From: Ancylobacter moscoviensis
GTDB lineage: Bacteria > Pseudomonadota > Alphaproteobacteria > Rhizobiales > Xanthobacteraceae
DNA length: 64,000 bases
NCBI RefSeq assembly: GCF_007559435.1
Contig: NZ_VMBP01000006.1
Span: 186,001 to 250,000, forward strand
Direction of reading: 5' to 3'
Shown: positions 1 to 64,000 of the stretch, in pieces
How positions within the stretch are numbered: position 1 is the stretch's first letter
Layout of the letters: every line of letters begins with the position of its first letter
Translations under genes and position numbers: made by a program
The notes under the pieces: generated by a model
Seen by the model: the letters and a program-made list of their open reading frames with translations, nothing else
Database searches by the model: none
What the model was told of the DNA's origin: nothing

Positions 1-63
1 GTTCGGCACCGGGACCCCGAATTCGCGGAGCACCCCCTTGGCCTGGTATTCATGGATATTCAT
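1..63 (-). CDS. ADP-forming CoA ligase beta subunit, N-terminal fragment (SucC/MtkA-like)
   Basis: Only the first 21 codons lie in the window; the gene continues past base 1. The peptide begins MNIHEYQAKGVLREFGVPVP, the signature start of the ATP-grasp beta subunit of succinyl-CoA synthetase and of its relative malate-CoA ligase. A strong ribosome site (GGAGGAG) lies just upstream of the ATG at 63. It runs in the same direction as the FAH and PanE-like genes, 127 bases after the FAH stop. Beside an oxalate locus it could be a dedicated dicarboxylate-CoA ligase rather than TCA-cycle SucC, but the fragment is too short to decide. Confidence 0.75.
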   Translation of the reverse strand, partial: MNIHEYQAKGVLREFGVPVPN

Positions 64-189
64 TAAATCCGCTCCTCCACAACCGGACGGCCGGGAGGGC
101 ATAGGGCCTGAAGCGCATGGCGCGAAGCCCCTGGCCTTCCCGTCGATTGGCGTATCCTATTTCCCTATAGGCGCTCGCGCGCCGGGGCG

Positions 190-963
190 CTACTGCACGA
201 AAGTGTTGCTGAGCGTCCCGATGCCCTCGATCACGATTTCAACCGTGTTGCTCGGGGCCTTCATGGTGCCAACGCCGATCGACGTGCCGCAGCAGATGAC
301 GTCGCCGGGGTTGAGTGTCATGTCGTGCGAGATGCGGCTGACCAGCCGCTGCGCGGGAAACACCATGTCGCTGATCGGGTAGCGCTGGCGCTCCTCGCCG
401 TTGAGCACGGTGCGTACGACGAGGCTGGCGGGGTCGACATCGGTCGCCACCACCGGGCCGAATGGGCCGAAGCCGTCGAAGCTCTTGGCCCGCACCCACT
501 GCGCGAAGGTGGCGTCCTTGTTGATGATGTCGGCGGCGGTGATGTCGTTCACGCAGGTGTAGCCGAAGATGTAGTCGCCGGCTTCCTCCTCGGACACCGC
601 GGTCGCCTTGCGGCCGATCACGATGCCCAGTTCGCCCTCATAGACGATTTTGCCGTCATAGGAGGCCGGCCGGCGTACGGTGGCGCCGGGGCTGGTGAGG
701 CTGGAGCCGGCCTTCAGCAGATAGAGCGGATCGGCCGGCACCGGCGAATTGAGCTTCGCGGCGAGGGCGTGGAAATTGTTCCACAGCGCGATGACCTTGG
801 TCGGTTCGGTGGGGCTGAGCAGCTCGACCTCGGCGAGCGCGACGCGCTCCCCGGTCGGCGTCGCGCCGTTGAACATGTTGCCGCTGTGAACGGTGATGGT
901 GTCGCCCTCGAGCGTGCCGAAGCCGGCCGCGCCCGAGCGCTGGAAACGAACCCAATGTGCCAT
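190..963 (-). CDS. Fumarylacetoacetate hydrolase (FAH) family protein
   Basis: 257 residues, normal for the small single-domain FAH family, whose members hydrolyse or decarboxylate 2-oxo acids (fumarylpyruvate, oxaloacetate, acylpyruvates). The metal-binding pattern is intact: E109 and E111 in YEGELGIVIG, and D140 in CVNDITAAD. A conserved K160-S-F-D follows, and the C-terminal GDVICCGTSIGVG strand is present. It starts 12 bases after the PanE-like gene, so the two form an operon. The ATG at 963 has only a weak upstream ribosome site, which suggests translational coupling. The substrate cannot be read from the sequence; in this locus a C4 oxo-dicarboxylate such as oxaloacetate is one guess. 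Confidence 0.88.
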   Translation of the reverse strand: MAHWVRFQRSGAAGFGTLEGDTITVHSGNMFNGATPTGERVALAEVELLSPTEPTKVIALWNNFHALAAKLNSPVPADPLYLLKAGSSLTSPGATVRRPASYDGKIVYEGELGIVIGRKATAVSEEEAGDYIFGYTCVNDITAADIINKDATFAQWVRAKSFDGFGPFGPVVATDVDPASLVVRTVLNGEERQRYPISDMVFPAQRLVSRISHDMTLNPGDVICCGTSIGVGTMKAPSNTVEIVIEGIGTLSNTFVQ

Positions 964-975
964 TTTTCGTCGAAC

Positions 976-1953
976 TCAGTTGTAGCAGCCGGCGATCTGC
1001 GCGCGCTGGCGGACCAGGCTGAGCACGACGTCGATGGTCGGGGTCGGGATGCCCGCGAGACGGCCCATCTCCTGCACCACGGTGACGAGCGGGTCGATCT
1101 CCATGGCGCGCGAACGCTCCAGGTCCTGCAGCATGGAGGTCTTGTGCGCGCCGACCGCACCGGCACCGTCGATGCGCCGCTCGACGCCGACGCGGAAGTT
1201 CACGCCGGACTGGACGGCGATCTCCTGCGCCTCGAGCATCATCGCCTTGGCGACCGCGCGGGTGCCCGGATCGGAGGCGATCACGTCGAGGGTGGCGTGG
1301 GTGAGCGCGCTGATCGGGTTGAAGCAGAGATTGCCCCACAGCTTCAGCCACAGTTCGTCGCGGATGTTCGGCAGTACCGGCGCGCGCATGCCGCCGGCGG
1401 CGAAGGCCTCGGACAGCTTGGTGGCGCGCTCGGTGATCTCCCCGGAGGGCTCGCCCAGCGGGAACTTGTCGCCGTAGACGTGCTTGATGACGCCCGGCTC
1501 GATCACTTCGGTCGCGGGATAGACGATGCAGCCGATGGCGCGCTCGGGGCGCAGGCCGTTCCACTGCTTGCCGCCCGGATCGACGCTCTCCAGCGTGCGG
1601 CCTTCGAGCTGGTCGCCGTGCTTGTAGTAGTACCAGTACGGCACGCCGTTCACCGCGGTGACGACAGCGGTGTCGTTGCCCAGCAGCGGCTGCATGGCGT
1701 CGACGACGCCCGGCACCGAATGGGCCTTGAGCGCCACGATGACGTAATCCTGCGGGCCGAGGTCGGCCGGGTTGTCGGAGCAGGGAATGTGCTCGACACG
1801 CTCCTCGTCGTCGATGAGCAGCTTGAGGCCGTTGCGCTTCATCGCTTCGAGATGGGCACCGCGGGCGACGAGGCTCACGTCGACACCCGCCCGCTTGAGC
1901 TGGACGCCGACATAGCCGCCGATCGCGCCGGCACCGTAGATGCAGACCTTCAT
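976..1953 (-). CDS. panE2: PanE/ApbA-family reductase, probable oxalyl-CoA reductase
   Basis: 325 residues of the ketopantoate reductase fold. The N-terminal Rossmann motif is GAGAIGG (residues 7-13), and the C-terminal helical domain carries the conserved Lys and Asn (K204 and N208 in WLKLWGNLCFNP). In Methylobacterium extorquens a paralogue of this family, PanE2, is reported to reduce oxalyl-CoA to glyoxylate. Here the gene lies a few kb from frc and oxc, which make and use oxalyl-CoA, and from gcl, which consumes glyoxylate. I therefore infer oxalyl-CoA reductase rather than pantothenate synthesis. Its promoter carries the same operator as gntR1. Ordinary ketopantoate reductase is the alternative. 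Confidence 0.8.
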   Translation of the reverse strand: MKVCIYGAGAIGGYVGVQLKRAGVDVSLVARGAHLEAMKRNGLKLLIDDEERVEHIPCSDNPADLGPQDYVIVALKAHSVPGVVDAMQPLLGNDTAVVTAVNGVPYWYYYKHGDQLEGRTLESVDPGGKQWNGLRPERAIGCIVYPATEVIEPGVIKHVYGDKFPLGEPSGEITERATKLSEAFAAGGMRAPVLPNIRDELWLKLWGNLCFNPISALTHATLDVIASDPGTRAVAKAMMLEAQEIAVQSGVNFRVGVERRIDGAGAVGAHKTSMLQDLERSRAMEIDPLVTVVQEMGRLAGIPTPTIDVVLSLVRQRAQIAGCYN

Positions 1954-2001
1954 GGGACTCCCTCCTGCGTCCGGGCTACCCCCGCGGTGCCCGGAACTTG
2001 T

Positions 2002-2019
2002 TTGGTATTTTGTATGCCA
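2002..2019 (-). promoter_or_regulatory. Predicted FCD-GntR operator upstream of panE2
   Basis: TTGGTATTTTGTATGCCA is an imperfect palindrome with half sites GGTAT and ATGCC around five bases. It differs by one base over 18 from the site at 13199-13217 in front of gntR1. It lies about 50 bases upstream of the panE2 start, a typical repressor position. Confidence 0.6.
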
Positions 2020-2270
2020 TGATTGGGGACGACAGGTCCCTCGTCAAGGGCGAATTCAAGGGCGTGATAATACGTCGCGCATGTTGTGCCGCTTCGCGTG
2101 TCCTGCGGGGCGTGTTTGCGACGTGTCTTACAAGTTACTTCGGCGAATGCCGGCTTGTCCACGGTGTATAGGCCAGAACAATTGTCTGTCTGACTACGCA
2201 AAAGACTACCCCGGCAGCGGGGTTCCACTACCGGGGCAGCAATCCTTACTTATTCTGGCAGAAACAGATC

Positions 2271-2290
2271 GGGGGCGCCTGAGCGCCCCC
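2271..2290 (-). terminator. Hairpin terminator of the gcl-hyi-garR operon
   Basis: A perfect 8-bp stem, GGGGGCGC/GCGCCCCC, with loop CTGA lies 33 bases beyond the garR stop. The run of T on the minus strand after it is short (CTGTTTC), so intrinsic strength is moderate. Confidence 0.55.
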
Positions 2291-2323
2291 GAAAGGTATT
2301 CTGAATTATGAATTCACTTCCCG

Positions 2324-3214
2324 TCAGGCATCGGGAGCGACGGTGTGGTTGGCGAGCATCTCCAGCGCCTTCACCAGCGCCGAATGGTCCCACGCCGCCC
2401 CGCCATTCGCCGCGCAGGCGCTGAAAAGCTGCTGCGCCAGCGCCGTCGCCGGAAGCGCCATCTGAAGCTGCCGCGCCCCCGTCAGGGCGAGGTTCAGGTC
2501 CTTCTGGTGCAGCTCGATCCGGAAGCCGGGGTTGAAGGTCCGCTTCACCATCCGCTCCCCATGCACCTCGAGGATGCGCGAATTGGCGAAGCCGCCCATC
2601 AGCGCCTCGCGCACCTTCGCCGGGTCGGCGCCCGCCTTGGAGGCGAACAACAGCGCCTCGCCCACCGCCTGGATGGTCAGCGCCACGATGATCTGGTTCG
2701 CGACCTTGGTGGTCTGCCCGTCGCCATTGCCGCCCACCAGCGTGATGTTCTTGCCCATCTTCTCGAACAGCGGCTTCACCGTCGCGAACGCCGCCTCTGG
2801 CCCGCCGACCATGATGGTCAGCGAGGCCGCCTTGGCGCCGACCTCGCCGCCGGAAACCGGCGCGTCGAGATAGTCGCAGCCCAGCGCGTTGATCTTCGCG
2901 GCGAACTCCTTCGTCTCCACCGGCGCGATCGACGACATGTCCACCACGATCTTCCCCGCCGAAAGACCCGACGCAATGCCGTTCTCGCCGAAGAGGGCGG
3001 CGTTCACGTGCGGGGTGTCCGGCACCATGGTGATGATGATGTCGGCGTTCTTGGCGACCTCGGCGCCGCTGGCGCAGGCGATGCCGCCCTTGCCCGTCAG
3101 CTCGGCCGACACCGGCTTGACGTCATAGAGATAGAGCGTGTGGCCCGCGTCGATGAGGTGACCGGCCATGGGCGCGCCCATGATGCCCAGACCGACAAAT
3201 CCAACCTTCGCCAT
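2324..3214 (-). CDS. garR: 2-hydroxy-3-oxopropionate (tartronate semialdehyde) reductase
   Basis: 296 residues, the usual length for the beta-hydroxyacid dehydrogenase family. It shows the NAD(P) motif GLGIMG (8-13), the substrate loop DAPVSGG (118-123) and the catalytic lysine K170 with N173 in GQTTKVANQ. It reduces tartronate semialdehyde, made by Gcl from two glyoxylates, to D-glycerate. It is the last gene of gcl-hyi-garR and is preceded by a good ribosome site (GAGGAAAA). The order and company match the classical glycerate pathway, so the family assignment is firm; NADH versus NADPH preference is not. Confidence 0.93.
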   Translation of the reverse strand: MAKVGFVGLGIMGAPMAGHLIDAGHTLYLYDVKPVSAELTGKGGIACASGAEVAKNADIIITMVPDTPHVNAALFGENGIASGLSAGKIVVDMSSIAPVETKEFAAKINALGCDYLDAPVSGGEVGAKAASLTIMVGGPEAAFATVKPLFEKMGKNITLVGGNGDGQTTKVANQIIVALTIQAVGEALLFASKAGADPAKVREALMGGFANSRILEVHGERMVKRTFNPGFRIELHQKDLNLALTGARQLQMALPATALAQQLFSACAANGGAAWDHSALVKALEMLANHTVAPDA

Positions 3215-3274
3215 CGTCTTTTCCTCGTTTTCCCAGACGGTATTCTTGAATGTCGTTTCTTGACCGGACGTGGC

Positions 3275-4060
3275 TCAGGCCGCGCCGGTGAGCGCCTTGA
3301 GCCAGCCGAGGCCCGCCTCGGTGTCGCCCTTCGGCTTGTACTCGCACCCGATCCAGCCGGCGTAGCCGATGGAGTCGAGGTAGCGGAACAGGAACTCGTA
3401 GTTGATCTCGCCCGTGCCCGGCTCGTTGCGGCCCGGATTGTCGGCGAGCTGGATATGCGCGATCAGCGGCAGGTTCGCCTCGATGGTGCGGGCGAGATCC
3501 CCTTCCATGATCTGCATGTGGTAGATGTCGTACTGGATGAAGAGGTTGTCGGAACCGACCTCCTCGATGATGTCCTTGGCTTGCTTCGTGTAGTTCAGGA
3601 AGAAGCCCGGGATGTCGCGCGTGTTGATCGGCTCGATCAGCAGCTTGAGGCCGGCATCCTTGATGCGCGGCGCGGCGTATTTCAGGTTTTCCACGAAGGT
3701 CTTGTGCAGCACGGCACGGTCTACGCCGGCGGGAGCGATGCCGGCGAGGATGTTCACCTGCGGGGAGCCGAGCGCGGTGGCGTAGGTGATCGCCTTGTCG
3801 ACGCCCGCGCGGAATTCCTCCACGCGGTCGGGCAGGATGGCGATGCCGCGCTCGCCGCCGCCCCAGTTTCCGGCCGGCAGGTTGTGCAGCACCTGGCTGA
3901 GGCCGTTGGCCTTCAGGCGGGCCACCAGCTCCTCGACCGGGAAGTCATAGGGGAAGAGGTACTCGACGCCGGTGAAGCCGGCGGCGGCGGCCTTCTCGAA
4001 CCGGTCGAGGAAGGGCACCTCGTTGAACAGCATGGTGAGATTGGCGGCAAAACGGGGCAT
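3275..4060 (-). CDS. hyi: Hydroxypyruvate isomerase
   Basis: 261 residues with a xylose-isomerase-like TIM barrel. The two catalytic glutamates are present: E143 in LLIEPINTRDIPGFF and E240 in WIGCEYKP. It interconverts hydroxypyruvate and tartronate semialdehyde. I place the start at the ATG at 4060 because it has AGGAGAG just upstream and gives the typical MPRFAANLTMLF start; the reading frame stays open 36 codons further upstream but without family similarity. It lies between gcl and garR on the same strand. Confidence 0.93.
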   Translation of the reverse strand: MPRFAANLTMLFNEVPFLDRFEKAAAAGFTGVEYLFPYDFPVEELVARLKANGLSQVLHNLPAGNWGGGERGIAILPDRVEEFRAGVDKAITYATALGSPQVNILAGIAPAGVDRAVLHKTFVENLKYAAPRIKDAGLKLLIEPINTRDIPGFFLNYTKQAKDIIEEVGSDNLFIQYDIYHMQIMEGDLARTIEANLPLIAHIQLADNPGRNEPGTGEINYEFLFRYLDSIGYAGWIGCEYKPKGDTEAGLGWLKALTGAA

Positions 4061-4247
4061 GGACCGCTCTCCTAGGCAGGGACAGGTTTGTTTGACGCGG
4101 GGCGGGGCCGGTGAAGGCCATGCCCCGACGGTATGGGCGCGCCGCCTCGATGGCATGAAAGCGCGCAAGGCGGAAGTACGCGGCTTCCGCCGAAGTACGG
4201 ACGGGGCGGCGGCCGGCCACTGCCGGGCTGCGCGCCACCCCGCGCGA

Positions 4248-6014
4248 TCAGGCCTTTTCCGTGACGCCTTCCAGCGGGAGGTCGAGCACTTCCTCGAACT
4301 CGTTGACCGCGTCGATCTCGGTGCCCATGGCGATGTTGGTGACGCGCTCGAGGATGAACTCCATCACCACCGGAACCTGATGTTCCTTCATCAGGGCCTT
4401 GGCCCGCACGAAGGCGTCCTTGAACTCGTTGGGCGAGGAAACGCGCACCGCCTTGCAGCCGAGGCCTTCCGCCACGGCCACGTGGTCGACGCCGTAGCCG
4501 GCATTCTCGTCGGCATTGATGTTGTCGAAGGCGAGCGAGACCTCGAAGTCCATGTTGAAGCCGCGCTGCGCCTGACGGATGAGGCCCAGATAGGAGTTGT
4601 TCACGACCACATGGATATAGGGCAGCTTGTGCTGGGCGCCGACCGCGAGCTCCTCGATGAGGAACTGGAAGTCGTAGTCGCCCGACAGGGCCACGATCTC
4701 GGCATCGGGATCTGCCGCGCGCACGCCGAGCGCCGCCGGCAGGGTCCAGCCCAGCGGGCCGGCCTGGCCGCAGTTGATCCAGTTGCGCGGCTTGTAGACG
4801 TGGAGCATCTGCGCGCCCGCGATCTGGCTGAGGCCGATGGTCGAGACATAGCGGGTGTCGCGGCCGAACGCCTCGTTCATCTCCTCATAGACGCGCTGCG
4901 GCTTCAGCGGCACGTTGTCGAAGTGCGTCTTGCGCAGCATGGTCTTCTTGCGGTCGAGGCATTCCTTGGCCCAAGCCGAACGGTCCTTGAGCTTGCCGGC
5001 GGCCTTGTATTCCTTCGCCACCTCGATGAAGAGGTCGAGCGCCGCGCCGGCGTCCGAGACGATGCCGAGATCGGGGCCGAAGACGCGGCCGATCTGCGTC
5101 GGCTCGATGTCGACGTGAATGAACTTGCGGTCCTTGGTGTAGACCTCGACCGAGCCGGTGTGGCGGTTTGCCCAGCGATTACCGATGCCGAACACGAAGT
5201 CCGAGGCGAGCATGTTGGCGTTGCCGTAACGGTGCGACGTCTGCAGGCCGCACATGCCGGCCATCAGGTCGTGGTCGTCCGGGATCGTGCCCCAGCCCAT
5301 GAGGGTCGGGATGACCGGCACGCCGGTGAGTTCGGCGAACGCGACCAGCTTGTCGGAGGCGTCCGCATTGATGATGCCGCCGCCGGAGACGATGAGCGGG
5401 CGCTCGGCCTCGTTCAGCATGGCGATGGCCTTTTCGGCCTGCTTGCGGGTCGCCTTGGGCTTGTAGACTTCCAGCGGGGCGTAGGTGTCCTCGTCGAACT
5501 CGATCTCGGCGAGCTGGACGTCGATCGGCAGGTCGATCAGCACCGGGCCAGGGCGGCCCGAGCGCATGACGTGGAACGCCTGCTGGAACACCATCGGCAC
5601 CAGCGCCGGCTCACGCACCATCACCGCCCACTTGGCGACCGGCTTGGCGATCGATTCGATGTCGATCGCCTGGAAGTCTTCCTTGTAGAGACGCGCGCGC
5701 GGCGCCTGGCCGGTGATACACAGGATCGGGATCGAATCGGCGGCGGCCGAGTAGAGGCCGGTGATCATGTCGGTGCCCGCCGGGCCCGAGGTGCCGATGC
5801 ACACGCCGATATTGCCGGCCTTGGCGCGGGTGTAGCCTTCCGCCATGTGCGAGGCGGCCTCGACATGGCGCGCCAGCACGTGGCGCGTCTGCCCATGGGC
5901 CCGCATCGCGGAATAGAGCGGATTGATCGCGGCGCCGGGCACGCCGAAAGCGGTGGTCACCCCTTCCTTGGCGAGAACCCGGATTGCGGCATCGACAGCA
6001 CGCATCTTGGCCAT
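4248..6014 (-). CDS. gcl: Glyoxylate carboligase (tartronate-semialdehyde synthase)
   Basis: 588 residues, full length, and strongly similar throughout to E. coli Gcl as I remember it. This ThDP- and FAD-binding enzyme joins two glyoxylates to tartronate semialdehyde plus CO2. The position that holds the ThDP-activating glutamate in most ThDP enzymes is V51 (ARHVEAASH), the known hallmark of Gcl and not a defect. The ThDP-binding region reads GDYDF. The ribosome site AGGAGGAG precedes the ATG at 6014. Its promoter faces iclR across four IclR-like palindromes. It commits glyoxylate made from oxalate to the glycerate pathway. Confidence 0.96.
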
Positions 6015-6187
6015 GGCAACTCCTCCTGGCGTCGTTGTCGCCGGCGGAGCGTCGCCCTGGCTCGCAGGGCTGGCGGCGCTCGGCCGGCTTTCGAACTCTG
6101 TTCAAAATCTCCGGTTCCGGTGGCCGCCGAGGCGCGTGGCGCCGGGGTTTCATCAACCGGGCGCCATGCTGCGAAGCGGCATGATTC

Positions 6188-6226
6188 TTCCCGCGTTGCG
6201 GGATGAATTTCCGAAATCGCGGAAAA
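6188..6226. promoter_or_regulatory. IclR-like operator pair, gcl side
   Basis: Two palindromes lie end to end. The first has arms TCCCGC/GCGGGA around GTT (6189-6203). The second is TTTCCG-N6-CGGAAA (6208-6225). Their centres are about 20 bases apart, two helical turns. The TTCCG/CGGAA arms fit the general form of IclR-family sites. Confidence 0.6.
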
Positions 6227-6244
6227 CATGCCACGTCACCCCCA

Positions 6245-6281
6245 TTTCCGCAATACGGGATATATTTCTGATTTGCGAAAA
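6245..6281. promoter_or_regulatory. IclR-like operator pair, iclR side
   Basis: TTTCCG-CAATA-CGGGAT (6245-6261) is followed 20 bases later by the weaker TTTCTG-ATTTG-CGAAAA (6265-6281). The pair mirrors the two sites at 6188-6226, which suggests one cluster serving both divergent promoters. Confidence 0.6.
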
Positions 6282-6407
6282 TTAGACGAATGCGCCTTTA
6301 TGCTAGGAAGGGTACATGCCGACCGATGGCATAAGATCGGCAGACGGCGGGCGGCGCCTGGATCGGGTATCCCGTTCCCGCTGCCCGACTTCGGAGGTGA
6401 GTTGCAG

Positions 6408-7226
6408 ATGAACCAGGCTGTCCCGACCGTGCGCCGTCGCGGCCGCCCATCCTCGACGGGTGGGGCGGAGGGCGGCGGGGAAGTGCAGTCGCTCGACCGC
6501 GCCATCGCGCTGCTCGAGGTGCTGGCGCGCGAGGACGGCCTGACGCTGAGCGAGGTGGCGCGGGCGGCCGAGCTGCCGACCTCCACCGTGCACCGCCTGC
6601 TCACCACGCTGGAGCGGCGCGGTCTCGTCGGCCACGACCCCGCGACGGGGCAGTGGATGGTGGGCATCGGGCTCTTCCGCGTCGGCTCGGCTTACCTGCG
6701 CATCCGCAAGCTGCCGGAGATCGCGCGCTCCCTGCTGCGCGAGCTGTCGCACGGGGTGAACGAGACGGTGAACCTGTCGCTGATTGAGGGGCCTCATCTC
6801 ATCTGCGTCGCGCAGGTGGAGAGCCACGCGGCGGTGCGCGCCTTCTTCCGCATCGGCGGCGACCTGCCGATCCATGCCTCCGGCGGCGGCAAGGCGATCC
6901 TGGCAGGGATGAACCCGGAGGCCCGGCGCGCCTGGCTCGGCGGCGACCAGCTCCAGCGCTTCACCGAGCATACCCATGTGAGCCGGCGGGCGCTGCAGTC
7001 CGATCTCGCGGAGATCGCCGAGCGCGGCTATTCCATCGACGATGAGGAGCACACGCCCGGCATGCGCTGCGTGGCGGCGGCGGTGCTCGACGAATGGCGC
7101 GAGCCGGTGGGCGCGATCTCGATCTCGGCGCCGACGGTACGCATGCCGCCCGAGCGCATCGCCGATCTCGGCGCGCGGGTGCGCGAGGCGGCGCGGCGGC
7201 TGACGACGCAATATTCGGGGCGGTGA
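6408..7226 (+). CDS. IclR-family transcriptional regulator of glyoxylate metabolism
   Basis: 272 residues. The N-terminal winged helix-turn-helix (about 27-85) contains PTSTVHRLLTTLERRGLV, and the C-terminal IclR effector domain (about 95-265) contains GGGKAILA and GYSIDDEEHTPGMRCVAA. The start at 6408 is set by GGAGGTGAG just upstream. It is divergent from gcl, and the shared intergenic region carries four palindromes of IclR type, so it most likely controls gcl-hyi-garR and itself with a small 2-oxo acid such as glyoxylate as effector. The effector and sign of control are inference. Confidence 0.92.
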   Translation: MNQAVPTVRRRGRPSSTGGAEGGGEVQSLDRAIALLEVLAREDGLTLSEVARAAELPTSTVHRLLTTLERRGLVGHDPATGQWMVGIGLFRVGSAYLRIRKLPEIARSLLRELSHGVNETVNLSLIEGPHLICVAQVESHAAVRAFFRIGGDLPIHASGGGKAILAGMNPEARRAWLGGDQLQRFTEHTHVSRRALQSDLAEIAERGYSIDDEEHTPGMRCVAAAVLDEWREPVGAISISAPTVRMPPERIADLGARVREAARRLTTQYSGR

Positions 7227-7229
7227 GCC

Positions 7230-7433
7230 TTATTCGGTGAGGCCGTAATACAGATGCCAAAGCCAATTTGTGCGGCTCTGGGCTCGTTGCAGGCAGTTGA
7301 GGTCGGGTACGTTTGAATCGATCCGCCGACACATTCCTACGATTAATGCATATCGCTGATTCTCGATTTCGATGATGCGATAGGACGTAAACGCCAGCGC
7401 AACGAGTAGAAACCCAATCGCGATGTTTTTCAC
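7230..7433 (-). CDS. Small membrane protein, hypothetical
   Basis: About 67 residues if read from the GTG at 7433, or 81 from an ATG at 7475. The ATG abuts the poly-T of the frc terminator and has no ribosome site, so I prefer the GTG. One N-terminal membrane helix (IAIGFLLVALAF) is followed by a short domain with two cysteines and a C-terminal WLWHLYYGL. I recall similar short proteins in Bradyrhizobium-type genomes, without known function. Its GC content is clearly below that of the flanking genes, and it converges on iclR with only three bases between the stops. Confidence 0.6.
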   Translation of the reverse strand: MKNIAIGFLLVALAFTSYRIIEIENQRYALIVGMCRRIDSNVPDLNCLQRAQSRTNWLWHLYYGLTE

Positions 7434-7475
7434 GGAGACATCCGTCCGAAGTTCTTCGTGACAATACATTGTCAT

Positions 7476-7506
7476 AAAAAAATGCCGGCGCGAAGCCGCG
7501 CCGGCA
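7476..7506 (-). terminator. Rho-independent terminator of the frc/oxc operon
   Basis: A perfect 10-bp stem, TGCCGGCGCG/CGCGCCGGCA, with a four-base loop is followed on the minus strand by seven T. It lies 180 bases beyond the stop of the last frc gene. Confidence 0.88.
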
Positions 7507-7648
7507 CCAGTCGCCTAGGAGGAACCGAACGTCGGGCAAACCCTTCGTTCCGCTCCGGGAGGCTCTGTGGCTCGCCCGTCCGCCGCGGATATGCCGCGCA
7601 GCCTTGAAGCGGGGGCCGATCGTTCCGCGCTTGCCCCCGCGGAGGGGA

Positions 7649-7671
7649 GGGCGGCGCGCAGGGCGCCGCCC
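7649..7671 (-). other. Hairpin just downstream of frc1
   Basis: GGGCGGCGC/GCGCCGCCC, a perfect 9-bp stem with loop GCAGG, lies 14 bases beyond the frc1 stop. It has no T run, so it is more likely an mRNA 3'-end protecting hairpin than a terminator; the true terminator is at 7476-7506. Confidence 0.45.
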
Positions 7672-7685
7672 GGCGGGACGGTCGA

Positions 7686-8936
7686 TCAGACCGCCTTCGC
7701 GTCGTGCATCGCAGCGATTTCTTCCTGCGAGTAGCCGAGCTGGGCGAGCACCTCGTTGGTGTGCTGGCCGAGCAGCGGCGAGGCGGTCACCTCGACCTCG
7801 ACATCCGAGAACTTGATCGGCGAGCCGACGGTCAGGTACTTGCCGAGCTTGGGGTGATCGACCTCGACCACGGTGCCGCTCTTGCGCAGCGACGGGTCGT
7901 TGGCGATCTCCTTCATCGACAGCACCGGGGCGCAGGGGATGTCGAACTTGCGCAGGATGTCGATGGCTTCGAACTTCGTCTTGTCGGCGAGCCAGCTCTC
8001 GATGAAGGCGAAGATGTCGAAGATCTTGTCCTGACGGGCCTCGGCGGTGTTGTAGGCCGGGTCGTCGATCCACTCCGGCTTGCCCAGCGCCTTGCAGATC
8101 GGCGCCCAGGCATGGCCCTGGATGGTGAAGTAGATGTAGGCGTTCGGGTCGGTCTCCCAGCCCTTGCACTTCAGCACCCAGCCCGGCTGGCCGCCGCCGC
8201 CCGCGTTGCCGCCGCGCGGCACCACGTCCGAGAACTCGCCGTGCGGATACTGGGGGTATTCCTCGAGATAGCCGAGGGCGTCGAGACGCTGCTGGTCGCG
8301 CAGCTTGACGCGGCAGAGGTTGAGCACCGAGTCCTGCATCGACACGGCGACCTTCTGGCCCTTGCCGGTCTTGATCTTCTGGTGCAGCGCCGTGAGGATG
8401 CCGATGGCGAGGTGCATGCCGGTGTTGCTGTCACCGAGCGCGGCAGCCGACACGGTCGGCGGGCCATCCCAGAAGCCGGTGGTGGAGGCGGCGCCGCCCG
8501 CGCACTGCGCGACGTTCTCGTAGACCTTCAGGTCCTCATAGGCGTGGCCTTCCGAGAAGCCCTTCACCGAGGCGAGGATCATGCCCGGGTTGAGCGACTG
8601 GATGTGCTCCCAGGTGAAGCCCATGCGGTCCAGAGCGCCGGGGCCGAAATTCTCGACCATGACGTCCGACTCTTTGATGAGCTTGGTCAGGACTTCCTTG
8701 CCCTGCGCCGTCTTAGTGTCCAGCGTCAGCGAGCGCTTGTTGGAGTTCAGCATGGTGAAGTACAGCGCGTCGGCGTCCTTGACGTGACGCAGCTGCGAGC
8801 GCGTGACGTCGCCCGCGCCGGGGCGCTCGACCTTGATGACGTCGGCGCCGAACCAGGCGAGGAGCTGCGTGCAGGCCGGACCAGCCTGAACGTGCGTGAA
8901 ATCGATGATCTTAATACCTTCGAGGGGCTTAGACAT
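7686..8936 (-). CDS. frc: Formyl-CoA:oxalate CoA-transferase, copy 1
   Basis: 416 residues, a class III CoA-transferase. The catalytic aspartate falls at D169 (LGDSNTGMH), the same number as in the Oxalobacter enzyme, and Q17 and the glycine loop GGGGQ (246-250) are also present. It moves CoA from formyl-CoA to oxalate, giving oxalyl-CoA. It is the third gene of oxc-frc-frc and a close paralogue of copy 2: 45 of the first 60 residues match by my count. The ribosome site AAGGGAAG precedes the ATG. The 331-base gap to copy 2 may hold its own promoter. Confidence 0.93.
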
Positions 8937-9267
8937 CGTGGTCGACTTCCCTTTTAAGCGTTAACCATTCGACGGAGGCTCACCCTGCCGCCGCAATGAG
9001 ATTTTCCATCCGTTCTGAATGGAAAAGCTTTCCTTCTCCCCATGCTCCGCTTCACGAAGAAAGCGCGAGCAACTCCCAGGTGGTGATCGACTTCGAAAAT
9101 ACTTGCGACTTCTTCTCGCTCACCCTGGTGTCACAATCCGCCGGGCGCACGCGACATGCGCAGCCCGGCGAACCGTCTCGTCCCGGTCCGCCGCGTGGCG
9201 GGCCGTATCCTTCATGCATCCTGTCGTCGCGCTGCCGCGCGCGTCGCGAAGGGCGGATGCTTTGCCA
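8937..9267. other. Intergenic region between the two frc genes
   Basis: 331 bases without a credible gene. It holds an inverted repeat at 9002-9026, 66 bases upstream of frc1, in an AT-richer stretch (8940-9060) that could carry a promoter. No clear terminator for frc2 is visible, so read-through is likely. Confidence 0.5.
9002..9026. promoter_or_regulatory. Inverted repeat upstream of frc1
   Basis: TTTTCCAT and ATGGAAAA are perfect 8-bp arms separated by nine bases. The position, 66 bases before the frc1 start, suits an operator. The arms resemble IclR-type half sites (TTTCC/GGAAA) more than GntR sites. Confidence 0.4.
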
Positions 9268-10545
9268 TCACTCGGCCGCGAGGCGGACCGTCTCGCCGAC
9301 GGCGCCCGAGGTCTTGATGCGCTCGATTTCGTCGCCGCCCAGACCGAGCACCTCGGCGAGGATCTCCTCGGTGTGCTCGCCCAGCAGCGGCGAGCGCTCA
9401 ACCTCGACGTCGTTGTCGGAGAGCTTGATGGGGTTGCCGACGGTCAGGTACTTGCCGCGCGTCGGGTGATCGAGCTCGACCAGCGTGCCGGTCGCATAGA
9501 GCGACTCGTCGGCGGCGATCTCCTTCATGGAGAGCACCGGACCGCAGGGAATGTCGAGACCGTTGAGGATCTCCATCGCCTCGAACTTGGTGTGGGCCAT
9601 GGTCCACGCCTCGATGCGGGTGAAGATCTCGTTGAGGTGCGGCAGGCGCGCCGCCGGCGTGGCGTAGTTCGGATCGGTCTTCCACTCGGGCTCGCCGATC
9701 ACGTCGCAGATCTTGGCCCAGACCGGTGCCTGCGTGATGAAGTAGATGTAGGCGTTGGGATCGGTCTCCCAGCCCTTGCACTTCAGGATGCGGCCCGGCT
9801 GGCCGCCGCCGGAATCGTTGCCGGCGCGCGGAACCGTGTCGCCGAAGGGCAGGCCTTCACCGAACTGGCTGTACTCGCGCAGCGGGCCGCGATCGAGGCG
9901 CTGCTGGTCGCGCATCTTCACGCGGCAGAAGTTCAGCACCGCGTCCTGCATGGCGCAGAGCACCTTCTGGCCGCGGCCGGTGAGCGTGCGCTGGTAGAGC
10001 GCGGTGACGATGCCGAGCGCCAGATGCAGGCCGGTGCCGGAATCGCCGATCTGCGCGGCGGTGACGAGAGGAAGGCCGTCGCGGAAGCCGGTGGTCGAGG
10101 CCGAGCCGCCGGTGCACTGGGCGACGTTCTCATAGACCTTGCAGTCCTCGAACGGGCCGGGGCCGAAGCCCTTCACCGAGGCGAGGATGATGCGCGGATT
10201 CAGCTCCTGGATGCGTTCCCAGGTGAAGCCCATGCGGTCCAGCGCGCCGGGAGCGAAATTCTCCACCATCACGTCGCAGATCTTCACCAGCTCCTCGAGG
10301 ACCTTCTTGCCCTCGGGGTTCTTGGTGTCGAGCGTGATGGAGCGCTTGTTGGAGTTCAGCATGGTGAAGTAGAGGCTGTCCGCATTGGGGACGTCGCGCA
10401 GCTGGCCGCGGGTGACGTCGCCCTCGCCGGGACGCTCTACCTTGATCACGTCGGCACCGAACCACGCCAGAAGCTGCGTGCAGGTGGGGCCGGACTGAAC
10501 ATGGGTGAAATCGAGGACGCGAACGCCGTCCAAAGCCTTTCCCAT
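9268..10545 (-). CDS. frc: Formyl-CoA:oxalate CoA-transferase, copy 2
   Basis: 425 residues of the CaiB/BaiF class III family. It has Q17, the catalytic aspartate at 168 (IGDSGTGLH) and a glycine loop SGGGQ. It sits directly behind oxc, and AGAGGAA precedes the ATG. Compared with copy 1 it has SGGGQ instead of GGGGQ in the mobile loop and a longer C-terminus ([17 protein letters not shown]), so the two may differ in acceptor or donor preference. Both keep every catalytic residue I can check, so neither looks like a pseudogene. Confidence 0.93.
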
Positions 10546-10604
10546 GGGGTTCCTCTCGAGGTTAAGCTCGGCGTTTTTACGCCGTTATATCGTTGATACG
10601 GAAA

Positions 10605-10638
10605 GAGACGGGCGGGGTGGGGAAACCCCGCCCGTCTC
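10605..10638 (-). terminator. Strong hairpin between oxc and frc2, possible attenuator
   Basis: A perfect 13-bp stem, GAGACGGGCGGGG/CCCCGCCCGTCTC, with an eight-base loop lies 8 bases beyond the oxc stop. It is followed on the minus strand by TTTCC only. Because frc2 follows 60 bases later, it probably terminates part of the transcripts or protects the oxc mRNA end. Confidence 0.6.
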
Positions 10639-10646
10639 GGCTCGAC

Positions 10647-12386
10647 TTACTTCTTCTTCACAACGCTCTGCGGGTTGAGGCTGCCGATATTGCCGCTCTC
10701 GCTGCCGGCCGCCGGATCGATCACAGCGTTGATGAGGGTGGGCTTGCCGCTGTCCATCGCCTCGTCCACGGCGCGCTTGAGCTCGTCCGGGGTCGTGACG
10801 TGGTAGCCAACGCCGCCGAAGGCTTCCATCATCTTGTCGTAACGGCTGTCCGGGACGAACACGGTGGTGCCGGGATCGCGGCCGGTCGGGTCGGTGTCGG
10901 TGCCGCGATAGATGCCGTTATTGTTGAAGATGACGACCGTGACCGGCAGGTTGTAGCGGCAGATCGTCTCGACCTCCATGCCGGAGAAGCCGAAGGCCGA
11001 GTCGCCCTCGACCGCCAGCACCGGCTTGCCGGTCTCGACAGCCGCGCCGACGGCGAAGCCCATGCCGATGCCCATCACGCCCCAGGTGCCGACGTCCAGG
11101 CGCTTGCGCGGCTGGTACATGTCGATGACGCCGCGGGCGAGGTCGAGCGTATTGGCGCCCTCGTTGACGAGGATCGCGTCCGGACGCTCCTTGATGACCT
11201 GCTTGAGAGCGCCGAGCGCCGAATGGAAGTCCATCGGCGAGGAGTTCTTGAGCAGGCGCTGGGTCATCTTCGAGATGTTGACTTCCTTGCGGGCGTTGAT
11301 CGCCTCGGTCCACTCGGACGGGGGAGCCTGCCAGCCGGACTTGATGCCCTGGTTCAGGGCCGCGACGACCGAACCGATGTCGCCGACCAGCGGCGCGGCG
11401 ATCTCGACGTTGGAGTCCATCTCCTTTGGCTCGATGTCGACCTGGATGAACTTCTTCGGGGCGTCGCCCCAGGTTTTGCCCTTGCCGTGCGACAGCAGCC
11501 AGTTGAGGCGCGCGCCGATCAGCAGGACGACGTCCGAATCCTTCAGCACCGTCGAGCGGGCGGCGCCGGCCGAGAGCGGATGGGTGTCGGGCAGGATGCC
11601 CTTGGCCATCGACATCGGCAGGAACGGAATGCCGGAGGTCTCGATGAGGGAGCGGATCTCCTCGTCGGCCTGCGCGTAGGCCGCGCCCTTGCCGAGGATG
11701 ATGAGCGGCTTCTTGGCCGACTTCAGCACGTCGAGGGCGCGCTTGATCGCGGCCGGGGACGGGAGCTGCTCGGGGGCGGCGTCGATGACCTTGACCAGCG
11801 ACTTCTCGCCTTCGGCCGCGTCCATCACCTGGGAGAACAGCTTGGCCGGCAGGTCGAGATAGACGCCGCCGGGACGGCCGGACACGGCCGCGCGGATGGC
11901 GCGGGCGACGCCGATGCCGATATCGGCCGCGTGCAGCACGCGGAAGGCCGCCTTGCAGAGCGGCTTGGCGATGGCGAGCTGGTCCATCTCCTCATAGTCG
12001 CCCTGCTGCAGGTCGACGATCTCACGCTCCGAGGAGCCCGAGATGAGGATCATCGGGAAACAGTTGGTGGTGGCGTTGGCCAGCGCCGTCAGGCCGTTGA
12101 GGAAGCCCGGCGCGGAAACGGTGAGGCACACGCCCGGCTTCTTCGTGAGGAAGCCCGCGATGGCGGCGGCGTTGCCGGCGTTCTGCTCGTGGCGGAACGA
12201 CACGACGCGGATGCCTTCGGCCTGCGCCATGCGGCCGAGATCCGTGATCGGAATCCCCGGCACGCCGTAGATGGTCTCGATACCGTTGAGTTTCAGCGCA
12301 TCGATGACGAGGTGGAAGCCGTCGGTGAGCTCCTGCTCGGCTTCAACGGCCGCGTTTACGTCAATTACCTGTGCGACTGCGGACAT
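10647..12386 (-). CDS. oxc: Oxalyl-CoA decarboxylase
   Basis: 579 residues, a ThDP-dependent enzyme converting oxalyl-CoA to formyl-CoA and CO2. The ThDP-activating glutamate is E67 in SFRHEQNAG, and the ThDP/Mg motif is [10 protein letters not shown] followed by VVIFNNNG. The Rossmann-like middle domain carries [15 protein letters not shown], typical of Oxc (ADP and CoA binding). GGGAGGGA lies upstream of the ATG at 12386. It starts 43 bases after gntR1 and is followed by two frc genes. Together Frc and Oxc make a formyl-CoA-recycling oxalate degradation cycle. Confidence 0.96.
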
Positions 12387-12429
12387 CCCGTATTCCCTCC
12401 CAAAACGTCCTTCGGCGGGTTCTGCCGCC

Positions 12430-13155
12430 TTAATCTAGGTCTACGTGGCTCTCGACGTGCCGCGCGAGCCGGAGCGTATGGTCTCGCACCAGACGCTCGG
12501 CGCGGTCCGCGTCCCGCGCCTCGAGAGCAAGGATGATCTCCTTATGGTCGGACGCCGAACGCTGCGCCCGGTCCATTTCGAAGATCGTGCGATGGCGGAT
12601 GGCCCGTACGTGGAAGAACAGGTTTTCCGTCATCGCTGCGAGCAGCCTGGAGCCGCTCAACCGGATCAACGCCTGGTGAAACGCGATATTCGCCGTCGAA
12701 TACTCGTCGCACCGGTCGCGCTCGATCCGGGTGAGATCGAACTCCTTGAACAAAGTCCTCAGCCCGGCGATCGCCTCGTCGCTTGCGCGCTGCGTGGCGA
12801 GGCGGGCCGCCATGCTTTCCAGCGCCGCCCAGGCCTCGATCATCTCGATGATCTCGGCCTTCGAACGGCGTACCACCATAATGCCCCGCCGGGGTACGGC
12901 GCGGAGCAGGCCTTCCTGCTCCAGCATCGCAACCGCCTCGCGGATGGGCGTCCGGCTTGCGCCGAGACGCTCCGAAATGTCCCGCTCGTCGAGCAGCAAC
13001 GGCTCGCTCGAGCCGTAGATATTCATGTGGGTAATGGCTTCCTTGAGAGCGGCGTAGGCCTTGCTCTTGAAGCTCTCCTTGGCCGGCAGGCGTTCGATGG
13101 TCAGGCCATTGTCACCGCTTTGCCAGCGCTTGCTCACAACTGCCTTGCTGCTCAC
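12430..13155 (-). CDS. GntR-family regulator, FCD subfamily (regulator 1)
   Basis: 241 residues. The N-terminal GntR winged helix (about 25-95) contains [23 protein letters not shown], and the C-terminal FCD domain (about 105-235) has the metal-ligand pattern with H in IAFHQALI and the [18 protein letters not shown] helix. The start is GTG at 13155 with AGAGGA upstream. It is the first gene of gntR1-oxc-frc2-frc1. The promoter carries two GTAT-N5-ATAC-type sites, so autoregulation is likely. It is related to regulator 2 (13827-14528), with much of the DNA-binding segment shared. Confidence 0.92.
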
Positions 13156-13198
13156 GGAAGTGTCCTCTGCGGAAAATCCGCCGGGGATTTCCGAAAAA

Positions 13199-13217
13199 TT
13201 GGCATACCAAATACCAA
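13199..13217 (-). promoter_or_regulatory. FCD-GntR operator, gntR1 proximal site
   Basis: TTGGTATTTGGTATGCCAA, arms TTGGTAT and ATGCCAA, lies 44 bases upstream of the gntR1 GTG. It is almost identical to the site in front of panE2 at 2002-2019. Confidence 0.65.
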
Positions 13218-13331
13218 CATGTCAATTCGGATGTCCCCGATCCCGGGGCCACGGCGCTCCTCATTCCCTTTCGTCACTGTCGGCGCCGCGCCTCTCTCCT
13301 GAAGGCTTTGCGAGCTGTTCGCCGAACTTAC

Positions 13332-13349
13332 GTATGCAATATACCACAG
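13332..13349 (-). promoter_or_regulatory. FCD-GntR operator, gntR1 distal site
   Basis: TGTGGTATATTGCATACG on the minus strand contains GTAT-N5-ATAC, the same spacing as the proximal site. It lies about 130 bases further upstream. Confidence 0.45.
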
Positions 13350-13784
13350 ACGAAAGCGGATTGGCGAGACCAACTGAACAGATAGCGGCGGCCTGTGAGC
13401 AAAAGTTCGGGCGCGGCTCGCCTGACAGGGCGGGCGCGGCGCGACGGAACAGTGCCGGCGTGGCGGTTTATGCTGCCGGAGAGGGCGGGCTGGCGCTCCG
13501 TCGACGTTCGGCGGGAAGGGCCGAAGGTGGGGCGAAAACGGGCTGGACGTGTGCGCCTGCCGGTTCCGGTGACGAGCGGTCCGGGTGGCGGGCTGTGATG
13601 GGCGGCGGGTTGTCATGGGCGGCGGGAGTGATCCAGCCTACCGAGGCCCGGATTCTCGTGACGGCTCGGGAGCGACGGTGCCCCCGATTCGCCCGGAAGC
13701 GCCCGAGGATCGGTTGCAGAGCCCCGTTGGGCGAGGCGGCGCTTCGTCTGATGCCGTCGAGGCGGCGCCGGGCAGATTCTTGCG

Positions 13785-13800
13785 GCCGCCGAACGGCGGC
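13785..13800 (-). terminator. Short hairpin after gntR2
   Basis: GCCGCCG/CGGCGGC arms around two bases, 26 bases beyond the gntR2 stop. There is no T run, so it is only a weak terminator candidate. Confidence 0.3.
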
Positions 13801-13826
13801 ACGGCACTGTACCGGGGCTCGAAACC

Positions 13827-14528
13827 TCAGGACGGAAACCTGCCGTGCTTCTCCACATGGGCGGCGAGGCCCAGCGTGTGCTCGCGCACCAGGCGCTCGG
13901 CAAGGTCGGCGTCGCGCGCGACGAGTGCGGCGATGATCGCGCGGTGCTCCTGCAGCGAGCGCTGGGAGCGGTTCTCCTGGCGGACCGACACGGCGCGGAT
14001 ACCGCGGATATGAATGAAGAGATTGGCCGTCATTTCGGCGATCATCTCGCAGCCGCCCAGCCGGATGATCGTCTGGTGGAAGCGGATGTTGGCGTTCGAG
14101 TACTCGTTCATGTGCTCGGACGGCGCTTCTTCCTCGAAGTCGTGGAACATGTCGCGCAGCTCGGCGAGGTCGCGGTCACTCGCGCGGGAGGCGGCGAGGC
14201 GGGCGGCCATGCTCTCCAGCGCCGCCCAGACGATGATCATATCGATGATCTCGCGCTTGGACTTGCGCACCACGAAGATGCCTCGGCGCGGCACCGAGCG
14301 CACGAAGCCTTCCTGTTCGAGGACGGTCAGGGCCTCGCGGATGGGCGTGCGGCTGACGCCGAGGTCGTGCGAGAGCTGGCGCTCGTCGAGACGGATCTCG
14401 CTCTCCTGGCCGTACATGTCCATCTCGGTAATCGCCTTCTTGATGGCGTCGTAGGCCAAGGTTCGAAGGCTGGTATTCGCGGCCAGCGGAGCGATGTTCA
14501 GTCTCGTCTGGGTGTCTGCGCTTTCCAC
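13827..14528 (-). CDS. GntR-family regulator, FCD subfamily (regulator 2)
   Basis: 233 residues: GntR helix-turn-helix ([23 protein letters not shown], roughly 54-76) and an FCD effector domain (NIRFHQTIIRLGG; ARDADLAERLVREHTLGL). The start is GTG at 14528, supported by GAGGAAG seven bases upstream. It is a paralogue of regulator 1; both share the PRRGI-VVR-SK segment after the recognition helix. It is divergent from the first OFA transporter, and the 528-base intergenic region contains a GTAT-N5-ATAC site and a perfect 18-bp palindrome. It probably controls the transporter and itself. Confidence 0.92.
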   Translation of the reverse strand: MESADTQTRLNIAPLAANTSLRTLAYDAIKKAITEMDMYGQESEIRLDERQLSHDLGVSRTPIREALTVLEQEGFVRSVPRRGIFVVRKSKREIIDMIIVWAALESMAARLAASRASDRDLAELRDMFHDFEEEAPSEHMNEYSNANIRFHQTIIRLGGCEMIAEMTANLFIHIRGIRAVSVRQENRSQRSLQEHRAIIAALVARDADLAERLVREHTLGLAAHVEKHGRFPS

Positions 14529-14675
14529 GGGTGGCTTCCTCGTCAGTTCGTCAAGGCTGTTGTTCTTGTTGGTTGCCCCCGCGCGACAGACGCGAGGCGT
14601 CCGGTCGCCCGGACGACTACGGGCCCGCTCACCCGATCATTGGCGATTCTCTTCGGGAAACAGGCCAAAGGAGGA

Positions 14676-14693
14676 TCGTATATCACATACCGA
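14676..14693 (-). promoter_or_regulatory. FCD-GntR operator upstream of gntR2
   Basis: TCGGTATGTGATATACGA on the minus strand: GTAT-N5-ATAC with flanking TCG/CGA symmetry. By my alignment about 13 of 19 positions match the gntR1 site. Confidence 0.55.
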
Positions 14694-14906
14694 ATGTCCA
14701 TGCGCCCCATGGCTGGGCGGCAACCGTTCCCGGAGGCCCGCGGAAAGGCCGGTGCGGCGCCTTTCGCTGCCCGTCCGGATACCCCGCGGGGAGCTTGGCG
14801 CTCCTCCGGCATCGGCTCGTGACGTTAGGTAATATTCGCCAAATATTCCCTATCGTAACGTGACGCTGGGGAAGACATGTTTCTGTTACATAGCCCGTTT
14901 CTCTGG

Positions 14907-14924
14907 TATGCAAAATTTTGCATA
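14907..14924. promoter_or_regulatory. Perfect 18-bp palindrome upstream of OFA transporter 1
   Basis: TATGCAAAATTTTGCATA is fully self-complementary. It lies 132 bases before the transporter ATG. Preceded by GG, it contains the GGTATGC half site seen in the other GntR-type operators but with wider spacing. It may bind a different regulator. Confidence 0.5.
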
Positions 14925-15056
14925 ACTGAAAAATCATAGTATGGTGCCGGCAATGGCTGGTCGCTGCCGCTGCGAATCCGGCGCGGCCACGGCGCATTCA
15001 ATAAGAAAAGCAGAAGTTAATCGCGCTCTTTACGTTGGGAAACGTTCGAGGACACA

Positions 15057-16361
15057 ATGACAACTGACGCAACGTCATCTCTGAACAGGACGCGCTGGCT
15101 CCAGCTCGTGTTCGGCGTGATCTGCATGTGCATGATCGCCAACATGCAGTATGGCTGGACGTTCTTCGTGAATCCGATGCAGGAGGCCCATGGCTGGGAT
15201 CGCGCGGCGATCCAGGTGGCGTTCTCCATCTTCATCGTCACCGAGACCTGGCTGGTGCCGGTCGAGGGTTGGTTCGTCGACAAGTACGGCCCGCGCGTCG
15301 TGGTGCTGTTCGGCGGTATCCTGTGCGGCCTCGCCTGGGTGCTGAACTCCTACGCGACCACGCTCACCACGCTCTATATCGGCGCGGCGCTGGGCGGCAT
15401 CGGCGCGGGCGCCGTGTATGGCACCTGCGTGGGCAATTCGCTGAAGTGGTTCCCGGATCGTCGCGGCCTGGCCGCCGGCATCACCGCCGCGGGCTTCGGC
15501 GCGGGCTCGGCGCTGACCGTCATCCCGATCCAGAACATGATCAAGAACCAGGGCTACGAGGCGGCGTTCTTCTACTTCGGCGTCGGGCAGGGCATCGTCA
15601 TCACCGTGATCGCGCTCTTCCTGATGGCCCCCAAGAAGGAGCAGATCGCGGCCTTCGCCAAGAACGTGGTCGCCAAGGTCGCCCAGTCGGCCCGCGACTT
15701 CTCGCCGAAGGAGATGCTCTCCACGCCGCTGTTCTGGGTCATGTACGCGATGTTCGTCATGATGGCCGCCGGCGGCCTGATGGCGACCGCCCAGCTCGGC
15801 CCCATCGCCAAGGACTTCGGCATCGCCGACGTGCCGGTGAGCCTGATCGGCATCACCCTGCCGGCGCTCACCTTCGCCGCCGCGATCGACCGCGTGCTGA
15901 ACGGCCTTACCCGTCCGTTCTTCGGTTGGGTGTCGGACCAGATCGGCCGCGAGAACACCATGTTCTTGGCCTTCGCCATCGAGGGCGTCGGCATCTACGC
16001 GCTGAGCGTGTTCGGCTCCAACCCGGTGCTGTTCGTGATCCTGACCGGCCTCGTCTTCTTCGCCTGGGGCGAGATCTACTCGCTGTTCCCGGCGATGTGC
16101 GGCGACGCCTTCGGCTCGAGGTTCGCCACCACCAATGCGGGCCTGCTCTACACCGCCAAGGGCACGGCGGCGCTGATCGTGCCGTTCACCAGCATCCTGA
16201 CCACCGCGACGGGGAGCTGGCATGCGGTGTTCATCTCGGCCGCGGTACTCAACATCGTCGCCGCCGTCATGGCGCTGCTGGTGCTGAAGCCGCTGGCTGC
16301 CGCCCATGGCCGCCGCTCGGCCCAGGCCGCAGGGGCCGCCAAGGCCGTCGCCGCCGAATAG
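15057..16361 (+). CDS. OFA-family MFS transporter, oxalate/formate antiporter type (1)
   Basis: 434 residues and about twelve membrane helices. The OFA signature runs through helices 1-5 (NMQYGWTFF, GAVYGTCVGNSLKWFPDRRGLAAG). The two charged membrane residues central to Oxalobacter OxlT have counterparts: an Arg in DRVLNGLTRPFFGWVSD and a Lys in LYTAKGTAA. It should exchange or import oxalate, probably against formate. GAGGACAC precedes the ATG. It is divergent from gntR2, followed by a strong terminator and a related transporter. The C-terminal tail is Ala-rich. Other small dicarboxylates are possible substrates. Confidence 0.9.
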   Translation: MTTDATSSLNRTRWLQLVFGVICMCMIANMQYGWTFFVNPMQEAHGWDRAAIQVAFSIFIVTETWLVPVEGWFVDKYGPRVVVLFGGILCGLAWVLNSYATTLTTLYIGAALGGIGAGAVYGTCVGNSLKWFPDRRGLAAGITAAGFGAGSALTVIPIQNMIKNQGYEAAFFYFGVGQGIVITVIALFLMAPKKEQIAAFAKNVVAKVAQSARDFSPKEMLSTPLFWVMYAMFVMMAAGGLMATAQLGPIAKDFGIADVPVSLIGITLPALTFAAAIDRVLNGLTRPFFGWVSDQIGRENTMFLAFAIEGVGIYALSVFGSNPVLFVILTGLVFFAWGEIYSLFPAMCGDAFGSRFATTNAGLLYTAKGTAALIVPFTSILTTATGSWHAVFISAAVLNIVAAVMALLVLKPLAAAHGRRSAQAAGAAKAVAAE

Positions 16362-16389
16362 TCCGCCTGGGCTTTCACCGGCTCCGTTC

Positions 16390-16422
16390 AGGGCGCGTCT
16401 TCGGGCGCGCCCTTTTTCTTTT
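16390..16422 (+). terminator. Rho-independent terminator of OFA transporter 1
   Basis: AGGGCGCG/CGCGCCCT stem extended by a T-G and a C-G pair and closed by a TTCG tetraloop, followed by TTTTTCTTTT. It is 28 bases after the stop. Confidence 0.92.
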
Positions 16423-16432
16423 ACCGATGAGA

Positions 16433-16446
16433 GGTATTAAAATACC
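16433..16446. promoter_or_regulatory. GGTATT-AA-AATACC palindrome
   Basis: Six-base perfect arms, with the GTAT/ATAC core of the other operators but a four-base gap. It is just past the terminator of transporter 1, about 580 bases before transporter 2, so its role is unclear. Confidence 0.35.
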
Positions 16447-16739
16447 GAATACTCGCAATGATCTGCGACTTTAGTCGTCCAGCATTTCTGATGTAATGGC
16501 GGGTCTCCCTTGGGTGCGTGGATGGAGAAGGTGCGCTCGGATTCGGGATGTTCGCCTCCTATTTATGGACGTTCCAGAGTTTACCTTCCTCAGGGTTCCT
16601 GTTTGTCATCTGCCGAAAGGATTTAAGCTATCGCAGGGGAATGGGATGTCAGCGATATGACATCTTTCAGTTCAGGTCCGTTTGTTAAGTCGAAAGTGTA
16701 CGTCGTCTTGATGCTTACGGAGAGGTTCTCGGGTCATAA

Positions 16740-16753
16740 ATGCCAATTGGCAT
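16740..16753. promoter_or_regulatory. Perfect 14-bp palindrome upstream of OFA transporter 2
   Basis: ATGCCAATTGGCAT is fully symmetric and is followed by ACATAAT. The half site TTGGCATAC matches the GntR operator half site in front of gntR1. It lies about 270 bases upstream of the transporter start. Confidence 0.4.
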
Positions 16754-17025
16754 ACATAATATTGTCGATTATGATCCTTACTCAGCGGGTCGGTTCCGCA
16801 ACCCTGCGTCAGACATGGATCAAAGCGACCGGTACGGGCGCCAGGGGAGCGGAAGCCGCACAGCCTATTGGGAAGCATACGCCGCAGGAGCGGTCGTCAC
16901 GGGACGCAGGGAGAGCGGCCCGTGATCAACGAAAAGCCGGCGCCCGCCCCCAGCCAGGGGCAAGGAGCGACCGCCATAAAAAGCCGATCCGCGGCAAAGA
17001 TCGATTTGGGAGAGGAGATCGCCCC

Positions 17026-18357
17026 TTGAGTACGTCCAAGACTATTGCGGCCGTCGGGCCGGGACAGGATTTTTCGGAAAGCCGCCGCTGGCTGCAGCTG
17101 ATTGTCGGCATCGTCTGTATGGTGGCAACGGCGAACATCCAGTACGCCTGGACGCTGTTCGTTCCGGAAATCCAGCAGACCTTCGGCTGGGAACGCGCGT
17201 CGATCCAGATCGCGTTCACCATCTTCGTGCTCGTTCAGACCTGGCTTGCGCCGATTGAAGGCTACTTCATCGACAAGTTCGGTCCCCGCATCATGGTCGC
17301 CTTCGGCGCGCTGATGATCGGCACGGCCTGGGTTCTCAACTCGCAGGCCGTCAGCCTGACGGGCTTCTATGTCGGCGCGGCCGTCGGCGGCATCGGCGTG
17401 GGCTGCATCTACGCCACCTGCATCAACAACGCCCTCAAGTGGTTCCCCGATCGCCGCGGCCTCGCCGTCGGCCTCACGGCGGGCGGCTTCGGCGCGGGCT
17501 CGGCCCTCACCATCCTGCCGATCGCCTCGATGATCGAGACGTCGGGCTTCCAGCAGACCTTCTTCTTCTTCGGCCTGCTGCAGGGCGGCCTCGCCTTCCT
17601 CGCGGCCTGGTTCCTGCGCGCGCCGAAGACCGGCGAAGTGAAGGCGTCCGACAAGCTCAGCCAGAGCCGGCGCGACTACACGCTGAAGGAAGCGCTGAAC
17701 ACCAAGCTGTTCTGGCTGATGCTGCTCATGTTCACCTGCGTGGTGACCGGCGGCATGATGGCCGTCGCCCAGCTCGGCGTCATCGCCCAGGACCTCGGCG
17801 TGAAGGAGTTCAAGGTCGACCTGTACTTCTTCACCATGGCCGCCCTGCCGCTCGCGCTGATGCTCGACCGTGTCATGAACGGCATCTCGCGCCCGCTGTT
17901 TGGCTGGATCTCCGACCATATCGGCCGTGAGAAGACGATGGTGATCGCCTTCACCCTCGAAGGCCTCGGCATCATCGCGCTCGGCTATTTCGGCCATAAT
18001 CCGTGGGCGTTCCTCATCCTCTCGGGCGTCGTGTTCCTGGCCTGGGGCGAGGTCTACTCGCTGTTCTCGGCGCTGGCGGGCGACGCCTTCGGCACCAAGC
18101 ACATCGGCAAGATCTACGGCGTGCTCTACTGCGCGAAGGGCATCGGCGCGCTGTTCGTGCCGGTCGGCAACCTGCTGATGGAGGCCACCGGCACGTGGTC
18201 GTCGGTTCTCTATACCGTCGCCGCCATGGACCTGTTCGCGGCGTTCCTCGCGATCACGCTCCTGCCGAGGGTGCTCTCGGCCCACGTGGCCCGCTCGGGC
18301 GTCGCGAATTCGGCGACCTCGCCGACGGAGCAGAAGACCGCCTCGGCGCATGCCTGA
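17026..18357 (+). CDS. OFA-family MFS transporter, oxalate/formate antiporter type (2)
   Basis: 443 residues from a TTG start at 17026, chosen because AGAGGAG lies eight bases upstream and the peptide then aligns with transporter 1 (SRRWLQLIVGIVCMVATANIQYAWTLF). About twelve membrane helices. The helix 8 Arg (DRVMNGISRPLFGWISD) and helix 11 Lys (YCAKGIGALFVPVG) are kept. The paralogue shares long stretches with transporter 1, so the pair arose by duplication; one may favour formate or another dicarboxylate. It ends in its own terminator. Confidence 0.9.
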   Translation: MSTSKTIAAVGPGQDFSESRRWLQLIVGIVCMVATANIQYAWTLFVPEIQQTFGWERASIQIAFTIFVLVQTWLAPIEGYFIDKFGPRIMVAFGALMIGTAWVLNSQAVSLTGFYVGAAVGGIGVGCIYATCINNALKWFPDRRGLAVGLTAGGFGAGSALTILPIASMIETSGFQQTFFFFGLLQGGLAFLAAWFLRAPKTGEVKASDKLSQSRRDYTLKEALNTKLFWLMLLMFTCVVTGGMMAVAQLGVIAQDLGVKEFKVDLYFFTMAALPLALMLDRVMNGISRPLFGWISDHIGREKTMVIAFTLEGLGIIALGYFGHNPWAFLILSGVVFLAWGEVYSLFSALAGDAFGTKHIGKIYGVLYCAKGIGALFVPVGNLLMEATGTWSSVLYTVAAMDLFAAFLAITLLPRVLSAHVARSGVANSATSPTEQKTASAHA

Positions 18358-18431
18358 TCGCCGGCGGTCCGAAGCGGCCACCGGCACGGAAGGCTCAAGC
18401 GGCCTTCCGGACAGGATACCTTCTCGACTTG

Positions 18432-18454
18432 GGGGCCCTTCGGGGCCCCTTTTT
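18432..18454 (+). terminator. Rho-independent terminator of OFA transporter 2
   Basis: GGGGCCC/GGGCCCC stem with a TTCG tetraloop and a following TTTTT, 74 bases after the stop. Confidence 0.9.
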
Positions 18455-18471
18455 CGTGCGTGTGGAGCGGA

Positions 18472-18930
18472 TCAGGCGCCTGCCGTCGAATCCGGCTCCG
18501 GCGCCATGGCGAGCGCCAGTTCGGCGAGATACTCGACCTTCAGGCTGGCCCTCGCGCCGAGCGCGGCCAGAGCCGGGCGATCGAACCAGCGTGCCTCCAG
18601 CGCGTCGTCCGCGGCCACCGCCTCGCCGGAGCGCCAGCGGCAGAGAACGGCGATCATCGCGAAATGATGGGCGAGCACGCCGGCCGAATCGTGCTGGATG
18701 AAATCGAGCACGGTGATGAGGCGCGGTGCGTCCGCTTCGATCCCGGTTTCTTCATGGAGCTCGCGCAACGCGGCTTCCAGATGTGTTTCTCCCATCTCCA
18801 TGCGTCCGCCGGGAAAGCCCCACAGGCCCTGATCGGGCGGGTTGGCCCGGCGGACCAGCAGTACGGCGCCGTCGCGCTCGACCACGGCGAGCACGGCGGG
18901 GATGGGACGGACGGGAGAGGGCGACGACAT
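18472..18930 (-). CDS. Nudix hydrolase
   Basis: 152 residues with one Nudix domain. The Nudix box is complete: GGRMEMGETHLEAALRELHEETGI, around residues 41-64, keeps the glycine, the REL core and both glutamates that bind Mg. The N-terminal PAVLAVVERDGAVLLVRRANPPD strand is typical of ADP-ribose or NADH pyrophosphatase-like members. The substrate cannot be read. It lies downstream of thiC on the same strand after a 75-base gap, so hydrolysis of a thiamine-pathway pyrophosphate is an idea and no more. Confidence 0.9.
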   Translation of the reverse strand: MSSPSPVRPIPAVLAVVERDGAVLLVRRANPPDQGLWGFPGGRMEMGETHLEAALRELHEETGIEADAPRLITVLDFIQHDSAGVLAHHFAMIAVLCRWRSGEAVAADDALEARWFDRPALAALGARASLKVEYLAELALAMAPEPDSTAGA

Positions 18931-19005
18931 GGATGGCCTTTCTTCGGAACGTCGGCTGCCGGCCGGGGAGGGCGGTTTCCCCGGCCGGGGCTGCTCGGCG
19001 ACAAC

Positions 19006-21033
<2,028 letters not shown>

Positions 21034-21166
21034 TGGAACGCGGCGATCTTCGACCAAAGTCGGGCGCGGGTCAATTTGGGCGGGCGGCTGTCACCCCGCC
21101 GCTGCCGCATTTCCTGTAGATTGCTGATTCGTGAGGGAACGACGCATCGAGCAATCCGAGGGATAC

Positions 21167-22414
21167 ATGGCCGGCTTGAAGAATCCGCTCCGAACGGCAA
21201 CCCGCAAGGCCGCCCTGGCGGCGCTGGTCGCCGGCCCATTTCTGCTGCCTGCCGCCGCGTCGGCGCAGCAAGCCTGCGGCAACAGCGGTGCCGGCTTCGA
21301 CCAGTGGCTCGCGGGCTTCAAGCAGCAGGCGGTGGCTCAGGGCGTCTCCCCCCGGACCGTGACGGCGGCGCTCAATGGCGTGGGCTACGATCCGAACATC
21401 GTCGCCACCGACCGCGGCCAGCGCGTGTTCGGGCAGAACTTCTTCCAGTTCTCCGACCGCATGGTCGCGAATTACCGCATCCAGCAGGGGCGCCAGCAGA
21501 TCCAGCGCAACCCGTCGCTGTTCGGCCGGATCGAGCAGACCTTCGGGGTGCCGGGGCCGGTGCTGGTGGCGTTCTGGGGGCTGGAGACCGATTTCGGCGC
21601 CAATATGGGCGACAAGTCCACCGTCCGTTCGGTGGCGACGCTTGCCTGGGATTGCCGGCGGGCCGACATGTTCCGCACCCAGCTGCTCGCGGCGCTCAAG
21701 ATCATCGATCGCGGCGACCTGACGCCCCAGACCATGCGCGGGCCGTGGGCCGGCGAACTCGGCCAGTTCCAGTTCCTGCCGGATCATTATTTCAATTACG
21801 GCGTCGATTTCGACGGCGACGGCCGTGTCGACCTCATCCGCTCCGCTCCCGACGCTTTGGCCTCGGCGGCGAACTATGTTCGCGCTCTCGGCTGGAAGGC
21901 CGGCCAGCCCTGGCTGGAAGAGGTGCGCGTACCGGCCAACATCGCCTGGGATCAGGCGGATCTTTCAACCAAGCTGCCCCGCGCGCAGTGGGCGCGGATG
22001 GGGGTAGTGCGGGCCGGTGGCGGGCAGCTCCCGGCGGACCAGCTCACCGCGTCGCTGCTGCTGCCGATGGGGCGCAACGGGCCGGCTTTCCTCGCCTATC
22101 CGAACTTCGACGTGTTCACCGAGTGGAACAACTCGCTCGTCTACGCGACCTCGGCGGCCTATCTCGCCACGCGCGTCGCCGGGGCGGGGCCGTTCAATCG
22201 CGGGCAGGGCGACCGGATTCCGGTTCTGTCGATGGCGCAGGTGAAAGAGCTGCAGAGCCTGCTCAATGCCCGCGGCCATCATGTCGGGCGCATCGACGGC
22301 ATTGCCGGGGCGGCCACCCGGCAGGCGATCAAGGTCGAGCAGATGCGTCTCGGCCTGCCGGCCGATTCCTATCCGACGCCGGACTTGCTGGCGGCGTTGC
22401 GGGCGGGACGCTGA
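21167..22414 (+). CDS. Lytic murein transglycosylase, MltB/SLT_2 type with peptidoglycan-binding domain
   Basis: 415 residues. The signal peptide ends near ASAQQ (30-35). The SLT_2 catalytic domain (about 40-330) carries the glutamate E140 in FWGLETDFGANMG. A C-terminal PG_binding_1 domain (about 350-410) contains VKELQSLLNARGHHVGRIDGIAG. It cleaves glycan strands of peptidoglycan in the periplasm. I prefer the ATG at 21167 (GAGGGA upstream); a GTG at 21131 would add twelve residues. No lipobox is seen at the signal peptide end. Confidence 0.93.
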   Translation: MAGLKNPLRTATRKAALAALVAGPFLLPAAASAQQACGNSGAGFDQWLAGFKQQAVAQGVSPRTVTAALNGVGYDPNIVATDRGQRVFGQNFFQFSDRMVANYRIQQGRQQIQRNPSLFGRIEQTFGVPGPVLVAFWGLETDFGANMGDKSTVRSVATLAWDCRRADMFRTQLLAALKIIDRGDLTPQTMRGPWAGELGQFQFLPDHYFNYGVDFDGDGRVDLIRSAPDALASAANYVRALGWKAGQPWLEEVRVPANIAWDQADLSTKLPRAQWARMGVVRAGGGQLPADQLTASLLLPMGRNGPAFLAYPNFDVFTEWNNSLVYATSAAYLATRVAGAGPFNRGQGDRIPVLSMAQVKELQSLLNARGHHVGRIDGIAGAATRQAIKVEQMRLGLPADSYPTPDLLAALRAGR

Positions 22415-22430
22415 CGGCGATCTCTCTTCG

Positions 22431-23318
22431 TCAGATCACCGGAATGCCGTGCTGCTTGGCCTTGGCTTCCGGCTCGACATGGATGTTGACGAGCACGTCC
22501 GGCACCTCGGCCTCCAGTGCGTCCTCGATCCGGTCGCAGATGGCGTGCGCCTCGCTCACCGCCATGTCGCCGGGCACGACGAGGTGGAAATCGACGAAGG
22601 TCATGCGGCCCGCCTGGCGGGTGCGCAGGTCGTGCGCCTCGATGGCGCCGGTCGCCTCCGCCGCGATTCGCCGGCGGATCAGCGCCAGCGTCTCGGGCGG
22701 CACGGCGTGGTCCATCAGCCCGTCAATGCTCTCCTTCAGCACGCTCCAGCCCGACCAGAGGATGTTGAGGGCGACGAGGCCGGCGAGGATGAGATCGAGC
22801 CTCTCCCAACCGGTGAAGGCGGCGATGGCGACGCCGACCAGCACGCCGGCTGAAGAAATGACGTCGGTGAGCAGATGGCGGGCATCGGCGATGAGCGCCG
22901 GTGAGCGCGCCCGCCGGCCCGTGCGCAGCAGTACCGCGAACCAGATCGCATTGATCGCCGTCGCACCGGCATTGACCGCAAGGCCGGGAAGCGAGGCGTC
23001 GAGCGGCGTCGGGCTGAACCAGCCGAGATAAACCTCGCGGAAGATCGAGATCGCCGCGACGACAATGAGCACGCCGACGACGACGGCCGAGAAATACTCC
23101 GCCTTCGCGTAGCCGTAGGGATGGGCGGCGTCGGCCGGCTTGTGGCTGACGCGCAGGGCGAGAACGGCGGTGGCGGCCGTGGCGACGTTCACGATGCTCT
23201 CGAGCGCGTCGGAGTAGAGCGCGATGCTGCCGGTGAGCAGATAGGCGACATATTTCAGCGACAGCACGAGGATGCTGATGCCGACATTGATCAGTGCAAT
23301 CCGCGAGGACTGGTTCAT
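22431..23318 (-). CDS. Cation diffusion facilitator (CDF) metal exporter
   Basis: 295 residues with six predicted helices. The metal-site motif of helix 2 appears as YSDALESIVN, with Asp and Glu in place of the HxxxD of zinc exporters, and helix 5 has DARHLLTDVISS (HxxxD). The C-terminal cytosolic ferredoxin-like domain (about 205-290) contains MTFVDFHLVVPGDMAVSEAHAICDRIE. It exports a divalent metal such as Zn, Fe or Mn. I chose the ATG at 23318 rather than 23393 because the family begins at this point (MNQSSRIALINVGISI). Confidence 0.9.
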   Translation of the reverse strand: MNQSSRIALINVGISILVLSLKYVAYLLTGSIALYSDALESIVNVATAATAVLALRVSHKPADAAHPYGYAKAEYFSAVVVGVLIVVAAISIFREVYLGWFSPTPLDASLPGLAVNAGATAINAIWFAVLLRTGRRARSPALIADARHLLTDVISSAGVLVGVAIAAFTGWERLDLILAGLVALNILWSGWSVLKESIDGLMDHAVPPETLALIRRRIAAEATGAIEAHDLRTRQAGRMTFVDFHLVVPGDMAVSEAHAICDRIEDALEAEVPDVLVNIHVEPEAKAKQHGIPVI

Positions 23319-23464
23319 CGGCGCCGCCACTACCTGCTCCGGCGCCCAGCGCCCCTGCGCCGACCGCTTAGAGAGTCGGGAACAGAAAATCAAGCAAGAC
23401 CAATGACTTGCAAGTCATTCGCAGAAGCGTTCGCAAGCAATCGGGCGATGGTGTCGATCGACAG

Positions 23465-24373
23465 TCAGGCGTTGGCCTGCCGCGGCAGGATCGCGCCGCG
23501 ATGGCGAATGACGCGGCCGGCGAGAGCGTGCCCTGCTTCCGCGGCGACGGCGGGGGCCTCGCCACCGAGGCGGGCGGCGAGGTAGGCGGCATTGAAACTG
23601 TCGCCGGCGGCGGTGGTGTCGACGGGTTCGACCGGCTGCGGAATGGGCACGAACTGCGAGGCGTCGCCGGTAACGACCAGCGCCCCCTCCGCGCCGTTCT
23701 TCACCACGATCTCCTGCACGCCAAAGGTCGCGAGGCGTTCGGCGGTCGCGGCGGGCGAGCCGTCGCCCCACAGCATCACCTCGTCATCGAAGGTCGGCAG
23801 GGCGATGGAGGCCCGCTTGAGCGCCTGGGCGTAGACGGCACGGGCGCGGGCGACATCGCCCTTCCAGTTGATCGAGCGGAAATTACCGTCGAACACGATG
23901 CGCGCGCCGCGTTCGCGGGCGAACTCCAGCGTTGCGAACAGCCGTCCGAGCCCGGTGTTGGAGTAGAGGGAAAGGGTGATGCCGGAGAGATAGATGAGGC
24001 TCGCCTCGATCATCCGCTCGGCCACGCTTTCCCAGCCGGGCAGCTCGAACAGCTCGCGCGCCGGCGCGTTGTCGCGCCAATAGGTGAAGGCGCGTTCCCC
24101 CTTGGCGTCGGTATCGATCAGGTAGAGCCCGGCCGTGCGTCCGGGCACGCGCATCATGAGCGCAGTCTCGATGCCTTCACCCTGCGCGGAGGCGAGGATC
24201 GCCTCGGAGTAGCGGTCGTCGCCGAGCGCGGTCGCATAGGCGGTGTCGACGCCGGCGCGGGCGAGATAGACGGCGGTGTTGAAGGTGTCGCCGCCGAGCG
24301 ACAGGCCGAACCGCCCGTCCGCGCCGCGCGCGAGTTCGACCATGACCTCGCCGATCGAGACTACCTTGGCCAT
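23465..24373 (-). CDS. PfkB-family sugar kinase, 2-keto-3-deoxygluconate kinase-like
   Basis: 302 residues, ribokinase fold. N-terminal signature GEVMVELARG and GGDTFNTAVYLARAG; C-terminal ATP site with catalytic aspartate in VDTTAAGDSFNAAYLA. The GGDTFN and GLYLIDTDAKGERAFTYWRDNAPAR segments resemble KDG kinases (KdgK), which phosphorylate 2-dehydro-3-deoxygluconate. The start at 24373 has GGAGGAA. It lies downstream of an SDR gene in the same direction, which would fit sugar-acid catabolism, but the substrate is an inference from family resemblance. Confidence 0.88.
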   Translation of the reverse strand: MAKVVSIGEVMVELARGADGRFGLSLGGDTFNTAVYLARAGVDTAYATALGDDRYSEAILASAQGEGIETALMMRVPGRTAGLYLIDTDAKGERAFTYWRDNAPARELFELPGWESVAERMIEASLIYLSGITLSLYSNTGLGRLFATLEFARERGARIVFDGNFRSINWKGDVARARAVYAQALKRASIALPTFDDEVMLWGDGSPAATAERLATFGVQEIVVKNGAEGALVVTGDASQFVPIPQPVEPVDTTAAGDSFNAAYLAARLGGEAPAVAAEAGHALAGRVIRHRGAILPRQANA

Positions 24374-24521
24374 GGTGCTTCCTCCGTTCCGAGCCTCCGG
24401 CGCCAAGGGCGGCGGCCGGATTCGGCGGCCACCCTCGCCCTATTCGCCGCGAGGGGCAAGTTTCGCGGCCTGCCGGAGGAGGCCGCCCGCCGCCGGTCTC
24501 GGGCGGGAGGCGGCTATTGGC

Positions 24522-25283
24522 TCAGAGCTGGACGCCGCGGGTCAGGGCGCCGTCAACGACGAGATTGGTGCCGTAGATGAAGCTGGCGGCGGGGCTGGCG
24601 AGGAAGACGGCGGCGTTGGCGATTTCCTGCGGCGTCGCCATCCGGCCGGTCGGATTGAGCGCCAGCGCCTCGGCAAACAGGGTCGGGTTGGTGTCCTGGA
24701 TGGTGTTCCAGACGCCGCCCTTGAAATAGGTGTTGCCGGGCGAGACGGAGTTGGCACGGATCTTTTTCGGGGCGAGCGTGAAGGCGAGGCCCTGGGTGTA
24801 GTGGATGAGCGCGGCCTTGAAGGCGCCGTAGGGGCCGGAGGCGAAGTCGATCTCGCGGCCGGAGACCGAGGAAATGGTGACGATGGAACCGGCGTCGCTC
24901 TTCTCGAGATAGGGCAGCGCCGCGTTCACCAGCCGGACCGTGCCGAGCAGATCGGTCTCGAAGCCCTTCTTCCAGCTCTCCTCGTCACTGCCGATGGCGA
25001 GCGCGCTCACATTGGCCACCACGATGTCGAGGCCGCCGAATTGCTCGGCCGCTTTCTCGACGAAGGCGGCGAGCGCCGGGCCGTCGGCCACGTCGACGCT
25101 GGCGCCGAGGGTGGACACGCCCTTCCCAGCGAGTGCCGCGGCGGTGGCTTCCGCCTCGGCGGCGTTGCGGCTGCAGAGCGCGACGTTGCAGCCTTCCGCG
25201 GCCAGTGTCTCGGCGATGGCGAGGCCTATGCCCTTGGTGCCGCCGGTCACGATGGCGCGGCGTCCCTTCAGTCCGAGATCCAT
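24522..25283 (-). CDS. Short-chain dehydrogenase/reductase
   Basis: 253 residues, classical SDR. Cofactor motif TGGTKGIG (about 12-19), catalytic serine in TISSVSG and YxxxK as YGAFK. The typical NAG motif is ANV here (VVANVSAL), a departure also seen in some SDR groups. The start at 25283 follows AGGA; the frame is open 19 codons further but begins poorly. It sits 148 bases upstream of the sugar kinase on the same strand. The substrate is unknown. Confidence 0.88.
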   Translation of the reverse strand: MDLGLKGRRAIVTGGTKGIGLAIAETLAAEGCNVALCSRNAAEAEATAAALAGKGVSTLGASVDVADGPALAAFVEKAAEQFGGLDIVVANVSALAIGSDEESWKKGFETDLLGTVRLVNAALPYLEKSDAGSIVTISSVSGREIDFASGPYGAFKAALIHYTQGLAFTLAPKKIRANSVSPGNTYFKGGVWNTIQDTNPTLFAEALALNPTGRMATPQEIANAAVFLASPAASFIYGTNLVVDGALTRGVQL

Positions 25284-25404
25284 ATCCTGTCTTCCTTGTG
25301 CGCGGGGTGAGACGGGTATGATCCCGCGCTCTGTGTGCACAGCACAAGACCGCCGGTGTGATTATCCCGGTATTGGAGGAGAGGCGCGACGTCCGGCGCG
25401 CGGC

Positions 25405-26043
25405 TCAGGGCGACATCTCGATGATGCGCATTGTGCCGCCGGGCATTACAGAGCCGGATGTGGCGCTGCTTCGGGAGGTGGAGTCCGGCCCGACGGAATT
25501 CACGGTGGGCGAGACCGGCGCGGTCGGCTGGCCTTGGGCGGCAGAAGGGCTGGCGGAGGCTTCCCCGGCAACCGGCGGCGCTTGCTTCCATCCGCCGGGC
25601 GGCGCGTAGCGGTCCGCAAGATCGCTCGCCCGGTGCTCATTGTGGATGATCAGGCAGACCATGCGCTGTTCGAGAACGCCGATGCCGCCGAGCCGGCCGC
25701 CGACGCTGCGCTCGGCCTCGCTGCCCTCGAAGGGGGCGATGCTCTGGCACTCGAAATTGCGCCAGAGCACGAAGCGGCTCTGGGACTCCTCGAACAAGGC
25801 CCGCCAGCGATTGCGCTGGGGCGGCGGAAGGTCCTGCCGGGCGGCGATGGCCTGCTCCACGCCGGCTTCGGCGCGGGCAAGGGTTTCCTCGCTCGCCTTC
25901 TGGCGGGCGTTCAGGCAGTCGAGATAGGCGCGCGCATCCGAGCCGCCGCGCGTGCATCCTGTCGGCGGTTCGGCCGCCGTGGCGGAACCCAGGGTGCCCA
26001 GCAAAACGGCGCCGACCCTCGCGATGCCGGCAGGACGTGGCAT
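25405..26043 (-). CDS. DUF1311 (LprI-like) secreted protein
   Basis: 212 residues. An N-terminal signal peptide ends near SATAAE. The DUF1311 core (about 28-145) has paired cysteines (GCTRG, YLDCLN, FECQS, MVCLI) and the WRNFECQSIA and NEHRASDLADRY motifs. The family includes LprI, described as a lysozyme inhibitor, but most members are uncharacterised. The C-terminal 65 residues are Pro/Ser/Ala-rich and end MRIIEMSP, probably disordered. It follows the aminotransferase gene on the same strand after 16 bases. Confidence 0.8.
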   Translation of the reverse strand: MPRPAGIARVGAVLLGTLGSATAAEPPTGCTRGGSDARAYLDCLNARQKASEETLARAEAGVEQAIAARQDLPPPQRNRWRALFEESQSRFVLWRNFECQSIAPFEGSEAERSVGGRLGGIGVLEQRMVCLIIHNEHRASDLADRYAPPGGWKQAPPVAGEASASPSAAQGQPTAPVSPTVNSVGPDSTSRSSATSGSVMPGGTMRIIEMSP

Positions 26044-26059
26044 TCCGGTCTCGGTCTCC

Positions 26060-27268
26060 TCATGCGGCGCGCGCTTCGTTGAGGAAGGCGCCCATGCGCT
26101 CGAGCGCGCGGGTGATGTTCTCGGCCGAATTGGCGTAGGAAAGCCGGATATAGCCTTCCCCGAAGACGCCGAAATCCGGTCCGCCTATGGTTGCAACTCC
26201 TGCGTCATCGAGCAAGGCCGCCGCCAGCTTTTTCGCCGAGGTCCATCCGGTGCCCCGGATGTTCGGGAAAGCGTAGAAGGCGCCCTTCGGCACAGCGCAG
26301 GAGACGCCGGGCAAAGCGTTGAGCCCTGCAACCACCAGATGCCGGCGCCGGTCGAACTCGGCGACCATTTCCGCCACGCAATCCTGCGGGCCGGTCAGCG
26401 CGGCGAGGGCGCCATACTGCGCCGGAGCATTGACGCAGGACCAGGCGTTGACCGCCAGCTTGCGCGCGGCCTCGAAGAGGCCCGGCGGCCACAGTGCCCA
26501 GCCGAGCCGCCAGCCGGTCATGGCGTAGGTCTTGGACCAGCCGTTGAGCAGGATCAGGCGGTCGCGGATTTCGGGATAGGCGAGCAGGGTGGTGTGCTGC
26601 TCGCCGTCGAACAGGAACTGGTCGTAGATCTCGTCCGACAGGATGGCGACGTGCGGGTGCTTCTCCAGACCGGCAACGAAGGCGTCGATCTCGGCCTTCG
26701 GCGTGACGCCGCCGGTCGGATTGGCGGGCGAGTTGAGGATGACGAGGCGCGTGCGGGGCGTGATGAGCGCGAGCGCCTCCTCCGCCGAGAAGCCGAAGCC
26801 GTTCTCCTCGCGGATCGGCACCGGGACCGGAGTGGCGCCGGTGAACTCGATCATGGAGCGATAGATGGGAAAGCCGGGATCGGGATAGAGAATCTCCGCG
26901 CCCGGTTCGCCCAGCATCAGGATGGCGCTGAACATGGTCACCTTGCCGCCCGGCACGATGACGACGCGGCCCGGATCGATTTCGGTACCGAAGCGGCGAT
27001 GGACATCGGCCGCCACCGCCACGCGCAGAGGCTCGATGCCGATGGAGGGCGTGTAGCCGTGATGGCCGTCGCGCAACGCCCTGATGGCGGCTTCGACGAT
27101 GTGGGCGGGGGTGGAGAAATCGGGCTGGCCGATGCCGAGGTTGATGATGTCGCGCCCCTGCGCCGCGAGGGCGGCGGCACGCGCCAGCACGGCGAAGGCA
27201 TTTTCCTCCCCGATGCGATTGAACGCCTCGATCGGGTGCAATTGGAAGTGGGACTTGGCTGACGTCAT
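26060..27268 (-). CDS. PLP-dependent aminotransferase, class I/II
   Basis: 402 residues, fold-type I. PLP lysine in NGWSKTYAMTGWRLGW; the substrate-binding arginine segment is GEGYIRLSYANS; NSPANPTGG and SDEIYDQF are typical of the AspC/alanine aminotransferase subgroup Ib. Start at the ATG at 27268 (GAGGAA upstream); the frame is open 59 codons beyond but overlaps the divergent promoter. Amino donor and acceptor cannot be told; aspartate-type or branched-chain preference are both possible. Confidence 0.9.
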   Translation of the reverse strand: MTSAKSHFQLHPIEAFNRIGEENAFAVLARAAALAAQGRDIINLGIGQPDFSTPAHIVEAAIRALRDGHHGYTPSIGIEPLRVAVAADVHRRFGTEIDPGRVVIVPGGKVTMFSAILMLGEPGAEILYPDPGFPIYRSMIEFTGATPVPVPIREENGFGFSAEEALALITPRTRLVILNSPANPTGGVTPKAEIDAFVAGLEKHPHVAILSDEIYDQFLFDGEQHTTLLAYPEIRDRLILLNGWSKTYAMTGWRLGWALWPPGLFEAARKLAVNAWSCVNAPAQYGALAALTGPQDCVAEMVAEFDRRRHLVVAGLNALPGVSCAVPKGAFYAFPNIRGTGWTSAKKLAAALLDDAGVATIGGPDFGVFGEGYIRLSYANSAENITRALERMGAFLNEARAA

Positions 27269-27392
27269 GCTGTTCCTCGCAACGCTTCCCGGCGCAAGTC
27301 GCACAAAGCGCTTGCAGTCTTTCGCATTCCTGTCACACGGGACGGGGGCGTGGTTCAAGGGGCCCCCGGCACGGTCGGGGCGGTCAAGGGGG

Positions 27393-28565
27393 ATGACCCA
27401 ACTCATGAACATGCAGCAGAGTTCGCCGCCCGTGGGCGACGTCATTGACGCGACGCCGGCGCCGCGGCCCGAGCGGATGCGCCTGTCCGGACGCTATGTC
27501 GACATCGTCCCGTTCGATCCGGATTTGCATGCGCGTGCGCTCTACGAGGCGTCGCACGGTCCCGAGAAGGAGGCGCTTTGGGCCTATCTGGGCGTCGGTC
27601 CCTTCGCCGATCTCGCGGCCTTCGAGGCCTCCTATCGAGCGGCGGCGGAGCGCGACGACCCGCTGCTCTTCGCCATCCTCGACAAGAGCGGCCATGTGGT
27701 GGGCCACGCCACCTATATGCGCATCGACACCGCGAACCGGGTGATCGAGGTCGGCAACATCCTCTACACCCCCGCGATGATGCGCACGCCTGGCGGCACC
27801 GAGGCGATGTATCTGATGGCGCGCCACGCCTTCGAGACGCTGGGCTACCGGCGCTATGAATGGAAATGCAACGCGCTGAATGCCCCGTCGCGCCGCGCGG
27901 CCGAGCGCTATGGCTTCCGCTTCGAGGGAACCTTCCGCCACCACATGATCGTCAAAGGCCGCAACCGCGACACCGCCTGGTTTTCCATCCTCGCGGAGGA
28001 ATGGCCGCAGATCGCGGTGGCGATGGAGACGTGGCTGGCGCCGGAGAATTTCGACGGCGCGGGCCGGCAGATCGTGCCGCTCTCCATCCTCAATGCGCGG
28101 GAGATGGAGGTCGAGGGTCGCGTGCTGCGCCGTGCGCGCCTCGACGAACTGTCGCAGATCGAGGCGCTGCAGAAGGCCGCCTATGCCCGCAACCGCATCC
28201 TGCTCGGCGTCGAGCCGGTGCCGTTGCTGTGGGACTATGCACGGGTTTTCCGCGAGCGCGAGGTCTGGGTTCTGGACGGAGCGGACGGCATTGCGGGCGT
28301 GGCGATTCTTCAGGCCCGCGCCGATGATCTGCTCACCGACAGCATCGCCACCTGCCCCAAGGCGCAGGGCTTCGGCTTCGGCAACCTGCTGCTGACCGCT
28401 GGCGAAGTCCGCGCCCGTGCCCTTGGAAAGCGCACCGTGCGGCTCTACACGGGCGAGCCGCTTTCGGCCAACATCCACTGGTATCGCCGCAAGGGCTACG
28501 CGATCGAGCGGGTCGAGCAACTGCCCGACCGGCGGCTGGTTCACATGGCCAAGGCGGTGGGCTGA
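27393..28565 (+). CDS. Protein with two GNAT acetyltransferase domains
   Basis: About 390 residues. The N-terminal half (about 25-220) matches RimJ/RimL-type GNATs (YMRIDTANRVIEVGNILYTP, NAPSRRAAERYGFRFEGTFRHH). The C-terminal part (about 235-388) is a second, shorter GNAT with an acetyl-CoA loop QGFGFGNLLLTAGE and the usual YRRKGY end. Each domain alone is common; the pair in one chain is less so. The start is uncertain: ATG at 27393 is very close to AGGGGG, while ATG at 27405 also fits. It is divergent from the aminotransferase. Confidence 0.85.
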   Translation: MTQLMNMQQSSPPVGDVIDATPAPRPERMRLSGRYVDIVPFDPDLHARALYEASHGPEKEALWAYLGVGPFADLAAFEASYRAAAERDDPLLFAILDKSGHVVGHATYMRIDTANRVIEVGNILYTPAMMRTPGGTEAMYLMARHAFETLGYRRYEWKCNALNAPSRRAAERYGFRFEGTFRHHMIVKGRNRDTAWFSILAEEWPQIAVAMETWLAPENFDGAGRQIVPLSILNAREMEVEGRVLRRARLDELSQIEALQKAAYARNRILLGVEPVPLLWDYARVFREREVWVLDGADGIAGVAILQARADDLLTDSIATCPKAQGFGFGNLLLTAGEVRARALGKRTVRLYTGEPLSANIHWYRRKGYAIERVEQLPDRRLVHMAKAVG

Positions 28566-28666
28566 ACCGCCGGCAGGATGCCGATTGCGGCAGCTTGCTC
28601 TCGCCGGTTTCTTGCACCCGGCGGCGGATGGCTTACATTCAGCTCAGGTTTTCGTCTGGACGTTCG

Positions 28667-29497
28667 ATGATGAGTTACGTGGAGGCAGCCGGCGCGCCGC
28701 TGCGCAAGACCGGCCATATCAAGTTGCACGGGCCGGAAGGCTTCGCGGGCATGCGCAAGGCCGGAAAACTGGCGGCGGAGGCCCTTGATCTCGTGCACGA
28801 GCTGGTGGCACCCGGTGTGACGACCGACGCGATTGACCGGCTGGTGTTCGAGTTCGCCATGGACCACGACGCCTTGCCGGCGACGCTGATGTATCGCGGC
28901 TATCGCAAGTCCACCTGTACCTCGATCAATCATGTTGTCTGCCACGGCATTCCCAACGAGAAGCCGCTGCGCGAGGGCGATATCGTCAATGTCGACGTCA
29001 CGCTGATCGTCGACGGCTGGTATGGCGATTCGAGCCGCATGTACCCGGTGGGCGAGATTCCGCGCCGCGCCGAGCGGCTGCTCGACGTCACCTATGAATC
29101 GATGATGCGCGGCATTGCCGAGGTAAAGCCGGGCAGGCATGTCGGCGACATCGGCGCGGTGATCCAGGAATATGTCGAGCCGTTCCACATGAGCGTGGTG
29201 CGCGATTTCTGCGGCCACGGCGTGGGCCAGCTCTTCCACGACGAGCCGAACATCGTGCATGTCGGCCGGCGCGGCGACGGCCCGGAGCTGTTGCCGGGCA
29301 TGATCTTCACCATCGAGCCGATGATCAATCTCGGCCGGCCGCATGTGAAGGTGCTCTCGGACGGTTGGACCGCGGTCACCCGCGACCGTTCACTGTCCGC
29401 CCAGTTCGAGCACACGGTCGGTGTCACGGAGACCGGTTGCGAGATCTTCACGCTCTCGCCCAAGGGCTATCACAAGCCGATCTTCGGCGACGCCTGA
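28667..29497 (+). CDS. map: Methionine aminopeptidase, type I
   Basis: 276 residues. All five metal ligands are found: the aspartates in [16 protein letters not shown], the histidine in GHGVGQLFH, and glutamates in FTIEPMI and FEHTVG. The substrate histidine is in NHVVCHGIP. It removes initiator methionine from new proteins in the cytosol. Two adjacent ATG codons (28667, 28670) can start it; the upstream site is weak. It is followed 16 bases later by radC, a pairing common in alphaproteobacteria. Confidence 0.96.
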
Positions 29498-29513
29498 GCA
29501 CGCGGGAGCCCGC

Positions 29514-30272
29514 ATGGCGCGGAAAGGGGCAGGGCGGAACGGCAACGCTTTGTCGACTGACAGCTTTGCCGTGACCGATCCCCCGGGGCTCGCCGAGGCA
29601 TCGGCCCACTATATCGGCCACCGCGAACGGCTGCGCGAGCGCTTCCGGCAGGCCGGCGCCGACGCGCTTCCCGACTATGAACTGCTGGAACTGGTGCTGT
29701 TCCGTGCCGTACCGCGCGCGGACGTGAAGCCGCTCGCCAAAAGCCTCATCGACCGCTTCGGCTCCTTTGCTGAGGTCGTCGCCGCGGCTCCGGGGCGTCT
29801 GCGCGAGGTGAAGGGGGTGGGGGATGCCATCGTCACCGAACTCAAGCTGATCGGTGCGGCGGTGGAGAGGGTCACGCGCGGCAAGGTACGCGAGCGGCCG
29901 GTGCTGTCCTCATGGAGCGCCGTGCTCGCGCATTGCCGCGCCGCCATGGCGTTCGCCGAGCAGGAGCAGTTCCGCATCCTGTTCCTCGACAAGCGCAACC
30001 AGCTCATTCTGGACGAGGTGCAGCAGCGCGGCACCGTCGACCACACGCCGGTCTATCCGCGCGAGGTCGTCAAGCGGGCGCTGGAGGTGGCGGCGAGTGC
30101 CATCATTCTCGTGCACAACCATCCGAGCGGCGACCCGACGCCTTCGAACGCCGACATCCAGATGACGCGGACGATCATCGAGGTGGCCAAGCCCCTCGGC
30201 ATCGAGGTGCACGATCACATCATTGTCGGCAAGGACGGACACGCCAGCCTGCGCGGGCTGCGGCTGATCTGA
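29514..30272 (+). CDS. radC: RadC-like JAB-domain protein
   Basis: 252 residues. An N-terminal UPF0758/HhH part (about 30-110, [21 protein letters not shown] and [16 protein letters not shown]) precedes the JAMM/MPN+ domain (about 130-250), whose zinc motif is complete: [15 protein letters not shown]. The historic DNA-repair label is doubtful; its activity is unproven. The ATG at 29514 follows GGGAG. It converges on the AprI-like gene with eight bases between stops. Confidence 0.94.
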
Positions 30273-30280
30273 GCCGGTGC

Positions 30281-31015
30281 TCAGGGGCGCGTGAGCAGCA
30301 GCGGCGTGCCTTCATCGGGCGGCACCTTCTCCCAGCCGCCATCCTCCTGCGGGGCGAAACGCAGGCCCTCGCCCTTGGCGGTCAGAAGCACCAGATTGTT
30401 GCCGTCGAGCCGCCAGCGATCGGGCGCCAGGGCGACGATGCCGGTCGCGCAGCCCGGCAGGAGCGTGGCGCGGAATGTGTTCTCACCCGCGTTGGTGTCC
30501 GTCAGCTCGACGCGACAGATTGGCTGCCCGGCAGTCTGTGCCAGGTCCCAGTTGCCGACGAGGTCGGCCGGGCGGATGGCTGGATCAGCCAGACGGGGAT
30601 TGACCAGGAAGTACACGCCGTCGCCCTCGCGCAGGGCTTCCCATGTGCCGCCGACGCCCTCGGTGAACTCGGCCACGAGCCCGCCGGTCGCGCCGTGGAG
30701 GCGGATGGATTCGCCCGGTCCCGGCGTCCATGCGGCGACATCGACGCTGAACAGTATGCTGGAGGCGCAGGCTTCCTTGTCGAGGGTGACATCGAACAGC
30801 GCCGGCTCGGCGCCCTTGCGGCCATAGGGCTTGTCCGTGAGGACAATGGGGCACACGCGGTCGCCATCGGCATTGGTGAGCTGATAGCTGTCGGCCAGCG
30901 CCGCCGCGCGCCCGGCGATGTCCGGCTCCGGTGCGGGCGTTTCCTGTGCCTGCGCCGACAGGGGGAGGCCGGCAAGAACGACGGCAAGGATGGCGAGACG
31001 CGGCCGCAGTCTCAT
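30281..31015 (-). CDS. Periplasmic AprI/Inh-type metalloprotease inhibitor, two domains
   Basis: 244 residues with a signal peptide (cleavage near SAQAQE). Two copies of the beta-barrel Inh fold can be traced: domain 1 (about 38-140: YQLTNADGDRVCPIVLTD) and domain 2 (about 150-240: WDLAQTAGQPICRVELTD). Each has the family's cysteine pair and a Trp or Tyr-x-Leu start. Inh proteins bind serralysin-type proteases in the periplasm; related domains occur in Omp19-like lipoproteins. It follows the dehydrogenase gene after ten bases, with GAGGAGG upstream. Confidence 0.78.
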   Translation of the reverse strand: MRLRPRLAILAVVLAGLPLSAQAQETPAPEPDIAGRAAALADSYQLTNADGDRVCPIVLTDKPYGRKGAEPALFDVTLDKEACASSILFSVDVAAWTPGPGESIRLHGATGGLVAEFTEGVGGTWEALREGDGVYFLVNPRLADPAIRPADLVGNWDLAQTAGQPICRVELTDTNAGENTFRATLLPGCATGIVALAPDRWRLDGNNLVLLTAKGEGLRFAPQEDGGWEKVPPDEGTPLLLTRP

Positions 31016-31025
31016 GCGTGCCTCC

Positions 31026-32009
31026 TCAGGCGGGCGTCTTGACGGGCGTTTCCGGCACCGGCGTCAGCGGCGGCCGGCCGGAGAACCAGGCGGTCAGGTT
31101 GTCGACGACGAGCTGGCCCATGGCATTCCGGGTGAGATGGGTGGCCGAGGCGACGTGCGGGAGCAGCACAACGTTGTCGAGCGCGATAAGCGCCTCCGGC
31201 ACATGCGGTTCGTTGGCGAAGACGTCGAGGCCGGCGCTGGCGATGGTGCCTTGCTGGAGGGCCTTGATCAGCGCCTCCTCGTCCACCACTGAGCCGCGGG
31301 CCACGTTGATCAGCGACCCGGTGGGGCCGAGTGCTGCCAGCACCTCGGCATTGATCATGTGATTGGTTTCCGGCCCGCCGGGAACGATGACGATCAGAAC
31401 GTCGACGTCGCGCGCCAGCCCGAGCAGGTCGGGATAGTGCCTGTAGGGTACGCCTTCGACGGGCCGGCGGCTGTGATAGGCGATCGGTCTGCCGAAGCCT
31501 TCGAGGCGCTGGGCGATAGCCTTGCCGATGCGACCCATGCCGACGATACCGATGGTGCGGTCGCGCAGCGTGGCGGTGAGCGGGAAAGCCCCCGAGGGCC
31601 ACTTGCCGGCCCGCAGATAACGCTCGGCCTGCGGCAGCTGCCGGATGGTGGAGAGAACGAGGCCGACGGTCAGGTCCGCTACCTCATCGTCGAGCACGCC
31701 GGGCGTATTCGTGACGACGATGCCGCGTCGCCCGGCCGCCTCGGCGTCCACCGAATCGTAGCCGACCCCGAAGTTGGCGACGATCTCCAGCGCCGGCAGG
31801 CGCGCCATCAGCGCGTCCGTGACACGGCGGGCCCCGCCGCCGGTCGAGCCGACGCCGGTGGCAGCGGCGCGGATGTGCGGGCCGATCTCGGCAAGAACCG
31901 CCTCCGCGTCGGGGGCGTCGAGGCGGTGAACGGTGAAGTGCTCGTTCAGCTGCGCCTCGATCATCGCCATCATGGGGCCGGTCTGGAGAAGGTCGGGGCG
32001 AGCGGACAT
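31026..32009 (-). CDS. D-2-hydroxyacid dehydrogenase, glyoxylate/hydroxypyruvate reductase-like
   Basis: 327 residues. NAD(P) motif GMGRIG (about 155) followed by a basic YHSRRP, which favours NADPH. The catalytic triad is R in NVARGSVVDE, E in NEPHVPE and H in LLPHVASAT. GhrB-like enzymes reduce glyoxylate and hydroxypyruvate. This would overlap functionally with the gcl locus at the other end of the window, but there is no positional link. The start at 32009 follows AGGAG. Confidence 0.9.
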   Translation of the reverse strand: MSARPDLLQTGPMMAMIEAQLNEHFTVHRLDAPDAEAVLAEIGPHIRAAATGVGSTGGGARRVTDALMARLPALEIVANFGVGYDSVDAEAAGRRGIVVTNTPGVLDDEVADLTVGLVLSTIRQLPQAERYLRAGKWPSGAFPLTATLRDRTIGIVGMGRIGKAIAQRLEGFGRPIAYHSRRPVEGVPYRHYPDLLGLARDVDVLIVIVPGGPETNHMINAEVLAALGPTGSLINVARGSVVDEEALIKALQQGTIASAGLDVFANEPHVPEALIALDNVVLLPHVASATHLTRNAMGQLVVDNLTAWFSGRPPLTPVPETPVKTPA

Positions 32010-32081
32010 GAGGAACTCCTGAGCGAAGGGGCCGGTATTCCTCACCAAAGCGGAGGCGGTTTCAAGCCCCCGCGCGCTTGG

Positions 32082-32591
32082 TCAGACCGTCTCTTCCTCG
32101 GCGCCTTCCGCCTCGTCGGCCCCATCAGCGTCCTCGGCCGTGTCGCTGACGACGGTGCCGAGCTCGGTCGACAGGTTGCGCTCCATCTTGCGCAGAAGCT
32201 TACGCAGGCGCTTGCGGTCCTTCCCATCGAGGCCGGCCGTCATCGTCCCTTCGAGCGAATCCCAGATGTCGTCGATCGCGCCGGCGCGCGTGCGCCCCTC
32301 ATCGGTAAGATAGACTCGCACGAGGCGGGCGTCGCCTTCCGAGGCGCGCCGCACCAGAAGGCCCTGAGCCGAGAGACGGCCGACGGTCTTCGATGCGGTG
32401 GGTGGGCGGACTTTCAGCGCCGCCGCCAGTTCGGTCATGGTGCGCCCATCCGTGTCGGCGAGCAGCTTGAGCACCGATTCCTGACCGGGAAACAACCCGA
32501 TTTCCTGCAGACGACGCGCTGCGAGGGCGCGCTGGAGACGCGCCGTATGCTGCAGTCTCTGGCCGATTTTCTTTTCGAAGCCGTCCTTCAT
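32082..32591 (-). CDS. MarR-family regulator with acidic tail
   Basis: 169 residues. Winged helix (about 35-110) with LAAALKVRPPTASKTVGRLSAQGLL and the wing R-x-EGDARLVRVYLTDEG. The C-terminus is unusually acidic (EDADGADEAEGAEEE), beyond the normal dimerisation helix. The ATG at 32591 gives the standard MarR length; upstream codons to 32675 lack similarity and contain the operator. It is 72 bases upstream of the dehydrogenase gene in the same direction, which could be its target. Confidence 0.9.
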   Translation of the reverse strand: MKDGFEKKIGQRLQHTARLQRALAARRLQEIGLFPGQESVLKLLADTDGRTMTELAAALKVRPPTASKTVGRLSAQGLLVRRASEGDARLVRVYLTDEGRTRAGAIDDIWDSLEGTMTAGLDGKDRKRLRKLLRKMERNLSTELGTVVSDTAEDADGADEAEGAEEETV

Positions 32592-32619
32592 GGGTGCCCC
32601 CGCGATCCGAAACGCCAAG

Positions 32620-32637
32620 GCAACAACTATTTGTTGC
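32620..32637. promoter_or_regulatory. MarR operator, perfect inverted repeat
   Basis: GCAACAA-CTAT-TTGTTGC has seven-base perfect arms, centred about 37 bases upstream of the marR ATG. Arms of CAACAA/TTGTTG type are typical of MarR-family sites, so autorepression is likely. Confidence 0.75.
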
Positions 32638-32754
32638 GATAGAAGCGGCTTGCCGTGACACGAACATGGCCGCAATTGGCAATTTCGTCAAAGTTCCGAT
32701 AAATCACAGCAAGATTTTTATATTTCGACCGAGAATTCACACCCGGATCCAAGT

Positions 32755-33342
32755 TCATATGCGCGCAAAGCGTGCTTCCACCCGGGCGAGGAACGCGGCA
32801 CGCCGGCCTTCACTCACCGAGTCCATGCCGTGCAGCGCCAGCCATACCTTGCGGGCGCGGGGGTGAACAATTCCTCCCACCCCGTCGAGCAGGATGCGCC
32901 GGCCGGGCTGGCCGATCCATAGCCACCAGTACCAGGGCGAGCCGAGCGTGGTGACGGTGGCCAGGAGGCGGATATTGGTCAGCCGGCGCTCGAGCGGGCG
33001 CATCGGCTCGGGCATGCCGAAGGTCTCGTGCGGCACCAGCACCCGGTCGAGCCAGCCCTTCAGCATGGCCGGCGGGCCGTACCACCAGGTCGGGGCCACG
33101 AAGATCAGTGCCTCCGCCCGCTTCACCCGTTCGAGATGGGCGGCGATGGGCAGTACGTTGGTGCCCGGCGTGTGGTAGCCGAGGCGTTCTTCCCGGCCCA
33201 TGGTGGGGTCGAAGCCTTCCGCGTAGAGATCGATCAGGTCGACCTCGTGCCCGGCCGTCCCGAGGCCGCGCAGCACCGCGTCGCGTATGGCCGCGCTGAA
33301 GCTTTCAGGGACGGGATGGCAATAGACGACGAGCGCCTGCAT
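32755..33342 (-). CDS. Flavodoxin-fold NAD(P)H oxidoreductase
   Basis: 195 residues of the KefF/MdaB/NQO family. FMN-binding features are HPVPESFSAAIRDAV near the start, TWWYGPPAMLKGWLDRVL in the middle and a C-terminal aromatic patch. Such enzymes reduce quinones or act as electron partners. The ATG overlaps the stop of the FAD oxidase gene by one base (TGATG), so the two are translationally coupled and probably work in the same pathway. It ends the leftward catabolic operon. Confidence 0.88.
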   Translation of the reverse strand: MQALVVYCHPVPESFSAAIRDAVLRGLGTAGHEVDLIDLYAEGFDPTMGREERLGYHTPGTNVLPIAAHLERVKRAEALIFVAPTWWYGPPAMLKGWLDRVLVPHETFGMPEPMRPLERRLTNIRLLATVTTLGSPWYWWLWIGQPGRRILLDGVGGIVHPRARKVWLALHGMDSVSEGRRAAFLARVEARFARI

Positions 33343-34775
33343 CACGCCTCTCTCGTCACGTCGCGTTCGAGGCCGGGGAAGAGGTAGGTCCGCCGCGTGC
33401 TGAAATCGAACGCCGGGTCCTCCCATGCGATCATCTTGCCGGGATTGAGAAGCCCGGCCGGATCGGCCTCGCGCTTGAAGGCGAGCTGCGCCGCATCAGT
33501 CTGCTTCATGCCGCCCTCCTCCAGCGTGTAGCGATGCGGATTGAATACCGGAATACCTTCCGCTTCGTGAAGCGCTATGATTTCTTCCAGCCGCTCCTCC
33601 GTGGTGAAACGCACCAGCGGCAGGCCGAAGCAGGTGATCTTGCCGTCGAAGCGCACGAATTCCAGATGCGCCGGCACTTCCTCGCCGAGCAGGGCATGGA
33701 TGCGGCCGATGAGGGCCAGCTGGTTTGGAAACGGATAGAGCGTCTGCAGATAGGTGATCGTCGGGTCGACCCGCAGCGCCCGAAGGGTCGTGTGGTTCCA
33801 GGTCAGTTCGTAGAGCGGCGGCAGGCCCTTGGCCTCCTCCGTCGGCACGAGATCCGAACGGTAGAGCATCTGTCCGCCGCGCGAGGCGGTGAAGTCGTCG
33901 AAGGCGGTACGGGCGATCGGCGCCAGCATCACCAGCACCACGTGCGTGCCGTCGGGCAGGTATTTGCGATGCCGCAGGAAATAGTCCTGCGGGACGGGGG
34001 CGGCGATGACCGAGATCAGCTTCTTGAGGATCGCGTCCTGCTCGCCCAGCGCGTTGGCATAGGCGGTGGCATCAGCGAAATCGTCGAAGCCGACGATGGC
34101 CTCGATCCAGTCGCAGGCGCCGGCGAGGGGCATCTCAGCTTCCAGGATGATGCCGTTGGTGCCATAGGCATGCGCGACCTTCTGCACCTCTTCGCCCGTC
34201 AGTTCGAGAATGCGCGGGGGCATCTCCATGGTGGCGACACGCAGGGAAACGATGTTGCCGAGGTCGCGCAGACCGCCCCAGGTGATGGAGCCGACGCCGG
34301 CCGAACCGCCGGCGATGAAGCCGCCGATGGAGGCGGTGCGATAGGTGGAGGGATGCAGGCGCAGCTCCTGCCCCGACAGCCGGCAGGCGGCGTCGATGTC
34401 GGCGAGGATGGCGCCGGCCTGGGCGCGTACGCGGCCGGGCGCGATCTCCAGCACCTTGTCGAGGCCGGAGAGGTCCAGTACCAGCCCGCCGGCCAGCGGC
34501 ATGGCCTGACCGTAATTGCCGGTGCCGGTGCCGGCGCCGCGCGGAGTGACGGGGACGCCGAGCTCCCCGCAGGCGGCGAGGACGCGCAGCACCTCCTCCT
34601 CGGTGGTTGGAAAGGCGACGATGTCGCCATTCACGCCGTCGAGCTGGCGCTTGAGCGTCGGTGAGTACCAGTAGAAGTCGCGGCTCTTCTGGCGCACCAG
34701 GGCGGGATTGTCCTCGGTGCGGATGTCGCCCAGCCGGGTTTTCAGGGCGACGATGTCGTAGGCATCAGATGGCAT
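33342..34775 (-). CDS. GlcD-type FAD-binding oxidase/dehydrogenase
   Basis: 477 residues. The PCMH FAD domain (about 45-225) has the pyrophosphate loop PRGAGTGTGNYGQAMP and STYRTASIGGFIAGGSAGVGS; a C-terminal oxidase domain ends DPAGLLNPGKM. These proteins oxidise 2-hydroxy acids such as glycolate or D-lactate, or dihydro-type substrates. Its start overlaps the amidohydrolase stop by eleven bases and its stop overlaps the flavodoxin-fold gene, so all three are co-translated. The electron acceptor might be the flavodoxin-fold protein; this is inference. Confidence 0.88.
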   Translation of the reverse strand: MPSDAYDIVALKTRLGDIRTEDNPALVRQKSRDFYWYSPTLKRQLDGVNGDIVAFPTTEEEVLRVLAACGELGVPVTPRGAGTGTGNYGQAMPLAGGLVLDLSGLDKVLEIAPGRVRAQAGAILADIDAACRLSGQELRLHPSTYRTASIGGFIAGGSAGVGSITWGGLRDLGNIVSLRVATMEMPPRILELTGEEVQKVAHAYGTNGIILEAEMPLAGACDWIEAIVGFDDFADATAYANALGEQDAILKKLISVIAAPVPQDYFLRHRKYLPDGTHVVLVMLAPIARTAFDDFTASRGGQMLYRSDLVPTEEAKGLPPLYELTWNHTTLRALRVDPTITYLQTLYPFPNQLALIGRIHALLGEEVPAHLEFVRFDGKITCFGLPLVRFTTEERLEEIIALHEAEGIPVFNPHRYTLEEGGMKQTDAAQLAFKREADPAGLLNPGKMIAWEDPAFDFSTRRTYLFPGLERDVTREA

Positions 34776-36102
34776 CGGAGCGCTCCATCAGGTCGTCCAG
34801 TTCGGCATAATCGGGCCGCGTGGTGTCGATTGCCCGCCCCTCGCGCAGCACGCGGCGGTCGAGCTGGGGACGGGACAGCGCCTCGTTGAGGCTGCGGGCA
34901 CGAAAGAGCAGGAGGTCGGCAGGACGGCCGGGGCCGAGAAGGCCGGCCTCGATGCCCATATGCATGGCCGGCGCGCGCGCAATAATCGAGGGCCAGTCGC
35001 CATGCGGATGGTCGAGATGGGCGATGCGACTGGCCTCCCGATAGACTTCGACGAGGTCGAGGTCGCCATAGGCGTAGAAGGGATCGCGGGCATTGTCGCT
35101 CGCGACCATGACCGGGATGCTGCGCGCCTTCATCTCGTGCAGCAGCGTGATCCCCCGCCAGCGCGGGGTGTGGGAGGGGTGGCGGTCTTGGAGGTAAAGG
35201 TTGCATGTGGGTAGCGAAACGACGGCGATGCCGGCCTCCGCTACCCGGTCGAGCGTGCGGTCGGCCTCCGCCGTCTCCTGACGGGCGAGGGAGCAGCAAT
35301 GGCCGACAAGCACTTGACCCTGAAAGCTTCGGCGCAGGGCGACCTCGGCGATCAGGGCGAGGGAACGGGCTCCGGGATCGGCGCTTTCGTCGACGTGGAG
35401 ATCGAGATCGAGACCGTAGCGTTCCGCCGTCTCGAACAGTCGCTCCAGCCCCGCCGGTAGCGCCGCAGACATGTAGGTGACGGCGCCCAGCACGCCGCCA
35501 TGGGCGCGTACCGCATCGACGAGCGGCAGGAATTCGGCGTCGTCCAGCACGAGATCGATAGGGGTGAGGCACACGGCCTGCAGCGCGATGCGCCCCGCCC
35601 AGCGCTCGCGCATCTCCGCGAAGACCGGCCAGCTGATGGCGGTCTGCGGGCCGATGGAATCGAGATGGGTGCGGATCGCCACCGTGCCGTGCGCATAGGC
35701 GCAGCGCAGGGCGAAATCCATGCGCCGGCGCACGTCCTGCGCGTTCCAGTTGGCGCGCCGGTCGGCATCGGCGGCGGCAAGGGCGCCGGCGAAGGTGCCG
35801 TCGGGGTTCGGCGCGCGCTTCCAGATGAAGCCCTTGTCGAGATGAGTGTGAACGTCGACAGGGCCGGGAAGGACCAGCCGGCCGGCGAGCTCGAGCCGCG
35901 CGGCGCCATTGAGGAGAGTTCCGGCGGGTGCGAGACGGGCGATGCGTCCCGCCTCGACCGCGATATCCAGCTCGACCAATCCTTCGGCGTCGACCGGAGC
36001 GGGGAGGGCTGCTTCGTCCGATACGAGGCAGGCGGGAACGCGGACGCGGCCGAGCACATAGGCGGAGGGGGGAGCGGCGAGATCGAATTCCTGCATGGTC
36101 AT
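34765..36102 (-). CDS. Cytosine deaminase-like metal-dependent amidohydrolase
   Basis: 445 residues. Metal ligands are visible in order: HTHLDK (85-90), a histidine in DLDLHVDES, one in LVGHCCSLA, and the aspartate of MVASDNARDPF. The HTHLDKGF variant and YGDLDLVEVYREA are typical of the cytosine deaminase/isoguanine deaminase branch. It would hydrolyse a ring amidine or amide. The start at 36102 overlaps the permease stop as ATGA; a second ATG at 36096 also has GGAG upstream. The very long open frame extending to 36990 is not coding. Confidence 0.88.
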   Translation of the reverse strand: MTMQEFDLAAPPSAYVLGRVRVPACLVSDEAALPAPVDAEGLVELDIAVEAGRIARLAPAGTLLNGAARLELAGRLVLPGPVDVHTHLDKGFIWKRAPNPDGTFAGALAAADADRRANWNAQDVRRRMDFALRCAYAHGTVAIRTHLDSIGPQTAISWPVFAEMRERWAGRIALQAVCLTPIDLVLDDAEFLPLVDAVRAHGGVLGAVTYMSAALPAGLERLFETAERYGLDLDLHVDESADPGARSLALIAEVALRRSFQGQVLVGHCCSLARQETAEADRTLDRVAEAGIAVVSLPTCNLYLQDRHPSHTPRWRGITLLHEMKARSIPVMVASDNARDPFYAYGDLDLVEVYREASRIAHLDHPHGDWPSIIARAPAMHMGIEAGLLGPGRPADLLLFRARSLNEALSRPQLDRRVLREGRAIDTTRPDYAELDDLMERSDAI

Positions 36103-36917
36103 GCTCCGCCGAGTTCGCTCTCGTGCCAGCGGCGGAGCACGAGCCAGGAGAGCAGGCTCAGCGCGGCATAGATGAGGATGCCGGCCAGCGAGATGAGCAG
36201 CAGCGCCGCGAAGAGGCGCGGAATGTTCAGCCGGTAGGCGGACTCGACGATGCGGAAGGCGAGGCCGGAGCCCTGTCCCGCCGAGCCCGCCGCGATCTCG
36301 CCGACCACCGCGCCGATGAGCGCCAGCCCGCCGGCGATGCGCAGGCCGCCGAGGAAATAGGGCAGGGCGGTCGGCAGCTTGAGCCGCAGCAGCGTCTGCC
36401 AGCGGGAGGCGCCGGCGAGGCGGAACAGGTCGCGCAGGTTCGGATCCACCGAATTGAGGCCGAGCGTGGTGTTGGAGAGCACCGGGAAGAAGGCGACGAT
36501 CCACGCGCAGACCAGCACCGCGGTGTCGGTGGAAAGATAGATCAGCATCAGCGGCGCCACCGCGATGACCGGCGTCACCTGCAGGATGACCGCGATGGGA
36601 AACAGCGAGAACTCGACGATGCGCGCGCTGGCGAAGATGAGCGCCAGAGCGACGCCTCCCGCAGCGGCGAGGAGGAGCGCCAGCACCGTCGTCTCCAGCG
36701 TGACCAGCATGGACTGGAACAGCACGACGCGGTCGCTGACGAGCGTTTCCAGCACCTGCCCCGGACTTGGCAGCACATAGGGCGGCAGGTTGTTGATCCG
36801 TACCACCAGCGCCCAGAGGGCGACGAGCGCGGCGAGCACGCCGATCGGCAGCAGCCAGCGGAAGGGGAACGGCCGGGAGGAGGAATGTTCGAGGTGCCGC
36901 TCCATGCGCCGCTCCAT
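36099..36917 (-). CDS. ABC transporter permease, NitT/TauT/ThiX type
   Basis: 272 residues, about six membrane helices. The cytoplasmic EAA-like loop is GASRWQTLLRLKLPTALP. It forms the inner-membrane channel for the importer whose ATPase and binding protein are encoded just upstream. The start at 36917 follows GGGAGGGAG; an ATG at 36905 is an alternative. It is 14 bases after the ATPase stop and overlaps the amidohydrolase start. Confidence 0.9.
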   Translation of the reverse strand: MERRMERHLEHSSSRPFPFRWLLPIGVLAALVALWALVVRINNLPPYVLPSPGQVLETLVSDRVVLFQSMLVTLETTVLALLLAAAGGVALALIFASARIVEFSLFPIAVILQVTPVIAVAPLMLIYLSTDTAVLVCAWIVAFFPVLSNTTLGLNSVDPNLRDLFRLAGASRWQTLLRLKLPTALPYFLGGLRIAGGLALIGAVVGEIAAGSAGQGSGLAFRIVESAYRLNIPRLFAALLLISLAGILIYAALSLLSWLVLRRWHESELGGA

Positions 36918-36931
36918 CTCCCTCCCGGCCG

Positions 36932-37732
36932 TCAGCGCGCTTCCATCGCCCGGGCGAGGGCGAGGGAGGTCTCGCGGCACAGGCCGGCATATTCCGGCGA
37001 GGTGCGGAATGCCTCGTCGCGCGGCTGGTTCGGGTCGATGGACAGTTCCGCCGAGACCCGGCCCGGTCGGGCGCGGAAGACGAGGATGCGCGAGGACAGG
37101 AACACCGATTCGAACACCGAATGGGTGACGAAGACGATGGTGCAGCCCAGTTGCCGCCAGACCTCGAGGAGATCGTTGTTGAGCTTGAAGCGGGTGATCT
37201 CGTCGAGCGCCGCGAAGGGCTCGTCCATCAGCAGCAGGCGCGGCTTGGTGACGAGCGCGCGGGCGATGGAGACGCGCATCTTCATGCCGCCGGACAGCTC
37301 GCGCGGATAGGCGTCCCGGAAGCCCGACAGCCCGACCATCTCCAGCGCCTCGGCGATGGAAGGCTCGGCCTCGCGGCGGCCGATGCCGGCGAGCTTGAGC
37401 GGCAGGTGCACATTGCCGAACACGCTGGCCCACGGCATCAGCGTCGGCTCCTGGAAGACGAAGCCGATGGAGCGCGGGCCGGTGGTGCGGCGCGTCGCTT
37501 CCCCGCCGTTCCAGTCGAGCCGGCCGGCGGTCGGCTCGGTGAGGCCGGCGATGAGGCGCAGCGCCGTCGACTTGCCGCAGCCGGAGGGGCCGAGCAGCGA
37601 GAGGAATTCGCCCTGCCGGACCTCCATGTCGAGGCCTTCGAGCGCCGTCACATTATTGGCGAAGCGCTTGCCGACGCCCCTGAGGCTGAGCAGCACCGTG
37701 CCGGCGTCGGCTTCCGCGATCACGTCATTCAT
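36932..37732 (-). CDS. ABC transporter ATP-binding protein, NitT/TauT/ThiZ type
   Basis: 266 residues. Walker A GPSGCGKST, Q-loop FQEP, signature LSGGMKMR, Walker B LLLMDEPFAALD and a switch histidine (VTHSVFES) are all present. I start at the ATG at 37732 by family length; a GTG at 37762 is possible, and neither has a clear ribosome site. It lies 84 bases after the binding-protein gene. Confidence 0.92.
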   Translation of the reverse strand: MNDVIAEADAGTVLLSLRGVGKRFANNVTALEGLDMEVRQGEFLSLLGPSGCGKSTALRLIAGLTEPTAGRLDWNGGEATRRTTGPRSIGFVFQEPTLMPWASVFGNVHLPLKLAGIGRREAEPSIAEALEMVGLSGFRDAYPRELSGGMKMRVSIARALVTKPRLLLMDEPFAALDEITRFKLNNDLLEVWRQLGCTIVFVTHSVFESVFLSSRILVFRARPGRVSAELSIDPNQPRDEAFRTSPEYAGLCRETSLALARAMEAR

Positions 37733-37816
37733 GCGCAGCGTGCGGCGATGCGCGAGGTGCACGGCGGCTGGAGCGGCCGGGATGATGGCGAAAGGCGCGG
37801 CGTCATGGACGCTCCG

Positions 37817-38845
37817 TCATTTCGGCGCCAGCTCCTTGCCGACGCCCTTGTTCACGAACTGGGTGGTGTAGGACTTCACATAGTCGATGCCGGGTTTGAC
37901 CACCTTGGCCTCGACCATCTTGTCATAGAAGCTCTTCACCCGCGCATCCGTCATGGCACCGACGCCGAGGGTCTTGGTGTCCCCGGAATCGACGATGCCA
38001 TATTCCTTCATCTTGGCGACGGAGAAGGCGATCATCGCGTCCGTCATCTCCGGATTGTCCTGCTTGATCAGGGCGTTGGCCTTGGTGTTGTCGCCGTAGA
38101 GATAATTGTACCAGCCGATGATCGAGGCATCGACGAAGCGCTGCACGAGATCGGGGTTCTGCTTCACCAGTTCGCTGCGGGTCTCGATGGTGGTGGCGTA
38201 GGTGTCGAAGCCGTAATCGGCCAGCAGGAACAGCGCCGGCTTGAAGCCGCCCTGCTGCTCGACCGAATAGGGCTCGGAGGTGACATAGCCCTGCATGGCG
38301 CTGTTCTTGTCGACGAGGAACGGCGCCGCGTTGAAGGTGTAGGGCTTCACCTGGCTTTCGCTGAACCCGTAATCGGCGACGAGCCACTGAAAATAGCTCG
38401 CGAGCCCTTCCTTGGAGACGAAGAGGGTCTTCTGCTTCAGCTGCTCGAACGCGGTGACGTCCGGATGGGCGATGAAGACCTGCGGGTCCTTCTGGAACAG
38501 CGCGGCGACGATGATCGTCGGGATGCCCTCCGCCACGGAGGAGAACGCCTGCAGCATGTTGGCGCCCATGTAGAAATCGATCTTGCCGACCGGCAGCAGC
38601 AGCCGGTTGTTGGCCTGCGGGCCGCCCGGAACGATGGTCACGTCGAGCCCGTATTTCGCATAGGTGCCGTCCGCGACCGCCTGGTAGAAGCCGCCATGCT
38701 CGGCCTGGGCCACCCAGTTGGTGCCGAAGGTCACCTTGTCGACGGCGAAGGCGGGCATCGCCGTGGCGGCCAGCGCGGCCAGGGCCGCAAGCATGCGGAG
38801 AGAGCGGGAGCAGAAGGAACGCAAGCGCAGGAAACGCAGGCGCAT
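37817..38845 (-). CDS. ABC transporter substrate-binding protein, NMT1/THI5-like
   Basis: 342 residues. Signal peptide with a basic n-region and a core LAALAALAATAMPAFA (about 18-33). The mature protein begins VDKVTFGTNWVAQAEHGGFYQA, the hallmark of the ThiY/NMT1 group, which binds pyrimidines such as HMP derivatives and other small aromatic or heterocyclic ligands. I choose ATG 38845 (GGAG six bases before) over 38857. It is the first gene of the leftward operon and faces ridA across a 144-base promoter region. Confidence 0.9.
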   Translation of the reverse strand: MRLRFLRLRSFCSRSLRMLAALAALAATAMPAFAVDKVTFGTNWVAQAEHGGFYQAVADGTYAKYGLDVTIVPGGPQANNRLLLPVGKIDFYMGANMLQAFSSVAEGIPTIIVAALFQKDPQVFIAHPDVTAFEQLKQKTLFVSKEGLASYFQWLVADYGFSESQVKPYTFNAAPFLVDKNSAMQGYVTSEPYSVEQQGGFKPALFLLADYGFDTYATTIETRSELVKQNPDLVQRFVDASIIGWYNYLYGDNTKANALIKQDNPEMTDAMIAFSVAKMKEYGIVDSGDTKTLGVGAMTDARVKSFYDKMVEAKVVKPGIDYVKSYTTQFVNKGVGKELAPK

Positions 38846-38914
38846 CGATGTCTCCATCCGGGTGCGAAAGGCAGTGCGTTACGGGATCTGTGCCGTCATG
38901 ATAGGCGAGCTTAA

Positions 38915-38939
38915 TCGCCATGCACATATGCTGTGGCGA
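38915..38939. promoter_or_regulatory. Inverted repeat in the divergent SBP/ridA promoter
   Basis: TCGCCA and TGGCGA are separated by 13 bases that include CATATG. It lies midway between the two start codons, 70 bases from the binding-protein gene and 51 from ridA, so it could bind a regulator of both arms. No regulator gene is adjacent. Confidence 0.4.
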
Positions 38940-38989
38940 CAAGTCTGTGAACGCCTGCCGCTTTCCTTCCCGCCGGATTTTTCGCGACC

Positions 38990-39379
38990 ATGCTGCGCCA
39001 TTTCGTCCCTGCCGCCGTCCGTCGTCCCTTCGCCCGCTACAGCCATGCCGTGGAGGTGACGGCCGGCGCGCGGCTGCTGCTCACTTCCGGCCAGCTCGGC
39101 ATCGCGCCCGACGACGCGATTCCCGAGGGGGTGGAGGAGCAGGCGGAGCTGTGCTTCGCCGCCATCGCCGCCTGCCTGAGGGAGGCCGGGATGGAGCCGG
39201 CCGATGTCGTGCGCCTCAACGCCTATGTCACCGACCGGACCCATATGGCCGGCTACATGGCGGCGCGCGACCGCTTCGTCGTCGACCCGCCGCCGGCCTC
39301 GACGCTGATGATCGTCTCCGGCTTCACCCGCCCCGAATTCAAGGTGGAGATCGAGGCGCTGGCGGCACGGGCGGATTGA
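38990..39379 (+). CDS. RidA-family (YjgF/YER057c) protein
   Basis: 129 residues. Family features include LLLTSGQLGIAPDD, VVRLNAYVTDRTHMAGYM and a C-terminal FKVEIEALAA. The catalytic arginine of classical RidA (near residue 105) is not obvious: the segment reads STLMIVSGFTRPEF, with Arg five residues from the usual spot, so it may be an Rid-1/7-type relative rather than a true enamine deaminase. In pyrimidine and creatinine pathways Rid proteins assist hydrolysis of unstable intermediates. Confidence 0.85.
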   Translation: MLRHFVPAAVRRPFARYSHAVEVTAGARLLLTSGQLGIAPDDAIPEGVEEQAELCFAAIAACLREAGMEPADVVRLNAYVTDRTHMAGYMAARDRFVVDPPPASTLMIVSGFTRPEFKVEIEALAARAD

Positions 39380-39459
39380 GCCTAGAACGGCCACCTTCAT
39401 TCACTCGCCTCCCTTCACCCGCCTCCATTCGCCGACCTCGTGCTTCCGGACCTGCCGCC

Positions 39460-40278
39460 ATGCCGCCCAAACGCTTCTGGACCGAACTGACCTGGCCCGA
39501 TTTCGCCGATGGCGACACGGAGAACTGGATCGCCGTGCTTCCCGTCGCGGCGGTCGAGCAGCACGGGCCGCATCTGCCGGTCGGCGTGGATGCCTTCATC
39601 GGCGAGGGCTATCTGAAGGAAGTCGCCCGGCTGCTGCCCGACGACGTCCCGGCCGTCTTCCTGCCGTTGCAGGCGATCGGCAAGTCCAACGAGCACATCC
39701 ATTTCCCCGGCACGCTGACGCTCTCCGCCGAGACGGTGATCCGCGCCTGGACGGAGATCGGCGAAAGCGTGCGCCGCGCGGGGGTGCGCAAGATCGTCCT
39801 CGTCAACTCGCATGGCGGCAACGTGCCGATCCTCGACGTGGTGGCGCGCGACCTGCGCGCCCGGCTCGGCATGCTGGCGGTGACGGTATCCTGGCATCGC
39901 TTCGGCTATCCGGAGGGGCTGTTCACGCCGCAGGAGCGCCAGCACGGCATCCATGCCGGCGGCATCGAGACCTCGCTGATGATGGCTTTCCGCCCCGACA
40001 TGGTGCGGACCGGCGAAGTGCGGGACTTCCCGCCGGTGACGCTCGCCATGGAGCAGGAATTCGCCTTCCTGCGCGCCGGCACGCCGGCCGGCTTCGGCTG
40101 GATGGCGCAGGATATCCAGCCCGCCGGCGCCATGGGCAATGCCACCGAGGCCAGCCTCGAGAAGGGCGAGACCTGCGCGCTCTACGGCGCGCGCGCCTTC
40201 GTGGAGCTGCTGGCGGACGTGCATCGCTTCGATCTCGCCCGTCTGCCGGCGGGGCCGCTGGGCGGGAGCGCGCTGTGA
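39460..40278 (+). CDS. Creatininase-family amidohydrolase
   Basis: 272 residues. Metal-site motifs are intact: VAAVEQHGPHLPVGVD, NSHGGNVPIL and HAGGIETSLMM. The family opens cyclic amides (creatinine, lactam-like and pterin-type rings). The start at 39460 is the only sensible ATG, with no strong ribosome site. Its stop overlaps the next gene (TGATG). Together with the amidohydrolase and RidA protein on the divergent arm it suggests ring-opening chemistry on an imported heterocycle. Confidence 0.9.
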   Translation: MPPKRFWTELTWPDFADGDTENWIAVLPVAAVEQHGPHLPVGVDAFIGEGYLKEVARLLPDDVPAVFLPLQAIGKSNEHIHFPGTLTLSAETVIRAWTEIGESVRRAGVRKIVLVNSHGGNVPILDVVARDLRARLGMLAVTVSWHRFGYPEGLFTPQERQHGIHAGGIETSLMMAFRPDMVRTGEVRDFPPVTLAMEQEFAFLRAGTPAGFGWMAQDIQPAGAMGNATEASLEKGETCALYGARAFVELLADVHRFDLARLPAGPLGGSAL

Positions 40279-41318
40279 TGGAGGGCTCCATCGCCGCGGA
40301 GGCCTTCCATGACCGAACGCTCAGCCTCGACGAGGCCCGCGCCTATGCCGCCCGCGTGCTGGAGCGTTTCGGCACGGCGCCGGAGAACGCCCGCCTCACC
40401 GCCGCCGCGCTCGTGCGCGCCGAGGCGGACGGGCTCGGCACGCACGGGCTGACGCGGCTGCCGAGCTATGGCGCGATGGCGGCGGCCGGCAAGATCGACG
40501 GCCACGCCGTGCCGAGGACGATGCGGGTCGCGCCTTCCGTGCTGGCGGTCGATGCGGGCAACGGCTTCGCCTATCCGGCCATCGAGCTCGGCCTGCCGGC
40601 ACTCGCCGCGCTGACGCGCGAGACCGGCATGGGGCTGATGGCGATCCGCCGCTCCAGCCATTTCGGCGTCGCCGGCCAGCCGGTGGAGACGCTGGCGGAG
40701 GCGGGGCTGGTGGGGCTGGCCTTCTCCAACGCCTCCGCCTCCATCGCCCCGTGGGGCGGGCGCCGGGCCGTGTTCGGCACCAACCCCATCGCCTTCGCCA
40801 CGCCGCTGAAGGGGCGCGCGCCGGCGGTGGTGGACCTGTCGGTCGCCAAGGTGGCGCGCGGCAACCTGCTCGCCGCCGTGCAGCGGGGCGAGGCGACGAT
40901 CCCCGAGGGCTGGGCGCTCGATACGCAGGGCAACCCGACCACCGACGCCAAGGCGGGGCTCGCCGGCACGATGGTGCCGATGGGCGAGGCCAAGGGCACC
41001 GCGCTCGCCTTCGTCATCGAGGTGATGGCGGCGGCGCTGACGGCCTCCACCTTCTCCTTCGACGCGCCCAGCTTCTTCGACGGCAAGGGGCCGCCGGCCG
41101 CCGTCGGCCATGTGGTCATCGCCATCGACCCCGCGCGCATCGCGGGCGACGCCTATCTCGACCATCTCGAGCGGCTGGCGCTCGCCATCGAGGGCGAGCC
41201 GGGCGCGCGGCTGCCGGGCACGCGGCGCCTCGCCAATCGCGCGCGTGCGGCGCGGGAGGGCGTGACGCTCGGCGCGGCGCTGCAGCGGGCGCTGGCCGGC
41301 ATGGGCTTCGCGGGCTGA
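40278..41318 (+). CDS. Ldh2-family malate/L-lactate/ureidoglycolate dehydrogenase
   Basis: 346 residues of the type 2 malate/lactate dehydrogenase fold (also includes delta-1-piperideine-2-carboxylate and ureidoglycolate dehydrogenases). Motifs include ADGLGTHGLTRLPSY, RRSSHFGVAGQPVETLAEAGLVG and FGTNPIAFATP, with the NAD(P) site in the central domain. It oxidises a 2-hydroxy acid or reduces a cyclic imine. ATG at 40278 overlaps the creatininase-family stop by one base; a GTG at 40275 is possible. A bidirectional terminator follows. Confidence 0.9.
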   Translation: MEGSIAAEAFHDRTLSLDEARAYAARVLERFGTAPENARLTAAALVRAEADGLGTHGLTRLPSYGAMAAAGKIDGHAVPRTMRVAPSVLAVDAGNGFAYPAIELGLPALAALTRETGMGLMAIRRSSHFGVAGQPVETLAEAGLVGLAFSNASASIAPWGGRRAVFGTNPIAFATPLKGRAPAVVDLSVAKVARGNLLAAVQRGEATIPEGWALDTQGNPTTDAKAGLAGTMVPMGEAKGTALAFVIEVMAAALTASTFSFDAPSFFDGKGPPAAVGHVVIAIDPARIAGDAYLDHLERLALAIEGEPGARLPGTRRLANRARAAREGVTLGAALQRALAGMGFAG

Positions 41319-41324
41319 AACGCA

Positions 41325-41351
41325 AAAGGCCCGGGAGCGACCCGGGCCTTT
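41325..41351. terminator. Bidirectional terminator between the Ldh2 gene and ppa
   Basis: AAAGGCCCGGG/CCCGGGCCTTT, a perfect 11-bp stem with loop AGCGA. A and T runs on each side allow it to work in both directions between convergent genes. Confidence 0.85.
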
Positions 41352-41376
41352 CCATGAACCGTGGCTGCGGCTCACA

Positions 41377-41904
41377 TCACTTCTTGGCGGCTTCGATCGC
41401 CTTGACGATGAGCTCGCGGGCGCGCTGCGGGCCTTCCCAGTCGGCCACCGAGACCTTCTTGCCCTTCTCCAGATCCTTGTAGTGGGTGAAGAAGTGGGCC
41501 ACCTGCTCGACGACGAGCGGCGGCAGGTCAGCATAGCTCATGACCTTCGAGTGGTAGGGATAGACCGAGTCCGCCGGCACGGCGAGGACCTTCTCGTCGC
41601 CGCCCTTCTCGTCGGTCATCATCAGCACGCCGATCGGGCGGGCGGCGATCACGGAGCCGGCGAGCAGCGGGATCGGCGAGATGACGACGACGTCGAGCGG
41701 GTCGCCGTCGTCGCCGAGCGTCTGCGGGATGAAGCCGTAATTGCCCGGGTAGAACATCGGCGTGTGCAGGAAGCGATCGACGAACAGCGCGCCGGATTCC
41801 TTGTCGATCTCGTACTTCACCGGCGCGCCGCCGGCCGGGATCTCGATGATGACGTGAATCTCGTCAGGCGGATTCGGGCCGATCGAAATGCGCGAAATAT
41901 CCAT
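41377..41904 (-). CDS. ppa: Inorganic pyrophosphatase
   Basis: 175 residues, the standard type I soluble enzyme. The active-site signature DGDPLDVVV is present, with further Mg/PPi ligands in YEIDKESGALFVDRFL and NYGFIPQTL. The ATG at 41904 (MDISRISIGPNPPDEIHV) has GGAG upstream. It hydrolyses pyrophosphate in the cytosol and pulls biosynthetic reactions. It stands alone, convergent with the catabolic arm. Confidence 0.97.
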   Translation of the reverse strand: MDISRISIGPNPPDEIHVIIEIPAGGAPVKYEIDKESGALFVDRFLHTPMFYPGNYGFIPQTLGDDGDPLDVVVISPIPLLAGSVIAARPIGVLMMTDEKGGDEKVLAVPADSVYPYHSKVMSYADLPPLVVEQVAHFFTHYKDLEKGKKVSVADWEGPQRARELIVKAIEAAKK

Positions 41905-42072
41905 GAATGGGCTCCAACGGGCTCCGGATCGAACAGGCTGGCCCGCGCCGGCGGGCAAGGCGCCTTCTCATAAGGCGTGGCGGGCGTGGCGTCGAGACGC
42001 AAGAACCCCATCAATTCGACGAGGCGGTTTCAGGCCGGAGCGCGGGGTGGCGGAGAGGCGGTCGCGCGAGGC

Positions 42073-42087
42073 TTGATACAGTGTATC
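42073..42087 (+). promoter_or_regulatory. Putative Zur operator 1 of the zinc importer
   Basis: TTGATACAGTGTATC contains the perfect palindrome GATACA-G-TGTATC. A second copy in inverted orientation lies 35 bases downstream. Assignment to Zur rests on context (zinc importer, zur at 53 kb), not on a known box. Confidence 0.6.
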
Positions 42088-42107
42088 TTTCGGCTGGACG
42101 GAGCGAC

Positions 42108-42124
42108 ATGATATACTGTATCAA
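42108..42124 (-). promoter_or_regulatory. Putative Zur operator 2 of the zinc importer
   Basis: On the minus strand it reads TTGATACAGTATATCAT, one base different from operator 1 over the 15-bp core. It ends 21 bases before the ATG of the first gene and would cover the promoter or ribosome site. Confidence 0.6.
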
Positions 42125-42145
42125 CTTCTCCCAACGGAGATTTCC

Positions 42146-42397
42146 ATGCCTGCCGCGTCCCCCCGCCTGCACGTCCACGAGCCTCACGCCCCTTCGCATG
42201 ACCATGCCGCGCACGATCACGCCCCGCACGATCACGGGCATGCCCATCATTCGCATGCGGCGGGAGAGCGGCATCCGGCGGCGCGGCCGGGTTTTTCGCT
42301 GCTGCGCCTGTCGGTCTGGCAGCGGCTCGCCATCGCCCTGCCGCTGGCGGCGCTTCTCTGGGCGGCGGCGCTCGCCGTGATCGGGGCGGGCGCGTGA
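42146..42397 (+). CDS. His-rich small membrane protein heading the zinc operon
   Basis: 83 residues. The N-terminal 45 are packed with His/Asp/Ala (EPHAPSHDHAAHDHAPHDHG and more; about 15 histidines), followed by one membrane helix (LAIALPLAALLWAAALAVIGA). ACGGAGA precedes the ATG. Its stop overlaps the ATPase start (TGATG), so it is translated with the importer. A metal-buffering or sensing role at the membrane is plausible; I know no described family for it. Confidence 0.75.
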   Translation: MPAASPRLHVHEPHAPSHDHAAHDHAPHDHGHAHHSHAAGERHPAARPGFSLLRLSVWQRLAIALPLAALLWAAALAVIGAGA

Positions 42398-43158
42398 TGG
42401 GAAACGTTCTCTCCTTCCGCGACCTGACGCTGGGCTATGACCGGCACCCGGCGGTGCACCATCTCGACGGCGATGTGCCGGATGGCGCGCTGCTCGCCAT
42501 TTGCGGGCCGAACGGGGCCGGCAAGTCGACGCTGCTCAAGGGGATCGCCGGGGTGCTTTCCCCCCTCGCGGGGCGCATCGAGGGAAAGCTGCCGGACCAC
42601 GCCGTCGCCTATCTGCCGCAGGCGGCGGAGGTCGACCGTTCCTTTCCCATCGATGTCTATGATCTCGTGGCCATGGGGCTCTGGCGCCGTTCCGGCCTGT
42701 TCGGCGGCATCGGCCGTGCCGACCGGCGGCTCATCGAGGAAGCCATCGCCGCGGTGGGGCTGGAAGGTTTCGAGGCGCGCCCCGTCGGCACGCTTTCCGG
42801 CGGGCAGATGCAGCGCACCCTGTTCGCGCGGCTGCTCCTCCAGGACGCAAGGCTGATCCTGCTCGACGAGCCCTTCACCGCGCTCGATGCCGGCACGGTG
42901 TCCGATCTCGTGGCGCTGATCGAGCGCTGGAACGGGGAGGGGCGGACCGTCATCGCCGTGCTGCATGATCTCGAACTGGTGCGGGTGCATTTCCCGCAGA
43001 CGCTGCTGCTCGCGCGCACCCCGGTCGCCTGGGGCGAGACCCGCGAGGTGCTGACCACGCACAATCTCGCCGAGGCGCGCCGCATGTGCGAGGCATGGGA
43101 CGAGGACGCGCCGGCCTGCGCGCCGGATATGCCCTCGCACGGCATGAGGGTGGCGTGA
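42397..43158 (+). CDS. znuC: Zinc ABC transporter ATP-binding protein (ZnuC/AztA type)
   Basis: 253 residues. Walker A GPNGAGKST, signature LSGGQMQR, Walker B LILLDEPFTALD and switch histidine VLHDLE. The C-terminus (WDEDAPACAPDMPSHGM) carries a few possible metal ligands. Start codons GTG 42394 or ATG 42397 both overlap the preceding stop. It energises the importer formed with the next two genes. Confidence 0.92.
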   Translation: MGNVLSFRDLTLGYDRHPAVHHLDGDVPDGALLAICGPNGAGKSTLLKGIAGVLSPLAGRIEGKLPDHAVAYLPQAAEVDRSFPIDVYDLVAMGLWRRSGLFGGIGRADRRLIEEAIAAVGLEGFEARPVGTLSGGQMQRTLFARLLLQDARLILLDEPFTALDAGTVSDLVALIERWNGEGRTVIAVLHDLELVRVHFPQTLLLARTPVAWGETREVLTTHNLAEARRMCEAWDEDAPACAPDMPSHGMRVA

Positions 43159-44024
43159 TGTACGATCTTCTCATCGGGCCGTTCGCCGAATTCGACTTCA
43201 TGCGCCGCGCGCTTGTCGGCGTGCTGGCGCTCGGCGTCGGCGCCGGGCCGGTCGGCGTCCTGATGATGCTGCGCCGCATGAGCCTCGCCGGCGACGCGAT
43301 GGCGCACGCCATCCTGCCGGGAGCGGCGGTCGGCTTCCTCGCGGCCGGGCTGAACCTTTTCGCCATGACGGTCGGCGGTCTCGTCGCCGGCTTCGCGGTG
43401 GCGCTGGGCGCCGGCGCGGTGGCGCGGGCCACGCAGATGAAGGAGGACGCGGCGCTCGCCGCCTTCTACCTGATCTCGCTGGCGCTCGGCGTGCTGCTGG
43501 TCTCGCTGCGCGGCTCCAACGTCGATCTGCTGCATGTGCTGTTCGGCACGGTGCTGGCCCTCGACGACGCCACGCTGCTGCTGATCGTCTCCATTTCCAC
43601 CCTGACGCTGGCGGTGCTGGCGCTGCTCTGGCGGCCGCTGGTGCTGGAGAGCGTCGATCCCGGCTTCCTGCGCTCGGTCAGCCGGGCGGGGGCGCCCTCG
43701 CACCTCGTCTTCCTGGCGCTGGTGGTGACGAACCTCGTCGGTGGCTTCCATGCGCTGGGCACGCTGCTCGCCGTGGGCATGATGATGCTGCCGGCCGCCG
43801 CCGCGCGCTTCTGGACGCGCGAGCTGACGGCGCTGGTCGGCGTGTCGGTGCTCGTCGCCTGCGTCTCCGGCGTCGTCGGCCTGCTGGTCTCCTACCATTC
43901 CGGCGTGCCTTCGGGCCCCGCCATCATCCTTGTCGCCGGCGGCGCCTACGCGCTGTCGGTGCTGTTCGGGCCGGTCGGCGGGCTGCTGCTCCGCCTGATG
44001 CCGCGCCGTCATCTCGAAGCCTGA
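43158..44024 (+). CDS. znuB: Zinc ABC transporter permease (ZnuB/AztB type)
   Basis: 288 residues, eight or nine membrane helices. Family motifs RRMSLAGDAMAHAILPGAAVGFL, DLLHVLFGTVLAL and GTLLAVGMMMLPAAAARFW are present. The ATG overlaps the znuC stop (TGATG). Manganese is an alternative substrate for this family, but the His-rich partners favour zinc. Confidence 0.92.
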   Translation: MYDLLIGPFAEFDFMRRALVGVLALGVGAGPVGVLMMLRRMSLAGDAMAHAILPGAAVGFLAAGLNLFAMTVGGLVAGFAVALGAGAVARATQMKEDAALAAFYLISLALGVLLVSLRGSNVDLLHVLFGTVLALDDATLLLIVSISTLTLAVLALLWRPLVLESVDPGFLRSVSRAGAPSHLVFLALVVTNLVGGFHALGTLLAVGMMMLPAAAARFWTRELTALVGVSVLVACVSGVVGLLVSYHSGVPSGPAIILVAGGAYALSVLFGPVGGLLLRLMPRRHLEA

Positions 44025-44035
44025 GGAGTAAGCCC

Positions 44036-45055
44036 ATGCTGACCCGTCGCCCCTGGCTCGCCGCCGCGTTTGCGCTCGGCCTTGCCGCGCCTGCCGCCGC
44101 GCAGGACGCCACGCCCGCCGCCGCGACCCAGATTCCCGTCGTCGCCTCGTTCTCGATCCTCGGGGATTTCGTGAAGGAGGTCGGCGGCGATCGCGTCGCG
44201 GTGACGACGCTGGTCGGCCCCAATGGCGATGCGCACGTCTTCCAGCCGGCGCCGGCCGACGCCAAGAAGGTGGCGGGCGCCAAGGTGGTGTTCGTCAACG
44301 GGCTCGGCTTCGAGGGCTGGATCGACCGGCTCGTGAAAGCCTCCGGCACCAAGGCGGACGTGGTCGTCGCGACCAAGGGCATCGAGCCCCGCGAAATGGC
44401 CGAGGAGGAAGACGGCCACGAGGCCGCCCATGACCACGACAAGGCGCACGACCACGATCACGACAAGCATGCCGAGGGGAAGGCGCAGGACCACGATCAT
44501 GCCCACGATCACGCCCATGACCATGGCGGCATCGATCCTCATGCGTGGCAGTCGGTCGGCAATGCGAAGCGTTACGTCGCCAATGTCCGCGACGCGCTGA
44601 TCGCCGCCGACCCGGCGGGCCAGGCGACCTATGAGGCGAATGCGGCCGCCTACACGGCCAAGCTCGAGGCGCTCGATGCCGAGGTGAAGGCGGCGGTGGC
44701 GAAGATTCCCGCCGACAAGCGCCGCATCATCACCTCGCACGACGCCTTCGGCTATTTCGGCGCGGCCTATGGCATCGAGTTCGTCGCCCCGCAGGGCGTC
44801 TCGACCGAGGCGGAGGCCTCCGCCAAGGACGTTGCCCGGATCATTCGTCAGATCAAGACGGAAAAGATTCCGGCGGTGTTCGTCGAGAACATTTCCGACC
44901 CGCGCCTCGTCAAGCGCATCTCGGAAGAGACCGGCGCGAAGATCGGCGGCGAGCTCTATTCCGACGCGCTGTCCGATGACAAAGGCCCGGCGAGCACCTA
45001 CATCGACATGATGAACAACAACGTCCGTGAGCTGTCCTCGGCCCTGTCGAGCTGA
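44036..45055 (+). CDS. znuA: Zinc ABC transporter substrate-binding protein (ZnuA/AztC type)
   Basis: 339 residues with a signal peptide (cleavage near AAAQD). Cluster A-I metal ligands: histidine in NGDAHVFQP, histidine in IDPHAWQSV, histidine in ITSHDAFGYF and an acidic residue in YSDALS. A long His/Asp loop (about 125-160, HDHDKAHDHDHDKHAEG and more) sits between the first two, as in ZnuA-type proteins. It captures periplasmic zinc for the permease. It begins 11 bases after the permease stop. Confidence 0.95.
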   Translation: MLTRRPWLAAAFALGLAAPAAAQDATPAAATQIPVVASFSILGDFVKEVGGDRVAVTTLVGPNGDAHVFQPAPADAKKVAGAKVVFVNGLGFEGWIDRLVKASGTKADVVVATKGIEPREMAEEEDGHEAAHDHDKAHDHDHDKHAEGKAQDHDHAHDHAHDHGGIDPHAWQSVGNAKRYVANVRDALIAADPAGQATYEANAAAYTAKLEALDAEVKAAVAKIPADKRRIITSHDAFGYFGAAYGIEFVAPQGVSTEAEASAKDVARIIRQIKTEKIPAVFVENISDPRLVKRISEETGAKIGGELYSDALSDDKGPASTYIDMMNNNVRELSSALSS

Positions 45056-45073
45056 GTTCGCGGTTCACCACAC

Positions 45074-45153
45074 CGTCATGGCCGGGTTCGTCCCGGCCAT
45101 CCACGACTTCCCGCCGCAAGGCGTGGATGCCCGGGCCAGGCCCGGGCATGACG
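45074..45153. repeat. Dispersed palindromic repeat, double copy
   Basis: Two 32-bp units face each other: CGTCATGGCCGGG-N5-CCCGGCCATCCACG (45074-45105) and CGTGGATGCCCGGG-N5-CCCGGGCATGACG (45122-45153). Each unit is itself a hairpin with nine-base arms. Related single units lie at 48184 and 49993. It fills the gap between znuA and the COG0523 gene. Confidence 0.8.
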
Positions 45154-45175
45154 TTCTGAAAGATCGAGGTCGACA

Positions 45176-46150
45176 ATGTCCGACGTGCAGCCCAACAAGA
45201 TCCCCGTCACCGTGCTGACCGGCTATCTCGGCGCCGGAAAGACGACGCTGCTCAACCGCATCCTCTCCGAGCCGCACGGCAAGAAATTCGCCGTCGTCGT
45301 CAACGAGTTCGGCGAGATCGGCATCGACAACGACCTCGTGGTGGGCGCCGACGAGGAAGTGTTCGAGATGAACAACGGTTGCATCTGCTGCACCGTGCGC
45401 GGCGACCTCATCCGCATCATTGACGGCCTGCTGCGCCGCAAGAACGACTTCGACGGTATCATCGTCGAGACCACGGGCCTCGCCGACCCGGCGCCGGTCG
45501 CCCAGACCTTCTTCGTCGACGAGACCGTCGGTGCCAAGACCACGCTCGACGCGGTGGTGACGGTGGCCGACGCCAAATGGCTGAAGGACCGGCTGAAGGA
45601 CGCGCCGGAGGCCAAGAACCAGATCGCCTTCGCCGACGTCATCCTGCTCAACAAGACCGATCTGGTCTCGGAGACCGAGCTGAAGGACGTCGAGATGCGC
45701 ATCCGCGCCATCAACCCCTTCGCCCGCATCCACCGCACGCAGAAGTCCGACATCGCCATCGACAAGGTGCTGGGGCAGGGGGCGTTCGACCTCGACCGCA
45801 TCCAGGCGATCGACCCGGATTTCCTCGAGGGCGGGCACAAGCACTTCCACGACGAGGACATGCAGTCCTACTCGTTCTCGTCCGACAAGCCGCTCGATCC
45901 CGACCGGTTCTTCCCGTGGATCCAGGAACTGACCCAGCGCGAGGGGCCGAACATCCTGCGCTCCAAGGGCATTCTGGCCTTCAAGGACGACCCGGACCGT
46001 TTCGTGTTCCAGGGCGTGCACATGATCCTCGACGGCGACCACCAGCGCCCCTGGCGCGACGACGAGGCGAAGACGAGCCGCATCGTCTTCATCGGCCGCA
46101 AGCTCGATCCCAAGGCGCTGGAGGCGGGCTTCCTCTCCTGCGTGGCCTAG
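45176..46150 (+). CDS. COG0523 (CobW/ZNG1-like) GTPase metallochaperone
   Basis: 324 residues, G3E GTPase. Walker [10 protein letters not shown] (16-24), the metal-binding CxCC motif C69-I-C71-C72, base specificity NKTD, and a His-rich [10 protein letters not shown] stretch before the CobW C-terminal domain (about 235-320). Members help insert or conserve zinc under starvation. Its place behind znuCBA supports a zinc role over cobalamin synthesis. No copy of the paired operator lies directly upstream. Confidence 0.92.
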
Positions 46151-46182
46151 CAGGGGCCGGTCAGCGGCGGATTTGAACGTGG

Positions 46183-46230
46183 GGCCGAAGAAACGTTGCC
46201 CAGCCCGGCAACGATTCTTCGGCCTCTTTT
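46183..46230 (+). terminator. Terminator after the COG0523 gene
   Basis: GGCCGAAGAAACGTTGCC pairs with GGCAACGATTCTTCGGCC with one mismatch (18-bp stem, six-base loop) and is followed by TCTTTT. It separates the GTPase from the WD40 gene, which begins 103 bases on. Confidence 0.82.
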
Positions 46231-46333
46231 CCTCCGGGCGGGTCGTCGGGGGGCACCCCCGACCTTCGGGTTGCGTGACGCCGGGCGCGAATTGGGCTAA
46301 CCCGACACCGTCTCCCAGAAAGCCGGTAAGCCC

Positions 46334-47329
46334 ATGGCCGCCCTGTCTTCCGCTCCCTCCTCGCTCACTTCGAAACTGCGTCCGGTCGATCTCGGCGGCG
46401 GCGTTGCCGGCGTGCGCTTTCTCGGCACCACGGCGGCCTTCGCGCTCACCGAGCGCGAGGTGGTGCTCGTCGGCGCCGAGCAAAAGCGGGTCGCGGCGCA
46501 CAGGGGCGCGATCCTCTCCGTTTCCGGCGACGCGAAGCGGCTGCTGACCGGCGGCGACGACGGCCGGGTGGCGGCGACGCTCGCGGACGGCACCAGCGAG
46601 ACGCTGTTCGAGCAGAAGGGCCGCTGGATCGACCAGGTCGCGGCCGGGTCGGACGGGGCGGTCGCCTTCTCCGCCGGCAAGACGGCCTATTTCCAGCCGG
46701 CCAGGGGCGAAGCCAAGTCGCTGGACCTGCCCTCGACGGTCGGCGGGCTCGCCTTCGCGCCGAAGGGCACGCGGCTTGCCGTCGCCCATTATGGCGGGAC
46801 CACGCTGTGGTTCCCCAATGCCGTGGCCAAGCCCGAGCTGCTGGAGTGGAAGGGCTCGCATCGCGGCGTGCTCTGGCACCCGGAAGGGCGCTTCGTGGTC
46901 ACGACGATGCAGGAGGCGGCGCTGCATGGCTGGCGCCTGCCCGACGGCGCGCATATGCGCATGTCCGGCTATCCCTCGCGGGTGCGCTCCATGGCCTTCA
47001 CCGCCGGCGGGCGCTATCTCGCGACCTCCGGTTCCGGCGAGGCGATCCTCTGGCCGTTCGCCTCCAAGGAAGGACCGATGGGCAAGCAGCCGACCATGCT
47101 GGCCCCGCGCGACGTGCGGGTCTCGGCGGTGGCGGCGCATCCCAAGGAGGAGGTGATCGCCTGCGGCTATGAGGACGGCCTGGTGCTGATGGTGCGCATC
47201 TCGGATGCGGCGGAGATTCTCCTGCGCGCGCCGGACGGGCAGCCGGTCAGCGCCATGGCGTGGCGGGCCGACGGCGGTGCGCTCGCCATCGGCACCGAGG
47301 GCGAGACGGGCGGCCTGCTCGAGCTGTGA
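46334..47329 (+). CDS. WD40-repeat beta-propeller protein
   Basis: 331 residues without a signal peptide, so probably cytosolic. About seven degenerate WD40 blades can be followed (GGDDGRVAATL, LAVAHYGGTTLWFP, LHGWRLPDGAHM, LATSGSGEAILWPF, ACGYEDGLVLMVRI, LAIGTEGETGG). My recollection is that such a protein often accompanies COG0523 GTPases in Rhizobiales; its biochemical role is unknown. The AztD propeller of Paracoccus zinc systems is periplasmic and so differs. Confidence 0.82.
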   Translation: MAALSSAPSSLTSKLRPVDLGGGVAGVRFLGTTAAFALTEREVVLVGAEQKRVAAHRGAILSVSGDAKRLLTGGDDGRVAATLADGTSETLFEQKGRWIDQVAAGSDGAVAFSAGKTAYFQPARGEAKSLDLPSTVGGLAFAPKGTRLAVAHYGGTTLWFPNAVAKPELLEWKGSHRGVLWHPEGRFVVTTMQEAALHGWRLPDGAHMRMSGYPSRVRSMAFTAGGRYLATSGSGEAILWPFASKEGPMGKQPTMLAPRDVRVSAVAAHPKEEVIACGYEDGLVLMVRISDAAEILLRAPDGQPVSAMAWRADGGALAIGTEGETGGLLEL

Positions 47330-47413
47330 CGGCATGGTGACGCGGTTTGCGCTATTGCGGCGCAGCAGGGTCGGATAGGCTTACCACGTCCGTTCAGCCG
47401 AGGATCGCCAGAC

Positions 47414-48154
47414 ATGAAGATCGAGGACGTCCGCCGCACCGCCTATTCCATGCCGCTGACCAATCCCTCCTACCCGAAGGGGCCGTATCGCTTCTTCAAC
47501 CGCGAGTTCTTCGTCATCACCTACCGCACCGATCCGGCGGCGCTGGCAAAGGTGGTGCCCGAGCCGCTGAAGGTGGTGGAGCCCATCGTCAAGTATGAGT
47601 TCATCCGCATGCCGGATTCGACCGGCTTCGGGGACTACACCGAGACGGGGCAGGTGATCCCGGTCGAGCTGAACGGCGTGAAGGGCGGCTACGTCCACTC
47701 CATGTATCTCGACGACGAGGCTCCCACCGCCGGGGGGCGCGAGCTGTGGGGCTTCCCCAAGAAGATCGCCAAGCCCAGCCTGCGCGTGGAGAGCGACACG
47801 CTGGTCGGCACGCTGCATTACGGCAGCGTGCTCTGCACCTCCGCCACCATGGGCTACAAATATCAAGAGCTCGACCTGGAGGCGCTGCACAAGTCGCTGC
47901 TGGCGCCGAACTGGATGCTCAAGATCATCCCCCATGTCGATGGCTCGGCGCGGGTACTGGAACTGGTCGAGTACTATCTCGAGAATCTCGTGGTGAAGGA
48001 GGCCTGGACCGGTCCGGCCGCGCTCGGCCTGTTCCCGCACGCGCTGGCCGACGTGGCCAAGCTGCCGGTGCTGGAGGTACTTTCGGCGGCGCATTTCCGC
48101 ACCGACCTGACCCTCGGCCTCGGCAAGGTGGTCTTCGACTATCTGAAGGACTGA
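47414..48154 (+). CDS. adc: Acetoacetate decarboxylase family protein
   Basis: 246 residues, the normal length. The Schiff-base lysine pair is present in [14 protein letters not shown] (K116 and K117, one off the clostridial K115/K116), with the usual hydrophobic pocket residues. Classical members decarboxylate acetoacetate to acetone and CO2; others act on different 2- or 3-oxo acids. It stands alone between the WD40 gene and the NicO operon. A link with ketone-body use (bdhA at 53.8 kb) is possible but not positional. Confidence 0.88.
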
Positions 48155-48183
48155 GGCCCTCCTTGCCGGCCTCGAACCGAGGA

Positions 48184-48216
48184 CGTGGATGGCCGGGCCA
48201 AAACCCGGCCATGACG
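48184..48216. repeat. Dispersed palindromic repeat, single copy
   Basis: CGTGGATGGCCGGG, six bases, then CCCGGCCATGACG: nine-base hairpin arms, same family as 45074-45153. It lies between the convergent adc and nicO genes and may act as a terminator for either. Confidence 0.78.
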
Positions 48217-48237
48217 GTGGCGCTGTGAGGGGTGCCG

Positions 48238-49230
48238 CTATCCCAGCGTCAGCCGCTCGCTCGCCATGAAGCCGAGCAGCAGCGCGAGGCCGAAGGCGAC
48301 GAGGGCCAGCGCGGCGAGGAATTCCACGCCGCGCAGCACCACCGCCCCGGCCGAGCCCGGCCGGTTGGCGGCGAGCCGTACCGCCGCATGCTTGGCGAAG
48401 ACCGCGAGCGCGGCGATGGCGCTCACGGTGAGCGCGGTGCCGACACCCATCAGCAGGGTCGAGGCGGCGCCGACCCAGAAAATGCCCTGCGCCAGCGCGA
48501 AGACCAGCACGAGGATCGCGCCGGAGCAGGGCCGCAGCCCCACCGACAGCACCGCCCCCCACCATTCGCGCCAGCCCGAGCCTTTGGGCAGCGCCTCGGG
48601 TCCGGGCATGTGGGCGTGATCGTCGCCGCAGCCGCAATCCGCGCCGTGCACATGCGCCGGCACGCCGCGCCAGGCGGCGGCCAGCGCGCGGCCCTTGGTC
48701 CAGGCGAGGCGCAGGCCGATCAGCACGATCAGCCCATAGGCGGCAATCTCGATAATGGAGACGGCCCGGCTCATCGAGGCGGCGGTGGTGCCGAGCAGCA
48801 CCGCGAACACGCCGGCGACGAGGATGGCGGTGAGCGACTGCGCCAGCGCGCTGGCGAAGGCGAGGCCGATGCCGCGCCTGAGCGTCGCCTCGTTGGCGAG
48901 CAGGTAGGAGGAGATCACCGCCTTGCCATGGCCGGGACCGGCGGCGTGGAAGATGCCATAGGCGAAAGAGATGCCGCCCAGCAGGAAGAGAGCGTTGCCG
49001 TCTTCCTTCGAGGCGCGCACCGCGGCGGTGAGCAGCCGGTAGAATTCCGCCTGCTTGGCGAGGATGAAGCCGGCGATGCCGTCCATTTGGCCGCCCATTT
49101 GGCCGCCGCCCGAATCCGGCGCGGGCGGGGCGCCGACGCCGAAGGGGCTCTGGGCGAGGGCGGGATGCAGGCTGAGCCAGCCGGCCGCGACGGCCAGCAG
49201 CGCCAGAAGCAGGCGGTGCTTCACGAGCAC
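48238..49230 (-). CDS. NicO/RcnA-family nickel/cobalt transporter
   Basis: 330 residues. A signal-like N-terminal helix is followed by about six more membrane helices. The metal motifs HAAGPGHGKAVISSY and LRPCSGAILVLVFA are typical; a soluble His/Cys loop (PAHVHGADCGCGDDHAHMPG) lies between them. It moves Ni or Co across the inner membrane. It begins with GTG at 49230, or GTG at 49224 overlapping the DUF1007 stop (GTGA). The DUF1007 partner upstream is standard for this transporter type. Confidence 0.9.
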   Translation of the reverse strand: MLVKHRLLLALLAVAAGWLSLHPALAQSPFGVGAPPAPDSGGGQMGGQMDGIAGFILAKQAEFYRLLTAAVRASKEDGNALFLLGGISFAYGIFHAAGPGHGKAVISSYLLANEATLRRGIGLAFASALAQSLTAILVAGVFAVLLGTTAASMSRAVSIIEIAAYGLIVLIGLRLAWTKGRALAAAWRGVPAHVHGADCGCGDDHAHMPGPEALPKGSGWREWWGAVLSVGLRPCSGAILVLVFALAQGIFWVGAASTLLMGVGTALTVSAIAALAVFAKHAAVRLAANRPGSAGAVVLRGVEFLAALALVAFGLALLLGFMASERLTLG

Positions 49231-49859
49231 GTCACCGTGACGCGGTTGGCGAATTGCGAGCCGAACTCGCTCGCGGAGGTGAGCGCGTTGAAGAAGCTCT
49301 CCGAGAGCGTCGCCGAGCTGGTGCCGACGGCCGGGTCCGGCCGGTGCAGGGCGAGCGCGCAGCCCGCCGCATCGCCGGCGAGCGTGACCGGATCCTTGTC
49401 GGCGAGCTGGAAGGAAACGAAATAGGTCGGGTCGTAGACGTCGAGCGTCAGTGCTCCCGCCTTCACCGGCGGCTCGGCGAAGGGCAGGGTGAAGTGCAGG
49501 GTGAGCTGCGTGCCGTCATAGCTGAGGGAATAATCCTTCGGCTGGAGGAACTTCACGTCCTGCTTGTTCCGCTTGGCGTAGGTGAAGAAATCGAACTCGT
49601 GCAGGGATTCGATGTTCACCTGGGCGAGTTCCTTCAGCGTCTTGTCGCTGGGCTTGCCGTCCGGCGTGGTCTCCAGCCCCTGCAGCGCATAGGTCGAGAA
49701 CGCTTCGTCGAACTTCCAGTGATGGCGCACGCCGGCGAGCTTGCCGTCGGGCGTGTAGTCGAGCTCGGAGTGCACCTCCACCCACACATGCGGATGGGCG
49801 AGCGCCGGCCCGATGAGCGCGCCGAGCGCGAGGATGGTCGCCAGAAGTCGCCGGATCAC
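49221..49859 (-). CDS. DUF1007 periplasmic protein, partner of NicO transporter
   Basis: 212 residues from a GTG at 49859, chosen for its GGAGAAGG six bases upstream and the signal peptide it gives (LLATILALGALIGPALA). The mature start AHPHVWVEV is the family's conserved metal-binding-like His motif. The role is unknown but it nearly always sits with NicO, probably delivering or buffering nickel/cobalt in the periplasm. The frame is open to 49946 without support. Confidence 0.88.
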   Translation of the reverse strand: MIRRLLATILALGALIGPALAHPHVWVEVHSELDYTPDGKLAGVRHHWKFDEAFSTYALQGLETTPDGKPSDKTLKELAQVNIESLHEFDFFTYAKRNKQDVKFLQPKDYSLSYDGTQLTLHFTLPFAEPPVKAGALTLDVYDPTYFVSFQLADKDPVTLAGDAAGCALALHRPDPAVGTSSATLSESFFNALTSASEFGSQFANRVTVTCS

Positions 49860-50177
49860 GGTGGGCCTTCTCCGAAGCAGCCGCGTTGGTCGATTGGTGG
49901 CTGCCGAGTTCGGCGGAATGGTGACGGCGACCGCCAGAAACGGCAACGGCCGCCCGGAGGCGGCCGCATCAATTCCTGCCGAGAAGAGAAAGCGTGGATG
50001 CCCGGGACAAGCCCGGGCATGACGCTGTTCCCGCTCACGCCGCCTTCCGGGACACTGCTTGCTTCCGTCCCCGAAGTCGGCTCACGCCGCCTTCTGGGAC
50101 ACTGCCTGCTTCTTGTCCCCGAAATCGGCTCACGCCGCCTTCTGGGATACTGCCTGCTTCTTGTCCCCGAAGTCGGC
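49860..50177. other. Intergenic region between DUF1007 gene and asd
   Basis: 318 bases. The left part is the promoter region of the DUF1007-nicO operon. The rest is occupied by a palindromic repeat unit (49993-50024) and the tandem 48-bp repeat array that runs into asd (50033-50196). No gene is seen. Confidence 0.7.
49993..50024. repeat. Dispersed palindromic repeat, single copy
   Basis: CGTGGATGCCCGGG-ACAAG-CCCGGGCATGACG. It differs from the 45122-45153 unit only in the five-base loop. Confidence 0.8.
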
Positions 50178-50196
50178 TTACGCCGCCTTCTGGGAC
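50033..50196. repeat. 48-bp tandem repeat overlapping the asd 3' end
   Basis: Three full units (50033-50079, 47 bp; 50080-50127 and 50128-50175, 48 bp) and a partial fourth (50176-50196). Each begins GCTCACGCCGCCTTCTGGGA. The fourth unit encodes the last residues of asd (SQKAA and the stop), so the array consists of duplicated asd ends. Units 2 and 3 differ at only two positions. Confidence 0.92.
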
Positions 50197-51215
50197 TTGG
50201 GCTGGAGCAGCTTGCGATTGACCAGCACTTCGGCGATCTGCACCGCGTTGAGCGCCGCGCCCTTGCGCAAATTGTCCGAGACGCACCAGAAGCTGAGGCC
50301 GTTCTCCACCGTCGCGTCCTCGCGGATGCGCGAGATGTAGGTGGCGTCCTCGCCGGCCGCCTCGTAGGGCGTGATGTAGCCACCCGGCTCGCGCTTGTCG
50401 ACGACGAGCACGCCCGGCGCGTTGCGCAGGACCTCGGTGGCTTCCTCGGCGGTGATCGGATTCTCGAACTCGACGTTCACCGCCTCGGAATGGGAGATGA
50501 ACACCGGCACGCGCACGGCGGTGCAGGTGAGCTTGATCTTCGGGTCGAGAATCTTCTTGGTCTCGGCCATCACCTTCCATTCTTCCTTCGTGTAGCCGTC
50601 TTCCATGAAGACGTCGATGTGAGGAATGACGTTGAAGGCGATGCGCTTGGGGAACTTCTTGGCTTCGACCGGATCGGAGACGAACACCGCGCGGGTCTGG
50701 GCGAACAGCTCGTCCATGGCGTCCTTGCCGGCGCCGGAGACGGACTGGTAGGTCGCCACCACGACGCGCTTGATCGTCGCCTTGTCGTGCAGCGGCTTGA
50801 GGGCCACGACGAGCTGGGCGGTCGAGCAGTTCGGGTTGGCGATGATGTTCTTCTTGGTGAAGCCCTTCACCGCGTCGGCGTTCACTTCCGGCACGATCAG
50901 CGGAACGTCGCTGTCGTAGCGGAAGGCCGAGGAGTTATCGATCACGACGCAGCCCTGCCGGCCGATCTTGGGCGACCATTCCTTGGACACCTCGCCGCCG
51001 GCCGACATCAGGCAGATGTCGGTGTCGGAGAAGTCGTAGTTTTCGAGGGCTTTGACCTTGAGCGTCTTGTCGCCGAAAGAGACTTCCGTCCCGACCGAAC
51101 GGCGGGAGGCAAGCGCAACGACCTCGTCCGCGGGAAAGCCCCGCTCGGAGAGGATGTCGAGCATTTCGCGGCCCACATTGCCCGTGGCACCGACGACGGC
51201 GACCTTGTAGCCCAT
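50178..51215 (-). CDS. asd: Aspartate-semialdehyde dehydrogenase
   Basis: 345 residues. NADP motif GATGNVG near the N-terminus, catalytic cysteine in NPNCSTAQLVVAL and the substrate segment of the C-terminal domain (FISHSEAVNVEFENP). It makes aspartate semialdehyde for lysine, threonine and methionine synthesis. The ATG at 51215 follows CAGGAGAAA. The last codons (KSQKAA) lie inside the 48-bp tandem array, and the stop is TAA where the duplicated units have TGA. Confidence 0.96.
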   Translation of the reverse strand: MGYKVAVVGATGNVGREMLDILSERGFPADEVVALASRRSVGTEVSFGDKTLKVKALENYDFSDTDICLMSAGGEVSKEWSPKIGRQGCVVIDNSSAFRYDSDVPLIVPEVNADAVKGFTKKNIIANPNCSTAQLVVALKPLHDKATIKRVVVATYQSVSGAGKDAMDELFAQTRAVFVSDPVEAKKFPKRIAFNVIPHIDVFMEDGYTKEEWKVMAETKKILDPKIKLTCTAVRVPVFISHSEAVNVEFENPITAEEATEVLRNAPGVLVVDKREPGGYITPYEAAGEDATYISRIREDATVENGLSFWCVSDNLRKGAALNAVQIAEVLVNRKLLQPKSQKAA

Positions 51216-51327
51216 GTCGTTTCTCCTGAAGGCCCTGCCATTCACAGGCTCGGGCGAGCGCGGGCTTTTACGCGATAAGGCGAAGCGAGGCAACGGGCGC
51301 CGGACGGAGGGCACCCCGGCGCGCCGC

Positions 51328-51726
51328 TCAACCCTCGCGACGGGGCAGGCTCTCGATCTCGCCGCCCGCGGCCTTCCACGCACCGAAGCCGCCCTTGAGG
51401 TGGCAGACCTTCTCCAGCCCCATGTCCTGCGCGGTCCTGGTGGCGAGCGCCGAGCGCCAGCCGCTGGCGCAGAAGAAAACGAAACGCTTGTCCTGCTGGA
51501 AGACCGGCTTGGCGTAGGGGCTTTCCGGGTCGATCCAGAATTCCAGCATGCCGCGCGGGCAGGAAAAGGCGCCGGGGATGGAGCCGTCGCGCTCGCGTTC
51601 GCGCGGATCGCGCAGGTCGACGAAGACGGTGTCGTCCCGGCCGCGAAGCGTCGCGGCTTCGGCGACGTCGATGGCGGCGATCTCGGCCTCCGCTTCGGCC
51701 AGGAGCTGCTTGTAGCCCTTCTTCAT
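51328..51726 (-). CDS. Rhodanese-domain protein
   Basis: 132 residues, one rhodanese domain. The active loop is CASGWRSA with the persulfide cysteine. Start at the ATG at 51726 (GGAG upstream), four bases after the ispG stop, so the two are co-transcribed. A sulfur-transfer or sulfide role is possible; the coupling with the Fe-S enzyme IspG may be coincidental. Confidence 0.9.
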   Translation of the reverse strand: MKKGYKQLLAEAEAEIAAIDVAEAATLRGRDDTVFVDLRDPRERERDGSIPGAFSCPRGMLEFWIDPESPYAKPVFQQDKRFVFFCASGWRSALATRTAQDMGLEKVCHLKGGFGAWKAAGGEIESLPRREG

Positions 51727-51730
51727 CGGC

Positions 51731-53035
51731 TCACTCCGCCGCGTCGACGCCCGAAGCCGGACGCCCGACGCCGAACCGCCGCTGCACATAGTCCTCGACG
51801 ATCTTCTTGAAGTCCTCGCGCAGCGTCGGGCCGCGCAGGGTCATGGCCTTCTTGCCGTCGAGATAGACCGGGGCGGTGGGGAACTCGCCGGTGCCGGGCA
51901 GCGAGATGCCGATATCGGCGTGCTTGCTCTCGCCCGGTCCGTTCACGATGCAGCCCATCACCGCGACGTTCAGCGTCTCGACGCCGGGATAGTGCTTCTT
52001 CCATTCGGGCATGGAGGTGCGGATGAAGTCCTGCACCTCGAAGGCCAGTTCCTGGAAGGTGGTGGAGGTGGTGCGCCCGCAGCCGGGGCAGGCGGCGACC
52101 AGCGGCACGAAGGTGCGCAGGCCCATGGTCTGCAGCATCTCCTGCGCCACCGTCACCTCGCGGGTGCGGTCGCCGCCGGGCTCGGGGGTGAGCGAGACGC
52201 GGATGGTGTCGCCGATGCCCTGCTGGAGCAGCACGCCCATGGCGATGGAGGAGGCGACGATGCCCTTCGAGCCCATGCCAGCTTCCGTCAAACCCAGATG
52301 CAGCGCGTAGTCGGCGCGGCGGGCGAGCTCGGCATAGACGGTGATCAGGTCCTGCACGGCCGAGACCTTGGCCGAGAGGATGATCTTCTCCTTCGGCAGG
52401 CCGATTTCCTCGGCGAGCGCCGCCGAGAGCAGGGCCGAGCGCACCAGCGCCTCGCGGGTGACGGCGCGGGCATCGGCGGGACGCGGCAGGCGGGCGTTCT
52501 CGTCCATCAGCGCGGTGAGCAGGTCGCCGTCGAGCGAGCCCCAGTTGGCGCCGATGCGCACCGGCTTGCCGTGCAGAATCGCCTGCTCGACGATGGTGGC
52601 GAAGTGACGGTCGCGCTTCTCGCCGAAGCCGACATTGCCGGGATTGATGCGGTACTTGTCGAGCGCGGCCGCGCAGTCCGGGTACTTCGTCAGCAAGAGG
52701 TGGCCGTTATAGTGGAAATCGCCGACGATGGGGGTGTCGAGGCCCATCTTGAGCAGGCGTTCCTTGATCTCGGGCACGGCGGCGGCGGATTCGTCGCGGT
52801 CCACCGTGATGCGCACCATCTCCGAGCCGGCGCGGGCCAGCGCGGCGATCTGCAGGGCGGTGCCGGCCGCGTCCGCCGTGTCGGTGTTGGTCATCGACTG
52901 CACGACGACCGGAGCGCCGCCACCGACGGTGACGCCGCCGACCTTCACCGCGACGGTGAGGCGGCGCGCGGCCGGGCCGGCGGCTTCCAGCTCGGGCGCG
53001 ACGATGGGGGTGATGGCGTCGGTCGGGCTATTCAT
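51731..53035 (-). CDS. ispG: (E)-4-hydroxy-3-methylbut-2-enyl-diphosphate synthase
   Basis: 434 residues, the larger two-domain bacterial form. The 4Fe-4S ligands are CPGCGR and the cysteine of [10 protein letters not shown]. The N-terminal TIM barrel begins [24 protein letters not shown]. It carries out the sixth step of the MEP isoprenoid pathway in the cytosol. It is followed by the rhodanese gene. Downstream of zur on the same strand by 85 bases, but no shared regulation is evident. Confidence 0.97.
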
Positions 53036-53120
53036 GGGCGATCAGATCCGGCGGCGCGCGGCGAAAGCGGAAGCTGCCGCATGCGGGCGGCGAAGGGGGT
53101 AAGCCGGCGTCCGGCCGCCG

Positions 53121-53645
53121 TCAACGGGGGCTCCCCGCACCCTCGATGGCCGGCGCGGCCTCCGCCGCGGCGCGGCAGCGGGCGCAGGTGCCGGCGATCT
53201 CGATGACCGGGGTGCGCGGGGTGAAGCCGGCGGCCCGCGTCGCCCAGGCGAGATCGCGGCCGATGGCGTGCGAGGCGACTTCCGAGGTCAGCCCGCAGGC
53301 TTCGCAGATCAGGAACACAATGACGTCATCGGTGCCGTGGTCGCGCCCGCAGGCGATGTAGGCGTTGCGGCTCTCGATGCGGTGGGCGAGGCCTTCCGAC
53401 ACCAGGAAATCGAGCGCGCGATAGACGGACATGGGCGGCGGCTTCTCGCCGGAGGCGCCGAGCCGCTCCACCAGATCATAGGCGCCGAGCGGCACGTGAC
53501 TGTCCGCCAGCCCTTCCAGCACGCGCCGGCGCAGCGGGGTCAGCCGCGCGCCGCGCTCGCCGCACGACGCCTCCGCCCGCGCCAGCGCGTCGGCGACGCA
53601 GGCGCTGTGGTCGTGGTCATCGTGAGGGTGGGCGTTCGTCGTCAT
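53121..53645 (-). CDS. zur: Fur-family regulator, Zur type
   Basis: 174 residues. N-terminal His/Asp-rich tail (AHPHDDHDHSAC), winged helix (about 25-100) and the structural zinc site of two CxxC pairs, C115/C118 (ICEACG) and C154/C157 (CARCR). The second pair and the zinc importer in the window favour Zur over Fur. It should repress the znu operon when zinc is high. Start at the ATG at 53645; upstream codons to 53738 lack similarity. Confidence 0.9.
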   Translation of the reverse strand: MTTNAHPHDDHDHSACVADALARAEASCGERGARLTPLRRRVLEGLADSHVPLGAYDLVERLGASGEKPPPMSVYRALDFLVSEGLAHRIESRNAYIACGRDHGTDDVIVFLICEACGLTSEVASHAIGRDLAWATRAAGFTPRTPVIEIAGTCARCRAAAEAAPAIEGAGSPR

Positions 53646-53840
53646 CGCGCAATCGTACTCCAGCGCTAGGAAACCGAAAACCATGTCTCGCATGTGACGC
53701 GGCGTACGGTGCCATGGGAAGGAAAGACCTCTTTGCACCGCACACCGGCGTGCTAGCCTGCGACATGTAGGAATTCCTGCGGCACGGCGCGAGGCCCGGA
53801 ACGGGCGCGCCGGCCGTCATCTCGTGTGAGGAGCTCTTGA

Positions 53841-54623
53841 ATGCTTAAGGGGAAGAACGCGGTCGTCACCGGCTCGACCAGCGGAATCGGCCTCGCCTAT
53901 GCGCGTGCGCTGGCCGCCGAGGGCGTGAACGTGACGCTGAACGGCTTCGGCGACGCTGCGGCGATCGAGAAGGAGCGCGTCGGCATCGAGAGCGAGTTCG
54001 GCGTCAAGGCGATCTATTCCGGCGCGGACCTCACCAAGGGCTCGGAATGCGCCGCGCTGGTGAAGTTCGCCGAGGATACGCTCGGCTCGGTCGACATCCT
54101 CATCAACAATGCCGGCGTCCAGCACGTCTCGCCGATCGAGGAGTTCCCTGATGACAAGTGGGACCTCATCATCGCGCTGAACCTTTCCGCCGCCTTCCAC
54201 GCCATCAAGGCCGCCGTGCCGGGCATGAAGGCGCGCAAATGGGGCCGCATCATCAACACCGCCTCGGCGCACGCGCTCGTCGCCTCGCCGTTCAAGTCGG
54301 CCTATGTCTCGGCCAAGCACGGCATTGCCGGCCTGACCAAGACGGTGGCGCTGGAGACGGCGACCTTCGGCATCACCTGCAACGCCATCTGCCCGGGCTA
54401 TGTCTGGACGCCGCTGGTCGAGAAGCAGATTCCCGACACCGCCAAGGCGCGCGGCATGACCGAGGAGCAGGTGAAGCGCGACGTGCTGCTCGCCGCCCAG
54501 CCGACCAAGGAATTCGTGACGGTGGAGGAAGTGGCGGCGCTTGCCGTGTTCCTCGCGTCGGATGCGGCGCGTTCGATCACCGGCTCGTTGCAGCAGATCG
54601 ACGGCGGCTGGGTCGCCGAATAG
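53841..54623 (+). CDS. bdhA: D-3-hydroxybutyrate dehydrogenase
   Basis: 260 residues, SDR. NAD motif TGSTSGIG (10-17), NNAG, catalytic serine in NTASAHALVASPFKSAY and YVSAK. The LNGFGD segment and C-terminal TGSLQQIDGGWVAE are characteristic of Bdh. It interconverts D-3-hydroxybutyrate and acetoacetate in polyhydroxybutyrate breakdown. GAGGAGC precedes the ATG. It is followed 17 bases later by the patatin gene, a common alphaproteobacterial pair. Confidence 0.95.
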   Translation: MLKGKNAVVTGSTSGIGLAYARALAAEGVNVTLNGFGDAAAIEKERVGIESEFGVKAIYSGADLTKGSECAALVKFAEDTLGSVDILINNAGVQHVSPIEEFPDDKWDLIIALNLSAAFHAIKAAVPGMKARKWGRIINTASAHALVASPFKSAYVSAKHGIAGLTKTVALETATFGITCNAICPGYVWTPLVEKQIPDTAKARGMTEEQVKRDVLLAAQPTKEFVTVEEVAALAVFLASDAARSITGSLQQIDGGWVAE

Positions 54624-54640
54624 CGTTCCGGAGGTAGAGA

Positions 54641-56335
54641 GTGGCCCGAAGCCCGAAACCGCCCGGCACCGCAAAGCCGGCCACCGGCGCGCCCCGACGC
54701 GGGCGCGCCAAGGCGGCGCAGACTCCCGTTGCGACGCCGTCCCCCGTCGCGAAGGCCGCTGCGACCGAGGCGACGTCTGTCGCAACGCCTGCTCCCAAGC
54801 CGGAAGCCGCGGCCAAACCCGCGCCGTCCAAACCGGTGGCTGCCAAACCGGCGGCTGCCGGGCCGAGAGCGGCGCAGCCGAAAGCGCCGGCAAAGGCCGA
54901 GGCTGCCAAGCCCGCAGGGTCAAAACCCGCCGCGCAGAGGGTTCCGGGCGCCAAGGACGCCGCGGTCGAAAGTGAGCGGGCCGAGGCAACGGCTCCCACG
55001 CCAGTGACCGCCCAACCGGCGGCTGCCAAACCTGCTGCCGCCAAACCTGCCGCCACTAAGCCGGCCGCGCCCAAGCGCGCGGCCGCGAGATCGGCCGCCG
55101 CCAAGACGTCAGGTCCCAAGACGTCTGGTCCCAAGCCGGCTGCCAAGGTGGCGGCGGAGGTCCGGAAACTGTCGGCCTCCGACCAGGAAAAGGCGGAAGC
55201 GGCGGCCGGAGCGCTCGCCACCCCCGCCGGATCGGGCGAGGTGAAGCGCGAGCCGGGCCCGGCCGAGGAGGCGAAGAAGGCGTCGAAGGCGACCGGCCCG
55301 GTCATCAAGCCGATCAACCTCGCGCTTCAGGGCGGCGGCGCGCACGGCGCCTTCACCTGGGGCGTGCTCGACCGGCTGCTGGAGGACGGGCGCATCGCCA
55401 TCGAGGGCATTTCGGGCACCAGCGCCGGGGCGATGAACGCGGCCGTGCTGGCCACCGGTATCGCGCGCGGCGGCAATGAAGGCGGGCGCGAGGCGCTCAA
55501 CCGCTACTGGCGCGCGGTGTCCAAGGACGGGCGGACCAGCCCGTTGCAGCGCACGCTGCTCGACCGGCTGATGGGCAACTGGTCGCTCAACACCAATCCG
55601 AGCTATATCGCCTTCGACGTGATGAGCCGGTTCCTGTCGCCCTATGACTTCAACCCGCTCAACATCAATCCGCTGATGGACCTCATCGAGGAGCACGTGG
55701 ATTTCAAGGCGCTGCAGTCCTGCAGCCATGTCCACGTCTTCATCAGCGCCACCAACGTCCACACGGGCAAGGTGCGCGTCTTCGCCAAGCATGAGCTGAC
55801 GGCGCAGGCGGTGATGGCTTCCGCCTGCCTGCCCTTCATGTTCCAGGCGGTGGAGATCGACGGCGTGCCCTATTGGGACGGCGGCTACATGGGCAACCCG
55901 GCCCTGTTCCCCTTCTACAATGCGGTGAAGACCGACGACATCTTGCTCGTCCAGATCAACCCGATCATCCGCCGCGAGACGCCGAAGACGGCGCGCGACA
56001 TCAACAACCGGATGAACGAGATCACCTTCAACGCCTCGCTGCTGGCGCAGCTGCGCGCGGCCGAGTTCGTCACCCGCCTGCTCAAGCATGGCAGCCTCCA
56101 GAAGAAGGGCGGCGACGGCATCGACGGCTATCGCGACCTGCGCATCCACCGGATCGACGGGGCGGAGAAGCTGGTCGCGCTCGACGCCTCCACCAAGATG
56201 AACGCGGAATGGGAGTTCCTGCTCTATCTCAACGCCATCGGCCGCGAGGCGGCGGAGAGCTTCCTGGAGAAGCACTTCGACGATATCGGCGTGCGCTCGA
56301 CGCTCGACGTGCGCGAGGAGCTGAACAGGGGCTGA
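54641..56335 (+). CDS. Patatin-like phospholipase with histone H1-like N-terminus
   Basis: 564 residues. The first 220 are Ala/Lys/Pro-rich with repeated AAKPAA and PKTSGPK units, resembling histone H1 or PHB-granule-binding regions and probably disordered. The patatin domain (about 222-560) has the oxyanion loop GGGAHG, nucleophile GTSAG and DGG. The start is GTG at 54641 with GGAGGT upstream. Next to bdhA, a role in lipid or polyhydroxybutyrate turnover with the tail binding granules or DNA is plausible. The tail makes it much longer than the usual 330-residue family members. Confidence 0.9.
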   Translation: MARSPKPPGTAKPATGAPRRGRAKAAQTPVATPSPVAKAAATEATSVATPAPKPEAAAKPAPSKPVAAKPAAAGPRAAQPKAPAKAEAAKPAGSKPAAQRVPGAKDAAVESERAEATAPTPVTAQPAAAKPAAAKPAATKPAAPKRAAARSAAAKTSGPKTSGPKPAAKVAAEVRKLSASDQEKAEAAAGALATPAGSGEVKREPGPAEEAKKASKATGPVIKPINLALQGGGAHGAFTWGVLDRLLEDGRIAIEGISGTSAGAMNAAVLATGIARGGNEGGREALNRYWRAVSKDGRTSPLQRTLLDRLMGNWSLNTNPSYIAFDVMSRFLSPYDFNPLNINPLMDLIEEHVDFKALQSCSHVHVFISATNVHTGKVRVFAKHELTAQAVMASACLPFMFQAVEIDGVPYWDGGYMGNPALFPFYNAVKTDDILLVQINPIIRRETPKTARDINNRMNEITFNASLLAQLRAAEFVTRLLKHGSLQKKGGDGIDGYRDLRIHRIDGAEKLVALDASTKMNAEWEFLLYLNAIGREAAESFLEKHFDDIGVRSTLDVREELNRG

Positions 56336-56384
56336 GGCGCGCGCGCCTCTCGACGCGCCAGCGGCTTTGTGGTGTGACGGCGGG

Positions 56385-57146
56385 ATGAACCCGACCGTCG
56401 CATCCGAACCCGCTCTCGACATCGCTTCCCGCGTCCTGCACCGCGACGGGATGATGCTGGTCATCGACAAGCCGGCAGGTCTCGCCGTGCACAAGGGGCC
56501 GAAGGGCGGCGAGACGCTGGCCGACCACCTCGACGCCCTGCGCTTCGGCCTGCCGAACGCGCCGGAGCTGGCGCACCGGCTCGACAAGGACACGTCCGGC
56601 TGCCTCGTGCTCGGCCGTCACCGCAAGGCGCTGGCCGACCTCGGCAAGGCCTTCGCCGACGGCACGGTGGGCAAGACCTACATGGGGGTGGTGCGCGGCG
56701 TGCCGGCCGAGGCGGGCGGGCGCATCGAGCTGAAGCTTTCCAAGCGCTCGCCGACCCGTGGCTGGTGGATGACCGTCGATCCGCGCGGGCAGGAGGCGAT
56801 CAGCGAGTGGCGCAAGCTCGCCGAGGGCGAGGGCTTTGCCGTGCTGGCGCTCTCTCCGCTGACAGGCCGGACGCACCAGCTGCGCGTGCATCTCGATGCC
56901 ATCGGCCATCCGATCCTCGGCGACAGCATCTATGGCGGGGCTTCGCGCCTGCCGGGCGGCCCGATACTGCACCTGCATTCGCGCCGCGTCGTGATCCCCC
57001 AGCGCAAGGGGCGGGAGCCGGTCGATATACGCGCGCCGCTGCCGGCTCATATGCGGGCGACGCTGGAGCGGGCGGGACTCGACCCGGCGGCGCTGGAAGC
57101 GGCGGCGGATGCCGCCGATTTCACACCACGTGCAGGCCGGGCTTGA
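56385..57146 (+). CDS. RluA-family pseudouridine synthase
   Basis: 253 residues without an S4 domain. The catalytic motif is HRLDKDTSG with its aspartate; LTGRTHQLRVHL is the second signature. It modifies uridine in rRNA or tRNA. The start ATG at 56385 follows GGCGGG. Its 3' end overlaps the convergent glk gene by 26 bases. Confidence 0.93.
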   Translation: MNPTVASEPALDIASRVLHRDGMMLVIDKPAGLAVHKGPKGGETLADHLDALRFGLPNAPELAHRLDKDTSGCLVLGRHRKALADLGKAFADGTVGKTYMGVVRGVPAEAGGRIELKLSKRSPTRGWWMTVDPRGQEAISEWRKLAEGEGFAVLALSPLTGRTHQLRVHLDAIGHPILGDSIYGGASRLPGGPILHLHSRRVVIPQRKGREPVDIRAPLPAHMRATLERAGLDPAALEAAADAADFTPRAGRA

Positions 57147-58092
57147 GGGTGCGGGCGAGCCGCGCGCCGAACTGGCCGCAGCCGATCAGTCCCGGCGTCG
57201 CGTGCACGATGATGTGCACCGGCGTGTCGATCAGGCGCGCCTCGAAGGGCGGATGCTCCGCGAAGGCGTCGCGGAAGGGTGAACCGGCGAAGAGAGGCGC
57301 CAGCGCCGCCGAGACCCCGCCGGCGAGATAAACCCCGCCGCGTGCATTGGTGATGAGCGCGAGGTCGCCGGCGATGCGGCCGAACAGGCGCAGGAAAACG
57401 TTGCAGGTCTCGCGCGCCGCGTCTTCGCCGCGCTTGGCGGCGGTGATGACGTCTTCGGGGCTTTGCGTCGCGCCGGTCAATATGCGGTGGATGCGGGCGA
57501 GGCCCGAGCCCGACACGGCATGCTCCACCACAACGGGGCCGAGCTCGCGGACCATATGGCCGAGCAGCAATGCCTCCTCCGCATCGGCGGCACCCAGCCG
57601 CACGCGCCCGCCCTCGCCGGTGAGGACGTGGCGGTTGCGGCCCTGCTTCACCAGCATGGCGGTGCCGAAGCCGGTGCCGGGGCCGCAGACGAGGATGGGC
57701 GCATCCGGTTCGGCGATGCCGCTACCCACGGCCACGAGATCGTCTGGTCCCAGAGCGGGGACGCCGAGCGCGAGGGCTTCGAAATCGTTCACGGCGGCGA
57801 ATTTCTGCCAGCCGAAATGCCGGCGCATGTCGCGCTTGGTGAAGGACCAGTCGCGATTCGTCAGCTTGATGATCTCCCCGTCCGCCGGCCCGGCGACCGC
57901 CAGCACGGCACCGCCCACCGCCCGGCGCGCGCCATCGCCACGCCGGGTGAGGTCGGCCTCGATCATCTGCTTGAAGCCGGCAAAGTCATCGTTGCGGTGA
58001 ATCTGGATGTCGCGGGGCACGCCGTCGGTGCCGACGACCGCCAGACGGGAGGAGGTTCCGCCGATATCGGCGATGAGGATGAGATGGGGCAT
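57121..58092 (-). CDS. glk: Glucokinase
   Basis: 323 residues, Glk family (not ROK). ATP-binding LIADIGGTSSRLAVV at the start, the catalytic aspartate in AVNDFEALALG and the phosphate loop GPGTGFGTAML. It phosphorylates glucose in the cytosol. The start ATG at 58092 was taken by family length; the open frame to 58242 overlaps the rsmB leader. It is convergent with the RluA-type gene. Confidence 0.93.
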   Translation of the reverse strand: MPHLILIADIGGTSSRLAVVGTDGVPRDIQIHRNDDFAGFKQMIEADLTRRGDGARRAVGGAVLAVAGPADGEIIKLTNRDWSFTKRDMRRHFGWQKFAAVNDFEALALGVPALGPDDLVAVGSGIAEPDAPILVCGPGTGFGTAMLVKQGRNRHVLTGEGGRVRLGAADAEEALLLGHMVRELGPVVVEHAVSGSGLARIHRILTGATQSPEDVITAAKRGEDAARETCNVFLRLFGRIAGDLALITNARGGVYLAGGVSAALAPLFAGSPFRDAFAEHPPFEARLIDTPVHIIVHATPGLIGCGQFGARLARTLKPGLHVV

Positions 58093-58247
58093 GATCCAGA
58101 CGCTACGGGGCGAAGCACGGGGCGGGATCGGATAGGAACCAATCTCGCCTGCTTCCACAAGTCCCGGCCGACAATTCGGTTCGATCGGCCATGGCGGCGC
58201 GGCGCGGGAGTTGCCTTCGCGGACGTGCGGGCCTAGTGGCATGCGAG

Positions 58248-59585
58248 ATGAAAGATGCTCCGCATTCCTCCCGTCGCCCGAAGGCTCCCGCCCCTGCGCC
58301 GGACACGCCGGGCCTCGCCGCCCGCCGCGCCGCGGCCGACGCCGTCGACACCGTGCTGGAGAAGGGGCGGCCGCTGGAGGAAAGCCTCGAACGGCTGACG
58401 CGCGATCTCGACGAGCGCGACCGGGCGCTCACCCGCATGATCGCCGCCACCGCGCTGCGCCGGCTCGGCAGCCTGCGGGCGCTGCTGCGCACGCTGCTGG
58501 AGCGCGGCGTGCCGGACAAGGCGCGGCGCGTCGAGACGCTGCTCGTCATCGGCGCGGCGCAGATCCTGTTCATGGATGTGCCGGACCATGCGGCGGTGGG
58601 CACCAGCGTCGCCCTCGCCGGCGAGAATCCGGGAACGGCCGGCTTCAAGGGGCTGGTGAACGCCGTGCTCAGGCGGATCGCCCGCGAGGGGCGCGCCGTG
58701 CTGCCGGACGTGCCGGACCAGCCGACCTGGATGGTCGAGGGCTGGGCGGGGGCTTATGGCGGGGAGGCGGCCGAGGCGATCTCGCGGGCGCTCGCGGCGG
58801 AGGCGCCGCTCGACGTCACGGCGAAGGAGGACGCCGCCGGCTGGGCCGAGAAGCTCGGCGGCCGGCTGCTGCCGACCGGGAGCATCCGCCTCGTCGATGC
58901 CGGCAACGTCACCGCGCTGCCGGGCTTCGCCGAGGGGGCGTGGTGGGTGCAGGACGCGGCGGCGGCGCTGCCGGCGCGGCTGCTGCACGCCGGGGAGGGG
59001 CAGCGCGTCGCGGATCTCTGCGCCGCGCCGGGCGGCAAGACCGCCCAGCTCGCCGTCACCGGCGCCGAGGTGGTGGCGCTCGACCGTTCGGCGCCCCGCC
59101 TCAGGCGGCTGCGGCAGAATCTGACGCGCCTGGGCCTTACGGCGGACATCGTCGAGGCGGACGCCACGAACTGGCGCGGCGGTCCGTTCGACGGCGTGCT
59201 GATCGACGCTCCCTGCTCGGCGACGGGCACCATCCGCCGCCATCCGGACGTTGCCTGGACCAAGGTGCCGGCGGACATCGCCAGCCTCGCCGATCTGCAG
59301 TCGCGCATCCTCGCCCACGCCGCGCGTCTGGTGAAGCCGGGCGGGCGGCTGGTCTATTCCACCTGCTCGCTGGAGCCGGAGGAGGGCGAGCGGCAGGTGG
59401 AGGCCTTTCTCGCCCGGCACACCGATTTCGTCCGCGAGCCGGTGACGCCCGGCGAATGCGGCATCGCGCCCGAATGGATCAACGCCGCCGGCGAGGTCCG
59501 CACGCTGCCGACTCACCTGCCCGACGCCGATGCGCGCTTTGCCGGCCTCGACGGCTTCTTCGCTGCGCGCCTGCGCCGGAAATGA
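58248..59585 (+). CDS. rsmB: RsmB/NOP-family 16S rRNA m5C methyltransferase
   Basis: 445 residues. N-terminal NusB-like domain (about 20-150: AARRAAADAVDTVLEKGRPL) and a C-terminal SAM methyltransferase with DLCAAPGGKTAQL, the PC motif IDAPCSATGT and the second catalytic cysteine in VYSTCSLEPEE. It methylates 16S rRNA. The start ATG at 58248 (MKDAPHSS) begins the typical sequence. It heads an rsmB-heparinase-purH series that I recall as usual in Rhizobiales. Confidence 0.94.
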   Translation: MKDAPHSSRRPKAPAPAPDTPGLAARRAAADAVDTVLEKGRPLEESLERLTRDLDERDRALTRMIAATALRRLGSLRALLRTLLERGVPDKARRVETLLVIGAAQILFMDVPDHAAVGTSVALAGENPGTAGFKGLVNAVLRRIAREGRAVLPDVPDQPTWMVEGWAGAYGGEAAEAISRALAAEAPLDVTAKEDAAGWAEKLGGRLLPTGSIRLVDAGNVTALPGFAEGAWWVQDAAAALPARLLHAGEGQRVADLCAAPGGKTAQLAVTGAEVVALDRSAPRLRRLRQNLTRLGLTADIVEADATNWRGGPFDGVLIDAPCSATGTIRRHPDVAWTKVPADIASLADLQSRILAHAARLVKPGGRLVYSTCSLEPEEGERQVEAFLARHTDFVREPVTPGECGIAPEWINAAGEVRTLPTHLPDADARFAGLDGFFAARLRRK

Positions 59586-59693
59586 GCATCCACAAGCGCT
59601 CCCGCGCGCGGCTGGACGTGACCGGCGGCTCCGCTAAGCTCCCCGCATGGCGAAGGGTGATTCCCCATCGCGTCGAGAAGAACTGAGGCGCTG

Positions 59694-61412
59694 ATGGCCC
59701 GCGAGATCTACGCGGACCGCGCCCGTCTGGCGCTGTTCGCGAGCGAAACCGGCTGGAACAGCCTCGTGGCACGCGCCATGGCGCACCCGTGGTTCCCCTG
59801 GCGCACGGCTTCCGTGCCGGTGCCGTCCCGCCTGATGTTCGCCCCGCACGACCTGCGCACCGGCGACCCGGCCCGCGCGGGGGAGCTTTATGCCGGGCGG
59901 TTCTCCTTCGCCGGCAAGCTGGTGCTCACCGACGGCTCCTCGCCGTTCGAGATGGAGCCGCCCTCGGCGGAATGGGCGCGCGAGCTCTATTCGTTCGGCT
60001 GGCTGCGGCATCTGCAGGCCGCTGCCTCGCCGATCGCGCGGGCGCATGCGCGGGCGCTGGTCGGGGACTGGATCACCATTCGCGGCCACCGCCTGCCGCA
60101 GGCCTCCTCGCCGGAGGTCGCGGCGCGGCGGGTGATGAGCTGGCTGAGCCAGTCGCCGCTCATCCTGCAGGACGCCGATCCCGGCTTCCATCGCCGGTTC
60201 ATCCGCAGCCTCACCGCGCAGGTGCGCTACATCAAGAGCGTCGGGCCCAACGCGCCCGACGGCCGGCCGCGCCTCACCTGCGCGCTGGCGCTCGCCTTCG
60301 CCAGCCTGTGCATGGCCGATCAGGCGCGGCTGATGAAGACGGCGCAGAAGCGCCTCGTCGACGAGATCGAGCGGCAGATTCTCGGCGATGGCGGCCATGC
60401 CAGCCGCAATCCCGGCATGCTGATCGAGCTGCTGCTCGATCTCTTGCCGCTGCGCCAGTGCTTCAGCGCGCGCCATGTGCCGCCGCCACAGGCGCTGATG
60501 AACGCCATCGACCGGATGATGCCGATGCTGCGCTTCTTCCGGCATGTCGACGGCGCGTTCGCGCTGTTCAACGGCATGGGACCGACGCCGGCGGACGCGC
60601 TCGCCACGGTGCTCGCCTATGACGATGCGCGCGGCCGCCCGGTCTCCAACGCGCCCTATTCCGGCTACCAGCGCATGGAAGCGGGGGGCACGGTGGTGAT
60701 CGCCGACACCGGCGCGCCGCCGCCCATTTCCATGAGCCTCGAGGCGCATGCCGGCTGCCTGTCCTTCGAGCTGTCGGCGGGCCGGCACCGCATCGTGGTC
60801 AATTGCGGCCTGCCGGCCACGGGCCGCGACGAGTGGCGCTCGGTCGCGCGGCAGACGGCGGCGCATTCCACCGCCGTGGTCGAGGACACCTCGTCCTGCC
60901 GCTTTGTGGCCGGCGGGGCGCTGGCGCGGCTGTGCGGAACGCCGGTGCTGGGCGGGCCGACCGACATCCATGTGGATCGCGGCGAGCGCGGCGGGGCCGA
61001 TGTGCTGCGCGCCAGCCATGACGGCTATGCGGCGCGTTTCGGCATCGTGCACCAGCGCTCCTGGCGCCTGTCGCCGGACGGCATGCGCGTCGACGGCGAG
61101 GACCTTTTCCGCGTGGCGCAGGGCGAGGAGTTTCCCGCCGATCAGCCGGGCCGCTACGCCATCCGCTTCCACCTGCACCCTTCCGTGGAGCCGTCGCGGG
61201 CGTCGGACGGGCAGACCGTGATCCTCAAGCTGCCGGATGGCGACGACTGGGCGTTCACCGCGCCCGGCAGCACGGTGGTGATCGAGGAGAGCATCTTCCT
61301 CGCCGGCGGTGCCGGCCCGCGCCGCACCGAGCAGATCGTCATTTCCGGACAGGCGCGGGACGTGCCGCGGATCGAGTGGACCTTTGTCCGCCTGAAGGCG
61401 CTGCGCGACTGA
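59694..61412 (+). CDS. Heparinase II/III family protein
   Basis: 572 residues. The alpha-toroid N-terminal part (about 80-320: WLRHLQAAASPIARAHARALVGDWI) is followed by a beta-rich C-terminal heparinase II/III domain (about 330-560) with SGYQRMEAGGTVVIADTG and HAGCLSFELSAG. No signal peptide is visible. Members include polysaccharide lyases, but the chromosomal copy between rsmB and purH has no proven substrate; an envelope glycan role is a guess. Confidence 0.9.
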   Translation: MAREIYADRARLALFASETGWNSLVARAMAHPWFPWRTASVPVPSRLMFAPHDLRTGDPARAGELYAGRFSFAGKLVLTDGSSPFEMEPPSAEWARELYSFGWLRHLQAAASPIARAHARALVGDWITIRGHRLPQASSPEVAARRVMSWLSQSPLILQDADPGFHRRFIRSLTAQVRYIKSVGPNAPDGRPRLTCALALAFASLCMADQARLMKTAQKRLVDEIERQILGDGGHASRNPGMLIELLLDLLPLRQCFSARHVPPPQALMNAIDRMMPMLRFFRHVDGAFALFNGMGPTPADALATVLAYDDARGRPVSNAPYSGYQRMEAGGTVVIADTGAPPPISMSLEAHAGCLSFELSAGRHRIVVNCGLPATGRDEWRSVARQTAAHSTAVVEDTSSCRFVAGGALARLCGTPVLGGPTDIHVDRGERGGADVLRASHDGYAARFGIVHQRSWRLSPDGMRVDGEDLFRVAQGEEFPADQPGRYAIRFHLHPSVEPSRASDGQTVILKLPDGDDWAFTAPGSTVVIEESIFLAGGAGPRRTEQIVISGQARDVPRIEWTFVRLKALRD

Positions 61413-61529
61413 TTCCGGCGCCACGGAGCCGCATGCGCAGGCCAGCCTTGCCCCCTGCGGCGGTTCACGCCGGGGCCGAGACGTGATAGGGCGGCGGCCA
61501 TTCCTCGCTGCAACACATTGGCCATTCCC

Positions 61530-63161
61530 ATGCCCGCTGACGTCCGCCCCATCGCCCGCGCCCTGCTTTCGGTCTCCGACAAGACCGGCCTCGTGGCGTT
61601 CGCCCAGCGGCTTGCCGCCAAGGGGATCGAACTCGTCTCGACGGGGGGGACGCGCAAGGCGCTCGCCGAGGCGGGGCTGAAGGTGCTGGACGTCGCCGAC
61701 CTGACCGGCTTTCCCGAGATGATGGACGGGCGGGTGAAGACGCTGCACCCCGCCGTGCATGGCGGCATTCTCGCCGTTCGCGACGACGCCGCCCACCGCG
61801 CCTCGATGCAGGAGCACGGCATCAGCCCGATCGACCTGGTGGTGGTGAACCTCTATCCCTTCGAGGCGACGGTGGCGCGCGGCGCCGGATATGACGATTG
61901 CGTCGAGAACATCGACATTGGCGGCCCCGCGATGATCCGCGCGGCGGCGAAGAACCACGCCGATGTCGCGGTCATCGTCGATTCCTCGAGCTATGAGACG
62001 GTCCTCGCCGAGATCGAGGAGAAGGGCGGCACCACGCTGGTGACGCGCCGCAAGCTGGCGCAGCTCGCCTATGCCCGCACCGCCACCTATGACGGGGCGA
62101 TCGCGAGCTGGTTCGCCGAGGTCGAAGCCAAGGAAGCTGCGGCCAAGGAAGCCGAGGCCAAGGCGGAGGAGGTCGCGGCGCCGCAGAGCCGCGTGTTCGG
62201 CGGCCGCCTCGCGGAAGCGCTGCGCTATGGCGAGAACCCGCACCAGCAGGCCGCCTTCTATGTCGGCGGCGCGGCCCGTCCGGGCGTCGCCACGGCGCGC
62301 CAGCTTCAGGGCAAGGCGCTCTCCTACAACAACCTCAACGACACCGATGCCGCCTTCGAGGCGGTGGCCGAATTCGACCCGGCCCGCGCCCCGGCGGTGG
62401 TGATCGTCAAGCATGCCAATCCGTGCGGCGTGGCGGAGGGCGCGACGCTGGTCGAGGCCTATCGCAAGGCGCTGGCCTGCGACCCGACCTCTGCCTTCGG
62501 CGGCATCGTGGCGCTCAACCGCACGCTCGATGCGGATGCCGCCCGCGCCATCGTCGAGATCTTCACCGAGGTGATCGTGGCGCCCGACGCCACCGAGGAA
62601 GCCGCGGCGATCGTCGGCGCCAAGAAGAACCTGCGCCTGCTCGTCACCGGCGCGCTGCCGGATCCGCGCGGTCCGGGGCTCGCGGTGAAGTCGCTGGCCG
62701 GCGGCTATCTCGTGCAGTCGCGCGACAATGCGGTGGTGGACGACATGGCGCTGAAGGTCGTCACCAAGCGCGCGCCGACGGCCAAGGAACTGGCGGACCT
62801 CGCCTTCGCCTTCCGCGTGGTGAAGCACGTGAAGTCGAACGCCATCGTCTATGCGAAGGACCTCGCCACGGTCGGCATCGGCGCGGGGCAGATGAGCCGG
62901 GTGGATTCGGCGCGCATCGCCGCCCACAAGGCGCGCGACGCGGCGGCGACGGCCGGCCTCGCCGAGCCGCTGACCAAGGGCAGCGTCGTGGCGTCCGACG
63001 CCTTCTTCCCCTTCTCCGACGGGCTCATCACCGCCATCGAGGCCGGGGCGACCGCCGTGATCCAGCCGGGCGGCTCGATCCGCGACAACGACGTGATCGC
63101 GGCGGCGGACGAGGCGGGCATCGCCATGGTGTTCACCGGCGTGCGCCATTTCCGCCACTGA
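61530..63161 (+). CDS. purH: Bifunctional AICAR formyltransferase/IMP cyclohydrolase
   Basis: 543 residues. The N-terminal IMP cyclohydrolase/MGS-like domain (1-200: [39 protein letters not shown]) is joined to the AICARFT domain (from about 225: [20 protein letters not shown]). The linker (around 200-220) is rich in Ala, Glu and Lys ([18 protein letters not shown]). It catalyses the last two steps of IMP synthesis. ATG at 61530 by family; the frame opens at a TTG four codons before. Confidence 0.97.
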
Positions 63162-63188
63162 GTCGCGGCGTTCCGGGCGCGATACGAA

Positions 63189-63214
63189 AAAGGGCCGGCG
63201 GATGCCGGCCCTTT
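63189..63214. terminator. Bidirectional terminator between purH and the OmpW-type gene
   Basis: AAAGGGCCGGC/GCCGGCCCTTT, a perfect 11-bp stem with loop GGAT. It is followed on the plus strand by GCTTTT and preceded by AAAAA, suiting convergent genes. Confidence 0.9.
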
Positions 63215-63239
63215 GCTTTTGTAACGGCTTTCGCGTGGC

Positions 63240-63941
63240 TCAGAAGCGGTAGGTCACGCCGAGACCGACGATCCACGGATCGAGATCGGCCTTGCCGGTG
63301 AGCTTCTGGCCGGCGACGGTGACGTCGAAGTCCGGCTGCAGGAAGAGCTTCTTGAGGTCGACGTTGATGCCCCAGTGCTCGTCGAGCATGTAGTCGAAGC
63401 CGACCTGCAGCGCCCAGCCGAACGTGTCCTTCACGTCCAGCGCGTCGGCGGCGGCGGCCTTCTGGTCGAAGAAGAAGGTGTAGTTGATGCCGGCGCCGAT
63501 ATAGGGCTTGAAGGCGCCGAAATCGGTGAAGTGGTACTGCAGGGTCAGCGTCGGCGGCAGCAGCCAGACTTCGCCGATCTTGCCGAGATTCGAGATCGTG
63601 CCGGCGCCGTCGATGTCGTGGGGCGTCACGCCGAGGATGAGTTCGGCCGCCCAGTTCTTCGTGAAGTAGTAGGTGATGTCGAGCTCGGGCACGACGGAGC
63701 TCGAATAATCGAGATCCGAGCCCTGAACGCCGTGCACCTTGCCCCCGTCATCGGGAATCACCCCGAGCAGGCGGACGCGAATCTGCCACGGGCTCTGCTC
63801 CTCGACCGGCGGCGGCGCCTTGTAGACCGGCGCGGCGGCGACGTCCGCGGCCATGGCCGGCGCACTGGCGAGCGGCGCGGCCAGTGCGAAAAGCGCTGCG
63901 AGCGCAGAGAGTTGATTGATGGCTGATCGATGCATCGGCAT
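63240..63941 (-). CDS. OmpW-family outer-membrane porin
   Basis: 233 residues. Signal peptide ending near PAMAAD (about 30), then an eight-strand beta barrel with the OmpW landmarks [57 protein letters not shown] and a C-terminal aromatic VGLGVTYRF. Such porins take up small hydrophobic molecules. The ATG at 63941 follows AAGGGG. An extra [13 protein letters not shown] segment between signal and barrel is typical of rhizobial outer-membrane proteins. Confidence 0.9.
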
Positions 63942-64000
63942 GCCCAAACCCCTTGAATCCCCAAGCCCCCGTGAGCGGGACATGGGTTATCAGTGGGGCG

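Follow-up and report, generated by a model that had tools for sequence, protein, structure and literature searches.

Which compound is taken up and broken down by the divergent gene cluster at 32755-41318 in a 64,000-nucleotide stretch of Ancylobacter moscoviensis DNA (hereafter the window)? The vitamin folate is built on the pterin ring system, and almost every organism makes folate and other pterins. In our literature search little was found on bacterial dismantling of the pterin ring, and no paper, judged by title and abstract, described this gene set. An earlier note had read the cluster as one N-heterocycle pathway (import, deamination, oxidation, a Rid protein and amide hydrolysis), with pterins already among the candidate ligands that it named. 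The single pathway is supported by our analysis, and its two arms are conserved together. The view that it matches no route no longer holds, since the flavoenzyme (PDB 6v42) and the deaminase (Variovorax type, PMC9513972) both have relatives tied to folate or pterin breakdown. Comparison of the encoded proteins and of related loci indicates that the locus probably takes up and breaks down pterins, either folate breakdown products or related pteridines.

Gene content of the locus

All nine frames were present where the earlier note had placed them, six running leftward and three rightward (Table 1). With the starts chosen here, the overlaps in the left arm are 1, 11 and 4 bp and the ATPase and permease genes are spaced by 14 bp; in the right arm the creatininase-family and Ldh2 genes overlap by 4 bp. 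The start of the reductase gene (flv) was picked so that its product matches the relatives in length (about 195 aa); the longest frame begins at 33426. The family labels given earlier were correct at superfamily level, but the names of the FAD enzyme, the creatininase-family protein and the Rid protein were misleading.

Table 1. Features of the locus and its neighbours, in window coordinates
Feature	Position	Strand	Evidence
D-isomer 2-hydroxyacid dehydrogenase (glyoxylate-reductase-like), possible accessory	31026..32048	-	PF02826 174 bits
MarR-type regulator, probable regulator of the locus	32082..32675	-	PF12802 45 bits
flv: flavodoxin-fold NAD(P)H-dependent reductase, 195 aa	32755..33342	-	PF02525 99 bits
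FAD-dependent flavin oxygenase, PDB 6v42 orthologue	33342..34775	-	phmmer, Foldseek
Amidohydrolase, putative pterin deaminase	34765..36102	-	NF005759 'cytosine deaminase' 639 bits
ABC permease	36099..36917	-	PF00528 68 bits
ABC ATPase	36932..37762	-	PF00005 121 bits
NMT1/THI5-like periplasmic binding protein, putatively pterin binding	37817..38857	-	PF09084 86 bits
Conserved element in the divergent gap, candidate operator or promoter	38902..38929	.	Ancylobacter gap alignment
Rid-family protein without the usual arginine	38990..39379	+	PF01042 77 bits
Creatininase-family amide hydrolase, not creatininase itself	39460..40278	+	PF02633 248 bits
Ldh2-type NAD(P)-dependent 2-hydroxyacid dehydrogenase, accessory	40275..41318	+	PF02615 311 bits

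Conservation across relatives

Loci of this kind recur across Proteobacteria. Among 65 named loci with full flanks, the flavoenzyme was kept in 62, flv in 61, RidA in 54 and the creatininase-family gene in 50, presence being scored at identity thresholds of our own choosing (e.g. 40% for the creatininase-family gene and 48% for Rid). Conservation of the two arms had been set as a test, and the arms were kept together, with flavoenzyme and creatininase-family gene both present in 47/65 loci. The linkage of the creatininase-family gene goes beyond chance, because this genome holds one homologue at E ≤ 1e-60, yet in 50/65 loci the gene is found no more than 10 kb away from the amidohydrolase. It was missing from 15/65, and seven Bosea loci together with locus L207 had no importer, Rid or creatininase-family gene. 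The nine genes do not form a unit as had been proposed: Ldh2 was present in all 10 Ancylobacter loci and in none of the 55 other named loci with full flanks. At one locus outside Ancylobacter (L086) a 59% identical Ldh2 copy lies about 5 kb from Rid.

The FAD enzyme and its reductase

The FAD enzyme aligned with PDB 6v42 over residues 7-471 (phmmer E-value 1.8e-202), and 6v42 was also its first-ranked Foldseek match (64% identity over 466 columns). By this full-length agreement in sequence and fold, the enzyme is an orthologue of the 6v42-type flavin oxygenase. The title of 6v42 reads 'flavin oxygenase with cofactor bound involved in folate catabolism'; our literature search found no paper on the role of this flavoenzyme, for which that title is the single source. 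The title gives neither reaction nor substrate, and the likeness of 6v42/6v43 to the window enzyme is one of sequence and fold. The loci nearest to the solved protein, two from Hoeflea MAGs, encode a flavoenzyme 85% identical to the 6v42 chain and carry the same gene set as the window.

The enzyme had been called a GlcD-type oxidase, a label that has to be withdrawn. It scored 63.9 bits against the GlcD profile, far under the cut-off of 567.9, and the likeness is confined to the FAD-binding half: FAD_binding_4 (PF01565) was the only Pfam match, the FAD-oxidase C-terminal domain was absent, and the best match to a D-lactate dehydrogenase in the PDB ends at residue 299. The flv gene adjoins that of the FAD enzyme in most relatives and is present in two copies in many Mesorhizobium loci. 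Its product likely supplies electrons to the flavin oxygenase.

The amidohydrolase

The amidohydrolase scored 639 bits against NF005759 'cytosine deaminase' (cut-off 403), and its best PDB matches were CodA-type. The profile leaves the substrate undecided, because homologues from Alloyangia and Pantoea in the same locus type scored 334 and 220 bits, under the cut-off. HTH 89-91, H240, E243, H272 and D340 were invariant in an alignment of 22 sequences; H89, H91, H240, E243, H272 and D340 are presumably the metal-site residues, with roles known from CodA. Asn341, also invariant in the 22 rows, stands opposite the second Asp of the CodA HDD motif, which we take to be Asp314, so the window enzyme lacks this CodA feature. 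Arad3529 of Agrobacterium radiobacter K84 is reportedly a pterin deaminase that its authors (2013) tied to an undescribed pterin degradation pathway.

The pterin deaminase of Variovorax sp. F1 is proven to deaminate folate and pteroate, and an endoribonuclease (Rid-type) gene lies downstream of its gene (PMC9513972). A search with a primer of this deaminase returned 20 loci, 0/20 with the amidohydrolase; the Variovorax-type orthologue was found by a protein search within the genus of genome G671. Its start and length (399 aa) equal those of the proven F1 enzyme, with a Rid gene directly behind. The window amidohydrolase is homologous to it (38% identity over 385 columns), and a creatininase-ABC-flavoenzyme-flavodoxin set lies opposite the Variovorax-type deaminase in 11/16 loci examined. 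The two types differ in operon context: the Variovorax-type deaminase-Rid pair continues a D-erythronate/L-threonate operon, whereas the Ancylobacter deaminase stands in the transporter operon.

A quick tree placed the window amidohydrolase and the Variovorax-type deaminase on one side of a supported branch, among 78 rows split from five other amidohydrolase rows; support was by SH-aLRT only, and the tree has four long branches and three rows of odd letter make-up. Its input was 197 sequences thinned at 72% identity to 81, with the window and L299 proteins added. On the window's side, 69/78 rows came from loci or genomes that also have the flavoenzyme, a label set by hand for the window (from its locus) and for L299 (from L312 in the same genome). 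The other 9/78 were labelled as not linked and include Aminobacter and Phyllobacterium copies sited in another catabolic cluster, as well as L332, a 3-kb stretch unable to show linkage; at 2-3 kb in length, L328-L332 all carry a 'no' label that is uninformative. We infer from these comparisons that the amidohydrolase is a pterin deaminase. It shares only 38% identity with its Variovorax-type counterpart, and the substrate may have changed within the group.

The Rid protein, the amide hydrolase and the importer

The window Rid protein lacks the active-site arginine of RidA, presumably Arg105: the Arg of HI0719 and 1jd1 stands opposite Ser, and that of TdcF opposite Leu. The creatininase-family protein scored 95 bits against creatininase (TIGR04448, cut-off 235) and has Gly150 opposite the Glu of the creatininase HYEN motif, which we take to be a metal ligand; it thus departs from creatininase in both profile and motif. 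It shares its superfamily with the formamidopyrimidine deformylase ArfB, which hydrolyses the amide of a 5-amidopyrimidine, but scored only 25 bits against the ArfB model (cut-off 180).

The model of the binding protein (pLDDT 90.9) had as its nearest folds thiamin- and formylaminopyrimidine-binding proteins and THI5, at 17-21% identity, and no NCBIfam model matched the protein. The ligand of this NMT1/THI5-like protein is putatively a pterin, and binding of thiamin and pyrimidines by its nearest folds counts in favour of the pterin reading.

Alternative substrates

The Rut pathway consists of an importer, a flavin oxygenase with its flavin reductase, a Rid protein and a hydrolase, and this parts list is mirrored in the window. 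The oxygenase, importer and hydrolase belong to other protein families than those of Rut, which acts on another ring. On a Rut-like reading the substrate would be a pyrimidine, for example a modified cytosine, with a cytosine-deaminase-type enzyme acting first and the uracil ring then opened by a flavin oxygenase; both the NF005759 score and the CodA-type PDB matches fit that reading. However, Asn341 replaces the second HDD Asp of CodA, a proven pterin deaminase from a like locus falls in the deaminase group, and the solved flavoenzyme orthologue is labelled as folate catabolism. We regard a pyrimidine substrate as improbable. A thiamine precursor such as HMP, salvaged or degraded around a ThiY-like importer, would agree with the nearest folds of the binding protein. 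Those matches lie at 17-21% identity without an NCBIfam match, the flavoenzyme and deaminase links indicate pterins, and we see a very slim chance for it. Creatinine degradation is suggested by the creatininase-family gene, but that protein is under the creatininase cut-off with the metal-ligand Glu replaced by Gly, and the nine genes include no creatinase or N-carbamoylsarcosine hydrolase; we give this reading virtually no credence.

A purine in oxidised or methylated form (8-oxoguanine, dimethylguanine) could also be what the locus salvages or degrades, a reading that draws on an 8-oxoguanine-deaminase-family gene found in 9/80 named loci (652 bits at L145, cut-off 532). Enzymes of this branch accept guanine analogues (PMC13054789). 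The gene was present in 0/10 named Ancylobacter loci, however, the copy in this genome lying elsewhere, and for this reason the copies in Stappiaceae and Kaistiaceae loci were dropped as the main reading. PDB 2paj, which we take to be an isoxanthopterin deaminase, is among the matches of this gene, which hence fits pteridines too. A purine substrate appears very unlikely.

Proposed pathway and fate of the side chain

For pterins, the preferred substrates, we propose the following route. The NMT1-type ABC importer would take up the pterin, which the amidohydrolase would convert to a lumazine by stripping the 2-amino group. Oxidation and opening of the pyrazine ring would fall to the reductase and flavin oxygenase. 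The N5-acyl or lactam amide formed in this way may be cleaved by the creatininase-family enzyme, much as ArfB acts on a formamidopyrimidine, and carbon 6 would be freed as an acid that still bears the side chain. The Rid protein may help where the diaminopyrimidine forms an imine or enamine. The freed 2-hydroxy acid would, in Ancylobacter, be oxidised by Ldh2 and by the D-2-hydroxyacid dehydrogenase encoded nearby. We infer which of deamination and oxygenation comes first, as well as all steps past deamination. With the gene set conserved, one step demonstrated in a relative and the structure of one enzyme solved, the remaining pathway is directly testable, and the labels 'cytosine deaminase', 'creatininase' and 'GlcD' are corrected in this context.

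In 9/77 Rhizobiales genomes, from about three lineages, a D-erythronate dehydrogenase gene is found no more than 20 kb from the deaminase (0.67 expected); the IolB control gave 0/65. This linkage counts in favour of the pterin reading. The D-erythronate/L-threonate operon precedes the Variovorax-type deaminase, with an isomerase gene upstream in 16/16 loci. Both the dehydrogenase linkage and the operon link are new in this analysis, and because of them we suggest that carbon 6 and the side chain are released as a 2-hydroxy acid. Not counted as support were L-threonate-dehydrogenase-like genes beside three Rhizobiales loci (310-313 bits, cut-off 350) and a tetronate-kinase-like gene beside a Pseudosulfitobacter locus, under every cut-off.

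Tentatively, and with more doubt than confidence, the locus family may be the missing bacterial pterin-ring route, in which a single 2-hydroxy acid carries off carbon 6 together with the side chain. If so, the model predicts the acid yielded by each pterin: D-erythronate from neopterin, L-threonate from monapterin and glycolate from hydroxymethylpterin. It would explain the D-erythronate dehydrogenase, L-threonate dehydrogenase and tetronate kinase, isomerase and decarboxylase genes beside the Variovorax-type deaminase, the D-erythronate dehydrogenase near the deaminase in three Rhizobiales families, and the other 2-hydroxyacid dehydrogenases at the Ancylobacter locus.

Neighbouring genes and the divergent gap

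The best NCBIfam match of the D-isomer 2-hydroxyacid dehydrogenase was glyoxylate reductase, under the cut-off; the gene occurs in 17/65 named loci with full flanks, 7 of them outside Ancylobacter. A MarR-type regulator gene is present in 30/65. An inverted repeat was sought in the divergent gap and none was found. Alignment of seven Ancylobacter gaps revealed a conserved element of two halves, TAGGCGAGCTTAA and ATGCACATA, a candidate operator or promoter. Allowing no more than one mismatch, the two halves occurred together in 9/10 Ancylobacter loci, and as a pair they were found in none of the 49 other loci scanned.

Flavoenzyme and putative deaminase of the locus

The FAD enzyme had been read as a GlcD-type oxidase, a reading that did not hold. 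It was GlcD-like by profile with a score far under the cut-off, no GlcD C-terminal domain was found in it by profile search, and its one full-length sequence match among solved proteins was 6v42 (E 1.8e-202). A Foldseek search with the predicted model (pLDDT 82.2) also ranked 6v42 first, at 64% identity. The title of that entry is "Crystal structure of the flavin oxygenase with cofactor bound involved in folate catabolism". The flavoenzyme of two Hoeflea MAG loci (L186 and L212), both of which carry the reductase, amidohydrolase, importer, Rid and creatininase-family genes, was 85% identical to the 6v42 chain. By sequence, the FAD enzyme is an orthologue of 6v42.

A 399-residue deaminase cloned from Variovorax sp. 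F1 is described as deaminating both folic acid and pteroic acid, with an endoribonuclease gene downstream of its own (You et al., 2022; PMC9513972). The same source (PMC9513972) reports no degradation of deaminopteroate by cell extract; the figure legend for this assay lists no NAD(P)H, which we infer an oxygenase step would need. The deaminase in L299, a stretch of a relative's DNA, has 399 residues and begins MKLEAVR, in agreement with the published primer over its first 15 bases, with a Rid gene directly behind. The genus of L299 was taken to be Variovorax because of its large genomes, this 399-residue MKLEAVR protein and the adjoining Rid gene. The L299 protein showed 38% identity to the window amidohydrolase and 46% to the Alloyangia homologue; the window amidohydrolase is a homologue of a proven deaminase.

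The Variovorax-type deaminase occurred in 31 of 41 genomes of this genus (E<=1e-75 against the Alloyangia homologue), and 16 of the 31 loci (15 plus L248) were examined over 20 kb each. In 11 of the 16, genes for a creatininase-family protein, ATPase, permease, flavoenzyme, NMT1 binding protein and two reductases (flavodoxin-fold and VanB-type) lay opposite the deaminase; in the other five the importer-flavoenzyme set was not within the 20 kb. In a quick tree of 83 rows, a supported branch (SH-aLRT only) set 78, including the window and L299, apart from the other five. Of these 78, 69 were labelled flavoenzyme-linked, a clustering that partly reflects kinship; the labels of two rows were set by hand, and one "no" row was too short to tell. 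Amidohydrolases 52-53% identical were also seen on Aminobacter and Phyllobacterium plasmids (L130, L131), in a different catabolic cluster with an isochorismatase, a tautomerase, a second amidohydrolase and an opine-dehydrogenase-like gene.

The earlier note held that the locus matches no known route. This kind of locus is already known, because a solved enzyme is labelled for folate catabolism, a relative of the deaminase has published activity, and a 2013 paper on Arad3529 reportedly spoke of a pterin degradation pathway not yet described. The separation from Rut was upheld: the Rut pathway for uracil has a similar logic, but its parts are unrelated to those of the locus, which is no member of it.

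Gene layout and conservation

All nine genes claimed earlier were found in the window. Reading outward from the divergent gap, the left arm encodes the binding protein, the ATPase, the permease, the amidohydrolase, the FAD enzyme and the flavodoxin-fold reductase; the frames from permease to reductase overlap by 4, 11 and 1 bp, respectively. Beyond this arm, on the same strand, lie genes for a MarR regulator and a D-2-hydroxyacid dehydrogenase. On the right arm the Rid gene comes first, then the creatininase-family and Ldh2 genes, whose frames share 4 bp. Nine of the 10 loci counted as Ancylobacter (nine Ancylobacter records and "Xanthobacteraceae bacterium 501b", the nearest named loci to the window) have the short paired element between the arms, each half matching with no more than one mismatch. 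The pair was absent from the 49 other loci scanned. The MarR regulator may use this element as its operator.

Gene content and conservation were observed directly in named loci around amidohydrolase relatives (best 80 of 583 confirmed stretches), 65 of which had about 10 kb on each side of the amidohydrolase. Among these 65 full-flank loci of the best 80, the numbers that carry each gene were: FAD enzyme 62, reductase 61, binding protein 56, Rid 54, creatininase-family gene 50, MarR 30, D-2-hydroxyacid dehydrogenase 17 and Ldh2 10. The FAD enzyme and creatininase-family gene occurred together in 47 of the 65; the two arms are conserved together, so the refuting outcome named in the earlier note, arms that part company, was not seen. 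Ldh2, which had been counted in the unit, is an add-on, present in 10/10 Ancylobacter versus 0/55 other full-flank named loci (best 80 of 583). Outside Ancylobacter, L086 has a 59% Ldh2 copy about 5 kb from Rid. A second set of 19 Ancylobacter-genus loci, some from genomes that also supplied named loci, all had the creatininase-family gene; 17 had the FAD enzyme and 15 had Ldh2.

Rearranged forms of the core set were found in alpha (Rhizobium pRL12, Palleronia, Alloyangia), beta (a Comamonadaceae plasmid) and gamma loci (Pantoea, a Klebsiella record), and a flavoenzyme homologue (E<=1e-70) in 32 of 398 genomes sampled across the phylum. In two Ancylobacter dichloromethanicus loci (L112, L138), on contigs of equal length, the flavin oxygenase match covered 76 residues only, with the other locus genes present. 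L125 lacked the deaminase, flavoenzyme, reductase and Rid genes and retained the importer, creatininase-family gene and Ldh2.

Proposed pathway

Pterins are likely the substrate class, with the amidohydrolase probably deaminating the pterin and the FAD enzyme and reductase probably carrying out the oxygenation. The binding-protein model (pLDDT 90.9) had as closest folds a thiamin-bound binding protein, THI5 and a formylaminopyrimidine-binding protein, and is compatible with a heterocyclic ligand, without specificity. The creatininase-family protein lacks the HYEN glutamate of creatininase and scored under the creatininase cut-off. ArfB, a member of this family, hydrolyses the formamide of a formamidopyrimidine, and an amidase acting on an opened pterin is therefore reasonable; our guess is that such cleavage would free a 2-hydroxy acid, which in Ancylobacter might be oxidised by Ldh2 or the D-2-hydroxyacid dehydrogenase. 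At the position of the Arg of solved relatives, the Rid protein carries Ser or Leu, which makes classical imine deaminase activity doubtful; the protein could perhaps have a supporting role.

Tetronate genes near the deaminase

In L312, from the same genome as L299, the start of the deaminase gene overlaps the end of a 2-oxo-tetronate isomerase gene (381 bits, cut-off 325). Ahead of the isomerase lie genes for 3-oxo-tetronate 4-phosphate decarboxylase (230 bits, slightly under the cut-off of 250), 3-oxo-tetronate kinase (630 bits, cut-off 350), D-erythronate dehydrogenase (388 bits, cut-off 325) and L-threonate dehydrogenase (462 bits, cut-off 350). The isomerase gene was immediately upstream of the deaminase in 16/16 Variovorax-type loci, all of one genus; the five with no importer set within the 20 kb share this arrangement. 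D-erythronate dehydrogenase (NF043036, E<=1e-60) was found in 162 of 297 Rhizobiales genomes. Among the 150 matches listed, positions of both this gene and the deaminase were known in 77 genomes; they lay on one contig within 20 kb in 9 (0.67 expected) and within 40 kb in 13 (1.34 expected), assuming uniform placement in 5.2 Mb. For the inositol gene iolB, used as control, 0/65 lay within 20 kb, with a single case at 33 kb. The nine linked genomes come from three families (four from f16, four from f28 and one from f50), or about three independent events plus the Variovorax-type genus; the Poisson value for the linkage takes no account of this kinship. Of the f16-type sequences checked, 3/3 were above the dehydrogenase cut-off (368-393 bits).

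Carbon 6 of neopterin with its D-erythro-trihydroxypropyl chain, freed as an acid, is D-erythronate, and the same split of monapterin would yield L-threonate. Release of carbon 6 with the side chain as an acid fits the two dehydrogenases beside the deaminase. Several observations speak against it: no D-erythronate dehydrogenase was found in the window's genome with the NF043036 model (its two 3-oxo-tetronate kinases lie away from the locus), and tetronate genes are absent from the f60 loci L250-L253, L258, L259 and L264, Rhodobacterales-like by tree, and from most of 187 loci screened; clustering of catabolic genes also has many causes. Neither the whole gene set nor the tetronate link was found in the literature searched, and the link is a testable extension of a known kind of pterin locus.

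Additional genes at the loci

Positions of the short element and of additional genes in the window and in stretches of relatives' DNA
Feature	Position	Setting	Remark
Short element, TAGGCGAGCTTAA then ATGCACATA	window 38902-38929	divergent gap	conserved
ABC ATPase, permease, His-rich binding protein	window 42394-45055	near locus	look like a zinc importer by eye from translations
8-oxoguanine-deaminase-family gene	L145:5031-6374	between Rid and creatininase-family genes	
Large FAD/GcvT-type gene	L151:13441-15963	adjoins and faces reductase	dimethylglycine-dehydrogenase-like
Methyl-accepting chemotaxis receptor	L265:11572-13449	adjoins Rid gene	Rhizobium johnstonii pRL12

The 8-oxoguanine-deaminase-family gene was present in L145 and eight more of the 80 named loci (best 80 of 583), mostly of Stappiaceae and Kaistiaceae, with the same placement in all four laid out (L145, L154, L157, L208); its product could be a second pteridine deaminase. 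The FAD/GcvT-type gene was carried by L151 and 20 more of these 80 (21/80, best 80 of 583), mostly Mesorhizobium, and has the same arrangement in L168. In two Rhizobium plasmids examined, the receptor gene adjoins the Rid gene of the locus, which suggests chemotaxis to the locus substrate.
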